64,000 nucleotides of DNA from Fistulifera solaris (taxonomy: Eukaryota; Bacillariophyta; Bacillariophyceae; Naviculales; Stauroneidaceae). Shown here piece by piece: positions 1-64,000 of the stretch. The stretch lies in the NCBI GenBank assembly GCA_030295235.1, contig AP026134.1, forward strand, positions 558,001-622,000, read 5' to 3'. The position numbers and the translations under genes are program-made. Within the stretch, counting starts at the first letter, position 1, and every line of letters starts with the position of its first letter. Under the pieces are notes generated by a model. The model was not told where the DNA came from, did not search any database, and was given only the letters and a program-made list of their open reading frames with translations.

Positions 1-1
1 T

Positions 2-1316
2 GAAGAAGGACGGTGGCAGTGTCCGGTTTTGACCAAGCCGTTTGCGGATCATACTAAAATAATAGGAATATTACAACCAGGCGGAAAAGAAGCCAATGTT
101 ATATCGTATGAGGCCTATCACGAACTGAATATCAAAACCAAAAACTACGAAGACTTGATTAGTGGTGTCAAATTCGATAAGCACAAGGATGTGCTCGTAT
201 TGAATGATCCGGATGACGAAGAATTGAATCGACGTCGTGATATTAATCAATTTTATCACATTTTGCATTCAAGGGAATTGCAGACGGAGCAAAACGCGGA
301 GGGGAATGTTCGTCACAGTGTCACGGCCTCACGTGTCATGGAGAAGCTCAAACAACAACAAGCCAAAGAAGCAGTGAAAAGTGAATCCCCATCTAACGAA
401 TGTACGGCACACTCGATGCTTTACGTAGATATCGATGGAGAAAAGGTACCCATCATGGCTTCGGATGTGACCGGAGTGGAATTCACGACGGGCCGAGTTT
501 CCGTTTCCTTGACATCTTCCGCGTCGGCTATTGCCCATGATAATGTACAGAGAATCGCCACCGTCGAAGAAGTTCTTCAGTCACAATTTCAGACCATGCG
601 CAAATTGAAGAAAAAGGGATACGTGATTCTCGAAACCAACATGGGAAACATCACCCTAGAACTCCATTGCGACATGGCTCCTCGAACGTGTACTAATTTT
701 CTCGGTCTTTGTCATCAGCACAAATACGACGACACGACATGTCATCGACTGATCAAGTCTTTTATGGTGCAGTTGGGAAAAGCACCGAAGGGCGAAGAAG
801 AGGAGAGTCTTTGGGGTGAGGCCTTTCCCGATGAGTTCGATGAGCGGCTGTCGCACAACGAGGAAGGTGTTCTCAGTATGGCCAATGCGGGTCCGGGAAC
901 GAACCGACGTCAGTTTTTCATCACATTTCAAAGCTGTACACATCTCGATCGTAAGCATTCTGTATTTGGGAAAGTCATCAAAGGAATGGATGTAGTAAAG
1001 AATCTGGAAACAATACCGACGGACAAGAAAGAAAAGACCGATGGAGGAAATCAGAATACTAAAAACAGTTGTGAAAACGGATCCTGCCGAAGAAGCCAAA
1101 CAGTTAGATTTGGAACGAATCGAAAAGATTATTCGTGAACGACGAAAAGCTGGTTCGAGCGCCAAAAGTGTTAAAGAATCAAAATCAAGCGCACTCGATA
1201 ATGGGCCGGCCGTTGGGAAATACCTTACTCAGAAAACAGCAGGAAAGGCATCCTCGGACGAAGATCAGGGGGCTGGTGACACGTCAAGGTTGGCACCGCC
1301 TCCTAAGAAAAACTAA
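2..1316 (+). CDS. U-box/cyclophilin peptidyl-prolyl isomerase, PPIL2-like (5' partial)
   Basis: The frame is open from base 2, so the gene starts left of the window. The visible N-terminal part (CPVLTKPF, then YEAYHELNIKTKNYEDL) matches the end of the U-box region of PPIL2/Cyp60. From about base 620 a cyclophilin domain follows (GYVILETNMGNITLEL, FMVQLGK, FFITF, LDRKHSVFGKV). The C-terminal tail (MEEIRI, VGKYL) is also PPIL2-like. PPIL2 is a nuclear, spliceosome-associated protein combining a ubiquitin-ligase-type U-box with a prolyl-isomerase fold. The reading frame breaks at the A4 run at 1032-1035: removing one A gives an uninterrupted ERPMEEIRI junction that matches the family, so an assembly indel is the best explanation. 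Family certain; whether the isomerase is active is not assessed. Confidence 0.9.
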
Positions 1317-1378
1317 ATTTGGGAACTTTAGTGGATGGTAACCCTGAAGCGTGGCATCAAAGTTAGCAAATCTTTCTT

Positions 1379-2239
1379 TTAGCCTAATATGTTAAATCCG
1401 AATAATGTGCCATCAAATTGAGATAGATCGTCTATCACTTGATCCGCCTCCCGTACGAAAGATTCTTTTTCTTCTGTTGTGAATCGAGGATCCGGAATGG
1501 CAATGACTCTGCAGCCAGCCGCTTTGCCAGACTTCACTCCGGACAAGGCATCCTCAAAGACCAAACACTCTTTCGGATCCACGCCCATTTGTCGGGCCGC
1601 TTCCAAATAAATATCCGGAGCCGGTTTACCTTCTTTGACGAGAGGATGATCGCCTGGTACGATGACTTGAATTCTGTCAAACATGGGACCATGTCGTGTC
1701 CGTTTTTTCGCGACGGAAGCGGCTCGACTCGAAGTGGCAATGGCCATGGGTATCCCGGCCGCCGTGAACCGTTCCACGAGCTCGGAAGCACCTTTACATT
1801 TTCCCACTTCCTCACAATATTCGTCCAACTTTTCTTCCCATCCCTGCCATAACTCGGTTACCGTCGGTAGATTGTAATCGGCGATATTCCATACGTCTCG
1901 TGCATAAGATATGACAATGGGAGCCCATTCCGATCCTCGTAATCCAAGCAATTGTTTTTTGAGTTCCCAAGGCAATCGATATCCTTCTGAAGCGTACGAT
2001 TGCCATAAAGACTCGGGCAATTTATTTTGAAAGACGGCGAGTATCGCCTTGTCACTGAGTGCTTCAGTGTCGAGCAAAGTTCCATCGAGGTCGAAAAGAA
2101 CTGCCTTAATTGGCTTGTTAGTCGCGGTCATTGGTCTAATATGTCGTGCTGGACTTGCTTGTCGATCACTCTTTGCGAGGAGGCAATATCTCGGCCATGA
2201 CAGGGTTATTGCAAACAAGATGATGATGAACATGTGCAA
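1379..2239 (-). CDS. HAD-superfamily phosphatase, pseudouridine-5'-phosphatase/GPP-like
   Basis: 286 residues. The HAD nucleophile motif DLDGT lies at residues 50-54, the serine motif is ATSS, the lysine is in GKPAPD, and the acidic motif is VFEDALSGV. The cap region and C-terminus resemble human PUDP (HDHD1), with glycerol-phosphatases and beta-phosphoglucomutase as close relatives, so the substrate is a small phosphorylated metabolite I cannot specify. The first 36 residues are hydrophobic (MHMFIIILFAITL) and could be a signal or plastid leader; alternatively translation starts at Met37 (2131), which gives a typical cytosolic enzyme. The gene is convergent with the cyclophilin gene, with 62 bp between stop codons. 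Confidence 0.85.
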   Translation of the reverse strand: MHMFIIILFAITLSWPRYCLLAKSDRQASPARHIRPMTATNKPIKAVLFDLDGTLLDTEALSDKAILAVFQNKLPESLWQSYASEGYRLPWELKKQLLGLRGSEWAPIVISYARDVWNIADYNLPTVTELWQGWEEKLDEYCEEVGKCKGASELVERFTAAGIPMAIATSSRAASVAKKRTRHGPMFDRIQVIVPGDHPLVKEGKPAPDIYLEAARQMGVDPKECLVFEDALSGVKSGKAAGCRVIAIPDPRFTTEEKESFVREADQVIDDLSQFDGTLFGFNILG

Positions 2240-2601
2240 GAACGGTGTAATATTATGGGGAAAAAATGCAGCCTTGTCGTGATTCGTGACTGAATTCTAA
2301 TCGTTATTCCGTACGCACTACCGCACTACGCACGTGGTGAAGTCATGTCAATAAAAGGTTAGGGGTTAATGAGGATCCGTTTTGTCTGTCTTTTGTCCGT
2401 AATTTGCTCGTTCGTCGTACGTTGATTTTCGTGTAAAAAAGCACGTCAAAACGAAGCAACGATCGACCGCAGCGATTATTGTTGCGATGACTTATGTAAG
2501 GACAACAAACAAAACAAGAACAGACTCATTTAATTTACTAATTATCTCTTTCGTTACCCATTTGACTCAGTTACAGGTTTGTTAGAGCCTGTGCAAGAAT
2601 C
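2240..2601. other. Intergenic, divergent promoter region
   Basis: About 360 bp between the divergent HAD phosphatase and Scd6/LSM14 genes. No open frame or repeat stands out. It must carry both promoters. Confidence 0.6.
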
Positions 2602-3617
2602 ATGACAAATCCGTTGTTAGGTATGAATAATTATTCCATTTTGCTGCGATATACCTCCTTGCCCAAGAGTAATCCAGCTCGGCAATATTTGTATCGTCGC
2701 TGACACCCTTCTTCTTTGTAGGCAAGCGAATTTCTCTCGTTTCCAAGAAAAATATTCGTTACGAAGGCGTCTTGTACTCCATCAATGAACAAAATGCTAC
2801 GGTAGCGTTGCAAAACGTCAAAACCTTCGGGACGGAGGGTCGTGAATTGGCCGAAGAAGGATGCATTTTTGTACCGCCTGCCGATACGGTACATCCGTAT
2901 CTTCTCTTTCGTGGTCAAGATATCAAAGATTTGCATGTACATGAACAACCAGCCGAGGAGCAACCGACACATACGACGGAGACTGCCCCCGCATCGCCGG
3001 TCACCGAAGCACCCAAGCCCCCGGATGCAGCGGCAACGCAACCAAATAAACCTGCGAAAACACCGCAATCAACGCAGCCGGCACCGACTAAGACGGCCAG
3101 TGAGAATGCTGGAAGAGGAGGAGAAGGCCGAGGAAATAACATTAATCGCCGTGCACGAAACAGCAAGGCTGCTCCCGGGACGGGCGCGAGTTTACTAAAT
3201 CGCACCGCTCGTGGTGTCGTAGGAGACACTGCCACCCCGCAGGAAGATTTCGATTTTCAATCCAGCTTGGAGAAATTCAAAGAACAGAGTGACGATAACG
3301 ATGAACCATATGCGGAAACGGCTTACGAGAAGGACGACTTTTTCGACTCGATTTCGTGTGATGCTCTCGACAAGCAATCTGGAATGGACAATCGATTGAA
3401 AGGAGCGGAAGAGCGTCGTTTGAATACAGAGACCTTTGGTGCGGTGGCTTTAAATACGCAGAGCCGAAGACGAGGCGGTATGAATGGACGCGGAGGCCGA
3501 GGACGTGGTGGTGGACGTGAAGGTCGAGGCAGCAATACCGGAAGAGGTCGCGGAGGACGTGGAGGCCGCGCTGGTGGAAGAGGTCGTGGACGTGGACGCG
3601 CGGTAGCGTCGGAATAA
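2602..3617 (+). CDS. Scd6/LSM14 (RAP55) family mRNA-decapping and translation-repression factor
   Basis: Two exons, 2602-2620 and 2722-3617, separated by a 101-bp GT-AG intron; the splice gives MTNPLLGKRISLVSKKN and a 304-residue protein. The N-terminal LSm14 domain (IRYEGVLYSIN, VKTFGTEGR, LFRGQDIKDLHV) is followed by a Pro/Ala/Thr linker, an FDF box near residue 178 (EDFDFQ), an FFD box near 211 (KDDFFDSIS), a TFG box near 242 (TETFGAVAL) and a C-terminal RGG tract. This is the full diagnostic order of Scd6/LSM14/Trailer-hitch proteins. They bind the DDX6 helicase, eIF4E/eIF4G and decapping factors in P-bodies. The first exon is only 19 nt, so an annotation lacking it would lose the start of the LSm fold. 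Confidence 0.93.
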
Positions 3618-4253
3618 TAAGAGAGGCAATAATGCTGCAAGCAAGTGGGAGCGCCTCTTGTGTTGAGGAAAATCCTTACCACAATCGCACGTAACACTAA
3701 ATATCATCTTGCTATTCCTCTTTCATTACAGAGTAATTGGTTCCCTGTCTTGCACCGCTATCTTTGAGGCAGATAACAATGCGAGACGACGAAGAATATC
3801 GTAATTTATTCAAACCTTTTGGAGAGTGCTCCCTCTAGAGTATTAGAGTTCAGCGGCACTGTGTGTTTCGGTCATTTTTCCTTCATCACGAGGCGGTTTC
3901 ATGAATGGAAGATGACTTATCATTTATCATATATCATATTCTGGTGTTTTAGTACGATCATTAGAAAGTTTTTCTCGTTATGGAAGAGTAGCTGGTTGAA
4001 CTAAACGCCGACCTGGAAATTCAGTCCTGGCGAGATTCCGTGTACAGGTTGAACCTATAGTGGTCAATCATTCTGAAATAGTCTCATCCGATGGCAAGAT
4101 TTGTTCCTCGTATTTTTTTTATTGCGGCTGCAATTTTTGACATTAAAGTTTGCCGTAAAGATCAAAATATTCGTGCAAACAACACACATACGTCCCGACA
4201 ATGCCAGCGAGTAGGAGAACGAAGAGGCATTTTTATTCACTGCTTTAACCATC
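3618..4253. other. Intergenic
   Basis: About 635 bp between Scd6/LSM14 and the glycosylase fusion. Only short AT-rich open frames without family resemblance are present. I see no gene or clear repeat. Confidence 0.5.
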
Positions 4254-6083
4254 ATGATTTTTGGATTCTCACGCCATGTAGCGAGTTGGAGCCAGACGCT
4301 GACCAAGTCGAGCTTCACGCAATCCATGAGACTTTCGTTCGTTCAGCGGCGGACGTTGGCTTCGTACCGTAAAAGTCAAATATTTATGATGCCCGAGGGT
4401 CCAGAGGTCCGAACTCTTGTGGATCAGTTGCAAGGAGGTGTGGGGAAACGACTTGTTAACATACAGGTGCTGTCCGGTCGATATCGTCAAAATGGCCCGC
4501 CCGATGGGTTTGTGGAGTTTGCGTCTACTATTACGCGATACGTTCCGGGTGACGACGAAGTGGACAACGTGGATATCATTCAAGAATGGAACTGCAAAGG
4601 GAAGTTCATCTATATCGTGTTGGATGATGGAAAACAAGAGCATCAGGATCCAAATTTTCAAAGGACAATTTTTGTTACTTTGGGAATGACGGGAAAGTTT
4701 GTAGCAGAAAAAGTGCACCGACAGGATAGTAGATTCGCTCGATGGTCCATGGAGCTTCTTGATGTGAATACGATGAAAACTATTAAGATATTTTACCATG
4801 ATCAAAGAAACTTTGGTACACTGAAGTTTTGTTTGAAGCGTGCCGATCTGCAGGAGAAACTAGATTCGCTGGGACCCGACATTCTGGATAACTATATCAC
4901 TGACCAAATGTTTCTGGATATTGTGGCTGCGCAAAAGCAAGATCTTAACATTTGCAAGTTTCTTATGAACCAAACAAAGATTTCTGGTGTTGGAAACTAT
5001 ATCCTTGCTGAAGCGCTGTACCGAGCACGGATCGATCCTTTCGCGTCATTGCACGAAATCAACGAAAGCCAGCTAAAGAGTCTTTTCCGTGAAATTCGCA
5101 CCACGGCACTACAGTCGTATCAGGCAAACGGCTTGACCAGGCAAAATGGTGGGCAATACAATAACATGGACGGCGAAGCGGGCCGATTCAGCTTTGAACT
5201 ACAATGCTATGGCAAGGAAACATGTGCGAAAGGGAAGCCAGTACTCAGAGAAACCAATGGACCTCATGATCGAACTATCTGGTACACGGAAGATCAATTG
5301 TTTATGCCTCGAGATTTGAGAATGACAGAATCCGCTCAATCTTTCCAGCGGGATGATTCTTCATCCGAACAAATGGAAGAGACTGACTCGGTTGGTCTCT
5401 CCGATGGGCTGACTGAGCCCAGTTGGCGAAATGTCCTTGCGGAAACATTTGAAACCGAGTCGTTTAGGGCTTTGGAAGCATTTTTAGAAGACGAAAGGCG
5501 ACAGGGCGCTACTGTCTATCCGCCACCGCAAGACATTTTTTCAGCTCTGAACAGTTGCCCGTTTGATCAAGTCAAGGTGGTCATCGTGGGGCAGGATCCG
5601 TACCATGGTCCCGGGCAGGGAAACGGCATGGCGTTTTCGGTTCGATCCGGAATACAACCTCCTCCGTCTTTGCAAAACATATTTCGCGAGGCTATGTCAG
5701 ACGTCGGCATTGCACAGCCTCTTCATGGCAACCTGCAATGCTGGGCAAGGCAAGGTATTTTACTTTTGAATTCGGTTCTAACGGTACGTCAAGGCGAGGC
5801 AAATAGCCATGCTAATAAAGGCTGGGAAGAGTTTACCGATTTAATCATCCGACGACTCAATGATGACCGCGAGAATCTCGTCTTTCTTCTTTGGGGGCGT
5901 CCTGCTGCGACGAAAGCGAAATGCGTCGACGAAGGGCGCCATCATGTCATAAGAACCAGCCACCCTAGTCCTCTGGGTGCTACTAAAACCACTTCGCCGT
6001 TTTTATCGTCGAAGTGTTTCAGCAGATGCAACGAGTATCTGACTTCTGTCGGAAACGCTCCTATCGACTGGAGTGTTGTGTAA
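4254..6083 (+). CDS. Bifunctional DNA glycosylase: Nei/Fpg domain fused to family-1 uracil-DNA glycosylase
   Basis: One continuous 609-residue frame holds two base-excision-repair enzymes. Counting from the internal Met at 4389, the Nei/Fpg part starts MPEGPEVRT (catalytic Pro2 and Glu3). It has the hairpin lysine in GKF (about residue 72), an H2TH segment (ISGVGNYILAEALYRARIDP, near 200) and a zinc-less finger-like end (CYGKETC...DRTIWY) with the conserved Arg. A roughly 60-residue acidic linker leads to a complete UNG domain with GQDPYHG, LLLNSVLTV and HPSPLGA (usually HPSPLSA). The fusion would remove oxidised bases and uracil with one polypeptide. The upstream in-frame Met (4254) adds a Ser/Arg-rich, organelle-type leader, but Nei chemistry needs Pro at the N-terminus, so either 4389 is a start or the leader is cleaved exactly before Pro. 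Confidence 0.93.
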   Translation: MIFGFSRHVASWSQTLTKSSFTQSMRLSFVQRRTLASYRKSQIFMMPEGPEVRTLVDQLQGGVGKRLVNIQVLSGRYRQNGPPDGFVEFASTITRYVPGDDEVDNVDIIQEWNCKGKFIYIVLDDGKQEHQDPNFQRTIFVTLGMTGKFVAEKVHRQDSRFARWSMELLDVNTMKTIKIFYHDQRNFGTLKFCLKRADLQEKLDSLGPDILDNYITDQMFLDIVAAQKQDLNICKFLMNQTKISGVGNYILAEALYRARIDPFASLHEINESQLKSLFREIRTTALQSYQANGLTRQNGGQYNNMDGEAGRFSFELQCYGKETCAKGKPVLRETNGPHDRTIWYTEDQLFMPRDLRMTESAQSFQRDDSSSEQMEETDSVGLSDGLTEPSWRNVLAETFETESFRALEAFLEDERRQGATVYPPPQDIFSALNSCPFDQVKVVIVGQDPYHGPGQGNGMAFSVRSGIQPPPSLQNIFREAMSDVGIAQPLHGNLQCWARQGILLLNSVLTVRQGEANSHANKGWEEFTDLIIRRLNDDRENLVFLLWGRPAATKAKCVDEGRHHVIRTSHPSPLGATKTTSPFLSSKCFSRCNEYLTSVGNAPIDWSVV

Positions 6084-6262
6084 AAATACGGGAGCGGCTA
6101 GGGGACTCAAGACACTCAAGACGGGGGCTACTTAAACCACTTAGCCTTATCGTCGACGTTATTCAGCAGGTGCAACAAGTAGCTGACTTTTGACGGTAAC
6201 GCTCTTTTCGATTGGAGTATTGCAAGATGCTGGATGGATAGGGGACTAGGGACTAGGGACTC
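5975..6262 (+). repeat. Tandem partial duplication of the UNG 3' end (decayed second copy)
   Basis: Bases 5975-6115 (last part of the UNG coding sequence plus about 30 bp of 3' UTR) recur, diverged and frame-broken, at 6123-6262. Shared blocks include ctac-t/aaaaccactt, tatcgtcga, ttcagcag-tgcaac-agta-ctgacttt, and gactggagt versus gattggagt. The second copy has stops and no start, so it is a non-coding relic. It ends in a short tandem array of gactaggg. Confidence 0.85.
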
Positions 6263-6678
6263 AATATACACGAGACTCACCACGCGTCCTGTGATGATTG
6301 GTACCGGTACCAGTACCGTTACGATTTTTCTTGGTGGATGCAAGTTCTTGTATTCCGATGTCCGATGATGTAGTTTCACTTCAACAAACGAATGATGACG
6401 GCGCCCTCTCGACGAACTTCCAAACATCGTCATTCTCATTATCACTTCTTTCTTTCACAAAGAGAAAGATCACGTTAAATTTCAAGCAGTTGTTCTCGAA
6501 CGAAAACGAAAAATTCTGTTTTTCAGCGCGTCGACTCTTGACAGCCAATTGTGTTCGCAAAACTTGCAGAAATAAATCGAATAGAGATATCAGCCGAAAT
6601 GCGAATTGTTAATCGCATTTCATTTCATTGGACCGGATTATTGTTCTCAATATAATTTCGAAATTTCATACAACGACG
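6263..6678. other. Intergenic with GTACC-type palindromes
   Basis: Upstream region of the carotenoid dioxygenase gene. At 6298-6323 lies a run of overlapping GGTACC/GTACCGGTAC palindromes, a motif that recurs in many intergenic stretches of this window. No gene seen. Confidence 0.6.
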
Positions 6679-8406
6679 ATGAATCATTTGATCTGCTCCC
6701 TGCTTGCTTTTAGCTCGCTCCCTCATGGGCTATTTGGCTTTAACGTGAATACCCCTTCGATAAGAACGCCGTCGTCTCTTGAGTCGTCTGTTTCGGTTTC
6801 TTCAAATCAAGCAAAGGCCCAGCCAAACGAGGCGATGCCTTGGCCACTCAACGTTGAAAAATACGGCGAGTTCGATCAACACAATGATTGGGGTTTCGTG
6901 TATTCGTCTGTACCTCCGGAAGCTTCTTCGTCGTATGAAATTGACGATATTGAAGGTCAGATTCCAGCAGACTTGTCTGGAGCATACTACAAGGCAGGGC
7001 CTGGAAATTTCGAGCGAGAAGGACGCAGATACGCGCACGTTCTCGATGGCGACGGCTTTGTAGCGGCTTTTCACTTTGGAAATGGAAAGGCTAGATACAC
7101 TGGTCGCTTTGTGGAGACAGAGTATTTTGTCCGTGAGTCACTGGAAGACAAAATCAAGTATCGTAATGTATTTGGAACTCAACGCTCTGGAAGCATACTC
7201 AAGAATGCATTCGACTTGGTTCTAAAGAATGTCGCAAACACGAATGTGGTGAAATGGGGTGGAAGATTATTCGCGTTATGGGAAGCAGGTCGTCCCTATG
7301 AGCTAGACCCTGATACTCTGGAAACATTGAAGCAAGCAGATGATGGGCCCTATGAGGGACTTGGAACTGATGCTAGGATCAGAGGTATCACAGTTGATCA
7401 TGGCGGTCAAATTGATAAGCTGATGGGAGTAGGACGCGCATTTACAGCACATCCCCATATCCTCGATGATGACACGATGGTCGCATTCAAAGCAGCCACC
7501 AGCGTGACAGACAAGAAATCCTGCTTGGAGTTCTTGGAGTACAATAATAAGTGGGAGGTGAAAAAGGCAGTCGAATACTCGTTTGATGTTGGACCACCAC
7601 CACATGATTTCAGCATTTCAGAAAACTATTACTGCTTCTTCGAAAACCCTTTTGGTGCCATGGACAACGTCCCGTACTTGTTCGGCGTCAAAGCCCCAAC
7701 TCAAATAATGCAGCTTCTGCTCCGTCGGCCAGCTATTTTACACTTGGTACCGCGCCATTCATTTGCAAAAGCCATGACGGTGGAAGTCGCGCCCTACTTT
7801 AATATTCACAATGTTCCGGAAGCAATTGAAAGAAACGGGAAGCTTTACTTGTACTCTAATGGATGGGATTTGAATGATCGACGATTCTTCCCAGATTCAA
7901 AGGATTCTGTTCCTTTCCTCGGCTCGTGGGGTGGTCTCTACCCAGATTTCATAAATGGCGTCGTTCCTCCGAGTTTCCTTTATGAAACAGTGGTGGATTT
8001 GCAGTCCAAGACGACGGTTCGTCATAAAGAAGTTGCACCGGGAGTAGTCATGGAGTTCCCTGTTTCGGATCCAAACAACGCTGAAATTGTGTATTGTACA
8101 GTTGCCGCCACAGATTACACCTCTTTGCCTGGAACCGGATTATGTAAAATGAACGTAAAGACGTCGGAAGTGGAGTGCTGGTGGGCCGAAAACAAAATCT
8201 TCACACATGAGATCACTCCAGTATCAAAGCTGAATGGCGAGGCGGGTTCCTGGCTCCTTACCCTTTTCTACGATTCTGGTAAAAAACGAGCATCTTTAGC
8301 CATTTTTGACAGCGAGAAATTCCAGGAAGGTCCAGTCTGCCGAATGCATTTAAAGCATCATTTGAGTTATGGCCTTCACGGTTCCTTCTCGTCGTGCTTG
8401 AACTAA
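6679..8406 (+). CDS. Carotenoid cleavage dioxygenase (RPE65/CCD family), plastid-type leader
   Basis: 575 residues from the ATG at 6679; upstream in-frame codons are non-ATG. The four iron-binding histidines of the family are visible in TAHPHI (about residue 256), PPPHDF (308), FNIHNVP (375) and GLHGSF near the C-terminus, with family blocks such as YYKAGPGNFE and HVLDGDGFV. The enzyme oxidatively cleaves a carotenoid or apocarotenoid double bond; the precise substrate cannot be read from sequence. The N-terminus (MNHLICSLLAFSSLPHGLFGFNV) is a signal peptide with G-F at the predicted cleavage point, as expected for import into a complex plastid. Single exon, no frame defects. Confidence 0.92.
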   Translation: MNHLICSLLAFSSLPHGLFGFNVNTPSIRTPSSLESSVSVSSNQAKAQPNEAMPWPLNVEKYGEFDQHNDWGFVYSSVPPEASSSYEIDDIEGQIPADLSGAYYKAGPGNFEREGRRYAHVLDGDGFVAAFHFGNGKARYTGRFVETEYFVRESLEDKIKYRNVFGTQRSGSILKNAFDLVLKNVANTNVVKWGGRLFALWEAGRPYELDPDTLETLKQADDGPYEGLGTDARIRGITVDHGGQIDKLMGVGRAFTAHPHILDDDTMVAFKAATSVTDKKSCLEFLEYNNKWEVKKAVEYSFDVGPPPHDFSISENYYCFFENPFGAMDNVPYLFGVKAPTQIMQLLLRRPAILHLVPRHSFAKAMTVEVAPYFNIHNVPEAIERNGKLYLYSNGWDLNDRRFFPDSKDSVPFLGSWGGLYPDFINGVVPPSFLYETVVDLQSKTTVRHKEVAPGVVMEFPVSDPNNAEIVYCTVAATDYTSLPGTGLCKMNVKTSEVECWWAENKIFTHEITPVSKLNGEAGSWLLTLFYDSGKKRASLAIFDSEKFQEGPVCRMHLKHHLSYGLHGSFSSCLN

Positions 8407-8993
8407 GAGAATGTTAGGTGAAGGGATAATCCAATGTGAATTGTTGCGTAGTAGAAGAATGAGCCCCGTCTGATCCAGAATAGATTATTTAGAGAGTTAA
8501 TGTTAAATGACTACAAAATATTAGGTCTAGTGAAAGACTTTTTGAATTCAATCATTCTGTCTGCAAATGATTTCGTCGTTGATTTAGACCCATGATAATG
8601 ATTATCATCGATGACCTTAGTAGCAGGTTAAGCTTATTACCTGGTACTGGTACGGTACCAGGTATTGATTTGAACTATGGACAGTACTTGTACCGGTAGC
8701 TGTACGACAGACAAAGAAGAGGTTGACAAAGTGACTCAGTTTTTTTGCGTCAACAGTCAACTCTCACAAAACACGGAGTAAATGATCATGATGTCAAAAC
8801 ACACGCCAGAACAGATCAAAAAAACAAACGATTAAGTTCGTGTCATGGCCCATGTCAGCGCTAAACACTCAGCGAAAAGTCGGCCATACCTCTCCCTCGT
8901 CTTACATCTCATCGTACTTTGGATCTCCCAACGGGAGGCATAAGAGCTGCTCAATTTGAGAGGTCAATCCCGAACTGTCTATCGCGCATCAAC
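8407..8993. other. Intergenic with GTACC-rich palindromic repeats
   Basis: 587 bp. At about 8640-8706 there are two clusters of GGTAC/GTACC palindromes (ctggtactggtacggtacc and ttgtaccggtagctgtacg). No coding region recognised. Confidence 0.6.
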
Positions 8994-9591
8994 ATGAAAC
9001 CTTTTGTGGCTGTACTAATATGTCTTTTTTACCATTAGTGACGCTCTGGTCCCTAGCTTCCGAAGGAATATTGTCCGACATGAGACGCAGCTCGGTATGT
9101 TCAACTTCTTCGACTCGTTACGACGATACATTGATCCCTCCTGGGAAAACAATGAAGAGAAGGCAGACGAGAAGGATGACGAAGCCGCCGGTTCTCATCG
9201 CCTAGTTTCGATCCCTGTCCAATCCCTCAAACCAGGGGCGTTACGTCTGTTTCTTATGTTTTATCTCATGGGAATGCAAAACACTCCTGATCGTCAAACT
9301 TGGCGAGCCAATCAGCCGTCTTCGGACGAATACATCGTAGACTTTTACTATCACGATCAGTCAGGTATATTATCCATCAAACTCGGAGAAAATGAAGTGA
9401 CGATTGACCGCTTGGGGACAAATCCATCCAATGCTTATATCATGCAAGAATCGGTGATAATTGAAGGAGTGTTGAATGAACTGCATACGTGTGCGTTTGA
9501 TGAATCTGTTGCAAAGGAGGATCGTCTTTTACTTTTAAAAGAGCCTCATGATGCCATTGAAAAAGCACGGGATGCTCTGTCTTTTGGCTAA
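8994..9591 (+). CDS. Secreted/plastid protein of unknown family (paralogue A)
   Basis: About 198 residues once a T-run at 9025-9030 is shortened by one. This yields a clean leader, MKPFVAVLICLF-TISDALVPSF, joined to an open frame running to 9591. The body contains KPGALRLFLMFYLMGMQNTP, a repeated D/Y-rich beta-like stretch, YIMQESVIIEGVLNEL, and EP-DAIEKAR near the end. The same blocks occur in order in the gene at 11829-12404, so the two are paralogues. I do not recognise the family. The A-L cleavage site suggests secretion or plastid import. An alternative explanation of the frame change is an intron ending at the good acceptor ttttttaccattag, but I found no matching donor. Confidence 0.7.
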
Positions 9592-10137
9592 CAAATGCTG
9601 GGCACCTCGTCGACAATTTTAAAAAAACGATAGAAGGCTGGGGCCTTTATTTTTTTGCTCCGTGTACACAATTGGATTGATTATTGGTCGAACAATTCAA
9701 AGTATGCAGCTCCAATATTAAAAAAAGAACATAGTAATAGAGCTTTTCGAATCAAGTCATAGCTGTAATTTACATCAGAACAAGCAGCTATTGATTCATA
9801 ATATGGAGATGTTTTTGCGAAGTCTCCTAGTTCGCTTTTGCAACCTGAGCCATGACGCTGAAATAACCTAACCAATCTATAGTAGATCTTTTGGAATCAA
9901 CTGTCATTGTTGTGGTGTTATCGTAAAATCAAGTCATACTGGCGCGGATATGGGGCATTGACAGTTGACTATCGAGTCCCCATCAATACTTAGTTGTAAT
10001 GCAATCTTTCATTTCATCGTGACCTTGCTAAGGATAAATGAATGTAGGACTGAGTTTTCGTCAACGTTCTGAACTTGTGCCGTTCAGAAGCTCCAAAACT
10101 ACATTATTTGAGATACCCAAATAGTACAATCAATCCT
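9592..10137. other. Intergenic
   Basis: About 545 bp between convergent genes. AT-rich, with only short frames and no clear repeat. Confidence 0.5.
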
Positions 10138-10959
10138 CTAAAATATATCTTCATCTGTGTCATTATCGGAGGCAACAACATCCTCCAGAGAGGTGTAGGT
10201 CCGCACACCATGTGGAGCATAGTGATGCTGTGGGGGACGATGTTGAGCAATTCTTGATATCACAGGTTGATATTCATCCACATCTCGAGTTTCGGGGTGA
10301 TAGGCGGCCGAGTGCACTCCAAAGTAGACTGGTCCTTTCGGACCACAAGAGTGAGCTGGTATGTTCAAACAAAGTAGAGGACAAAATCGACGACGCACCA
10401 TCATATCCAAAGAGTTGCTTTCGGCGGCTGATTCTGAATCAGAATTGTGCTCGGACGGTTGTGCCACTGGGTATGAGCCGGAGGAAGAAACATCATCGTC
10501 TTCGTCATCATCGTCTTTTTGGCTTTCGGTAGCGTCCGAATCCGGCGAAGGAGGGCGATTCTCTGTTACAACTGGCAACATCCGCATCTTGATTTTCACA
10601 GATGGTCCCTTTTTTAGAGAAGGTTTAGCTGCCGCCGATTTTATCCTCGTGGTTTCGCTGTCCTTCTTTTTCGTTCGGGGCTTTTTAGCTGGTTTCGTCT
10701 CAGAGGATGATTCAAGCGAGTTCTTTTTGCGCTTCAGATTACCTCCCTTCCTTCCAGGAGGAACCTTGACTGTCACCGGTCGTTTCCAAATCGAAGTTGA
10801 TTGTAGATTACCTTCCTCATCTAGATTTGAACAAATTTCTTCCAACCAAAATCGGCGCTGTGCAAGCTGTGCATTCACAGCCGACTCTGCCGTTTTGACA
10901 GCTTCCATGAGCAACGCGTGAACCTTTCTCAGTGACTCTAATTCGGCATTTGTGTCCAT
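10138..10959 (-). CDS. Basic/acidic nuclear-type protein, unknown
   Basis: 273 residues. The N-terminal 45 residues form a heptad-like helix (ELESLRKVHALLMEAVKTAES...). A Lys/Arg-rich stretch follows (KPAKKPRTKKK), a likely nuclear localisation signal, then a Ser/Asp/Glu-rich region and a His/Pro-rich C-terminus. No catalytic domain is visible. A nuclear, possibly chromatin-bound role is inference from composition only. A short intron inside the region coding SLDMMVRRRF...IPAHS cannot be excluded. It sits between the two paralogues A and B. Confidence 0.6.
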   Translation of the reverse strand: MDTNAELESLRKVHALLMEAVKTAESAVNAQLAQRRFWLEEICSNLDEEGNLQSTSIWKRPVTVKVPPGRKGGNLKRKKNSLESSSETKPAKKPRTKKKDSETTRIKSAAAKPSLKKGPSVKIKMRMLPVVTENRPPSPDSDATESQKDDDDEDDDVSSSGSYPVAQPSEHNSDSESAAESNSLDMMVRRRFCPLLCLNIPAHSCGPKGPVYFGVHSAAYHPETRDVDEYQPVISRIAQHRPPQHHYAPHGVRTYTSLEDVVASDNDTDEDIF

Positions 10960-11828
10960 GTTATAAAAAAGTGTTTTGTAAAATGTTGATTAAGGCAATG
11001 CTTTTGACTAAAAGAATACTCCGTAATAGATATTGCAATGCATCATCGTCGCGTCGTCGCCGCTTTTTTCGTGACTGGATTATTCATTAATGAATGAATC
11101 GTGATTCTGGCGGACACGCCTATTTTATCTAAAAGCAAAAACGTGTGATCTCGACGTCAGTAATCTTAGACCATTGCCAAGCCGATACGGGTGACACATG
11201 GATGTTGATAATCAAAGGTGGGATTTCAAACACAAAGCCAACAAACTACGCGACCCCTGCAAACGCCTTTGATTCGAGAAGTGACATCTTTAGAGTACCA
11301 GGTACAATCTAGTCAAGCATCGTCGCTGCTGAAGACTTTCGGTCGTTCGAATCGTCCTTCAAGCTGAAAAAAGCGCCCCTCTCTCATTCTGTCGCATGCG
11401 TTTTGAAAACACCATGGAAAATGAAAATGATAGAAGTGAAAGGAAATGCAAAGAAAGTAACGGCGAGTCGAACAGGAAATTGACTTTTAACTTTACCAAT
11501 CGCGTCGTAGTTGTTTGCGTATGGATAAGCCAAAGAAATGTTTCTTTGCTTTCTCAATTCATTGCGAACGAAAAGTATAGCATTTCCTACTACACCGTTT
11601 GTGTCGCGTACTATTTTTTCAATCAAACACAATTAATAGTGAAGGGGCCTGACACAGAAAATCGCAAATGTCTGCAATCAAAAAGACATAAATCCTCTCT
11701 TTTTATCAAAAGCCGTCATTGCACGCCTCTCTCATCGACTTCTTTCGAGTGACTAAGACTTGTGACGTCCAGCACGGCATCGACGATGATAGATGCATTT
11801 TGGATGGTGTTGCTGGATTTAGTTCGCA
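10960..11828. other. Intergenic
   Basis: About 870 bp. A GTACC-type palindrome lies at about 11297-11310 (agtaccaggtac). An open frame of 118 codons on the plus strand (11396-11752) has no family resemblance and is probably chance. Confidence 0.5.
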
Positions 11829-12404
11829 TTATGCTTTACGTGCTGGCAATTTAAAACGAGCCTTTTGAATATCATCCGGTTCATTGAGCTGCAACAGTCG
11901 TTTTTCCTGCTCAATGTCATCCACTTCGACTGCAACGTTATTCAACTCGTCCAAAATACCGTGAAGTAAAACACTCTCTTGCAACATGTATTGCAGCGAC
12001 GGCGCATCCCCGAATCGGCGAACCTTGACTCCGTTCTCTTGAAAATCAATCGACACCATAGCTGTCCCGTCTTTAAAATAGACTTGCAAATCACCATCGC
12101 CTCCTTGTTTGGTCAGCCACGACTTGGGTGCCGGTTCGTTCTGAATTCCAACCAAATATATTTGCATGAGAAAGCGCAGCGCACCCACTTTTACATTCTT
12201 GGCGGGAATATCGATAATGACGGGTGGACCGGACGTTTCCTGTTTCCCTAATACGCCTCCGAAAAGCTCCAGCGAGCTGTGCTGCGATCGACTGACACTG
12301 GAACGATGGAGCGAGAATGCTAGACAAGGAAAGGTAAATTGACCGAGCGCCAGCAGTAGGCATGTCATGTACATGAAGTAGGAAGAGAATTGATGATTCA
12401 TCAT
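11829..12404 (-). CDS. Secreted/plastid protein of unknown family (paralogue B)
   Basis: 191 residues in one intact frame. The leader MMNHQFSSYFMYMTCLLLALGQ...PCLAF-SLHRSS has the A-F junction typical of diatom plastid presequences. The mature part shares its whole layout with the gene at 8994-9591: VKVGALRFLMQIYLVGIQNEP, a strand-rich VYFKDG...VSIDF, LQYMLQESVLLHGILDELN and EPDDIQKAR. The intact frame here supports the frame repair proposed for paralogue A. Function unknown. The two paralogues point toward each other and flank one unrelated gene. Confidence 0.8.
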   Translation of the reverse strand: MMNHQFSSYFMYMTCLLLALGQFTFPCLAFSLHRSSVSRSQHSSLELFGGVLGKQETSGPPVIIDIPAKNVKVGALRFLMQIYLVGIQNEPAPKSWLTKQGGDGDLQVYFKDGTAMVSIDFQENGVKVRRFGDAPSLQYMLQESVLLHGILDELNNVAVEVDDIEQEKRLLQLNEPDDIQKARFKLPARKA

Positions 12405-13068
12405 GGTAGAAACGTTTTTCTATCAATTGTTTTCAATAAGGCAGGATCGCTTTTATGCGAATGAACAAGAAAGGCGGACACAGCATTTTTTGCTGCGATT
12501 TGATTTTGGGTTGACAAGTGAGTCACGTGGCACGAACGAGTCATGAGAACAACGGTCGGTGCGCACCGCACCGGTACCCGGTACAGGTACCATGTACGGT
12601 ACCCGTACCTGGTACAGCTGTTTGCTTCCGGTCACTGACCTATGTAACTTTCGTAGAAAATGTACCGGATCGTACAAAATCTACGTGCCATTTTCGCGTA
12701 GGAGCTAAGTCTACTTCACGAAAACCTATGATTTGACTGAAAAAGCATCTTTTTCAGAAAATAAATTGATCATACTGACACTAATCATATTTGACAGCAA
12801 TTTCTTGTCATCAATTCTTTTTAAACCTACCTTTTTTTGAACAAATGGTCGGTTTCATTTCAGTCCCGGGTCAGTCACGCATCGTCACACGACCGACAGG
12901 CACGCACCGTTTCGCGCAAAATCTCGCTCCCTTCTTGCAACTTGCAACATGCCCTCATTACCATTCTTGTTCATGTTGCTGCATCTTAAAGCGAATTTCT
13001 TGATAAAGTAAGTTGAAATTACATGAAATTAGTACTCTGCCATGAGCGCTGAAGCGATCCAGCGCTGT
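12405..13068. other. Intergenic with the densest GTACC palindrome cluster
   Basis: At 12567-12622 there is a dense run of overlapping 6-bp palindromes (GGTACC, GTAC, CCGG combinations), upstream of paralogue B. The rest is AT-rich. No gene seen. Confidence 0.6.
12567..12622. repeat. GTACC/GGTAC palindrome cluster
   Basis: Overlapping 6-bp and 10-bp self-complementary words (ggtaccc, ggtacagg, gtaccatgtac, ggtacccgtacc). Smaller clusters occur at 6298-6323, 8640-8706, 13590-13605, 13662-13692 and 16536-16553, always between genes. Confidence 0.8.
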
Positions 13069-13374
13069 TTAGTCTGTTTCATCCTCTATTTCGCCCTCTG
13101 ACGGCAACTTGTCCATATCGTCACTTCCGTCTTCATCATCGATTTCATGATTGGAATGGCTTTCTTCAACAATGATCGTGTCAATTTTGTTGAACCAAGC
13201 TCTCTTTGAGTGCTGGGTGATGATCTTTCAAGGTCTGAAGGAAATGCTCTCCACAAATCCATTTGTCTGGATAGCCCGCGAGTCATCACTGCACACAAAC
13301 GTGTGCCAATTTTCACCGACAGTTTTGAGAACCGAAATGTTGCGAGTCAGGCACGATATATATACCAATCGACG
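13069..13374 (-). pseudogene. Degenerate acidic-tailed coding remnant with one in-frame stop
   Basis: On the minus strand one frame reads NWHTFVCSDDSRAIQTNGF, then a TGA, then HSKRAWFNKIDTIIVEESHS and a strongly acidic end (DDEDGSDDMDKLPSEGE) before TAA at 13069. The biased acidic tail and consistent frame suggest former coding sequence. Either the TGA is a disabling mutation or a short intron (for example 43 or 84 nt ending at cacccag) removes it. Family not recognised; a transposase relic is only a guess. Confidence 0.35.
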
Positions 13375-13418
13375 CTAAATAAAAAAAGGAACAATATGTG
13401 TGTTGATCGTGCCTGACT
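13345..13418. repeat. 13-bp perfect inverted repeat
   Basis: AGTCAGGCACGAT at 13345-13357 and its reverse complement at 13406-13418, separated by 48 bp of AT-rich sequence including an A-run. It borders the degenerate remnant and could be a hairpin or the ends of a tiny non-autonomous element. Confidence 0.7.
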
Positions 13419-13846
13419 AAAGCAGTCTGCAAGTGTTATTAGCAATGTAATGATAGGATCGGCATTCTCGAAAACAACACGAGATTTGTCGCGATAGGAG
13501 TAGGGCGGTGGAGTAGTCGGACCGTGACTCAACTCCGTTGTGGTAGGCTTCTGCGGAGCCTACATGAAGTCTGGGCCATTGTGCAAACAGCTGTACCGGT
13601 ACTCGATTGCTAATTCTCAATTATTTATCGTTCCCGCTTACTTTCCTGATCCGAGCAGTCCGTACCTGGTACGTGACACGTGTGATGCTGTACCGCTTAC
13701 CGCTTTACTTTCTGCAAAACCCAATAACAATTTTTGTTTGCTCCGCCGCGATGGAAACAGACTCGGACGTTCATCACCAAGTTGATTGAATTAACAAGTT
13801 TCTTTCACTACCAATCAAGCATTGTCATCTAAAACTATCTCATTAT
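13419..13846. other. Intergenic, promoter of the uL23 gene
   Basis: Contains GTACC-type palindromes at about 13590-13605 and 13662-13692. No other gene seen. Confidence 0.5.
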
Positions 13847-14357
13847 GTCAGGTAAGGAGATCTTGTCGCTAAAAGCCGACGCTTGAAGAGCGCTAGAAAA
13901 GCCATGTCTCACGCTGCCGATTGTTTTTCGATGAATAAAATTAGGCAAGGCAAAAGCAGTTTCAAAGGCGTTGAGCAAGGGAATTTCCAAGAAGGGAACT
14001 CGCATTCACACCAAAGTTCACTTCTACAAACCCAAAACTCTTCAACACACGCGAAAGCCCAAGTATGCCCGAACCAGCGTCCCAAAGAAGAGTACAACGG
14101 ATAAGTTCGGTATTATCAAATATCCTTTGACAACAGAATCTTCGATGAAATTGATCGAAGACAGCAACACACTTGTTTTCATCGTTGATATCAAAGCCAA
14201 CAAACGTCAGATCAAGGCGGCCATCCAAGACCTGCACAAAATTGAATGCGAGAAAGTAAACACCCTTATTACTCCCCGTGGTTTGAAGAAGTGCTACGTC
14301 AAATTGACAAAGGATTACGATGCATTGGATGTTGCCAACAGAATTGGAGTAATTTAA
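13847..14357 (+). CDS. RPL23A: Cytosolic large-subunit ribosomal protein uL23 (L23A)
   Basis: Two exons, 13847-13853 and 13945-14357, with a 91-bp GT-AG intron. The first exon carries only ATG TCA G. The 139-residue product has the basic N-terminus of eukaryotic L23A ([15 protein letters not shown]) and the uL23 core ([62 protein letters not shown]). It sits at the ribosomal exit tunnel, the docking site of SRP and nascent-chain factors. An intron directly after the start codon is common in ribosomal protein genes and makes the true start easy to miss. Confidence 0.96.
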
Positions 14358-14471
14358 ACATCGAAATAGACTTTGATTGAAATTTGCTGCAATTCGAATC
14401 AAGTGCGTTCAAATACTGGCAGTATGTGCGGATATCAAAGTTACTCTGTTGTTATGAATACGGCAGAAAAA

Positions 14472-16369
14472 CTACAATCCTTTATCAGTTTCTTTGCGCG
14501 TAATCTGATATCCTCGCATCTTGATTACTTCGTCGTCACTCGTCTCGTCTTTTTCGAAGATCCATCCCTCATTTTTCACTTCTTTGTTGATCGTGATCGG
14601 CTCGCTACTTTTTCCGTCAATGACCATGGCGCCGTCCAGTTCAAGGCTATCAATAATGACTCCTTCTCCACGAACAATGAGAGTAGAGCGCTTGCTAATC
14701 TTTACCTTATCGGGTTGACGAAAACGCTTTTTCAAATCGCCTGGGCAAGTCAGGAAGCTTGGGTCCAAGACAATAGCTGGTAAAAGATCAACCTCGATAC
14801 CCAAATGCGTCTCCGTATCGCCTTGCTCCACTCGACATCCAATCGATCGAAGCATCCTACGAAATGCCCCATACTGGTCGCGTTCGCCGGTGGCTGCCGT
14901 ACCAGGAGCAATCCCTTGCGCTTGCAAAGCTACACCGTCAGGAGTGGCATTTTTCACCGGTGAAAAGCACAAATCGGCTGGGACGCTCGTATAACCGACC
15001 TTCTTGGTATCTTCTCCTTCCAGAACCGTGGGAAAATCTTGCATCATACATTCAAGACGGGTGGGCTTCTTGAATACAGTTTTGGTTTCATCCTTGTATT
15101 TCGGGTTGACGAATTCCGGCATGATTCCATTTGTTCGTTCCAGTGCTTTGTGGTACCCATCAAGCTGAAAAAGGAGCTGATTAATATTACCTGGAAATGG
15201 TGAATACCCCGTTTCTTCGTCATTCACATCACCGTTCGGGCTCCCAGTCGCGCGAAGAAGAGGGTCGAGTTGGTTGTATTCGACGTTGATTGTTCTACAA
15301 ACGCGGCGGTCAGGTTGTTGTTCCACATGTTGCAGTCAAACTTAATACTTGTTCGGACTTACCTCGTCTCGCCCGTTGCTTTGTTTTCCAGCTTTGCAAT
15401 TCCTCCGATGGCTTGCTTGGCCTTTCTCGGGACCGCCAAAGAGTTCATAATCAAGTCCATTTTCTTGGACACACCGAGCATCAGTGGAAGCGTGTGAAAA
15501 GCTAAACCATTCGTATCCTGAAACAAAATCAGCCATTTAATCCCTTGCTCGATCCATTTTTTCGCAACACGGTGTCGATAGAGAAGCTCGTGAATGTCAC
15601 CGTGACCGTGAGGTTTCGTTAGCACCTTGAACGGCTCATCGGGGTCGATGGCGATTGTTGCATCGTTATCTGTAAGAGCAGGAACTCCCTGACCTTGTTG
15701 CACAATAGTAATTTGTTCCTTTTTCATGCCAAAGAAATTGTTGTCCTCCAAAAGTTTGATGGTTCGATCGTTCGTATCGTTTGAAGTCATAATACACATG
15801 GGAAGATGCTTTCCGTTCGAATACTTTTGCTGCAACGCCAGGATATAGTTTATGTAATACTCTAGGTAGCAAGTCATAGTTGCTGTTTCCGTGGGTAGCG
15901 CGATCTGAAAAACGCAGGGTTAGATAGATCAAAAAGAATACCAACTGGATGGGATCCTGGCGCCTACCTTGATGCCACTGTATCCGAGTCGTTCGCCAAG
16001 CCCACCAGCAACGAGCACAAAACCGATGCTACCAAGTTCCTGCATGCCGATTGCTTCTGTTTCTTGGTACTCGGTAGTACCAAGCTCAAAGGCTTCACCT
16101 TTTGGAACACTGGGAATCCACCCATCGAGTGGGTTGACTCCATTTCGACTATCCTCCAAGAGTTCACGTGCTCGCTTTGTGTAGCCTAAAATTCCGGTCG
16201 GATAGGACTCGTCCAATGCTTCCAGCTGACTCGCCAAAGTCTGTCGTGATTCGAGACTAGCTTGAGGAAAATCTTTGAAGAGATGACTTTGCCCTCCCGA
16301 GTGCAAATTTCGAAGAAGTTCCTGTTGCTTGGGAGATAAATCTCTAATTGACTCTGCAAAGTCCGTCAT
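14472..16369 (-). CDS. USP: UDP-sugar pyrophosphorylase
   Basis: Three exons on the minus strand: 16369-15968, 15904-15363 and 15294-14472, with introns of 63 and 68 bp, all GT-AG. Joined length is exactly 589 codons (588 residues plus stop). The nucleotide-binding loop VLVAGGLGERLGYSGIKI is followed by ALPTETATMTCYLEYY, LFQDTNGLAFHTLP, AIGGIAKL, VEYNQLDPLLRA and GDVNDEETGYSPFPGNINQL, matching plant USP closely and in order. The enzyme makes UDP-sugars from UTP and sugar-1-phosphates with broad specificity, feeding glycan and storage polysaccharide synthesis. No plastid leader is visible, so it is probably cytosolic. No frame defects. Confidence 0.95.
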
Positions 16370-16804
16370 GTTGCTCGTTTATCGATGAACGTACAAGGGG
16401 TGCAAATATTTCGACAAACGTTTTGCTTTCGCTTCCTTGCCTCTTTCAATAAACTCCGTAACTCTTTCTTTTCGAATCTATTTTAGTCTTCAGTTGATCA
16501 AGCTTGGATCAAGGAAACGCTTCGAGGCGGAGGAGTACGGTACGGTACCAGGTACAATAGTCGTCGATTGCGCATAGATGTTCGATCGAGGAGGGTCGTC
16601 GTCTCGTTGCGACGTTGGATGATTGTGACGTCAAACCCAGCACTCAAGTCATTCAACAGTGCCAGTCGAGTCAATAGTCAATACTGGAATTCTTTCTTCT
16701 CATTTTTGTTCTGACATCCCTGATACCAGGTAACCATTGTCTGATTTTTATTTAGCTGAGAACTCAAATAAATCTGCATCAAGGCTTCCTGGGTTGCATA
16801 CAAT
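16370..16804. other. Intergenic, divergent promoter region
   Basis: 435 bp between the divergent USP and membrane-protein genes. Contains gtacggtacggtaccagg at about 16536-16553, another GTACC-type palindrome cluster. Confidence 0.6.
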
Positions 16805-17911
16805 ATGTCCTCCCCCTCAAGTGCTGGTCGCAGTTTTAGTCGGCGTGCTTTTTGCTGGTTACCAACGTAAGTGATGACAACGATCTGCCGGCTGGCAGCA
16901 GAATTCCTCGCATTGTCTCCTTGTTTCTCGTTCTAAGTTCCTCATCATTGCCTCTGGCCGAACAATTCTCAACCAGTTCAAGTAGCGGACAATGCAGTAG
17001 CATCGACAAGGCTACGAAGTGGAGATATGTTCCCTACGGTGTTTCAGCAATGTGAACCTGATTTGGTTCAGTATTGCGGAGCAGCGGATATGGGAGCCAA
17101 GGTTTCGCTGACGTTGCATGGGAAAGTAACCGGCAGTGAGATTTTGGCAGGTACAACACTAACCGCGATTTCGGAGGAAGACAGGCTTGTGAAACACCTC
17201 TCATCGGAAGAACCAGAAGATGCTGGGAAAGGTCGACTCCGCGCATCCGCTTACGTCGACGATGTCAAGACAGAAGAATCAATTTTAGGCACTACCCTAG
17301 CCCCATTTCCGTGTTTGGAAATGTTTTGGAAGAAAAATCTCGTCAGTCTGAACTGCTCCCGTGCCTTGAACCAGTTGAGGAACGTTCAAGAACTGAGGCA
17401 TCAACAAGAAAGGAATCAGAGAAGAGCAGAGTATATATTAATTGGTGCTTTGATGCTGTTTCTCTGTTCCTTGGGGATCGGTCAACAAATTCAGCTCTTA
17501 TTGAAAGAGCTCAGCAAATACCGCTTTGTCGTGTGGGGTTTCTTCAACCGTTGGTGCTTGTTACTCACGTTTTTTATGGCCATTATTGGGTGTTGCGAAA
17601 TTGACAGCTCGATTTCTCTGAATGTAGTTTGGATCGCAATCTTTTTGTATGTGCGCGGCAGCAAGAAAGGTCCCGGTATCGGCTGCTGCAAGGAACATAC
17701 GGGTACGGTGGAAAGTATGTTCAACACATCGATTACAGGCAACGGGCAAATTGAGTCCGGACAAGGCAGTTGCAAGCCTTCTTCATACTCGTACTCTGGC
17801 GTTTCGTCAGAGCAATCCGAAAGTTCTTGTGAATGCTCCATTGGATCGGGCCTCAGTAGTGCAGATTGCGAATTTTGTGGCGGTGAAGAATTATCCAGGA
17901 CCCTTTTCTAA
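16805..17911 (+). CDS. Predicted membrane protein with Cys-rich N-terminal part, unknown
   Basis: The long frame from 17027 to 17911 has no good leader of its own. If the C5 run at 16812-16816 is one base too long, the ATG at 16805 opens a hydrophobic leader (MSSPQVLVAVLVGVLFAG). A 110-bp GT-AG intron (16867-16976) with a strong pyrimidine tract then splices it in frame to LQVADNAVAS..., giving 331 residues. The luminal part has spaced cysteines (QCEPDLVQYC, PCLEMFWKKNLVSLNCSRAL) reminiscent of GLG1-type Cys-rich repeats. Two to three membrane segments follow (ILIGALMLFLCSLGIG, WCLLLTFFMAIIGC, VVWIAIFLYV) and then a Ser/Cys/Gly-rich tail. Function unknown; the GLG1 resemblance is weak. Confidence 0.6.
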
Positions 17912-18491
17912 CACAGCATTTGAGGCTTAAAAGTACACCACTTTCTGCTCGGGGACGGGAGTCTCATCGAAAAATCGATTTCTTTGTGATATTTATTGTC
18001 GAGTCGAACTTGGGGCACCCAGTCAGTTCAGGAGGGCGAGAATGGACAAGAGACTCAGTAGCATGAGAAGTTAGACCAAGATTTATTATAACATCTATTT
18101 ATTTCATCTCAGCCTTGGCTAATTGATACCAACTAGATATTTGGGTCAGCCCTACAACACAGTTGGAAACAGAAGCTGTCTGCACATCACGTATCTCGAA
18201 AACGCTTTCGCATACGATTTAAAATACATGTGAAAGTAAAAATCCTGGAATTCGAGTTATGGCTTTCAATAAGAACGTCCAGGATGCACTGCCCTCGTAA
18301 AGGTTGTTAGGGAAAAAGAATAGGAGGTATACACTAATAGTGCACATTTAAGGCTTGCATTTATATACGGAGTAGTCATTTCTCTATCACATAAAGCATC
18401 GGAAAGAAACCGGTCTGGATTTTCCAAGCTAGCAGCATAATGTGGTAATCCGTCTTCAGAAGACGAAGAAACGGCAGCTGAACGTATCTGC
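17912..18491. other. Intergenic
   Basis: About 580 bp between convergent genes. AT-rich 3' regions. Nothing recognised. Confidence 0.5.
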
Positions 18492-19247
18492 CTATAGAAT
18501 AATGCACCCGCAATTGTTTGGCTCGACAGCCTCTTCACTCACGGCCGGTCGATCGAATGAAGGTGCCGATTTAATAGTAGGTTTGGAAGCTGACACGGCC
18601 TTTGTGGGAGACGACGGAACCGGTGTGGCTGCTGGGGTAACAACAGGCGCAGAGTCTTCCGCTTTTACTTCTAATTCTTTCGCGGCAACTGGAGCGTCAG
18701 CTTCTACTGTAAGAGCGACAGCAGCAGGTTTGGTCTCTGGTACCTCAACGGGCTCTGGTTCGGGCTCGTTTTTAACAACTGGCTCTGGTTCAGGCTCGGG
18801 TTCAGGCACAACGGGCTCTGGTTCAGGTTCCGGCAAAGCAGCGGGCTCTGGTTCGGGTTCCGGAACAGCAGGAGGCTCTGGCTCCGGTTCTGAAACAGCA
18901 ACGGGTTCTGGCTCCGGCTCCGAGATAGCGACAGGTTCAGGTGCGGGCACGGACTCGGGTACGGCAACGGTTTCTGGTTCGGCCACAACCGCACGCTCCG
19001 TCAGCACGGGCTCTTCTATCGAAACTTCGGCCGCCACCTTGCTATTCAATACTTCCGTATTGACTTCCTCATCTTGGGAAGGAATCTCTGGCGTTGTTTC
19101 GACAACGTCAGACGGTATATCTTCCAGAGTGTCGACCGACTTGATCTCGGTCAAAGTAGGGCCACTCTCGACCGATTGCGCATCGTTCCCCGGCTTCTTG
19201 GCGCCCTTACCTTTGCCTCCTTTTCCTTTCTTGTTCTTCTTGCCCAT
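18492..19247 (-). CDS. PEPEP-repeat protein with C-terminal CAAX prenylation box
   Basis: 251 residues. The N-terminus is a Lys/Gly-rich basic patch ([18 protein letters not shown]). The centre, about residues 95-170, is a low-complexity array of [10 protein letters not shown]-type units, giving an acidic Pro/Glu rod. The last residues are NNCGCIIL, a CAAX box (C-I-I-L) whose final Leu favours geranylgeranylation, with a second Cys two positions upstream that could be acylated. A lipid-anchored, extended membrane tether is inferred; the basic start could also bind acidic lipids. I know no specific family. The opposite strand carries a Gly/Ser-repeat frame that is only a shadow of the repeat. 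Confidence 0.8.
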
Positions 19248-19722
19248 CTTAAAGGATATCCTTGGCTCTCAAATTGAATACGTTGCTTCGCCGATTGACG
19301 ACTCACCTCGTAAAGTGGTTGCGTTGTCGTTTGTCGATTGACACTTGGCGAAATGTCATCTGCAACCATGACCGTGTCCAGAGTACATTATACGATAGAG
19401 AGAACGCGCGATGAAGCTCTCATTTAAATCATAGTAACGTCTTTCAACGTCCTGTACACAAGAATGATAGTTGACAACGAATACAATCGTAAACGAGCCA
19501 GCCTGTCCGAGCCATTCGTGACCCATAAGCTGAGACGTGAGCCGCATTCCCCAAACTCGCGTGCGACGTGCGACACAAAGGAAAGAAACACCCAACACTC
19601 GATCTTTTCGAAAACGAAAGAACAACAATACCTGGTAACAATCGATAAACTAACAAACCAAACAGCGCACGGCTTCATGTATGGAATGATTGATGCGATA
19701 ACCAACGACGTGAGGTGAACGG
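19248..19722. other. Intergenic, divergent promoter region
   Basis: 475 bp between the divergent PEPEP protein and lipase genes. No repeat or additional gene recognised. Confidence 0.5.
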
Positions 19723-22007
19723 ATGAAGCCTATTGCCTTTGTTAAACATGTTCCGCTGTGGTGGTTTCTGTTCAGCGATCTTCGTTTCACGGATGGATTT
19801 CAAATAGTGAGATCTTTGTCCGTGGCGCCACGAGAGGTGCCGCAAAGGACACCAAGGAAGCTCTTACGGAACGCCAAATGCCTTGGGGAAGATGATTCAA
19901 TGACGTCGAACAAAACACAATCGAACAATTCCGTCCTTTTGGCCGAAAAAATGGAGGAAGATTTCAACGACATGTCAGGCTGGGTCACTGGATTGCGTCA
20001 ATGGCCTTTGATTCCCATGGATATGAAGGCAAATGAAACAGAATATTACGATTCGTCGAACGAGCAGTCTTCCGGTGGATTTCCTTTGACTCGAATTCTT
20101 AATATGGAAGCACTGTTGGCGTTTGCGACTCGCAAAGGAGAAGAAAGGGAAATTCCCTCCAAGTTGACCGCGGAAAGAGACGAGTTGAATGATGATATAG
20201 TCTCTTCTATTGTGACTTCTGTGGTCAATACTACATCGAACATCTCGAGCGACTTACTGGATTTCTCCTTTTTAGAAGAATTGAGCGCTTGGGACAAGTG
20301 GGTCGATGGGCTTCGAGAAAACATTGGAGGTATTCGTAACCAAGGAACTGTACTCAGTCGCTCCACTGGTTTTCTAAGGCAGACAACGTCCAGAATCGAG
20401 TCTCTTTTGGTAGACGCTTCATCGGTTGTATCACCCAAAACCTTACAGGCCACGTTACGGTGGGCGAGCGAAACCATTCTCAACCAGACACTGGCGGATC
20501 GATTGCTGGAAACGGCCCGTGATATTGCTCTCGATCGTGGTTTGAACATGTCGGAGGCGACCGAATCGGCGCGGGGAACAACGGATTTTACTATTGACCT
20601 TGTGACTGTGGCCGATGGAGTTCTGAGGAAAGGATACGTGGAAGGCGATCCTATTCCTCGTAGAAGAAATGACATTCTCTACGGTATTCCAAGCATCCCG
20701 ACATCCCGTGCACTCTTTTCTGACTTTGCATCGGCGATAGAAATTAATATAATGTCACCAGTGATTGCGAAAGATGCCGAAATGGGAGCTTTGGCAGGAG
20801 CTATCTATCAAGAAACGGTACCTAGAACGCAAGCCTTGGGTCAAAATATTGTCGCGCAAGGAGTTTCCGAAGACGTCAAATGGATGATCACTGACAGTAT
20901 TGCAAATGAAACATCCTTTACACTTGCTAAAGGATTAAATGGCAACCCATTTCTCGTCAGAACAATAACGATTCGGGGTTATGATGCATCCGACGAAGCT
21001 GTTGATCGTGAACGTCTTCTGAATCGCGTTTGTGCGGCGTCGCCGGAGTTGGTGGATGTTGGCAGTGGTGTTTACTTGCACTCTGGTTTACGAAATATTG
21101 CCAAGGCAATTTACAACGACACGAAGCAGTACATTGACTGGACCGCTCCCGACTGCAAAATCGTGCTCAACGGACATTCCATTGGCGGGTCTCTTTCTAT
21201 TTTGGTTCTGTTTGAAATGATTTTGGAAAGAGGGTCTGACTTTGTGCTGAATAAGATCAAAAGGTTTACACGTACGGGTCACCGCCGATTGCAACATTGG
21301 TGACACCTCCCAAAGCACCTCGCCCAGGGGTCTGCTACGTTTTAAATTCCTTTGGTGTACCGTCGTCACTCGTTTCGTCATACATCCAGCCCTGGGATCC
21401 GATTGTTCGGCTTTTCTCAGGCATCGATGCATTGTATCCTCTTGTTGGAGATCTTGGTACCGATGGAGTAACACCATGGGCAAACGGCCCACCTCGTACC
21501 TTGCGACCCGTTGTAAAAGCCTTGTTGGAAGCATGGGATGGATGGCCGAGTTTTCGCGCGAATATTCAAGTGAATCTGAAACAGAATTATACAATTGTTG
21601 GTACTCCGTTCCTTCTTTTACCAGACCCAACTCGCTATCTTGCGGATCGATACTTTTCGGTGAACATTCCAGTGCCGGCGGTGGAAACGATACTTCGGTT
21701 GTCACCTCATGAAGTTTTACCTGCACTCGGAACCCTTTTTGTATTGGACGTTTTTGAACTGAGTCTATTACCACAAGCCATCCGTGGATTTGTACATCAT
21801 TTTTATCCCGCCTACGACAATCCGCTGATTGATTATGCCAGGCGGATGTCTCAAAAGCCGAAAGATCAACAAGTCTCGAGTGTTTCTGTTCTTGAGAAGC
21901 AGAAAACTGCCGAACTAGCCGAGCCAATAGCAAAGGTCAAAGTTCCTCCCCGACAGGACAAAACGAGTGGATGGCGCGTGGCTACACAGTGGTTCCAAGG
22001 TGAATGA
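19723..22007 (+). CDS. Class-3-type lipase / alpha-beta hydrolase (frame broken once)
   Basis: About 761 residues after repair. The nucleophile elbow GHSIGGSLS (GxSxG) lies near residue 485, preceded by a lipase_3-like helix (ELVDVGSGVYLHSGLRN, YNDTKQYIDW) and followed by YTYGSPPIATL and the acid-residue region QPWDPIVRLF. The frame breaks at the A4 run 21259-21262: adding one A restores IKKVYTYGSPP, exactly the family pattern, so an assembly deletion is likely. The roughly 300-residue N-terminal region has no recognised domain. A hydrophobic start (VPLWWFLFS) could be a signal or anchor. Probable role: acyl-lipid hydrolysis at a membrane or plastid; substrate unknown. Confidence 0.85.
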
Positions 22008-22085
22008 AGGAGCTTACGATAAACGTTTTACAATACCTCCCCCTCCTGTAACACATTTAATTGTCACACTTAGATCACTACTTCT

Positions 22086-22784
22086 TTACGAGCTTTTGGA
22101 TTTCTTCAACTTCGTGAGCAGTCGTCCTACCGCGCTGAATAATCGTAAACGCTTCGATGGCTTGTAGGGTTGACATTCCGGAAAGGGCAGAGCTTTACCG
22201 ACACCATAAAAGTAGGCGAACGCACCTCCTAGGCCGCCGGTATTCCCAATGCGGCGATCGACCGTGTAAAAGCCAAACTCTTTGATTTTTCCGTCTTCCG
22301 AAAAGTCCAAATGAAGCACTTGCGGAGGCAAAATCAACTTTTTCCCGGTGGGCTGAGCTCCCATAAAGGGAGCTTTGTGAACGGATTCAACGCGACTAAA
22401 GAACCACACCCGATTGGTTTGAAGAGGATCGACGAGAAATCCAAAGAACTGGTTGTTAATGTCAAAGGAGTCGGTCAACTTGAAACCCGCCAAGGAGTCT
22501 AAAAATTCCGTTTTCCCGATCGGTCCGATGACCGGGGCACAAAATTCAAAATCATCGGCCAAACATTCTCCATTGTCGACCGTACCGATGGCCGTATCTG
22601 GTCCCAAGACTTCCTTGGCCTTTTGAATCAAATCAGCCGGAGCAATGGGAAATTTGGATTGAGCGAGAAGGGCGGCTTCGTCCAGGGTCGCTACTGGCGT
22701 GGGCTTCACATTGATGGACGAGAAGGCTAACACGACAGATGGAAGAAGAGGAAGGATTGTCAAGGAGACTTTCATAATGTACAA
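22086..22784 (-). CDS. Plastid-type SnoaL/NTF2-fold protein
   Basis: 232 residues. The leader (MYIMKVSLTILPLLPSVVLAF-SS) has the A-F cleavage motif of diatom plastid proteins; a second Met at position 4 gives an equally good start. The body has the shape of a SnoaL-like polyketide-cyclase/NTF2 domain: AKEVLGPDTAIGTVDNGECLADDFEF, PIGKTEFLDSL, HLDFSEDGKIKEFGFYTVDRRIGN. Such domains bind small hydrophobic ligands or act as isomerases or cyclases; no activity can be assigned. A basic C-terminal tail (RLLTKLKKSKSS) follows. Confidence 0.8.
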   Translation of the reverse strand: MYIMKVSLTILPLLPSVVLAFSSINVKPTPVATLDEAALLAQSKFPIAPADLIQKAKEVLGPDTAIGTVDNGECLADDFEFCAPVIGPIGKTEFLDSLAGFKLTDSFDINNQFFGFLVDPLQTNRVWFFSRVESVHKAPFMGAQPTGKKLILPPQVLHLDFSEDGKIKEFGFYTVDRRIGNTGGLGGAFAYFYGVGKALPFPECQPYKPSKRLRLFSAVGRLLTKLKKSKSS

Positions 22785-23376
22785 CCTTGTGGAATGGCGT
22801 CTTTGAAGTCTTTATTACTAGTAAATTAAGTGATGCTTCGTAGGCAATTATTGCTCACGCGAAACGCACAAGTGGAAATAAATGATGAGCGAGAAGGAAA
22901 AGGCAAACAGTAACCTTTACAGTACCATGAATTTCGAGTGACGTTGAGGATGGACGGATGACGTGTCTCTCACTAACCAAGTACTGGTGAAAGGAAAGGA
23001 CATTAGCTAGGATATGAATCTAAGAAACGACCTTGAACTAACTCGTAACTCAGATCTAAGTTTAGTCGCTTCGTCAAGACTCTTAACCTCGAGATTTGAC
23101 ATGTTTTTGAGGTACAACTGTTTTAATCCTTTTTCGAAATCAGGAAAGATTGCTTTAGATTAGGGAACCATGAGTGACACAACAACAATTTCAATCAGGG
23201 TAGTTATTTCGCGACCTTATCCTAAAGTGTGTTTCTACCCTTTGCGGTTCGACATAAAAGAACTTGTCATCGCTATCTTGTTGGTATTAGTCTACGTAAG
23301 GAAAAGTGAAAGCCAAACATTCGATTTCACCGCGATTCTTCAAAAGACGCTAGACCCCAAATCAAAACCAAACACG
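22785..23376. other. Intergenic
   Basis: 592 bp between the VPS33 stop and the SnoaL-like start, both on the minus strand. AT-rich. No gene or repeat recognised. Confidence 0.5.
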
Positions 23377-25441
23377 TTAGCTTAGTGATTGTAAGAATGA
23401 ACAACCGTTCATAACTTTTGTAGTGAGGCACACGATATGATAGGGAAAGCTTGGTCGTTTCGATAAAAATCGAAGGGCGGCCAATTCTGTAAATGTCACG
23501 CCACCAACGTAAGTCACAATCAAGACTGGCTTCTTTCCCTTCACTCCGTCTGCGACTTCGACTTCCGCTAGTGCTCCCAATGTCTTGTTTGGAGGGGTTT
23601 TCAATGCGGAAGCTAAGTCTTGAGGGGGGCTATGTTGTTCCACATCGACGATTCTTCCAGGAATTTCACGTAGAATCTCATCTCGTCCATTCCATCCTTT
23701 CATTGCTGTCTGGATAAGACGTACGCTTATTGGTGCGTACCCACTGGACACATAGGACACGTCATCGGGTTCTACCGTATCTACCTCTGCATTGATCAGA
23801 ATCAACGACTTGCGTAAATTGTTGAAAGGGGAAGTAGTGTCAATCCACAGACCGTCCCGCCGGCGAAGTAAACCAGCCTTTTCTAGATTCCCTAAAATAA
23901 ACAAATATTCATATCCGTACGTCTGGATGACATCGCGGCGTAAGCTGTCGTAACGCGAGGACTTGATACCTCCCGCGCATAGTGATTGCAAGCATAAAAG
24001 TCGAAAAAAGCGATAGGGTGGAAATTGACAGGCGACCAAATCGTCCAGCATATCGTAGCAAGTATCACCTTCTAAAATAGAACGCTCCATTTGCCACCTT
24101 TCTCGAGAATGTCGTCTCTTCGCTTGTATGTTTGACAAGCTCCGCGAGATGTATATGATTCGTCAGCGATCTCAGATTTTGCGTAAAGACCGGAATATTT
24201 TTGACAAATTGATGGATTTCGGCCAAGTCTTTCTTCTTGTCCTTGCTGGTAAAGTTGGCATGGGACTCTCGAAGAGCTTTGGCCTGATTTTGAAGGAATG
24301 ATCCGAACTTCTCAACATGCTGGTCGCGGACTTCGGCATAGAGAGTGTCTGATCCGTTGACGCCCAGTGAAACAAGTTCTTTCTTCTTTTCCTTCACTTG
24401 ATCTTGCTTAAGTGCATCAGTATTGTCGTTTTCATCAGGGTTGATTGTACTGACATCGAGTGTAATGAATCCACAATCGATTCCTACAACATCATCAAGA
24501 AGTCCTTCATACGTCAATGGAGATATCATGGGCGTCACCAAATCCACCTTGCGATCGATGATGATCAGCGCTGTGACGTCGCCTCCGCTAATCACTTGTC
24601 CCGATTGCTCCTCGGGGCGATCTCTGTCGGCCAAGTACTCGTCTACAGTCAAACTGAATAGCTTTCGCGCCACTTCCTCGCCAAGTGGTCCATATGCTTG
24701 AATGCGAGGTATTTTGCCACATACATCTTGCAATTTGAGCAAGCTCCGAGCTACCGTTGATATGAGAGAACTTGGCGTACTTTCGACTGCGCATTCCCGA
24801 AATGCTTCATTGTATTCTATCGACAAGACGTCTGTTTCTAGAGGGTATATATCCATTTGCAAGCGATGAATCGAGACATTTGGGGCAGAGGTAAGCCCTA
24901 AATCTTTCATCATTTTGTGAATAATGGCCGAGGGCTGAGGAAGAAATATCAGTCGGTGGTGAATTCGAAACGACTTCTTTAAGTTTCGAATATATTTGGC
25001 GACAAGATGCATTTGTGAAAGATCCGCTGGTGATAGAAAGTATGTGATAACATCAACATTGCCCTCCGTCTCGTCTCCGCCGTGTTCTTGGTTCAGAATT
25101 TGGGTGCCTACAATAGTAATTGATGCTGGTAGAGGGAAAAACAAATGAGAGTCCCAGTTTTTCTTCTTTCCCTGAAACGTTCGCGCATGTGGGTCGGAAA
25201 GAACCTGCCGTAAAAGCAACGTCCGCAAGCTTTCTGTTCCAAACACTAAAAGTTGTCGAAAAGAAGATGAAGCAAGCCCCGCTGAAGGATCTGATTGCAG
25301 CAGTGTCAAGAGTTGCTCTTTGTTGTCGAGACGAAGTGCTACGGATACTGCCGGCAGCGGATTAAGCGGCGTAGGCGGTGGCAGAATAATTTCAGATTCC
25401 TTGTCGGCAACAATTCCAGGATTATCCATGTTTGCTAACAT
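23377..25441 (-). CDS. VPS33: VPS33, Sec1/Munc18 subunit of HOPS/CORVET (frame broken once)
   Basis: About 687 residues after joining two minus-strand frames. Sec1/Munc18 hallmarks include ALIIIDRKVDLVTPMISPLTYEGLLDD, LAELVKHTSEETTF, RLLCLQSLCAGGIK, QTYGYEYLFILGNLEKAGLL, DVSYVSSGYAPISVRLIQ and the VPS33 end VTYVGGVTFTELAALRFLS and LTTKVMNG. VPS33 binds SNAREs and drives fusion of late endosomes with the vacuole. The frame changes at a T-run (24099-24101 on the plus strand); removing one base gives TTFSRRWQMERSIL without a gap. No intron is needed. Confidence 0.93.
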
Positions 25442-26612
25442 TCTAGATCGGTTTGTTTGTTGGTTGTTGTTTGTTGTTTGCTACTGGAAGGTTTTCAATA
25501 AATACATCTAAGATGCCAGCAGGTATGCATTATGCACAACGAAAATCCGGCAGCGTGATGTTGCTCGCACGACCTCATCTTTGGTATCCGGGTTCCCCTC
25601 TGTCGATAAGTTTCCCTACGAAGGCTACGTGAAATACACGTTCCTGGTAGCCTTTTCAAGAGTAGACTTTTCAAGAGTGTTGCATCTTTTGTCATTTCTA
25701 CGTTATTTTGACTCCAATCGATGTCGATTGCTGTTTGCGGGTACAAATGAGTTGTAACGGCGAGGATAATGATGTTGTTGAGTGGCATTTTCACCCAAAA
25801 TAAGTGAAATGAAATTCTGAAATGTCCGGGTGGTCCTACGAGGGCTACGTGAAACGGACGTAGACATTCGAAGCGATCCGGCTTTGATGTTGTCTATGTT
25901 TTGAAATACATTCAAAGTCGAATATTGTTAAACAGCACAAGTTAAATATGTTGGGCAAAATTAGTTCGACATGGTGGCATGAGCTAGTAACGAAAATGGA
26001 TGGTGAAAAATCTGAACCATATCCGGATTCTCCTCTGTCGATAAATTTCCCTACGAGGCCTACGTGAAATACACGTAGACTTTTCAAGGGTAGCACTTTT
26101 TGTCATTTCTACATTATTTTGACTCCAATCGATGTCAATTGCAGTTTGATGGTACAAATGAGCTGTGGCGGCGAGGGTAATGATGTTGTTGAGTGGCATT
26201 CTTACCCCGATTAAGTGAGGTGAAACGTTGAAATGGTCTGATGCTACCTACATCGATGAAATTCCTACAAGGGCTACGTGAAACGCACGTACACATTCGA
26301 AGCGTTGCATCTTCCCTCTGTTTCCTATGTTATGTTCAATTCGATGTAAAGTATTGCTTATTGTTCCTAACGAGCTATGTTGATGATGGTTGAAGTGACA
26401 TTTGATGCAAAGAGAGCCCAACTGATTGCCTGGTCGAATTTTGCCAAAGAGTGACGTAAGCAGGCATTACGTCAGCATGGCGTCAGCCTCGCGAAGATTT
26501 CGATGTCGGTTTGTCATTCTGACACAGAACGGTGCAACCATTTTCCTCTTATACCTTCCGTCTTCCATTGTTGTAAAACTTACTTTCATTTCCGATTGTC
26601 GAACAACTCAAC
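25442..26612. other. Divergent intergenic region dominated by a direct repeat
   Basis: Roughly 1.17 kb between VPS33 (leftward) and a plastid protein gene (rightward). It is mostly filled by the two copies of a direct repeat described separately. Short minus-strand frames in each copy share similar peptide text only because the DNA is duplicated. No convincing gene. Confidence 0.6.
25585..26304. repeat. Two-copy direct repeat, about 290 bp per copy, period about 430 bp
   Basis: Copy 1 spans about 25585-25875, copy 2 about 26020-26304. Both start with tatccgg-ttc-cctctgtcgat and contain tttccctacga-g-ctacgtg, tgactccaatcgatgtc, atgatgttgttgagtggcat and end with the block ctacgtgaaac...cattcgaagcg. 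Within each copy the motif ctac-a-ggctacgtgaaa occurs twice, so there is also a shorter internal repeat. Similarity decays into the flank (ctatgtt...). No open frame is conserved well enough to suggest a protein. Confidence 0.85.
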
Positions 26613-27037
26613 ATGAAGGTTTCGAACGTAGTTTCTTCATCTCTCTTGCTAATTAGTGCGGCACAAGCCTTTACCGTTCCTTCGAATGGTTCTCTCCGAA
26701 CCGAAACGTCTTTGAATGGTCTTTTGACGGATTCAAAGGTATGGGAAGTGGAAAGGCGGACTTGGACGAGGAATGGAGAAGACAGCAAGCCTATTTGGCG
26801 AATCGCCAGAAATTACTGAAAGAAGGATATTTCGAAGGACAGATGGAAGCCAGAATGAACGCCAGAAAAGCCGCCATGGAGAAGTACAATGCTGGCGTCG
26901 TCGCGCCCTCACAGGCCACGAAGGAAGAGGAAGTCAGTCAGCCTGTAAAGAAGCGTGCCTCTGTTGACGAAGAGGTCTTTGTGGACGAAAGTGCCGACTT
27001 CATGGGAGCCTTGAAAAGCTTCTTCAAGAAGGACTAA
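26613..27037 (+). CDS. Small plastid-targeted protein, unknown (frame broken once)
   Basis: 141 residues after repair. The leader MKVSNVVSSSLLLISAAQAF-TVPS is a textbook diatom plastid presequence with A-F cleavage. The body is Lys/Glu-rich and helical (DEEWRRQQAYLANRQKLL, MEARMNARKAAMEKY) and ends with ADFMGALKSFFKKD. The frame switches at the A3 run 26735-26737; one added A gives TDSKGMGSGKADLDEEW in a single frame. Function unknown; amphipathic helices suggest a peripheral membrane or complex-assembly protein. Confidence 0.8.
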
Positions 27038-27931
27038 GCAGTATACAGCGAGTGTACTGGAACAAGCCGGGTCGGCTGTTGCGAGAGTTTCCTTTATTTC
27101 CAAACATATATCCTCATGTACGATTATATCTAATGCGAGGTTTTATAGAGCTCAATGACTTTTTATGTTAACGAATCTCCACATTGTTGATGCAAGAGAA
27201 CTGGAAGCGCTACTAAAACCAATCAAACGAAATCGGAATCGAAGGATTGTGCATTGCAGATTTCGATACAACATGTTAGATCTACTGGTATTATGATGCC
27301 CCATCAAAGATGTCTATGAAGATTAGGTTTTTCCGTGAAAATAATGGCATACCCATGGTAAAGTCGAATAAACATAGATGTTTCGTGACTTGAATGCATT
27401 CGTGAAAAAAGGTCGCCTACACGTTGGGCTTATAGTCGAACTTAAAAGCAAAGTTCCGCAAGACTTTCCGACGTAATCATCGTTGAAGAGTTCACGGCAA
27501 ATTGCTGCATTATTTAGCAGCATAATGTCAAAGCAATGTCAGTTGAATGAAATGATCAGGGAGGACGCATATAGTTAAGCAGTCTAGTTTAGCACCTTCA
27601 TGACTCGTGATTGAAATCTGGCCGTGGCAAGAAACAGACAACACTTTAAGCTAGAGTAAATTTTCAAGCGCATTACCTGGTATGATCCGGGACGACTTTT
27701 CTTGGTTTAGCTCACACAATAACGTTTTGCATCGTTTTGTATTAGAACAGAAAGGTGCAGAAATTTCTGTGACCCCCTTTGGCTGTGTGTTAACAAACGC
27801 TCGCTCTTCTAAGCTCTTGTTTGTCACAAAACGGTCCGTAATGGATTCATGGCGGCTTCGAGGCGCGATGTGAAAATAATTGTGTCATGTCGCGACGACA
27901 GCGATTTCTTTCCAAAATGTACACTTAGAGG
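27038..27931. other. Intergenic with dispersed hairpin repeats
   Basis: About 890 bp. Copies of the CATGACTG-type hairpin repeat occur near 27381-27432 (with the attached ggtcgcctacacgttg tail) and 27598-27635. No gene recognised. Confidence 0.6.
27381..27432 (+). repeat. Dispersed hairpin repeat, copy 1 (long form)
   Basis: Diverged CATGACTG-like arm pair followed by aaaggtcgcctacacgttg. The same tail is attached to the copy at 34238-34290, so these two are the long form of the family. Confidence 0.7.
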
Positions 27932-29230
27932 ATGTATTCAGCGACATCTGATCTGCCTTTGTCGACCATGGTGCTCCGCTCCACGCATACCACCACTCCC
28001 TGCGAACCTGCGCTAGCACGACATTGGCAAATGGCCGTCGACAATCCGTCGTGTATCACGCACGAAATTCTGTGCACTATGCTTCGACATCACCCTCCTT
28101 TACACGTCGTTCAAAGTTTGTTGTCATTGAACCGGACGCTGGCTGTTTGTCCGCCTAACGAAATGACTCCCGCGCTTCACGTCGGGCTGCAAAGCAATTG
28201 TGAACTGGCTATTATCGCTTGTTTAATAGACGCTTGGCCAGAAGCTTTGCTGCGAAAGGCCCCTTGTGGGCGCAATCAAGTTCGCATGGACCCATTGATG
28301 TATGCAAAACTATACCGACGCCAAGATTCCCGCCTTATCGAGCTCTTGAGTACCAACAACGGGTCGGGGTGCAAGAGGAGCGCCACCATAACTTCTAATG
28401 AGTTGTGTCAGCCTCGGTATTCGACGCTCACCAACGACTCATCTGAAGCTACAAAGATAGACACCGAAAAATCCATCTCTCCGAAAGTGCACTTTGTAAA
28501 TCATGCTTCGAGTTCTGCCATCCCTACGCTGGCTGTCAGGCGATTCACATCCTGCTCTTGTGACGACGGCAATAATGCCGGTGAAACGCCGGGTGGTGGG
28601 AACGATGAGGAAAGTCGGCTTGGTGAGAAGCCGATTTATTCACCCCTTATTGAACCAACGTATACCGGCGACAGGATGGACCAAATCAATTATCAACAGA
28701 TTCATGTTGCGATGTCCTACGAACAAGAAATGGCTGAATTGCAAGCTACATGTAGGTGCGTCTTGAGAGATCATCAGCGTCTTGTAGAGCAAGTGGAAAC
28801 TTACCAAACTCAAAATGAAGAAGGAAATGAGACGTGGCGCTCAGAGCTATTGTCGACCATCGCAATACAAGTAAATAGGCAACTCTTCCAGCAGTCGAAG
28901 GCACTGGAAAAGATCGCGGAATGTTTTGAGCATGACCTCTTCAGTTCTCTTAAGGATGCACGTGTGCAACTGGAACGTATGAACAGCAGGATGTCGCAAA
29001 CGGAGTTGATGATGTTTTACATGCAGCAGCACATGGAGGAGAGATTTCGTGGTTATCACATACATGCCCGAAAACGCTCAAAGAAGCCTAACGTGCAAGT
29101 AGATACTGCCGACGATTCTCGTTCATTACTTCGTGAAGACGAATACCCTGATCTTTCAAAAAAGCCTTATCAGCTGGGACACAAGCGTCGGTTTGTAAAA
29201 AAGGTTTGGTTTCTGCTATGCCGGGCATAG
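27932..29230 (+). CDS. Coiled-coil protein with ankyrin-like N-terminal region, unknown
   Basis: 432 residues in one frame. The N-terminal 130 residues contain helix-pair text reminiscent of degenerate ankyrin repeats (TPALHVGLQSNCELAIIACLIDAWPEALLRKA, DPLMYAKLYRR), a layout seen in many diatom proteins. A Ser/Thr-rich linker follows, then a coiled coil at about residues 265-375 (EMAELQATCRCVLRDHQRLVEQ). The C-terminus is basic (RKRSKK, HKRRFVKK) and ends with a short hydrophobic segment (VWFLLCRA). No enzyme motif. An alternative start is Met13 (27968). Confidence 0.7.
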   Translation: MYSATSDLPLSTMVLRSTHTTTPCEPALARHWQMAVDNPSCITHEILCTMLRHHPPLHVVQSLLSLNRTLAVCPPNEMTPALHVGLQSNCELAIIACLIDAWPEALLRKAPCGRNQVRMDPLMYAKLYRRQDSRLIELLSTNNGSGCKRSATITSNELCQPRYSTLTNDSSEATKIDTEKSISPKVHFVNHASSSAIPTLAVRRFTSCSCDDGNNAGETPGGGNDEESRLGEKPIYSPLIEPTYTGDRMDQINYQQIHVAMSYEQEMAELQATCRCVLRDHQRLVEQVETYQTQNEEGNETWRSELLSTIAIQVNRQLFQQSKALEKIAECFEHDLFSSLKDARVQLERMNSRMSQTELMMFYMQQHMEERFRGYHIHARKRSKKPNVQVDTADDSRSLLREDEYPDLSKKPYQLGHKRRFVKKVWFLLCRA

Positions 29231-29365
29231 TTGGACTCGATATACTAGCAGGCTTCACGTCCCCTTATGACCTTAAAAGTTCTCTTGTTAAAAATACTAC
29301 TCGAGGCAAGCGTAGCGTAATGAAGAAGTACATGTTAATGGTCATAAAAGAGTGAGAGCACTAGC

Positions 29366-30739
29366 TTATCTTCCATTGCCGGTATTGGCAAGCGGTCGAG
29401 TATGGATTTTCCCTGACGATGTTCTACCGACAAGCGCCACCTTCTCTTCCAGCGAAGGAGGTTGCGGGGCATTATGCAAATGGACCTTCATCTGCTTGAG
29501 GTTCTCCCATTCTACACGCAACAAGTTCCATATTGCTCTACGGAACACTTCCAAAAATTGCGTACAAAGAACGAATGAATCCTCGCTCGGAAACATGCTC
29601 TTCGAGAAGCGCAGCAGCCAACTGAATCGTAGCACGGCGTCCGCCACTAAAATCAATGCCGACATAGCAGCTCCAAACCGAAGCCTTTGTCGTAGTATGG
29701 CGCGCCCACAATTCGTTGCTTTCATTGGATTTTGCATCATTCCCCAGTCCATAACAATATCCCAATACAAAGCATAGAGAGCATTGATGACCAGTAGAGC
29801 TATCAGATAGCTTTCCAACTCTTGTTCTTTCTTTGGAGAAAGAGTTTTTGAGTATGCAGATAAGCAAAGAGGGAAAATACTTGTCGAATACTTGAGCGCG
29901 TTCCAGAGATGTTGGAATCGCTTGGGGTCTCCCTTCAAGTAGCCGACACGATACATTACAAAGCATTGCCGCGCCCGAATGACATAAGGTACCGCTGCTA
30001 ACGCTGAAGGAATCAGAATGTTTTGAGCAGAAGCTTTCATAGGACCAGGGTTGGAAGCCATGTGTAACAATATGCCCCAGTCAAAGAATACTTTACTCAG
30101 TGAGCACATGGCATCAGCAAAAAATACATCAACAAACGGAATGGGTCGCGGAGGGTATCTTGAATCGGGTGACACAAGACCGGAACATCGTGGGTTGAAT
30201 AGTTCGAACCCACGTTGTAAGACAATACCAGTAGCTCGCCGTAACCAGTGCAGTGACGGGAAAGGCAACGCAATGCTCACGGCGACCACCAAGTAGAACG
30301 AAAAAACCGCTCCGACGGGTCCGCCGTGCAAGCGATCAATCCAAATGAAATATGTGAAATGAAGTAACAAAATCCAAAGAATCGACAGCGATACTAATCG
30401 AGACCAGGTAATTGAAGAAGCAGATTCGTTTAGGCCCTCCATAATGAAATCTTCGTCACTCAAACCACCTCCCTCGTCCTCCCCTGAATATTCATTCATC
30501 CCCGAAAATGGTCGCATCTCGGTTACTTTCATTTCTTTCGCCGAAATTTCGTCACTGTCTAGATGCACCAAGTCGTGCTTTAAAACCTTGGCGTAATCAA
30601 TACCGAAGAGTCGAAAAAAGTAAATGTTCATACCCCAAAGACCAACGGACGCAATGAGCACCGTCGGACTTCTTAACATGGCGTGGGCGGGTCCTAGCCC
30701 CGGTCCAAAAACATCACCGGCTTCTTGCGTAGACGACAT
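29366..30739 (-). CDS. EXS-domain membrane protein (ERD1/XPR1 family) without SPX domain
   Basis: 457 residues, single exon. After a short cytosolic start come several membrane helices and a complete EXS domain: RPIPFVDVFFADAMCSLSKVF, IRARQCFVMYRVGYLKGD, HLWNALKYSTSIFPL, ALYWDIVMDWGMMQ, and FRRAIWNLLRVEWENL. EXS proteins include the XPR1/PHO1 phosphate exporters (with an N-terminal SPX) and yeast ERD1 (no SPX), which recycles phosphate and glycosyltransferases in the Golgi. The absence of SPX makes an ERD1-like Golgi role the better inference. Divergent from PRPF6 with 412 bp between. Confidence 0.88.
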   Translation of the reverse strand: MSSTQEAGDVFGPGLGPAHAMLRSPTVLIASVGLWGMNIYFFRLFGIDYAKVLKHDLVHLDSDEISAKEMKVTEMRPFSGMNEYSGEDEGGGLSDEDFIMEGLNESASSITWSRLVSLSILWILLLHFTYFIWIDRLHGGPVGAVFSFYLVVAVSIALPFPSLHWLRRATGIVLQRGFELFNPRCSGLVSPDSRYPPRPIPFVDVFFADAMCSLSKVFFDWGILLHMASNPGPMKASAQNILIPSALAAVPYVIRARQCFVMYRVGYLKGDPKRFQHLWNALKYSTSIFPLCLSAYSKTLSPKKEQELESYLIALLVINALYALYWDIVMDWGMMQNPMKATNCGRAILRQRLRFGAAMSALILVADAVLRFSWLLRFSKSMFPSEDSFVLCTQFLEVFRRAIWNLLRVEWENLKQMKVHLHNAPQPPSLEEKVALVGRTSSGKIHTRPLANTGNGR

Positions 30740-31151
30740 ATTGTATGCTTTTGTAAGGAAGGGAAGTACTCGACCAGGATGAAATAAATGACTTCCTTTT
30801 GTCGTTGGAAGACAACAAAGACGCGGAGACGTCCTTTAAAGCTGGTTCGTCATTTTCACCGTTTTTTCCGCCTTTGGTTATGGTATCTTTCCGGTTCTCT
30901 CAATTGATATCTATGAAACGCAATATAATTTTTGAAGTACTCCGTTATACAAGAACAGGCGCTCCTAGTTTGGTGTACCGGTGCGTCAAACATTATGAGT
31001 GAACCTTACCCCTCGTCGCCATTTGAGCCGCCATTCAATAAAAGCAGACGACACCGACGAAAGCGCATGAAGCTTTTTCTTTTGACAATAGCAAAGAAAT
31101 TTGTTATCATCTAGACTGTTTCCTTCAAGCTTATTAGCATTTAAAAGGGAA
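30740..31151. other. Intergenic, divergent promoter region
   Basis: 412 bp between the EXS gene and PRPF6. Must carry both promoters. No repeat recognised. Confidence 0.5.
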
Positions 31152-34034
31152 ATGTCAGCTTTCCGGGGACGAGGCGCAGTACCGCCGAAGAATTACGTTC
31201 CTGGACTGGGTCGCGGTGCCGCTGGCTTTACGACGCGCAGTGATGTGGGCCCAGTCGTCCCCGAAGACGCCGTCACCGGAAGTGGTAGTCGAGCGGCGGA
31301 AGCGCGGAAGCAATTACAATTTGGAGCCCCGCCCGCCAATTATGTAGCGGGGGCGGGGAGAGGGGCCGGGACTCTAAATGCTCAGGGAGACGAAGGACCC
31401 GTCGGAGCTTACGATAGCTTTTCCGGATATTCGGCGGCACCCCAAAAAGGTCAATACGATGATGACGATGACGAAGCTGATAAAATATGGGCAACTATTG
31501 ATGAGCGAATGAATCGAAAACGAAAGAAAAAAGGCGACAATACACAAGATGATGCTGATGACGACGCTGGTGGACGAAAACGAGTCAGAGCAAGGATCGG
31601 CGCGCAATTTCACGAACTCAAGGAGAAATTAGCCGAAGTCACAGAAGATCAATGGGCTAGTATTCCGGATGTTGGGGATCATAGTTTGAAGTATAAGCAG
31701 CAGAGGCGACAGCAAGATACGTTCACGCCTTTATCAGATTCACTCATCGAGCAGAGGAATAAGTCGCAACTGGACGCGTCGGCAGGCAATGCTGCTCTTG
31801 CGGGTACTACGATAGCAGATGACGGATCTGGGTTCAAATCAGTCGTAGCTGATATGTCTGGCCTCAGTGCTGCTCGTGGTACGGTTCTTGGTATAAGTCT
31901 GGATCGAATGTCGGGTTCAGTTGCCGGCAATCAGACATCAATCGATCCAAAAGGTTATCTGACGAGCCTTTCTGGTATTCAGTCAGTGTCAAATGCTGAG
32001 GTGGCGGATATCAATAAAGCCCGCTTACTTCTTAAGTCCGTTCGCGACACGAATCCAAAACACGGTCCAGGGTGGATTGCGGCTGCTCGAGTGGAAGAGG
32101 CGGCTGGAAAGTTACTGCAGGCGCGAAAAATCATCCAGGAGGCTTGTGAGATCTGTGCCGACAACGAGGATGTGTGGTTGGAAGCAGCAAGGTTGCACCC
32201 TCATGATGTTGCAAAAAGTATCTTAGCTACAGCCGTTCGCCGTGTCCCAAAATCTGTGAAAATCTTTCTCAAGGCAGCAGATCTTGAACATGTCGAAGCG
32301 AACAAGAAAGCAGTGTTGCGAAAAGGTTTGGAAGCTAATCCCTCGTCGATTACGCTATGGAAAGCAGCTATTGCTTTAGAAAATGCTGAGGATGCACGAC
32401 TTCTGCTACAAGTTGCAGTAGAAAAGGTTCCTCATTCGGTAGAAATGTGGCTGGCTCTAGCACGTTTGGAGTCTTACAAAAATGCTCAGAGAGTTCTCAA
32501 TAGTGCAAGAAAAGCTTTACCGAATGATCGGTCGATATGGATTGCAGCTGCGAGACTGGAAGAATCACAAAATCACGATGAAGTCATTGACAAGATTATT
32601 CAGAGAGCTGTCAAGTCTCTTGAAAAGAATGAAGCTGTCGTAACTCGCGCGCAGTGGCTTCAAGAAGCTGAAGCGGCAGAAAGTTCCGGTGCACCATTGA
32701 CGAGTGCTGCTATAATAAAGTATACAATTGGTAAAGATGTTGATGACGAAGATCGACAACGGACGTGGACGGAAGATGCAAAAGGAGCTGCCGCCCGTGG
32801 TTCCATAGCAACTGCCAGAGCTATCCTGTCACACGCGCTGTCTGCGTTTCCAACGAAAAGGACCCTTTGGACACAGGCGATTGATCTTGAACGCAACCAT
32901 GGAACGGCGAAAACGTTGGATGAAGTGCTTGAAGCTGCTAGTGAGCGGCTTCCTCAAGTTGAGATTTTCTGGTTGCTACGGGCAAAAGAGCAGTGGGTCA
33001 ATGGGGATGTGAATAAAGCTCGCGATATTCTTGCAAAGGCTTTTGCTGTGAACCCTGAATCTGAAGCCGTTTGGTTGGCGGCATCCAAGCTCGAGCATGA
33101 GAACGGCGAAGTCGAACGCGCTCGTTTCTTCCTTGAAAGAGCCAGACAAAGAGCACCAACGGCTCGAGTTTATATGAAAGCTGCTCTTCTAGAGAGAGAA
33201 CAAACGAATTTCGATGACGCACTCCAACTAATTGAAGAAGGCTTATCAAAGTTTGTTAAATTTAGCAAACTATACATGATGGGTGGTCAAATATGCTCAG
33301 AAAATTTACCACGCAATAAGACCAGTTTATCACGTGCAAGAAAGTTTTATGAAAGAGGGTTGAAGGAATGCCCTGAAAGCCACATCTTGTGGATTCTAGC
33401 GAGTCGCTTGGAGGAAGAGGCTGTGCACTTTGAGGACGTAGCGACGAACAGTCAAGGGTCTGGTGCAACGAAGGCTAGAAGTATCCTTGAGTTGGCGCGG
33501 TTGAAGAATCCAAAGAACCCAGATCTTTGGCTGGAATCCATAAGACTTGAACGCCGGGTGGGGACAACGAAACTCGCTGAGACGCAGATGGCAAAAGCCT
33601 TACAGGAGTGTCCAAAGTCTGGAATTCTCCTAGCCGAGTCAATATTGAGCAGTCCGCGTGTCGAGCAGAAGTCAAAGGCAGCAGAAGCGATTAAGCGTTG
33701 TCCAGATGATCCTTTGGTTATCGCGGCAGTTGCTTCTCTGTTTGCGTCAGAAAACAAAAATGACAAGGCGCGTAAGTGGTTTGATAGAGCCACGGTTTTG
33801 AATCCAGATATTGGTGACATCTGGGCTCGATTCTATTTATTCGAATTGAAATCCGGTACGCAAGATCAACAGGAAAAGGTCAAAGCGGCTTGCATTGCAG
33901 CAGAACCAAAACATGGAGATATTTGGGCGTCGATTATGAAAGATATGAAAAATAGGGGTAAATCTGTTGCCGAAGGGTTGGAGCTGGTTGCTGAACACAT
34001 TCTACTGGAACAGAAGAAAGCGCTTGTGTCATGA
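31152..34034 (+). CDS. PRPF6: U5 snRNP / tri-snRNP protein PRP6 (PRPF6)
   Basis: 960 residues from the ATG at 31152 (in-frame upstream codons are non-ATG). The PRP1 N-terminal domain is clear (NYVPGLGRGAAGFTTRSDVGP, a second imperfect copy NYVAGAGRGAGT, then ADKIWATIDERMNRKRKKK and a FHELKEKLAEVTEDQWASIPDVGD block). It is followed by a long array of HAT/TPR-like helix pairs from about residue 290 to the end (GWIAAARVEEAAGKLLQARKI, VWLEAARLH, IWIAAARLEE, VWLAASKLEHENGE). Prp6 bridges U5 with U4/U6 in the tri-snRNP. Single exon; no frame defects over 2.9 kb, which contrasts with the broken gene next door. Confidence 0.96.
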   Translation: MSAFRGRGAVPPKNYVPGLGRGAAGFTTRSDVGPVVPEDAVTGSGSRAAEARKQLQFGAPPANYVAGAGRGAGTLNAQGDEGPVGAYDSFSGYSAAPQKGQYDDDDDEADKIWATIDERMNRKRKKKGDNTQDDADDDAGGRKRVRARIGAQFHELKEKLAEVTEDQWASIPDVGDHSLKYKQQRRQQDTFTPLSDSLIEQRNKSQLDASAGNAALAGTTIADDGSGFKSVVADMSGLSAARGTVLGISLDRMSGSVAGNQTSIDPKGYLTSLSGIQSVSNAEVADINKARLLLKSVRDTNPKHGPGWIAAARVEEAAGKLLQARKIIQEACEICADNEDVWLEAARLHPHDVAKSILATAVRRVPKSVKIFLKAADLEHVEANKKAVLRKGLEANPSSITLWKAAIALENAEDARLLLQVAVEKVPHSVEMWLALARLESYKNAQRVLNSARKALPNDRSIWIAAARLEESQNHDEVIDKIIQRAVKSLEKNEAVVTRAQWLQEAEAAESSGAPLTSAAIIKYTIGKDVDDEDRQRTWTEDAKGAAARGSIATARAILSHALSAFPTKRTLWTQAIDLERNHGTAKTLDEVLEAASERLPQVEIFWLLRAKEQWVNGDVNKARDILAKAFAVNPESEAVWLAASKLEHENGEVERARFFLERARQRAPTARVYMKAALLEREQTNFDDALQLIEEGLSKFVKFSKLYMMGGQICSENLPRNKTSLSRARKFYERGLKECPESHILWILASRLEEEAVHFEDVATNSQGSGATKARSILELARLKNPKNPDLWLESIRLERRVGTTKLAETQMAKALQECPKSGILLAESILSSPRVEQKSKAAEAIKRCPDDPLVIAAVASLFASENKNDKARKWFDRATVLNPDIGDIWARFYLFELKSGTQDQQEKVKAACIAAEPKHGDIWASIMKDMKNRGKSVAEGLELVAEHILLEQKKALVS

Positions 34035-34237
34035 ACCCCGTTTCGGTCATAGTTGGTTGTTTAAAACGCAAGAACAAAACTCATATAGGAATTCTAAGTT
34101 ATTGCCCAGGTTCATAAATGAATTGTATGTGACTGGAATTCTGTAAAATTCAATTAGGGACAATCTTTAATTACGAAGTATTTAAAATAAAATTATCAGC
34201 CCCTCTAGCTTTCGAGCAACTTTCCGATCTATTTACT

Positions 34238-34290
34238 TCATGACTGAAATGCAGTCGTGAAGAAAGGTCGCCTACACGTTGATCTATAGT
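34238..34290 (+). repeat. Dispersed hairpin repeat, copy 2 (long form)
   Basis: catgactgaaatgcagtcgtg (arms catgactg and cagtcgtg pair with one G-T wobble) plus aagaaaggtcgcctacacgttg. Near-identical tail to 27381-27432. Confidence 0.8.
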
Positions 34291-34436
34291 ATTTCGATAA
34301 GACGACATTTCACAACGGCTTTCAACATGAAAAAAACAAGACATGCATTCCAAATGCTGTATGATATTAATAACAAATACTATTGTTGTTGCTGAACGAA
34401 AGGAGGTTTAAGTAGCATTGTGGTACGCCGAAACCA

Positions 34437-34465
34437 TGATTCATGACTGAAATGCAGTCGTGGCG
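34437..34465 (+). repeat. Dispersed hairpin repeat, copy 3
   Basis: tcatgactgaaatgcagtcg with the same 8-bp arms and 5-nt loop as copy 2, about 200 bp from it, without the long tail. Confidence 0.8.
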
Positions 34466-35023
34466 AAGTGAAAATACTCGAACCTTACTCGTGGCTGACG
34501 GGTCACGAGCGCGCGAAATGTGCGCGACCAACGGGAAGGTGGAGGGAATGCGGCGGGCCCGCCCGATCGGAACGTCAACACGCAGCCTCGTCTTGCGGTG
34601 AAATACGAAGTTCATGTCCAAGGTAAAAAAGAGAGAGAAGTGTACGAAATCTTTGGCCAAAGCCATGCATCTCGCAATTGCACACAATATCAGAAGCACT
34701 CGCCAGCCATACGCTACAATACGATTTAAGTGCTTTTGAAAAGGTGCGTATCCATCTGAATTGTTCTCGTGACAGGATCATTGCATTCGATTGCTTCTGT
34801 TGTTTGCTGTACATGCTATTGCTAGAAAGCCCCGCTAACGTAGCGGCGCTACGGCTCGAGTACTGCCAGCAATCGTGTGAGAGCTACCGCTGTGTGTGTG
34901 TTCATAATTACCGATCGTTTGTAAGGCCTGGTCTCAGTCTCACATTTTGTGATTTATTATCCGATTCGATAGTTTCTTTTTCCCCCAAGTCGGATAAGTG
35001 CAAAAACAAAGACCTTGATTATA

Positions 35024-38000
35024 ATGGATCAAGACGAAGACCGTGCGGAAGATTCAGCCTTCGACACGGATGAGGATGAGGTCGAAGACGAGAACGAAGG
35101 CGATGGCGTTTCGGACGCGGGAGATGGGTCTGCTGAGGAGGAGGAGGAGGAGGAGGAAGTCGCGGAACCTATGGTGCACGATGAAGATGAGGACGAAGAG
35201 GACGAACATGAAGATGACCTTGGCGGCGAACAAGAAGAAGAGGATATCGACGAAGGAGAAGAGGTCGGACATGAAGAACTAGAGGGCAACGATGAAGAAG
35301 AGGAAGAGGCTGCAGTGGAAAGTGTGGTCAAAGAAAATGGCGACGATGAAGATGATGACGAAGGAGAAGAAGTACTCGCTGCTGTCATCATTGAAGATGA
35401 ACCCATTGCTGCTACAGAGGAAGCAGAAGGTATTGATGTGCAGCCAACGGTGGAGGTTGAAAAAGTGTACAAAGCCAAACCTGTTGCCAAAAAAAAGCAG
35501 GCCATCGTCCGTTGGGAGAAAGAAGAAGAAAGCCGGTAAGATAACTTTATCGGCTGATGGGTTAAGAATGGATGTTCGACCTGAAAACTTAGAAGCTGCT
35601 AAAGATGCGCGAGCCACTTTGCGGGATATGGTCCAAAGTCTCCCTATTCCTTTCGGTGACATTCAAGTACGCTCATTTGGACGGATTCATGTCGAGTCCG
35701 ATAAATCTGCAAAAGAGGCCAAGTTTTCATCCGCAGGCTCTATTTACCCTGTCGGATTCTCTTGTGATCGTTTCGAGTTCAGTCCAGTTCACGGGCGAGT
35801 GCTCAAAATGCGATGCACTATTTTGGATGGAAGAAGAATCAAGCAGTTACAGAGAGAGAAGGGTTTTCCGGTAACGGATCGATTGGCTGACGGGCCAGTC
35901 TTTCGTGTTGTGTGGGGCCAGGGAATAGACGAGGAAAATGATGACGACTTGGGACCGTTTGATCCAGAAATTGATGCACCGTTGATCGATACCTCTAAAA
36001 GAATAACGACAAATACAAGTATGAGACCCAAAGTTGGTATGCAAGTGCAGGTTCGCTTCGGCAAGAATCACACTCACGGCGGGGTAATTACCAGAGTTGG
36101 AGCTGTGCACCCGAGCACGAAAGAATCCAATCGCAAGGGGCTGACCTCAAACCAAGATATTACAATCAAATACGACGATGGCTTTTCTGAGACAATTTCT
36201 TATCCAGACGCCGATGTTGCGTTAGTAGTCCCCGGTACGTTAAAAGGTATCTTGTGGTCGGGCATGTCAAGCGTTTTTAACCTTTTGTTCCAGGACTGGA
36301 ATATGAAATCGACTCTCAAGGTAATGCCGAACTTTTGGAGTGGGGTGGCAAACAAGTTACCTCAGTTGTTGCGAATTCGCCATTGGAAGCTTGGGGGAAC
36401 GTACTTGTCAAACTTGGTCTCGTTGATGAATTGATGCTCTCAAGTGCTCTTGAAGCGGTCGATACTGCTCGAAAAGAAGTCCTGCAAGAAGCTAAAGACA
36501 AATTAGAGGGCAAAGCTAAGACGCCGACAAAAAGTCGCAGCGAGAAGTCAGAGGAGTCACCATGCAGTGTTGGTGAAGCTCCGATGGAAAACAAGGAAAC
36601 GCAAAGTGTAGTGGACAGATCAACGGATGAATTATCTCAGAGTGTTATATCAATGGACGATAGGCAACCAGCGACTGACCAAGAAAACAAGTTACGCGAG
36701 CGGCTTAGTGATCTCCTAGCTCAGCTAGAGCAAGTCGAAGTAGAAGATGGGAAAGCGACGGTAGCCCTTGCGGATTCGCGAATTCATCTTCTCGGTCGCT
36801 TCATGTGCAATCCGTTCCAAGATGATCTTAATGGAAAGGCTCAACAAATAACGTGGCTAGCGACCGCGGTAAGGAAGGAAAAAGCCCGAATGGGAAGTAC
36901 GGGTAATCGAAAGAAAGTCGTCACAGCTGTTGATCTATTGGAAAGAAATGATTCTATCTACAACATTGACATTGAAACGCTTATTGAAGGTCTTCCCGGC
37001 AGTGAATTTTGTAAATCCTACATTTTCCAAGCATTTCGAAGTGGTGGATCGGCCATAAATCGGGCCTGGATGCTCGAGGCTCAGCTTCGACAAGAAAAGG
37101 ATGAGATTAGGCGGATGAAGAAGTCGCGAGAACTGGAAGAAAAAGAGTTGGAGAGAGTATCACAAGAAAGCGAACGAAAGAAGAAACGCCTTCAAAATGA
37201 AGAAGTTCGCGATTCCAGAAAACGACAAAAGCTGGAGGAAGAGGAAGGAAAGAAGAAACAGAGAGTCGAAGAGCGGCTATCTCGTTTACGAGTACAAGTC
37301 GAAGAGCGTCTGCTAAAGGAGGCTGCGGCTCAAAGAGAGAAAGTGTTGACATCTTTCGCCAAGAGTCTTGGTAAGGAATTCATTAGGAGACGAAAAGCGG
37401 CTGAAATCGTTGCACTACAAAACGCAGTGGGTACGAAGCGTTCATTTGAAGCGCAGATGTCGCCATCACACCATCCTTTACCTCCGTCTTCGGAATCATT
37501 CGAAGAAGATGCAGTCCGCGTTTGGAACTTTTTTTCGACTTTCAAAGATTTTTTTTCTGCAACGCGGGTATTTGAACGAAATTCCAAGTCTAGAATCGCT
37601 CCAGAAAGCTATCGACTGTTTGCGGGATCACAATCATTCAAGTATTGATTTGAGAGATGAGGCCATTAACTTGTTAACTGACTTAGCGATAGCCTTGTGC
37701 CAGCCTTTAGCGGCAAGCTTAACCAGGATTCTTTTGCCAGTCTCATTGCCCTGAATCCAACACTCCAGAAGGATTTCGGAGCTGCTTTCTTTAACGAAGT
37801 CAATTCGGTCGAAGACAATGCTGAAGTCCAACAGAGTGATGTCCTGATACCAGTTAACAAGCATACCTGGAGGGATGTAGCACGACAGTCCTTACTTGCA
37901 GATGCGCTTGCTGAGCTCGGGATGCAAAGGTACGGTTTTTCTGATTTTCCTCTTCTGTTCTTTGTCTGCGGGCGCGACCCTGACAAATTTTTTTGTGGTA

Positions 38001-41000
38001 AAGACACGAGGTGGCACACATACTTCGCGGTTACCGATCAGCAGGTCACCCCAACTCCAAAGAAGCTAGACGGCTAAGACAAGCGGAGGATTTTAACGTA
38101 GCCGTTCTTCGCCAGGCAATTCATGAAAGTCGGACGGTCCGCGGGAGATTTTCCGGCGGCGATTCGTTGACGAGAGTAGACATCCCGTGTGACCCACTTT
38201 GCGATCCCTCAGACTATCGGTTCTTTCTCCATGTTATCAACACTGGTGGCGATAATTCTGAGTTTATGAAAGATCACTTGCAAAACGCCATTCGCCTGCT
38301 CGATGAAAGTTCAGATAAAGCCAGTGTTGGACGCATTCGCCAAGATCTGGAAAAACTTCTTACCATGTTTCATGGCTTGGATCTTTCTAACAATATTACA
38401 AAGAGTGACACAAAAATCTTCAGAAAAGTTCGCGATGGTGTAAAGAAGCTTTTAAAAGGCATTACGCTTGATACTAAGCCTGTACCTATGAAACAAAAAC
38501 AAGTCGTCACCAGATCGGGTTATTGAGATCACTTGAGATGAGCTCGTTTCAATACAAGCGGCTTGCACATTCTCGGGAAATTTACATTGAAGAAGCCCTT
38601 AAACTCAAAGAAGATCTCAGCCGCGAAAAGGGCGACGATGACGATGAAGATGACGAGGAAGATGAAGACAACGAAGCGGCGAATGCAGAAGTGCTCGACA
38701 ACGGAGATGATACGAAGAATGAAAACTCAGGAACTACCATTGAAGGTGGAAAGAGTGAAGTAAGCCCGGATGAACAGGGTGTCGATAAGTCTGCTAAAGA
38801 AAAGGAGTTGATTCTTGATGAATTTTTCAAGGATATACCTGGGGCACCAGAAGGGATTCGACGCTGTTTGGCTGTTCTCCGGACACTATCGAACACAGCT
38901 TGTGCCGAGCCCTTTCTATACCCAGTCGATCCACAAAGTAACCCTGCGTATTACGATTCGCTTGTCAGGCCGATGTGCTTACGCGAGGTAGGAAGGCTTC
39001 TTCAAGAAGCAACCGAAGGTATGTTGGGCGCCGATGAAACTGCTAGAATCGTGGCGGAATTTGGGAGAAATATGCGTTTGATAGGTCAAAATTGCCTATC
39101 CTATGCAAATGCCGGTCCAACTGTAATCGCCGCCGGCTCGGAGCTGCTTCGCATCTTTGAGCGGCTTTTTTCTCGATTGGGTTCTTTCCCCGGAACACTT
39201 ATTACCTCCTTTGGACAACCTCGATGATGACAAGTGCATTGAGCCTCATCCAACTGATTCGGAGTCAACTGTACTGTTGTGCGACGGATGCGAGGGCAAG
39301 TATAACATAGCTCGTCTAGATCCTCCTCTTCGTGAAATTCCGAAAGGGGATTGGTACTGTCCAAGGTGTGTCCAGGGAAGGTGGTGGGGGTCGCTTGACC
39401 CAAGAATCGGGAAAAAGATTGAAAAGAGCTTAGGTGATTGTGGGGATTCGAATCCCATTATTCGAGAGGGAGTCGTCGAAAGTTGTTTTCTTGATTATGG
39501 CGACGGAAGTTCATCTCCGTCTTTGGCGTACACGATTGGATTCGAGGACAACAGCCAAGAAGTCTGGAGTCTTTCCGAAATAGATGAACAGCTTTCCTTG
39601 CAAGGATGCCCAGTTCCTCCCATCAAGTACTTGGCTGCAGCAGCAGAGAGTTTAGGGTATGGGTTCGGTGTTGATCACGGTGTCCGACACGATCTTGTTC
39701 CTGTTGCAGCAAATCCAAACGTTTCTGAAACAGCAGCGCAGGTTTCTTTGTCAAGCTCTGTGTTCCGTGACACAATTGCTGCATCAGGTGGCCTGCTAAT
39801 AGTTGATCCACGTGACATGACTGCCGCAGAATGGCTCCGTTTACTTGTCCTACTAGCCATGAAATGTGCTTCAAGCGATGTTCTTCAGGCCTTGATTGGA
39901 AAAATGGAGACTGAAGCCGCCGAGAAGATGACTGGGCCACTCGAATCAGTACAGCAGATTTCCGCTTTATCACAAATACTCCCGCCGGTTGAGATCTCTG
40001 AAGTCACAGATATTCAACTTGCATCTAAACCAAGTGATAATGGACAAACTCCTTGTGCTAAAGAGACTAAAGAGGTGAAAGGTTCTCATGCCGACTCAGT
40101 CGTTGTTGAGGCTAGTTCAGTCGAAGTTGTTGATGAAATTGATGTTGATACTCAAGCTGTCGCAGTTCCTCTGAATGCCAACTCTGAAGGGAATATCGAA
40201 ACGGATGGTCGTGGTACAACAGAAGCATTCCATGATTTTGCGGATCCGCTAGATACTGCCAGTCTTGAAAAGAAAAGACGCCAAAAATCATCGAAGACAG
40301 CTTCACTGCCTATTGCATCAAGAATCAGATCCGATCGATTGTGGCCTCATTCGAAGAGGATATGTTCTCACCCCTTGTCGACGCCGTAATGTCTTCGAAG
40401 AACTCTCCGTTGAGTTTTTCTAGTCTACGGTGCCATAGAGTTACATGTTATTTCTGTGGATTGACTGATGTAGCTCTGGGAGCACCACTGGTGCGTGTCC
40501 CCTCAGATAGTGAATGGGATCAACTTATACCACACTGTGCTAGGGCCCGACAGACTCACCTAATAGCTGAGATACCAGTGCAAGAGACAGCTAGCACTAC
40601 GAAGTTGTTATCTGTTAAGGTTGCGCTGGGAGACGAGCTTTTTCTATTCCGTTTTCTTCGTCTGGCAATGAGACTTTTCTAGACAGCGGCATGATAGAGT
40701 TCTTGCCGAGATCACCATCAGGATTCCAGGATGAGCTCCGATTTCGGACTGACTCGGGACTTCCATTCGTCACTGGTTGTTTATCTGCTCACGAATGTTG
40801 TGCAGTTGCTGCCCACAATGCCCGAAAAGAGAAAATGGTACAATCACACAAAGAAAGGGAAACAGATTGGGTAGAAAAGAAATTTGGTATGGAATGCGGC
40901 AGGACGCTTGAAATTGGTCGAGATTGTGCTGGGAGATCATACTGGAAATTCTTTTCTGACCAAAGTGCTCTTTTGTATGCGGAGTAACGGATATTGACAC

Positions 41001-42147
41001 ACAAGAAGGCTCATGGCACAGATACAACGATAACGCCACGATAGCAAGTGTCATTGTCAGCTTGGGAAAACAACATATTGTCAAAGACTTGAAACGATCG
41101 TATCCGGGTGCTAACGAATTAATCGTTAGTGGCCTCTGGTCAGACCGGCTATTAAAGCGTGCTTTTCCGGGAGTCGCCAAATACCTAGCGGGACGGGTTG
41201 GTCCGAATTTAAATGCTGATGTTGAAAGTGAGAGCGTAATAGAAGTCGAAGGAGGCTTTGAGGTAAGAATTGTTATGTGGTTATCATAGACACGTTACTG
41301 TTCGGACTAACATTTCATAACCACCAGCCCTACAACATAGGGGAAAAGGTTTTAGTGGAAGCTCGCTCAGGGAATTTGCTTTGGGATGCGACCGTGGTTG
41401 GTCAATCATCGCGGAAGAAGGATGGCTGTGAGGCACTAATAATTGACGCCTATCAGGTCAGCTATACCGATTGGAGCTCTCGCTTTACAGAATGGGTGGC
41501 CCCAAATAGAGTTGTCGAACCAAATGAAAACAATCGACTTTTGCAGGTAGGTACTCAAATTCCCTTTGAATAAAAGCAAAGCTGCATCTCAACAAATATT
41601 GGCTGCAATCCAGGATGAGCTTGAGGCGGAGAATACATTTTCTCGTTATGGTCTTCCGCATGAATTAAATAACCTTACAGCTGCGGACTTTCTTGATGCT
41701 AGAGAACGTGCGCGTGGCAAAGATCCTCTTCCCGACTTTTCTCACATCGCACGATGCGATCCTAAAGCGTCTTCTGATGGCAAAACACTTCGCATAATGA
41801 AGGCTGCTTTATTTGCAATTGAAGCTGCTTTGCCCGTAGGGTGCATCGATAACCGTGAAAGTGGACCGTGGAGGAAGAATTTTGCCGAAAAATGGAAACG
41901 CACTGTTGAGGGCGCTGAGGGCCCTGACATTCTTACGCGCTGCACTATTATTCTGGAAGATACCATTTCACAGGAGTGGATCAGAGAAGATATAGGACAT
42001 CTACGATCTTGTTTACCTGCCAGGTGGAAAGCCGTTGGGGAAGGATCCGCGTCTGCTCTTGCTCTTCGGGTCCTTTTGTTGGACCGATCGATCATGTATG
42101 GGCAGATCGACCGCAAGCGTTTCTCGTCGCGCAAAAGAAAACGATGA
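35024..42147 (+). CDS. Large MBD9/BAZ-like chromatin reader: FYRN-FYRC, DDT/WHIM, bromodomain, PHD, chromo-barrel
   Basis: I join the frames with four GT-AG introns (36235-36293, 37930-38069, 41263-41327, 41547-41613) and about eight one-base breaks, mostly in homopolymers; the joined length is divisible by three, about 2,264 residues. Order: acidic N-terminus; FYRN (SIYPVGFSCDRFEFSP, GPVFRVVWGQG); tudor-like (VGMQVQVRFGKNHTHGGVI); FYRC (NSPLEAWGNVLVKLGL); long coiled coil; DDT (VRVWNFFSTFKDFF); WHIM-like region; acidic tract; bromodomain (PFLYPVDPQSNPAYYDSLVRPM, QNCLSYANAG); PHD-like (LLCDGCEGKYN, GDWYCPRC); WSTF-like block (GRDCAGRSYWKFF); chromo-barrel (YNIGEKVLVEARSG, TEWVAPNRVV); and a C-terminal helical region ending LLDRSIMYG. 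Size and layout recall plant MBD9, a SWR1/ISWI-linked reader, though no methyl-CpG-binding domain is visible. Confidence 0.8.
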
Positions 42148-42176
42148 TAAGGTTACAACAACGAAACTTAAAAAAA

Positions 42177-45100
42177 CTATAATTGCAATCCAATTCCAAG
42201 TGATTCTGCTGTCTGTTGGATTGCTTCTAAAATCTCCATCATTAAAGCTTTTTGTCGGGCGGCAACTGACACAGGCAAGCCAGTTTGCGTCTCTGCCTTG
42301 CATAATGCGGCAAGTTTTTGCAGCGAAGACGAGCATTCAGCCTTCAAGTCACGTTGAAAAGATTTAAGTCTGCCCACTAATTCTATAATTCGAGACGAGG
42401 CTTTTCGTGCCGCCTTCGTAGCATCAGCCACATTACCCTCAGCTATTAAGGCGACGGGGACACCGACAGGCCCTAGCACTAACGGAAAGCATGCTATAAG
42501 ATGTGCTAAGACAGCACGTACAAGTTTTTGTGACTCAAGCTCCAGGCGAAGACCTTGAAAGAGAACTATACGTAATACTCGACCAGATACGACTAACAGA
42601 TCCACAGATGGCATACTGCTTCGTTCGGCAAGAATATATAAGTATGCTCTCCAATCATTGATAGCTTCTGGGATTGTGTCACAAAAGTAGTCCAACGCCA
42701 AGTCATCAGATACCTGCTTGATAATTATGGCAGCCAGGCCTTCTTGTGAAGCCACCAGTCGGCGGATTACACTTATCGATACCATACATCGTTCTGCAAC
42801 GGCCAGAGTAAAGAAGGACTGACAGAGACACTGCAGAACGATACAATTGCGAGCTGAGATGTACTCGGCGTCGGCACAATTGTCTTTCATCATTCCTTGA
42901 GTCAACCCGTCATTTATTTCAAGAAGGCGACAAAGAACGAAAAGTACAATCCTTCGGAATGCGCTCTTTTGCAAGACGGCAAATGGGACTTTAAAGACTA
43001 GCAATGGATCTCTACACAATACTCCATAGGAATAGTGCGGATGCGGTTTGATTTTATTTCCCAACAAGCCATTGACCGTTGTAGTAATAAGATCCGCATC
43101 ACTGAGCGATCCTGTTGCCATCAAGAAAAGCTTTTCGACGGATGTGTAGAATACATCACCTCTCTCCTTAAGACCCAAATAAATTGCGTTGCGTAGTTCA
43201 ACTTTCCCTACCAACGCCCAGCCTTTCCGGCTCTTTAGGTTAATTACCTGATTCCAAAACGGCACTTCTGGGGCCAATTTTCCAATCAAACGTAAAAAAG
43301 TAAATGATGCAGCCTGACTCATAATATATTGTTTTGAATTTCTGATACACAGTCCATAAATTTCCCGCATCGGGATCGTTCCTAAATCGATACCGAATGG
43401 TGTAGCGGGAACGGCTTCTAAATATTCTAGGCAGTACAAAACCATCAACAAGAAGCGAGCACCTTGAGGGCTCAAAGTCGGGTATCCATGAGCCGATAGG
43501 AAATTCGCTTTTAGACTCTGAACCTGTAGTGGCAACACAAGGGGGATCATCAGATCATTTTCTGATCGGAGAAGCTTTATGGATAAACGCACGAACTCGG
43601 GGACTGCTGAACACAGAAGCAAACTAGTGCTCAAAGATTCATCTGTAAAGATGGTAATCAATAATCTTGTGCAATCGCTTTGCAGTTGGTCCTTAGCAAC
43701 AGCACCACTTTGCTGTAAGAATCTCAGTGTTTTAGAAATCTGAGTTTCAAGTTGCAGTTCATTCGTTGCCTTTCCAGAGAATTTGTGTTCTGGATTCGTA
43801 GAAAACCATTGGCATAACTTAATTGATTTCCCAATAACTGAATTAAAGAACCAAGGTGGAGCATTGGGTTTCATCACTTCCGTCGCGGAAAGCAAACGGA
43901 AAACATCAGAACAAAGATTATGCGGGTTGTTGTAAAATAACGAATCTGTCAACTCCGCGACATGTGCCTCACACTGTCGCGAACGACTAGCTGCACGGAG
44001 CGTATCCCCAAGGCTATCTACAGCTTTCTGTTGATTCGACTCATTGGACATAGTGCTGCTGCACTGAACCATGGCGAAGCTCAGGCTGCAACAGAGTACC
44101 ATGGAATAACATCGATCGAAAGGGCTCGACGCATAGTTGCCTGCATCTCCTATGGGAATTGGAAGATGCTCCCGTATCTTGATTAATGAGCCCAACAACA
44201 ACTTCTGTTTTGTTGCATCAATGACTGTGAGTAAGTTATCAGCTGGAAGGCGAAGAAGTACCCATGATAACGCTGACATAGCAAAGCGAAGACGAGTCAA
44301 CATTTTTGACAAGATTCGGCGGTCGTCAGCTTCACGAGGTCATCCACCACAAATGCAATCACTGAGCTCAGAAATGTCGAATTCTCTGTCAAATGACTAG
44401 CCAATGTCCTCATTTTGACGCGACCAGGACCTTGTTCTTTACTAGATAGCATTTCCTCTTCCGTGGACAGTGAGTCCGTCAACAAGCACAATGCCAACAA
44501 TGGATCATGTTTCATAGCCAGTTCCAATTGGACATCAATCATCACCCCGTCTCGTTCCAACAAACTCCGAATCCGACTCGCTTCTCGCGCTGATAAAGAC
44601 GCTAATGACCGAATGGCTTGCCGCGCGGAGGATGCAATGGCGTGATTTTTGGCTCTGGACTGTGACGCCTTTTCGTAGGCCCGAATGCAACCGCGTACTA
44701 AAGTCGGTATGGAGGCAGGAGCGTTGGCTCCCATACGAGCAATTAAGCTAGGAGTTTGAGGGACAGCGGCTCGACAAAGCGCGCACTGTAAGCAGTAATT
44801 AGAGTTAGTGATTTATGAAATGGGAATCCGCTTGAATATACACTTGAGATTGTTGTATCACACTTACCGCTACATGATCGTGCCTCAAAACTGCCGCGTG
44901 ATGCATAAGCGATACCACAGTAGCTCCTAGATCACTGCTCACCATGGCTCCGCCAACGTTTTGGTCCACTTTAGAGCCCGGTTCGGCCAAGAGCGACTCT
45001 TCCAGGGAGATGGACCAGTCGACAAGCTCATCATCATCCTTTTTGGGTGGTTTCAGTGACTGTACCACCAGGGAAGAAAGTTCCGCCAGTATTCGTACTA

Positions 45101-45605
45101 CATTTGCCTCTTGCGAGTCTTCGCCTTGTGTATTGATGGTCAATCGCGGATCAACGCTGGAGCGACGTGGACCCTGACGATGAGTCGTCGTCGTTGTCTC
45201 TTTCGCGGATACAACATCATCATCGCCCGACAAAGAGTCATCGTCATGGTCATCGATTTCCATTTCTCCCGCATCCTTGGGTCGTGCCAACAACAAATCT
45301 TCCGTCTCTCTTGTCAAGGTCCGCAGAGGTTTGAGTTTGGATATTTTCCGACACACGGCCGGTGCTAAGTGAACGGCCGTCACTTCGACTCCTTCCGCGA
45401 TGGAATAGATGGCCGCTCGTTGTTCCAAACGTCGAACAGCTTCCTGCAGTACTTTGTCATCGTTGTGACTATCATTTTCCTGGTGTTTCGTCGTATCAAA
45501 TGCGGGTACACTGGACAACGGACGAGCCGCAGCGAGAATGCGCAAAAGCGTGGGCAGACGACGCATTTCGGGTGCGGACGGAGTTGGTTGCGTCGGTAAA
45601 CCCAT
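42177..45605 (-). CDS. Integrator complex subunit 2-like protein (frame broken once)
   Basis: Exon 1 is 45605-44868, exon 2 44785-42177, with an 82-bp GT-AG intron. One missing base at 44331-44332 joins VDDLVKADDRRILSKM, giving about 1,115 residues (human INTS2 has about 1,200). It is an all-helical, HEAT-like protein. Blocks comparable to INTS2 are AIRSLASLSAREASRIRSLL followed by VQLELAMKH, the P-x-G-x-RF motif in GYPTLSPQGARFLLMVLYCLE, and a C-terminal stretch (AIIIKQVSDDLALDYFCDTIPEAI). Integrator processes snRNA 3' ends and terminates paused RNA polymerase II. Assignment rests on remembered patterns, not an alignment. Its stop is 29 bp from the stop of the convergent chromatin gene. Confidence 0.6.
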
Positions 45606-46088
45606 TTCGATTTCCCCAAGGCAATCCCGTCGTGTAAGGACAGTTTCAATGTCATTTTAATAATATTGTGTGAATTGGAAGATGTGGAGTTGTTGGATGA
45701 TATATGTCACAATGCAATTACAAGTAATATGTAATATGAAGGTAATTGACGACGAAAAAAAAGCGTGCAAGGAAACATCCAACGTGCGACATGATGTCAT
45801 GTGCTTCATGACTCAAAAGTCAGTCGGGACTCTGTACAAAGGGGTAACCCATAAAAAAACACTTTGGGCCTACTTGGTATACATTTGGCAGTAAGCAACA
45901 CTACTACTTGTAAACAGATAGAGTTATTCATTCGCGGTCATCCGCGACCCAACACCAAGATCCAATTGTCTGGTGAAAAAGACTTTTGCCATTATTACAA
46001 AGTACAAAGTACATTCTCCTTGGAAGAGTATCACATTCTTTCTATCTTTCTTTCAACATTTTCATCTAATGCACTCGTCACTTCCATA
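45606..46088. other. Intergenic, divergent promoter region
   Basis: 483 bp between the INTS2-like gene and the Lys-rich protein gene. A diverged hairpin-repeat copy lies at 45806-45832 (catgactcaaaagtcagtcg). Confidence 0.5.
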
Positions 46089-47539
46089 ATGGCTCCGAAA
46101 AACAAGAATTTCGAAGAACTCAAGGAGCGATTGAATGCGCTGAAAACAGAACAGCGAGAGCTACAAGCGCTCTACCAAGAACGAGCCCACCAGCGCGTCG
46201 AGTACCAAAACAAAATGGCCAACCTCAACGTCATGTTGCAAAAACGCAGCATGGATACGATGTTGATTGAAGATGTCGTCGTTGTGACGCTCGTGGCCGA
46301 AAACGATGCGCGCGAACGTTACGCTCTCCTGCCTCCGGCACCCACGAAAACGGCCATTGCGGTGGAACCGGGGCAGAAAACGAAAAGTCTCGAGGAGGCC
46401 TGTAACATTTACCGAAGCCAAATTGAAGTATTGGAGGAAATGATTGAATACCGAAGAATATTGACAGCGACCGAACGAGATTTGGATCTTTTGTATCGAC
46501 AAGCCGTTGATGACATACTGGATATAATGGACGAGTATTGTGACGACGAGAAATTGAAAGCCGACATGATCTCGTTCGCCGCAGCTGGGACTGCTCCGTG
46601 TTCTCCACGCAAAGAGACAAAGAAGCGGACGATTAGTAGAATACTTTCGTCACCGGGAACTTTCTTCTCGCCCAAGAAAGAAGCGGTAAAAGACACCATG
46701 CAGAACGACTTGTTGCCCGCCCCTCTCTCGGTCGAGCCACCGAAAACGCCGAAACAAGCATTTTCCCAATTCAAAGAGAACACCGCGTTGAATGATTTAA
46801 AAGCGGCACCCCTTATCGATGTGACCGAAAACGACGGTAGCATGAATGATGGAGACGTGTTCATGAACACGGATCATGACAAAACCAGTGGATCCCCAGA
46901 TCGGCGGAAAAGAAAAAGAGTGGTAAAAAGATTGTTGAAGTAGGAGAAAAGCATGTTGACGAGGGTGTTGATGAAAAGAAGAAAAAGAAGAAGAAGAAGA
47001 AAAAGAGCGACGCTGTCGCGGGAGAATCAACCACACCGGAAATTCACGAGTCGTCGGAAGCAGACCAAGAAGCAGAAACTGATGTTATAGAAAAAACAAA
47101 AGAAAAAGAAGAAAGAACAACAAGTTGCCGAGAATGATGCTCCACTGGAAGATCCAGTTGAAAGCACTAAAGGAACAAAGAAAAAGAAGAAAGAGAAGGG
47201 CGGCAACGATCAATCGAAAAGTCATGGTGAAAAGCTCGAGGGCGACCGAGACATCGAAGCTTTGCCGGAAGATGTCAGCGAAGCAGTCGAAGCAATTCCT
47301 GTCGAGAAGACAAAGAAAAAGACAAAGAGCAAAAGCGAAGTCACGGAAAACAACAATCCCCCCTTCATTGATTGACGAGGAACCTGTAGCTGACCGTCAG
47401 GAGAGCCCCAAGAAGAAGAAAAAGAAAAAAGCCAAAAGGCGAAGAAGAAACGGAATGCAAAATCACGAATGAGAAAATCAAGAAGAAAAATAATAATGGA
47501 AAAGAGGCGTCCACTGTTGGGAGAAAAGCTGATCTGTAA
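46089..47539 (+). CDS. Coiled-coil, Lys/Glu-rich nuclear-type protein, unknown (several frame breaks)
   Basis: The first 285 codons are intact: a coiled coil (FEELKERLNALKTEQRELQALYQE), a mid-region of helices (SLEEACNIYRSQIEVLEEMIEYRR), a Ser/Pro-rich part with SPRKETKKRT and SSPGTFFSPKK (possible phosphosites), and an acidic stretch. Downstream the sequence encodes alternating KKKKKK blocks and acidic spacers (EVGEKHVDEGVDE, EIHESSEADQEAETDV, LPEDVSEAVEAIP). Here the frame switches at least four times, always in A-rich or C-rich runs, before a plausible end KEASTVGRKADL at 47539. The pattern fits a nucleolar-type Lys-rich repeat protein read through error-prone sequence. Function unknown; exact C-terminus uncertain. 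Confidence 0.6.
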
Positions 47540-48228
47540 TTGAGCGAAGCGTGTTTCCATATCATTGACTCGGTTCAACGCAAGCGTAGTTTCCGAGTTT
47601 CCTATGAAATGGATTTAATGGAACCGTTGATGAGCTGAAAAATTGAAGGCATTTCTATCTTCTATAATCATCACAATGGGGAGGTGGCAACCTGATTTCT
47701 CGGCTGCAAAAACGGATACAAGCATCAAAAGAATGATCAAGATGAATTGTTTTTCAATTGACGAAAGGGCGTTTCTGTCATTAGTAACTTCTCAAATTCG
47801 TGAAGGTAAAGCACTTACTTCACGTTTTTCATCTTAATAATTACTTTCTGACTAGGAAATTGGGAATAAATATTAGGATTTTTTATTGTGAATACTTATA
47901 AAGGGAAGGCAGATAACGTAGTTCTCTAGCTCTCCCATTCTAATTCTTTAAGAGTTACCAGTTTTTTTTACGGAGTATAAACATTTCCAGGACTGAAATT
48001 AATGAGTCGGAAAAATAGCAGAAAGTCTGCTTTTTGTACAGTTGGAGTCAGAGTTGACTTTATCGCCTAAAATCTTTACTGGCGAGTATTAGAGCGCCGG
48101 CCGACCTCCATTTGTATTTGACGGCTAATTTTTTGCAAAACTCGACACGTTCCCCCCTCGCACCTCGGCGAAACAAATCCGACAACTGCCATAACCGAGA
48201 TCATATCTTGTTGTGCACAATATTTGAG
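47540..48228. other. Intergenic
   Basis: About 690 bp, AT-rich. Only short frames; nothing recognised. Confidence 0.5.
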
Positions 48229-50561
48229 ATGACAGAGGCTTGGGATACAGCCTTTAGAGGCGAGACACTAGCTGCCGCTTCGTCCAGGCGGACTAAGCGC
48301 GTTTCCGATCGCTTGCGGTTTATTGAGATAATTCGCTCGTCTTCTTTACCTGAAGACGACAGTTCGAGCCTCCATGCAGGGCACGACACATATGAGTTCT
48401 CATCAGAAACTAGAGGGAGCACAACACACAACGAGAGGTTAGACGACACCGTGCGAATAACAAACAGAGACGTCAACAAAACAAGGCTGTCTATATCAGC
48501 CAGTATTCTAGAGGAAACACTAGCAAATGAGCAAACTCCGTTAAGTTGGCATGCTCGAAATCGTATCCCAGGTGGAGCAGCCGCCAAGCTCATGATTGTC
48601 GGACCTAACAAGACAGACGACTCAGACGACACTGGATTGAAAACCACCGCTTCGCATCCGGACACACATTCCGTAGGGAGTGCAGGACAGATTGAGGATA
48701 AGCTCAAGGAAATTGAATTACAAATGCAGCAAGCCAAAAAGGAATTTGAAAGAGGCAGTACCGAGAACCGCCGCTACAACCAACGTGATGACGAAGATTT
48801 TATAGATCGCGACGAAAATAGAGCAGCTCGTATTGACTGCTCTACTACGCCGAAATTTCTGAATCGCGGTGAAAGTTTTCACGAGACTGCGGCGGCCGCG
48901 GTTCTGGCCTTGCTTTCCACCAGAACAAATCAATCTGTTTTTGGTAGCTTCGATGAATTGGTGTTTACCTATTCGACTAACAAAAAACCACTAAGCCCCC
49001 GCAACAACGTTGTCATCGACAGTGCATCCTATGAGTCTCCCGAAAAACGTGACATCGCCCAATTTGTACTATCCGACCATACTGAGAAGAAACTGCAAAG
49101 TCTGCGTACTCAAATGCGAAATCCCAATAAGACGATGACTGATTTACTGACAAAGATTGCCAGTCCCGACGACGGAGAGATGGATTTGGGATACATGGTA
49201 CGAAGGAAGAATGCATGCGGTGCTTTACACACGTTGACAGCAACAAAAAAAAATCAGCACCCTATTTGCTGGACCTTAGGAGTTTTGACCGCACTTACAA
49301 GTGTACTAGTGGACGGACGTGGCGCCTCGGAGACTCAGCTGAAACGTACGTTTCCGGACGATCGCATTCGGGAAGAATACAAACAAGCCCGTAACCGTGC
49401 TGTTGCGGCACTGATGAATCTGTGCATGCCGAAGGAGAATCGCATCGCCATCACGCATACTCCTGATCTGGTTCAAACCGCTATATCAATTATTCTGGAA
49501 GACGACGATGACGGTGTTGCCAGGAGGGATGTTGCGCCATTCTGGCTTATCTTGGCAAATCATCCGAAAATCGGTTGCTGTTAGCCCAAGTGCCTGGTTT
49601 ACTAGACGCCCTGATGAAAGTTCTCACACCCAGAGGAGAAAATCAGTCGACGGTTGTCATCCCAGAGTGCAACTCAAGTACAAGCAACCTCAAAATGACT
49701 TCTCTATCCGCCGAGTCCACGCTTAACTCTTCTTCGGCAGACAGCGGCGACTCAACAATCAGCGCAGAATCGAGCTACAGAAGTTCCTTCAGCAGGGGAA
49801 CAGACGAACTCGATTCCCTGCCCGCATCACCACGAGCCGAAGAATACCTCTATGATGATGGGGTAGATGATCTTCTGAAAGCCGCACGACAAAATGCATT
49901 TGCGTTAATTCTTCATTTGATCAAAGAAAAAGACAATGCTTATCACTTCGCCCGCAACGACGAATTCGTAAGGACAATGGTTGAAATTTCTAAATTTCAA
50001 GAAAGCCCCTCGCATGTGTTGGCAGTCAAAGTACTTGCAAATCTTACCCGTCATCGCTTGAATACAAATGTCCTTGTTTTTGAGAGACGTGTGGTTGTTT
50101 TTGCTTTGGTCCGCGCCCTTGGTTCACCCCATTCACACTCCCGTGAATACGCCTGTTATGCTCTCCAGAATATCGCCCAAGACAAATCCTGCCGCCAAGA
50201 ATTAGCAACGACACCCAACTTGATCGAATCACTCTGTCAATGCACACGCCAATCGTCCGGAGAAGCCGAGCGATTGGCAGCTACATCGGCATTGAAGAAC
50301 ATGTGCGACGAGCCAGCCAATTTGATCCCCATTTCCAACACACCCGATGGTATCTCGTCACTGATGCTTTTGACACACGACGAAGGTGTGTCGGATGTTA
50401 TCCAGTATCGAGCATGCGATGCCATTTCGACATTGAGTTACTGGTTGCGAAAGATCGCCACCAGCGGGAAGGCTTTGGATGCCAATTTGCAAGGGACGAC
50501 ACCACCGGACGATCTTTTCGTACCAACTCTCCGGGTAGTGACATGGAATCAGTGGCAATGA
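48229..50561 (+). CDS. Armadillo-repeat protein, unknown (frame broken once)
   Basis: About 777 residues after adding one base in the GGG run at 49526-49528, which restores ARR-GCCAILAYLGKSSENRLLL. The first 250 residues are Ser/Thr/Asp-rich and probably disordered. From about residue 320 there are ARM-type helix triplets: NACGALHTLTATKKN, RNRAVAALMNLCMPKENRIAI, NAFALILHLIKEKDNAYHFARN, LAVKVLANLTRHRLNTNVLVF, EYACYALQNIAQDKSCRQEL, and RLAATSALKNMCDEPANLI. An insert of Ser-rich sequence splits the array. ARM arrays bind peptides; the partner is unknown. Start chosen at ATG 48229 because upstream in-frame codons are non-ATG. Confidence 0.8.
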
Positions 50562-50680
50562 AAAGCAAAAACTACCAAATTTATAATTCAGTGTATTAGT
50601 CTGTGTGTAAGAATACATTTTTGCGCGTCAACAAAAATAAGAATGGATCATCTCTTAAAATGGCTGCTTCGACACTTTTT

Positions 50681-51340
50681 TCAGTACGTTCTGATACGCC
50701 GTTGTACAACTAATTCTCGTTCAATGTGTTGTTCATCCCTTTGCGCTCGTAAAATAGCGTACGACGTGATGGATGTGATTAAATACACGAATCCTGTTAC
50801 CATGCTCTGTATCATAACGAACGCATGCCCATGTAGTTCCATCGTGGAACACGTTCGAGCATCCTCGAACCACCATCGCTTCGTCGTACAAGGTTGAAAG
50901 GACGCCAAGGCAGCAAAGAGAGGTGTCCACATGAATAGGTCGATGATTGCTGTAGAAAATGTAACGAAAGCAAGGGAAATGCAAAATACCGGTGAGTGAT
51001 GCATCGCACACCCGTGAGCGAGGAGAGCAATCGCCATTTCCCAAAGCAATCGTGGCAATCGCAAGGGCCACGGTATCGAAGAGTCAATGCGTAGACTATT
51101 GACAATTACATTGATAACGGCGACGGTTGATGTTAAGCGAAACTGAGGAACGGCATGTGCAATGACACTTTGGGTGCTGGATAGATAAGTTTTGTCGTTT
51201 CGATGTTCTGCAGCGTTTCCGGAAACTAGAAGAGCTCGTTTGTTTTGTGAAAAGTCGCGAGGAGACGTTTCTGCATGAGAGTTACAAATTGGGAGTAGAA
51301 CAATGAATAAAAAGAAGACAAAGCGGATGCATTTCGTCAT
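50681..51340 (-). CDS. Signal-peptide multi-pass membrane protein, unknown
   Basis: 219 residues. The leader MTKCIRFVFFLFIVLLPICNSHAE is a strong signal peptide. Three to four hydrophobic segments follow: VAVINVIVNSL, LLWEMAIALLAHGCAM, FCISLAFVTFSTAIIDLFMW, and MIQSMVTGFVYLITSITSYAIL. The cytosolic tail is basic (RAQRDEQHIERELVVQRR). I do not recognise a family. The gene is divergent from the J-domain gene at 51591 with 250 bp between starts. Confidence 0.65.
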   Translation of the reverse strand: MTKCIRFVFFLFIVLLPICNSHAETSPRDFSQNKRALLVSGNAAEHRNDKTYLSSTQSVIAHAVPQFRLTSTVAVINVIVNSLRIDSSIPWPLRLPRLLWEMAIALLAHGCAMHHSPVFCISLAFVTFSTAIIDLFMWTPLFAALASFQPCTTKRWWFEDARTCSTMELHGHAFVMIQSMVTGFVYLITSITSYAILRAQRDEQHIERELVVQRRIRTY

Positions 51341-51590
51341 GGTTATTCATGATCGACTTTCTTGCATTTGGTTGGTAAGTTTGGTTGCATTTGTTGGGTT
51401 GTTTGAGTCGTCTTCAGGTCAATCATGAATCAAAAGGTATCTCGGGTCACGAAGAACATGAAAAGTTCTCCGGGTATTGTGTAGGAAAGAATAACGTTGC
51501 TACTAGTATTATGTCTGTGTGCGGTGTGACGTGTGACGTGGCAATTTTGCTTCTCCGCGTCGTCGGTCGTCACGACAGATTTTTATTGAG

Positions 51591-52286
51591 ATGATTCTTC
51601 ATGCTGTCTCTCTGCATAGAAGCAATCCCTTTCCATTCAATTCTTCAACACCAACTATGAGGACTATTCCATTTTGCATTCAACATACACCACACCAGCT
51701 GTTGTATCGAGGCACCTGCCGCGCGTTCTTTACGAACACGGATCAAATGAAACGAGAAGATCCGTATCAACAGCTCGGTTTGCAATGGGGCGACGGCGCC
51801 ACCACGGCCGAAATTCGACAAGCCTATCGTCGAAAAGCCGCACAACTACACCCAGATGTCAACACGCAAGATGCTCCTCAAGTGGCATTACGCAAGTTTC
51901 AAGAACTGCAACGCGCTTATCAGTCACTGATGAAAATACACAGCCACGTCGGTGGTCTTTGCTGCGCCGAGAAGGATGAGGAATGGAGATTTTCGGTCTG
52001 GAGGAACGGGGATCGGATTGCCACCAATCGAACGGATGTAGCGGGAGTGTTACGGAAACGACCGAAACCACCGGCGGAGTTGTCGTCGCGACAGCGGGGC
52101 GCATTGTTGGGTCATCCATCGGGGACGGGCACTTTAACAAGGAACGAATATTTAGGAGACGGAGAAGCAGCGCCTTCGTCATCGGTAGGGAGAGGTCAAA
52201 GCAAGTGGGTGAAACCGAAAGAATTTGTTCCGTGGGATGGGAAAGTGGTTCTTTCTGCTAGCAAACGAATCAAGAGCAAAAAGTAG
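51591..52286 (+). CDS. J-domain protein, probably mitochondrial or plastid
   Basis: 231 residues. A J-domain sits at about residues 56-110 (DPYQQLGL, ATTAEIRQAYRRKAAQLHPDVN with the HPD triad, LRKFQELQRAYQSL). The preceding 50 residues are rich in Ser, Thr, Arg and His with few acids, resembling a mitochondrial transit peptide; Met23 (51657) is an alternative start. The C-terminal half has no Gly/Phe or zinc region and ends basic (KRIKSKK), so this is a type-III J-protein that would recruit and stimulate an Hsp70. Client unknown. Confidence 0.85.
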   Translation: MILHAVSLHRSNPFPFNSSTPTMRTIPFCIQHTPHQLLYRGTCRAFFTNTDQMKREDPYQQLGLQWGDGATTAEIRQAYRRKAAQLHPDVNTQDAPQVALRKFQELQRAYQSLMKIHSHVGGLCCAEKDEEWRFSVWRNGDRIATNRTDVAGVLRKRPKPPAELSSRQRGALLGHPSGTGTLTRNEYLGDGEAAPSSSVGRGQSKWVKPKEFVPWDGKVVLSASKRIKSKK

Positions 52287-52944
52287 TCTCTAGCGGCTAG
52301 TTTTGAACAGGCACGGGATGTCATTGCTGCACACCAATTCTGCACGTTTTTTTTGAACGAAAAACGATCTTTTGCACCGTTGCAGTGAGTCGTCAAAGCT
52401 CATCATGCCCTGTACTCTATCTAATAGAGAAAAAACTCTTCCCGCTAGGTGATATGACGTCGCCGCATTATTGGTAGTTGACGTTTTGAATGTCCATGGT
52501 TGATAAGCTGGTTTTAAGAAAAGAATTTGAAATAAATAGTATCATTTTTGTTTTGTTGAAACAATGCTTTGGTTTTTAGGATCTAAAAACATCATGGGAT
52601 TGACGTAACTTCTCCAACCCACAACCCACTGGTAGTCTTCGTGGACATACAGCGTACACTTTTCGGCATAATAGGCCTTACTGGTACCCTTGTACTTTGT
52701 GAAAAGAACTGGGAGATTAACCTCCACTAAGCACACAACGTCCTTGAGCACAATGTGGTATCATAAAGACTGCGCAACTTTTGGCATGCATTTGACGCAA
52801 CCAAACTCGGCGCAAAACACCGAAACGCTTGATTTCATTAAACATTATTATAAAAATCAGACAAACCCATCAACCTTGAAGGTATTGCCTCTATTAGCCA
52901 AGCAAGAAAGGCAATACTGCTGGCGGTACATCGCTTATACGATT
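52287..52944. other. Intergenic
   Basis: 658 bp between the J-protein and ALG5. The ALG5 frame is open upstream of its start but the sequence has no family resemblance. A 69-codon minus-strand frame (52542-52751) looks accidental. Confidence 0.5.
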
Positions 52945-53928
52945 ATGATAGCCGACGATTCTTCTTCTTCTTCTTCTTTCTGGACCGTCGGCCTGCTCGG
53001 TTTGCTTTTGATGGGAGGATTGTGTTATTTGTTTTACCCGGCCTTTGTCGCACGAGAAGGCCGTGGTCGCGTATTACCCCAGGCCACCAATATAGGAGGA
53101 ACGAAGAGTAACACGGAAGATGTCCTATTATCGATCATTATTCCTGCCTTCAATGAAGAACTCCGATTGCCCATCATGCTGGAAGATGCCTTTCACTATT
53201 TGACCTCCCCCCTCATGTCCGGCATTGAAACAACTCGGAAAAGGCGCCGTGGAATGGATTGTGGTCGATGATGGATCCTCGGATCAAACCGGACGGGCCT
53301 TTCGTCGTTATGTCGAAGAGAAACCACCATCACACAACATGTGCTACAAACTCATTACTCTGCCCCGAAATTTGGGCAGGGTGCGGCCGTCCAGTCGGGT
53401 ATGTTGGCCGCGACCGGACAGTTTTGTTTGTACGTCGATGCCGATGGAGCCACGTCGTTTGGTCCGGGATTGGAGGCGTTGACCCACCAACTAATGTCTG
53501 GAAAGGAATTTGTGTTCATGGGAAGTCGCGCGCATTTGCAACAAGAACGCAGCTTCCTTCGTCGATTTCTGGCATTGGCGTTTCGAGTGCTACTGACGAT
53601 CACACTAGGACCGGCGGCGCAACACATTCGTGACACACAGTGTGGTTTTAAATTAATTTCCCGGAATGCGGCACAACGGATCTTTCGAACGTTGCATCTG
53701 CAACGGTGGGCGTTTGACATTGAGGTCTTGTATTTGGCGGTTCATTTGCAAGTGACGGTGAAGGAAGAAGTTGTACCGTGGCATGAAGTAGAAGGATCCA
53801 AATTGAATACGAGTATTTGGAATTTGGCTCTGGTGTCTCTATCCATGTTGCGGGACATGATTTGTGTGCGGCTCTGTTACCAGTTGGGTATTTGGAGCTT
53901 CGACAATGACGTGAAAAAACATAGATAG
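52945..53928 (+). CDS. ALG5: Dolichyl-phosphate beta-glucosyltransferase (frame broken twice)
   Basis: 327 residues after repair, matching the usual ALG5 length. One N-terminal membrane helix (WTVGLLGLLLMGGLCYLF) precedes a GT-A domain: LLSIIIPAFNEELRLPIMLED, VEWIVVDDGSSDQT, LPRNLGQGAAVQSGM, and the metal-binding LYVDADGATSF. Later family blocks are QCGFKLISRNAAQRIF, RWAFDIEVLYLA and VPWHEVEGSKL. ALG5 transfers glucose from UDP-glucose to dolichyl phosphate on the ER, supplying the terminal glucoses of the N-glycan precursor. Breaks: C6 run 53207-53212 (one C too many) and GGG 53374-53376 (one G too few). Confidence 0.93.
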
Positions 53929-54250
53929 CCGGAGGAGGACACAGTCAGTGCGCAACTTGCTTTTTTCGTCTACAAAGTTACACTCGATCGAAATGGCAAG
54001 CGATCGCACGTCAAATTCATTGAAGCGGCCTAGTATCGTAGATGCGATTGGGTCTTGATGCCCTACGAGTCGTCGGTAGTGTGACAAATGAATTGATCGC
54101 TTCAACTCGAATTGAGGCTCTTCACGCAGCATCGACGAAATTGTACCCATTGGATCGATCAGACGTTAACTTTGTTCACAAGTAACACTTTCAACTTGCT
54201 AACTACTATTCTATTGATACAAATCGTTGACATTTTACTTGCAACTGAGA
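53929..54250. other. Intergenic
   Basis: About 320 bp between convergent genes. Nothing recognised. Confidence 0.5.
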
Positions 54251-55234
54251 TTACCTCATCCACCGCGCAAAGCCTTCTTCTGCATCCGGAGGACGCTCGT
54301 CTGATTGGAACGAATCCAAGTAATGACGCTTGTCTCTCCAGTTACAGAACCCGGCTCCGACGAAACAGGAACAGCACGGCAGCTGATAAATCGATATCCA
54401 CCATAGAATACCAAAGATGACGAATCCGACTCCTACCAAGACGGCGACGCAATAAATGGTACTTTCGATAGGTTCCTGTTTCCAGTCAACGTGATTGAAT
54501 AATTGATGTGGGTTTTCATTGTAAGGATTTTCCAATTTCAAAACCAGCTGATAAATCACAGACCAAACCACCCACAGCGATTCAATGGGCAGTATGTAGA
54601 AAAACCAATGTAGCCACCGGAACGGGATTCGATGGATAACAAATAGATCCCCGATCATGAGAAACGAAAGAATCAGTGTCGACATCGTCTTATGGGAAAT
54701 GTCATGTCCATCATGATCACCCGGATGAGGCACAAAGGCATCGGCACAATGCACGACCGCCATTAACGTTACGGAATGTAGTGCTAATTCACCGCATACC
54801 CACGTGAAAGCGATGCGAGACGAAACTCGTTCGTCAGCCGAAGTCCGCATCATCAGAGTGTTGCACAGACTGCCGATTGCATATACCGCCGCAAACAGAA
54901 ACGTCCAATGCGTTGGCCATGCTAAATAAAATGGCGTTTGAGGTCCTTGAACAAGCCAATCGTAGACAATATAACCAACAATAGCCGTGAGGAAGAGCAA
55001 TTTCCAAAAGACCACGGCGAAAGTAGCTGCCGGAGCAAAAGATGCGGAAATGTTCAGTACACGACCCGTCGCAGGATCTTTCGTTTGAAAGTGCGGTCGT
55101 TTCGTAAATTCGGTCACGAGACGACCGTAGCAAGAGATGGTAGAACTTCGTTCGTGGGAGGTATCGGACTCGGTCGCATCGACGACGTCCGTTTCCGCCA
55201 CGGAACGACGAGACTTGTTGGCGGGGAGGGACAA
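54251..55234 (-). CDS. Multi-pass membrane protein, rolling-stone/AIG1-like
   Basis: 327 residues, single exon, about seven hydrophobic segments (VVFWKLLFLTAIVGYIVYDWL, WTFLFAAVYAIGSLCNTLM, ELALHSVTLMAVVHCADAF, LILSFLMIGDLFVIHRIPFRWLH, SLWVVWSVIYQLVL, VAVLVGVGFVIFGILWW). The stretch around IHRIPFRWLHWFFYILPIESLW followed by NP-hydrophilic-HVDWKQEP resembles the insect rolling-stone family and more distantly AIG1/ADTRP. The resemblance is pattern-based and moderate. The C-terminus carries a Cys cluster (QLPCCSCFVGAGFC) that could be palmitoylated. Confidence 0.55.
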   Translation of the reverse strand: MSLPANKSRRSVAETDVVDATESDTSHERSSTISCYGRLVTEFTKRPHFQTKDPATGRVLNISASFAPAATFAVVFWKLLFLTAIVGYIVYDWLVQGPQTPFYLAWPTHWTFLFAAVYAIGSLCNTLMMRTSADERVSSRIAFTWVCGELALHSVTLMAVVHCADAFVPHPGDHDGHDISHKTMSTLILSFLMIGDLFVIHRIPFRWLHWFFYILPIESLWVVWSVIYQLVLKLENPYNENPHQLFNHVDWKQEPIESTIYCVAVLVGVGFVIFGILWWISIYQLPCCSCFVGAGFCNWRDKRHYLDSFQSDERPPDAEEGFARWMR

Positions 55235-55933
55235 AAGTCATCATCAAAGGCCTCCCAAGTCATTTGTTGATGATTCTCACAGAACGAAGAAGATATATAG
55301 ATTCGATTCGATTCGATTAGATTATTGCTTTATACTGGTAAAGAAGTAAAGCAATTCAAGTAATACATATTCGTTTGGTTTGGTTTGATTTGATTGCGAT
55401 GTTCGTAATTCATTCATGGAAAATGCTACGAGGCCTATGACATTATTTATTATTATTATTTGTGGAGGTGCAAAATGGCACGATCCGGCGCTCCGAGACG
55501 TCTGTACATATTTTTTTACAGAATGCCCTTCTAATTACAAAAAACGATTCAAATTCTGTGCATGTCCGGAATACCGCTTCAATGAAACATAGCAAATATA
55601 GTTTCCGTTGATCTCTGTTGGAATGAAGTGTTCTACTTTTTAGGCCATGGAGGAACATTCGGAGGGAGGAGACTTCACGACCTCAGAAACTTCCTTTTGT
55701 CGCAGTGGAAAACATTCGAAAGCCACCAAATAATAATAATAGTGAAGGAAGGCCATACGAGCATAATTAACGAGAAAAAATAAAATCTTCCAACAACATC
55801 ATTGTTCTTCTTCCGAGGCTTTCATCGCTTTCCGTAGCGTGCGCGAGCAGAAAGGCTTTCAAAGATTCATAACAAAAGGAAAGGGCGACAACAAAACGCA
55901 CTCGACGAACCATCCGGCATTACGGAATTTTCC
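55235..55933. other. Intergenic with microsatellite tracts
   Basis: 699 bp divergent region between the membrane protein and the flavin monooxygenase. Contains a gattc pentamer run (about 55300-55320) and a ttatta run (about 55444-55460). No gene recognised. Confidence 0.6.
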
Positions 55934-57668
55934 ATGCAACCATTCTATTTCTTTTCCTTTCTCTCTCTGCTATTCATTCAACAAACACGGGCATTTTTAA
56001 TTCACCGCACACACCATCATCATCATCATCATCCAACCACCACCACTTCCTTGTCCATGACACCACAGATTGCGGTCATTGGTGGTGGAGCGGCCGGTTT
56101 GGCGGCGGCGCGTATCTTGACACGAGATTTGCCGTCGTGCCAGATTACCGTATTGGAACAACGAGAAGCCTTGGGTGGAGTATGGAAGTATGACAAAGAC
56201 AAGCAGCAGCAACAACAACAACAGCAACAACAACATCCCATGTACCAGAATTTGCGGACCAATTTGCCCAAAGAAATCATGCAGTTTCGGGAATATCCCT
56301 GGACGCACGTCGATTATGAACCCGGTCAACCAAACAGTAGTTTTTTGACGCATCGACAAGTCTTGCAGTATTTACAAAATTACGCACAACAGTTTGGTCT
56401 GGAATCGTTCATTCAATTCCGTGCCGAGGTGCAGCAATTGACCGTTCTGGAGGGTACCCCTTCGATCTTTCAGCCTTCCAACGAGACATGGCCCAAAATT
56501 CAATTGCAATGGAAAGAAGGGAATGATTCAACCACGCAGTCTGCGATATTTGATGCTGTTTGTATTTGCAACGGCCACTATTACAAACCAGCCCAGCCGG
56601 CGATACCTGGTCTCCAAGAGTTCTTTCATGGTGAAGTGCTGCATTCGGTTTCGTACAATGAACCCTCGTCGTTCGCCGGAAAGACCATTTTGTGTATTGG
56701 TGGCCGTGCCAGTGGTTCCGACATTGCCCGAGAATTGGTGACACAAGGAAACGCCGCGCATGTCTATTTGTCCGACTCGGTGTGTCGACAAGCCCAAACA
56801 ACGCCCAATCGCGTCACAATAGTTCCTGCTACCACCCAATTTCGACCCGGAGGAAAAGTTCAGTTTGGTGCGGACTGTCCTTTGGAACCGACGGTAGATA
56901 CGGTCATGTTTTGTACGGGATATGATTATGATTTCCCTTTTGTGCAAAGTTCATTGGTTCAGGCGGACCAGCGACGCGTGCGTCCACTCTATCATCAATT
57001 GTGGCATGCCCAATATCCAAACGTAAGTAGGATAACGATCCATGAGATTCATTCTTTTGTGACCACAAAATTCTCATGCAACATCACTTTCCTACGATAC
57101 GCAGTTGGCATTCATTGGCTTGCCACACTCGGTTGTGCCATTTCCTTTGTTTGAATTACAAATGGAAGCATTTTGTAGTCAACTCGTAAACTGGAGACTG
57201 GGTGGACTTTCCGAACGACTGGTGTCTGCGGAAAAGACGCTTCGTCCGGAGGTGTTTGTCGTTTGCGCGTCCCGGACGACACGCATTTTCTGGGTGATGC
57301 TCAATGGGATTATTGCCGTCAGCTGGCGCAATTTGCGAGTTTGTTGCAGGCTTCGGAAGACGATAATGGAAATGACATTTTAAACTACATTGCGACGAAC
57401 AAGGTAGGTGATTGGGCGATATGGTGACATGTGATTTATTACGTTATGAAGTGAGCCACACTCACGTAAAATTGCTTGCATTATTTGGTCGTCACTCCAG
57501 GCAATTTATGATCATGCGGGAAAAGCACGCAAGAGCGCTATACCGGGAAGTGTCGACGCGTACAAGTCACTTTGTTATGAAAGAAACGATTCATTGCAGA
57601 CGTTTACGTCATGGTCCTGCGAAGGCAGCAACACTTTGCAAGATGTGTCGGCTTGCACGGGGATCTAA
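55934..57668 (+). CDS. Flavin-containing monooxygenase (FMO family), secreted leader
   Basis: Exons 55934-57022, 57105-57403 and 57501-57668; introns 82 and 97 bp, GT-AG; about 518 residues. After a signal peptide (MQPFYFFSFLSLLFIQQTRAF) and a His tract comes the FAD motif IAVIGGGAAGLAAAR, then an inserted poly-Gln run, the block LRTNLPKEIMQFREYPW, and the NADPH motif CIGGRASGSDIARELV. The ATG-type motif is VMFCTGYDYDFPF, and LAFIGLPHSVVPFPLFELQ follows. Exon 2 breaks at the A4 run 57232-57235; one added A restores DDTHFLGDAQWDYCRQL. The same frame stays open about 92 codons past the TAA at 57666, so the true end may lie farther downstream (57944). Likely oxidises S or N nucleophiles; substrate unknown. 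Confidence 0.88.
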
Positions 57669-58527
57669 CGGAGGACTAGCTGGCTGTACGAAGAAGGCCA
57701 ACCTCTTTGTGAATACTCATCAGAGAGTCATGGCTTGTCGGATCAAGACTTTTCTTCGCGTCATCTTGACAGGTTGTTACCTGAAAAGAGTGTTTATCCG
57801 TTAGGAGATCGGGGATCACTGAAACGACTACAAGGCCGGACATTCAGTCGCCAATGCTTTCTTGCGAGCGATAGGTCGCTGGACGATTCGTGGCCGTTCC
57901 ATTTATCAACGTGTCTCAAATTGGTCAACGGGCTTTCTCGATAAAAAAATGCAACGGACCTATTTCGGCAAAATTTGAATGGTCCACACGGGATTGAGTC
58001 ACAAAATTGTTGAGCGCGGCGAAGCGTCCAGTCACGCAGTCACTCCTCAGTCGGGTCGAGGTACGGATACGGTTTTTAGATGATATAGTTTATCCAGTAA
58101 TGACAAATTTTGCTATGTCTTTGGTACTTAACCGATACACACTGGGGATTCCGACCTTCGGAAGCTCAGAATTATTCTACTCATTAGACTGATACACCAA
58201 GCGTTGACAAAAATTTGAGCCAGACAGAAACGCGTAAAACAGACTCGATCACAAAATTGCATTCTTGTAACACACCTTGCCAATTTTGCCTGTCGGCATC
58301 ACGCGAGTCAACCATCTCCTCCCACAAGACCATTTTCCCGACCGGCAAGAGTGGCCGATTCATCGACAACAAATCGCTTCTTTCTCCTTCATCACAAATT
58401 GTGGAAAGCTTTCCGGAAACTTGCCGGATACGTGGGACGAAAGGCGAAAGAGTTGTGAAGAAGCTGCAGGCTCCTTGTCCAAGCGAACATCAAACAACAT
58501 TCGAATAGAAAATAATTGTAAGGAAAA
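57669..58527. other. Intergenic, possibly including an FMO C-terminal extension
   Basis: About 860 bp. The FMO frame continues open to 57944 after its stop. The rest holds short frames only. Confidence 0.45.
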
Positions 58528-60337
58528 ATGATGTACACTCAGGAAAGCCATGGTGCCAATGGTAAGTCGTTAGCAGCTTTGATTGGGTGTAGCGAAGGTT
58601 CGTTGGTTGACTCACTTATCGGAAACCTTTTAGTCGGAAGAAATATGAAAGGAGATATCTTGCAGGGACGTGGACCTGAAGATGGTTTTTCGAGAGATGG
58701 ATCAAGAGAAGATTCGACTGGAATGAAAAGAAAGTACACCGACCGCGATCCAGAGTCTCCGGGGCACCTCGATGTGGATGTAGACACTCCGCTTGCGAAG
58801 AAGGAACGAAACTATTTTACCGATATGGATACCGATTCCCCTTCATCCTACCCTAAACATGTTCTTGTTCCATCCGAGCGATCCCTTGAGCCTAAGCATT
58901 ACATGCCGCACACAACACACTTGGGAGATGACCAACGTCTAGATCAGATTTCTTTTCCGACCAATGATGCCCCTCAGGGTGTTCAAGTGTTGACTCCAGA
59001 CAGTGTTGGACGTGGACGACCTTACGAACCCCAGCCATACCCCCCCTCGTCACTATCAGCAGTTTCATGATGTGTATCGAACCCCGTCTTACACTCCTGA
59101 CATGGATTATGGACGTTCCTATCCAGGACATCACGCTCAAGGACCCAGTGGTCATCCAGCTGCTGACGGATTTCCTCGTTCTCGTCGATGGGCGTGTGAT
59201 TACTGCAATGTTGCGACTTTTTTGAGCTATGAAGAGGCTTGCGCTCACGAAGACGTATGCAGTCGTCGTCACCACGACTCTTCCTATTATGCTGAGCCTT
59301 TCCGTCACCGGCCATCTCATCCTGCGTATGGCGGCCAGCCGGCGCCGCAGGGCAGCGGACTCGGCGCGCTCTACCACGCAAGCCAAGAAGTTGTCACCCC
59401 TCCTACTCCATACCATCAGCAACCCCCGAATCGATGGGGCGCTCATCACGCTCCTCCTCTTCCCGTGTTGCCCCATGAGCAAAACTACTACCGCCATGGC
59501 TACTATGACATGAGAGAAGAGCATCCTCACTACCCACCGAGCGACCCGTACTACCACGCTCACATGCAACCATCGTACCCGCACACCCAACCACCGCCTC
59601 AAGACTACTATCAGAAGCGGTTGCTACTGGCATTGCCTTCCGACAGAGACTCTCTTTCGGACCGACAATGCTTTGTTCGCTCAGAAATGGTTGAAATCTT
59701 CGCCGCTACGCAGAAAGATGTCTCCGCACGTCACTCAAAAGGTGCGCAGAAGCTTGTGTTGGGTCAAGTTGGCATTCGATGTGTTCACTGCAGTCACTTG
59801 CGTCCACGTGATCGTGCAGAGCGCTCGGTATGCTACCCCAAGTCCATCTGTCGCATCTACCAGACGGTGGCAGATATGCAGCGATTCCACTTTGAGAACT
59901 GCCGGGAGATCCCCGATCATGTCCGTCAACTCTACAAGAAGCTGAAGACTACACGTCCTCGTGGTGTCGGATCACCTCAGAGTTATTGGGTGTCAAGTGC
60001 CAAATCATTGGGCTTGGTTGACACCGGCGACGGTATTTGCTTTGAAGCTGACGCCGACAGTCAAGTCAAGAATGAAGAACAGCAACAGGAACAGCCGCAG
60101 CAGCCACAAGAGCTAGCCGAGCAACAACCGCAGGCATCTCATGGAGACGAGAAGTCAGACGAGCCGCAATCCAGTGAGCTTAACGAGCCACCGCGTGATA
60201 AAGTAGTAATCAAGGAACCAACGGAGGAACCCGCGGAGGAACTAGTTCAAAACGAAGCTGCTTCATGTCAACCCACTCAGCAAGAAGAGCAAGTACTCGA
60301 GCTCCAGTCTTCCGAGATGTCGCTTGGAGAGAACTGA
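58528..60337 (+). CDS. Zinc-binding regulator-like protein of a stramenopile family (frame broken once)
   Basis: About 602 residues when the C7 run at 59040-59046 is shortened by one, which joins PQPYPPRHYQQFHDVY. The N-terminus is acidic and Ser-rich; a Pro/His/Tyr-rich middle follows (HPAYGG, HYPPSDPYYHAHM). A C2H2-like unit is visible (WACDYCNVATF...CAHEDVCSRRH). The second conserved block (DSLSDRQCFVRSEMVEIFAAT, GQVGIRCVHCSHL, RSVCYPKSICRIYQTVADMQRFHFENC) spaces Cys and His like a metal site. I recall many diatom proteins sharing this second block, without known function. The C-terminus is a Gln/Glu-rich low-complexity tail. A DNA-binding or signalling role is inference. Confidence 0.75.
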
Positions 60338-60736
60338 AAAAGAATTTGACGGCAAAGTTTTAACGGGGAAGAAAAAGAAGAATAAACATGGGTTACAAAG
60401 CATTATATGTTGTTTTACGTGCACGGTGCGCAATTTAAACTCTAAACTATCAACAAGGGAAACAGTTCAAGGAATTATCTGCTCTAGTATTCCACAACAA
60501 CTAGTTTCGTCACTTCTCGGATACATCCTATACTTGTTACTCCGAAAACGTTCAAGAAATACAACAAAAATTAACTTTTGGTCTCTACTACGCATTCTAC
60601 TTCTTACAACCCACGCAAAACTTCTGCGTCGCTCTTGTAGGACCACGGGTTGATCAGTCCTTCAAAAGTTCATTCCGAAGTTACACTTGTGGGTTATACG
60701 ATGCATCATGACGACGAATTATTGAATTCGCTTACT
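60338..60736. other. Convergent 3' region shared by the zinc protein and selenoprotein H
   Basis: 399 bp of 3' flank for both genes. On the minus strand it is the 3' UTR of the selenoprotein gene and holds the SECIS element listed separately. Confidence 0.7.
60608..60695 (-). promoter_or_regulatory. SECIS element in the 3' UTR of selenoprotein H
   Basis: Read on the minus strand: a lower stem AACCCAC/GTGGGTT (60689-60695 with 60608-60614), a second stem AACTTC/GAAGTT (60677-60682 with 60619-60624), then the non-Watson-Crick core ATGA (60670-60673) opposite CGA (60629-60631). Above it a 12-bp stem with one A-A mismatch (60657-60668 with 60632-60643) closes a 13-nt apical loop containing the expected AA. 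All SECIS parts are present, in order and with normal spacing, 42 nt after the stop codon of the selenoprotein gene. Confidence 0.88.
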
Positions 60737-61227
60737 TTAAAAATTGCAAGCTTTCGAGATATCTTGACAGACTTGATCCATGTCGAGTGCCTTGAGGGCC
60801 GGAAAGGGGCGTTTCAATGCCAACAACTCTACTACGGGATCGTCTTTACCACTTACTCGAACAACGAAATTGCCTTTACCAGGCTTCTCTTCGTTGATCT
60901 TGACGGATGCCTTTCCTTTGACTGCAAAAAAATACATGATGAGATCAACAACAACGTGAATGAAAAGAATATATAATCTACTTACAATACGCTTCAATTT
61001 TCAACGCCCTTGTTTTGAATGCATTTCATTGCTTGCAAGCTTCGATGGATATAATGACTTCTTTGCCTGCTGCAGTGAGTTTATCCTCCTTTTGCTTTCC
61101 GTCTTCTTGGGAGGCTGGACCGTAGTCTTGACTGGCTTGGCCTTGGTCTTCCCGGCCGAGATCGGTTCTTCTTTCTTTTCGATGCTTTCGCCTCAGCAGC
61201 TGGTGCGGCACTTCTCAATGTACGCAT
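60737..61227 (-). CDS. SELENOH: Selenoprotein H, Rdx family, with in-frame TGA for selenocysteine
   Basis: Exon 1 is 61227-60986, exon 2 60921-60737; the 64-bp intron is GT-AG with a long T-tract. The product is about 142 residues: a Lys-rich, nuclear-type N-terminus, then KEVIISIEACKQ-U-NAFKTRALKIEAY, where U is the TGA at 61026-61028 within a CxxU redox motif. Exon 2 continues with KGKASVKINEEKPGKGNFVVRV, LKRPFPALKALDM, the SelH/Rdx pattern. Two A3 runs on the minus strand (plus-strand 61186-61188 and 61097-61099) each appear to lack one base, which otherwise splits the Lys-rich part. The downstream SECIS supports Sec insertion. SelH is a thioredoxin-fold, nucleolar oxidoreductase in animals. 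Without the Sec reading this gene is invisible or truncated. Confidence 0.88.
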
Positions 61228-61853
61228 CTTTGTCGAATAAGAATACAACTAACAGAAAGAACAAGTTTAACGATAGAGAATGTGCTAAAAGAAAAGATGC
61301 GGAGCAATAAGATGCAGCGATGCAGCAAAGAAAAGTTGTAGTCAGCACAAAAAGTAACTACTTGTATAGTTGCGAAAGTAGTCTTAACGTTTCACCACGA
61401 CTGCATTTCAGTCATGAACAATGAATATCGGATTTACTTTCCGTTCGTTCTGCTACTGTTTCAATTCAACATTGCTTTACTTTATTTACTATGATATTTC
61501 TTTGACAGCATTTGTATTGCACTCATCGAAGATTTATAGCGAAATAGGCTTGCAAATCAACCGGTTGCATATTTACTATGGGTCAGTATACTTTGTAAAC
61601 GACTTTTCACCAAGACTGCCTTTCAGTCATGAAACCAGGAAGGCTATTACGCTTACGCCGCAGCCGCAGGCGAAAAATGACGCCCGGCCCAACATTCCAT
61701 CTCCGCCGCATAGTGAATAGTGAATAGTGAAGTGGATTTTTTCGACGATCATGCTTTTCACACACAACGCCAGCAACCTAACACGTTATCATTATTTCAT
61801 TTATCACTTTCATCATTGATCTTCCACTTTATATACCTCTACTCTAGTGGCCG
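61228..61853. other. Divergent intergenic region with two hairpin repeats
   Basis: 626 bp between selenoprotein H and the DNAJC9-like gene. Hairpin-repeat copies (reverse orientation) at about 61391-61416 and 61607-61636. A 99-codon frame (61421-61720) crosses one copy and is probably chance. Confidence 0.6.
61391..61416 (-). repeat. Dispersed hairpin repeat, reverse copy
   Basis: accacgactgcatttcagtc-atgaa is the exact reverse complement of the core of copies 2 and 3. A more diverged sister lies at 61607-61636 (aagactgcctttcagtcatg). Confidence 0.8.
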
Positions 61854-62757
61854 ATGCACCTTATCGAAGAAGCTTTCGGCAAAGGCTGTTCACTTTACCA
61901 TGACGTTCTCAAATGCCCGAAAGATGCTTCCGCAGCGCAATTGCGGAAAGCGTATTACCGGGCCGCATTGCTCTATCACCCCGACAAGAATCCCGATGGT
62001 CATAAGCAGTTTCAAGCCATTTCCATGGCGTATCAAATTTTGAAAGATAAGGACATGAGAGATGCGTACGATGAATCGGGAGAAATTCCGGATACACCCG
62101 ACGACGATGATGACATGGGAACATCCCATAAACGCAATCCGTGGAAAGAATACTTCGATCGCATCTTTGGTAAGGTGACTACGTCCGATATTGACGCCTT
62201 TTCGGCTAAATACAAATGTAGTGATGAAGAGAAAAAGGATGTCTTGCAGCAATTCGTACAGCGAAAAGGAGATTTGATGCAAATGCTCGAATTTGTCATG
62301 TTGAGTACCGAAAAGGATGCCGTGCGGTGGGTGGAAGATTATCTCCGACCGGCCCTGGAAGCTAACGAAATTCCGAACGAATATCAGTCGACTATGAACA
62401 AGACACTGGAAAAAATCCAAAAGAAACTCAGTAAGCAGAAGGATTTCGAGGAACAAGCCGAAGAAGACAACGACAACGACGACGACGACGACGACGCCAC
62501 CGAGTCGGAAGAGGATTTGCCTCCCGTCCTGCGCAAACCCAAACGCACCGTCAAAAGGGGAAACCAACGCAAGCGAAAAGAAAAAGAACGACGATATGAC
62601 CGATTTGATTGCACAAATTCAAAACAAGCGGGGTGGTGCGAATAGCCTCCTCCAAAGTATAGCGTCACGCTACGGTGTCGACAATCACGATCCGCTGAAC
62701 GACGACGAATTTTCCAAACTTCAGGCTCGTGTCGAGTCGAAGCGAAAAAAGAAGTAA
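61854..62757 (+). CDS. DNAJC9-like J-domain histone co-chaperone (frame broken once)
   Basis: About 300 residues after removing one A in the run 62576-62579. The J-domain (SLYHDVLKC, ASAAQLRKAYYRAALLYHPDKNPDG with HPD) is followed by DNAJC9-specific text: WKEYFDRIFGKVTTSDIDAFSAKYKCSDEEKKDVLQQFVQRKGDLMQMLE, then a helical region, an acidic patch (NDNDDDDDD), a basic stretch, and the conserved end NDDMTDLIAQIQNKRGGANSLLQSIASRYG. Human DNAJC9 binds H3-H4 and recruits Hsp70 to it in the nucleus. The family match covers the whole length. Acid and Lys-rich insertions make it longer than the 260-residue human protein. Confidence 0.9.
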
Positions 62758-62852
62758 TTATCGGAACTGCAGCATAGCAATCGTATGAAGAATGCATTTA
62801 CTACAATTTAGAAAAGAATTTTTAGTAATTCATTGTTGAATAGCTTCAATCA

Positions 62853-64000
62853 CTAGACTCCCAGAACACGTGGGAAATACGAATGCAGTACGGCGGTTAT
62901 GGCTCCCAGGATCGAGCACGCAAAGCCGAATCCAACAAGGAACTTGCAAAAGTAGCGTTCCAATTTATCCTTCGTCTTTCTTGTCACATCCTTGGATGTA
63001 TGCTTCAAATAAAGCAAGGCCGGATACGTGTAAATAATGGCCGTCCCCGTCAAAGCCCCATTGAAACTAATGACAAATCCCGCATCTTTGACAAACAGCG
63101 CCATGCCCGTCAATATGGATAACAAAAGTGCCGTCACTTTCTTCGTTTCCCCTTCCCGACCCTTGCCCCACAATTGCAGAGCGGCGGAACGACACGCATC
63201 AAAGACAAAGGGAAAACCACCCACAACGGAAGTGACAATGAGTGACTTGGAGACTTTGGCGCCCCAGTCATGGGCGGGATAATTGTTCAGAATAATCCCT
63301 TGTGCATTCGCACCAAACGTCAAGAATCCAAACGCCATGGCCGCCATGCTGATGAGTGTGACCACAGTATACGAGAATCCCGTCATGAGATGGAACTGGT
63401 TCAAGACTGACTCGTCCTTGATCGCGGCTTGGTTACTTTTGCGTCCCGTCAAGGCATGATAGAATTCCGGTGCCGAGAAATGTGCCATGAGAGCGACACA
63501 ACTCATGGCAATCAAGAGAAGCGGTGCCGGTGAAGCCACTCGGTTGTAGGTATGAAACGAACCGGCGGTCGCATACGGACTGGTGGGTTGGAAAACGGGA
63601 CACCGCCAGGCCAAAAAGGCGGTCGTAAAGGCCGTTCCGGTGACTCCGACGAACGACAAGGGCGCCAAGGAAGCGAGCGATTGTAAATTACAAAGTGGCC
63701 AAAGAATACCTCCAGCCACGGCCAAAATGGAGGCCGAACGATTGGACCACCTCGTCCCGATCAAACTGGTAACAGAATCTCCAATGACCAAGATATACGC
63801 CAAGGCACAACCAAAGCAATAAATAAAGTTGGAAAACGGAATTAGAGTCGACTTTTTGTCCGCATAGACTGCTTGCCACAAATCCCCCCAAATTGTGGGC
63901 TTTCGGAAAATAAGCATGCGTCAATCGTCCGTACAACGCAAACGTGTAGGCCGAGAGAGCGGCAATGAGCGAAAAGAAGGTACATCCAGCCCACAAACTG
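62853..64000 (-). CDS. Amino-acid/auxin permease family transporter (5' part beyond window)
   Basis: Minus strand, entering from beyond 64000 and ending at 62853. About nine hydrophobic helices are visible (TFFSLIAALSAYTFALYGRL, FIYCFGCALAYILVIGDSV, LLIAMSCVALMAHFSAPEFYHAL, FSYTVVTLISMAAMAFGFLTFG, KSLIVTSVVGGFPFVFDACRSA, VTALLLSILTGMALFV, GFVISFNGALTGTAIIYTYPALLYL). Blocks such as HFSAPEFY and NYPAHDWG near a mid-protein helix fit the Aa_trans (SLC36/38-like) superfamily, proton- or sodium-coupled amino-acid carriers. The frame shifts at the C6 run 63884-63889; one base fewer gives HNLGDLWQAVYADKKS. Substrate not predictable. Confidence 0.85.

Follow-up and report, generated by a model that had tools for sequence, protein, structure and literature searches.

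The locus raises the question of whether a TGA codon on the minus strand of the window (the whole stretch of DNA analysed, 64000 nt, C14:558001–622000) is a stop or a selenocysteine codon within a protein-coding gene. The TGA is the last codon of TGC-AAG-CAA-TGA, which is found at 61037–61026. The gene features, all on the minus strand, are as follows.

61227–60986, minus strand: exon 1 as proposed by the sequence-only reading, starting from the ATG at 61227; three-frame translation places it in three different frames
61037–61035, minus strand: Cys codon of C-K-Q-U, from the sequence
61028–61026, minus strand: TGA, predicted selenocysteine codon of the motif C-K-Q-U, from the sequence; the same TGA and motif occur in a second copy of the gene on contig C13
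60985–60922, minus strand: intron of 64 nt, GTAAGT...TTTTGCAG, predicted from the sequence; splits a codon after the first base
60921–60737, minus strand: exon 2, up to the stop codon TAA at 60739–60737, from the sequence

In the reading frame of the TGA there are 62 open codons upstream of it, and the frame continues through the TGA to the splice donor at 60985. The intron of the window copy has the termini GTAAGT...GCAG. After the TGA there are 74 sense codons followed by the TAA at 60739–60737, and the product after the putative selenocysteine is NAFKTRALKIEAYFKGKASVKINEEKPGKGNFVVRVSGKDDPVVELLALKRPFPALKALDMDQVCQDISKACNF (74 residues). The sequence-only reading had placed a minus strand TGA at 61026–61028 in C-K-Q-U and a second exon beyond an intron at 60922–60985; both are borne out, the latter by a GT...AG intron and the 74 codons leading to the TAA.

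A second copy of the gene and the protein past the TGA

The genome searched consists of 51715745 bases in 61 contigs; its make-up, SepSecS and the intron of this gene mark it as that of a eukaryote, probably a single-celled alga and perhaps a diatom with a doubled, diverged genome such as Fistulifera. A DNA search with the SelH gene yielded the gene itself and C13:642338–643015, which is 81% identical. The protein search listed four matches, i.e. two exons at each of two places (window and C13), and each first-exon match contains one TGA. The genome has two diverged copies of the SelH gene. The C13 copy retains the TGA, the CKQU motif, the place of the intron, the 74-codon continuation and the stop codon; its intron is 67 nt long, has GT...AG ends and is at a position identical to that in the window. 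When the window is compared with the 70 kb region C13:586001–656000, the sequence from position 7552 on forms 17 collinear blocks with 79.6–92.6% identity, and there is one further 68-base match that is out of order. For the initial 7.5 kb, the counterpart is outside of the C13 region compared.

TGA is a standard stop codon, and it could be a true stop here with the downstream stretch representing a separate or alternative coding exon. The two copies can be compared past this codon. Over the 74 codons following the TGA, window and C13 display 2, 1, and 19 differences at first, second, and third codon positions, respectively (dN = 0.023, dS = 0.52). These values are strong evidence that the part past the TGA is translated, and such a dN/dS would not be expected from DNA lying behind a true stop codon. 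In the 14 codons before the TGA the differences by codon position are 2, 1, and 4 (dN = 0.13, dS = 0.46).

Relationship to selenoprotein H

Selenoprotein H is a small thioredoxin-like redox protein with a Cys-x-x-Sec active site. The SELENOH family is characterized by a CxxU motif at the start of the domain, a VKxNxxKPxxGxF stretch, a SECIS in the 3′ flank, and a Lys-rich stretch that precedes the domain. The gene described here is similar in each of these features, with CxxU starting the domain, VKxNxxKPxxGxF, a Lys-rich stretch ahead of the domain, and a SECIS-like hairpin in the 3′ flank. The family yardstick is one sequence, human SELENOH. The window peptide aligns with it with a score of 80 (shuffled sequences: mean 27.0, sd 4.8) and the C13 peptide with a score of 69 (mean 27.5, sd 4.9); in the case of C13, 0 of 2000 shuffles score as high. 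The sequence-only reading had suggested an alignment of the product to SelH as a check, and with the one human sequence as reference, the window peptide gives a favorable outcome, also with 0 of 2000 shuffles as high.

The CxxU and VKxNxxKPxxGxF stretches align between the peptide and human SELENOH, and 22 of 85 residues are identical, the peptide used having a slightly wrong splice junction. The motif is CKQU in both copies, whereas that of human SELENOH is CTSU, and unlike SELENOH, the N-terminal frame is broken in the present assembly. Of importance to the reading of the TGA as a true stop, the domain runs on across this codon in the alignment and the TGA occupies the place of Sec in the motif, which argues against a stop.

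Proteins of the SelW/SelT/Rdx family (Pfam PF10262) are small thioredoxin-like proteins as well, with CxxU or CxxC. The gene shares the CxxU motif with them, and Rdx members exist elsewhere in the genome; however, unlike the SelW/SelT/Rdx genes of this genome, it shows no match to the Pfam Rdx model. A Pfam search with the peptide gave no Rdx match up to E = 10 and only HicB at E = 0.05–0.06, below the cut-off, and a PDB sequence search gave one match with E = 0.76, which offers no support; the query in both searches was a peptide whose splice junction was slightly off, with two additional residues and one altered residue. The Rdx model PF10262 run over the genome listed six other places, with the SelH gene not among them. 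The gene is accordingly not placed under this Pfam profile. The assignment to SelH is based on the one SELENOH sequence together with the motif layout, and the gene looks like a genuine SelH gene that adds an ordinary member to a family already known.

Pattern matches in prokaryote genomes numbered 63, and a single locus was taken from these, L035 (Chlorobi). By eye it shares only the short CKQCNAFKT and the open reading frame is otherwise unlike, and it was rejected. The viral contigs gave 7 pattern matches and 0 relatives.

The 3′ flank hairpin and selenocysteine decoding in the genome

Eukaryotic SECIS elements have an ATGA ... GA core, a stem of approximately 12 bp, and an apical loop with AA or CC. 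The 3′ flank of the window gene carries the following element.

60694–60609, minus strand: SECIS-like hairpin, from folding and a pattern scan; its counterpart is C13:642377–642472
60673–60670, minus strand: core ATGA, from the sequence
60656–60644, minus strand: apical loop of 13 nt, TGATCAACCCGTG, with AA at 60651–60650
60631–60629, minus strand: core CGA, from the sequence

The hairpin consists of a 12-column stem with one mismatch and two lower stems, and displays all of these eukaryotic SECIS features (core, stem, and AA loop). Every part that had been described from the sequence, i.e. ATGA/CGA, the 12-bp stem with one mismatch, the 13-nt loop with AA and the two lower stems, is found in the window. 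The predicted fold has a free energy of −33.4 kcal/mol (z = −4.13), and 0 of 200 shuffles are as low. A SECIS-like pattern, written after the element had been seen, matches at a single place over the two strands of the window taken together; it gives 10 matches in 10 Mb of simulated DNA, which corresponds to 0.128 expected per window (both strands) or 0.0006 per 600 nt. An Rfam search of the whole window gave no match at the gathering level, SECIS included, and up to E = 10 the region 60400–61400 showed an OppA thermometer (E = 2.9) as its single match and no SECIS family.

The counterpart of the hairpin is kept in place in the C13 copy but is weaker and less regular than that of the window (−27.9, z = −1.91, with 10 of 200 shuffles as low). 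The core is kept; one arm has a two-base gap, and the loop has CCACC, without AA, where the window has CAACC. Over the 70 kb of C13, a strict ungapped pattern produced one unrelated match and missed the SelH element, and a pattern allowing two mismatches produced three matches, none of which is the SelH element. Between the two hairpins, a lowest-stem pair is changed on both sides from A-U to G-C and one main-stem pair is changed on one side. With two sequences, covariation amounts to this 1 doubly changed pair and does not support the structure; 259 of 500 shuffles are as high, controls are not beaten, and the score is 0.130 in register vs. 0.174 when slid by +2 columns. Paired cells are 93% in register vs. 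43–56% on sliding, with the structure having been derived from one of the two sequences. The presence of a SECIS-like hairpin in the 3′ flank is a further point against a true stop at the TGA.

The genome has parts for selenocysteine decoding, such as tRNA-Sec and SepSecS, together with TGA-bearing selD and SelT-like genes. There are six places with tRNA-Sec over the Rfam cut-off. ARAGORN predicts tRNA-SeC with anticodon TCA at five of these (C4, C3, C29, and two on C27), the exception being C29:316549. SepSecS is present on C9 and C10. The selD gene, listed on one contig only (C16:721313–721888), has 128.3 bits compared to a cut-off of 125 and contains two TGA codons, one of which is within LKG*ACK, where SPS2 proteins usually have Sec. 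On both C13 and C14 a SelT-like gene shows CTS*G with TGA; we take these to be SelT and their TGA to be the known Sec site. A slightly wider SECIS pattern gave zero matches at the SelT-like and selD loci.

Several other properties of these loci can be mentioned. The second TGA of the SPS2-like selD gene on C16 resembles a frame break. The 3′ flanks of the SelT-like genes show a hairpin after ATGA, located identically in the two copies, with AAAAC in the upper part (among 9 fold sites listed), and this hairpin is possibly a SECIS. At C13:1141829–1142467 a single 306-aa frame contains two Rdx domains, both of which have CTGCRW. At C14:1079106–1079745 the two Rdx domains are in different frames, and the span is one base longer than that of C13.

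Other genes of the genome thus carry TGA at known Sec sites, and this also speaks against the selenoprotein H TGA being a true stop. With the alignment and the hairpin, that interpretation is very unlikely. The best explanation, with a probability of about 0.93, is a selenoprotein H gene of at least two exons that is present as two diverged copies, whose TGA at 61028–61026 would be read in frame as selenocysteine by tRNA-Sec(TCA) and whose hairpin in the 3′ UTR would direct the insertion. The intron at 60985–60922 would be spliced such that 60986 is joined to 60921, and the product would be a small thioredoxin-like redox protein with a Cys-x-x-Sec active site and an estimated mass of roughly 11–16 kDa (95–142 residues). 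Transcription, splicing, Sec insertion, and redox function of the gene are all predicted.

Frame breaks in the amino-terminal region

The 5′ part of the gene is the part of the sequence-only reading that does not hold. The ATG at 61227, from which the gene had been proposed to run in frame, is 199 nt upstream of the TGA (199 mod 3 = 1) and therefore out of frame with it in this assembly; its own frame closes at the TAA at 61083–61081. The 62 open codons before the window TGA contain no ATG. Exon 1 falls into three stretches, each in its own frame: that of the ATG, a middle one (KEEPISAGKTKAKPV...), and that of the Sec codon (EDKLTAAGKEVIISIEACKQU...), which ends at 60986. In the C13 copy, the middle and Sec stretches are in one frame and have their own ATG 26 codons ahead of the TGA. 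In C13, 184 nt separate the counterpart of the first ATG from the TGA, and it is out of frame by the same phase as in the window. As the assembly stands, the 5′ part of the gene first described fails; its interpretation as a selenoprotein gene is supported, with the TGA, intron, downstream frame, and hairpin counterpart all kept in C13.

The frame breaks in the SelH exon are situated in A-rich stretches. Frame differences between the copies are not confined to this gene. Open reading frames of at least 250 aa in the window (24, four of which have no aligned bases) show 31 frame-breaking indels relative to C13, 28 of them one-base, in 24313 aligned bases. The corresponding C13 set (21 open reading frames, four without aligned bases) shows 30 relative to the window, 29 of them one-base, in 21852 aligned bases. 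This is about one frame-breaking indel per 700–800 aligned bases of long open reading frames (window 7552–64000), where reading frames may overlap across strands and one indel can count twice (that at 19232 does), some are close opposite-sign pairs whose net effect leaves the frame intact and which may reflect aligner choices, and the counts include open reading frame ends that differ between the copies, an open reading frame not necessarily being a gene. Many of the C13 cases are outside of single-base runs. In the 961-codon open reading frame at 31152–34034, which is intact in the window and is the only one inspected in this way, there are five one-base differences in C13, of which four are in single-base runs and the fifth is next to one.

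Because one-base indels between the copies are frequent in long open reading frames, the N-terminal frame breaks are most likely assembly errors. The equal phase offset in both copies is what assembly error explains least well. The offset may instead be real and bridged by ribosomal frameshifting or by an unseen small intron; with frameshifting, two recoding events (frameshift and Sec insertion) would occur in one gene, and this possibility is highly improbable. If the indels in the long open reading frames are also assembly errors, automatic gene models would be spoiled by them.

The breaks could also be real mutations in a decaying SelH pseudogene, in which case the window copy would no longer make protein. 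The lack of an in-frame ATG over the 62 open codons of the window is consistent with decay, as are the two frame changes needed to read the ATG, middle, and Sec stretches, and, for the window copy specifically, the in-frame ATG that C13 does have 26 codons before its TGA. However, 19 of the 22 differences past the TGA are at third codon positions, there is no frame change over those 74 codons in either copy, and the long open reading frames of neighbouring genes show one-base indels between the copies as well. Taken with these points a pseudogene is very unlikely, and a genuine selenoprotein H gene with probable assembly errors in its 5′ part is preferred.

The gene appears to be one more selenoprotein gene that standard gene finders would probably truncate at its TGA. 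The two diverged copies retain the TGA, the intron, and the protein sequence past the TGA while the SECIS loop starts to differ, and they provide a natural comparison, of modest reach, between SECIS variants in the same cell.

Elsewhere in the window, on the plus strand, positions 4254–6083 carry a 609-aa open reading frame that, by eye from the translation, seemingly combines two parts, one resembling formamidopyrimidine-DNA glycosylase (MPEGPEVRTLV...) and the other uracil-DNA glycosylase (VGQDPYHGPGQ...).
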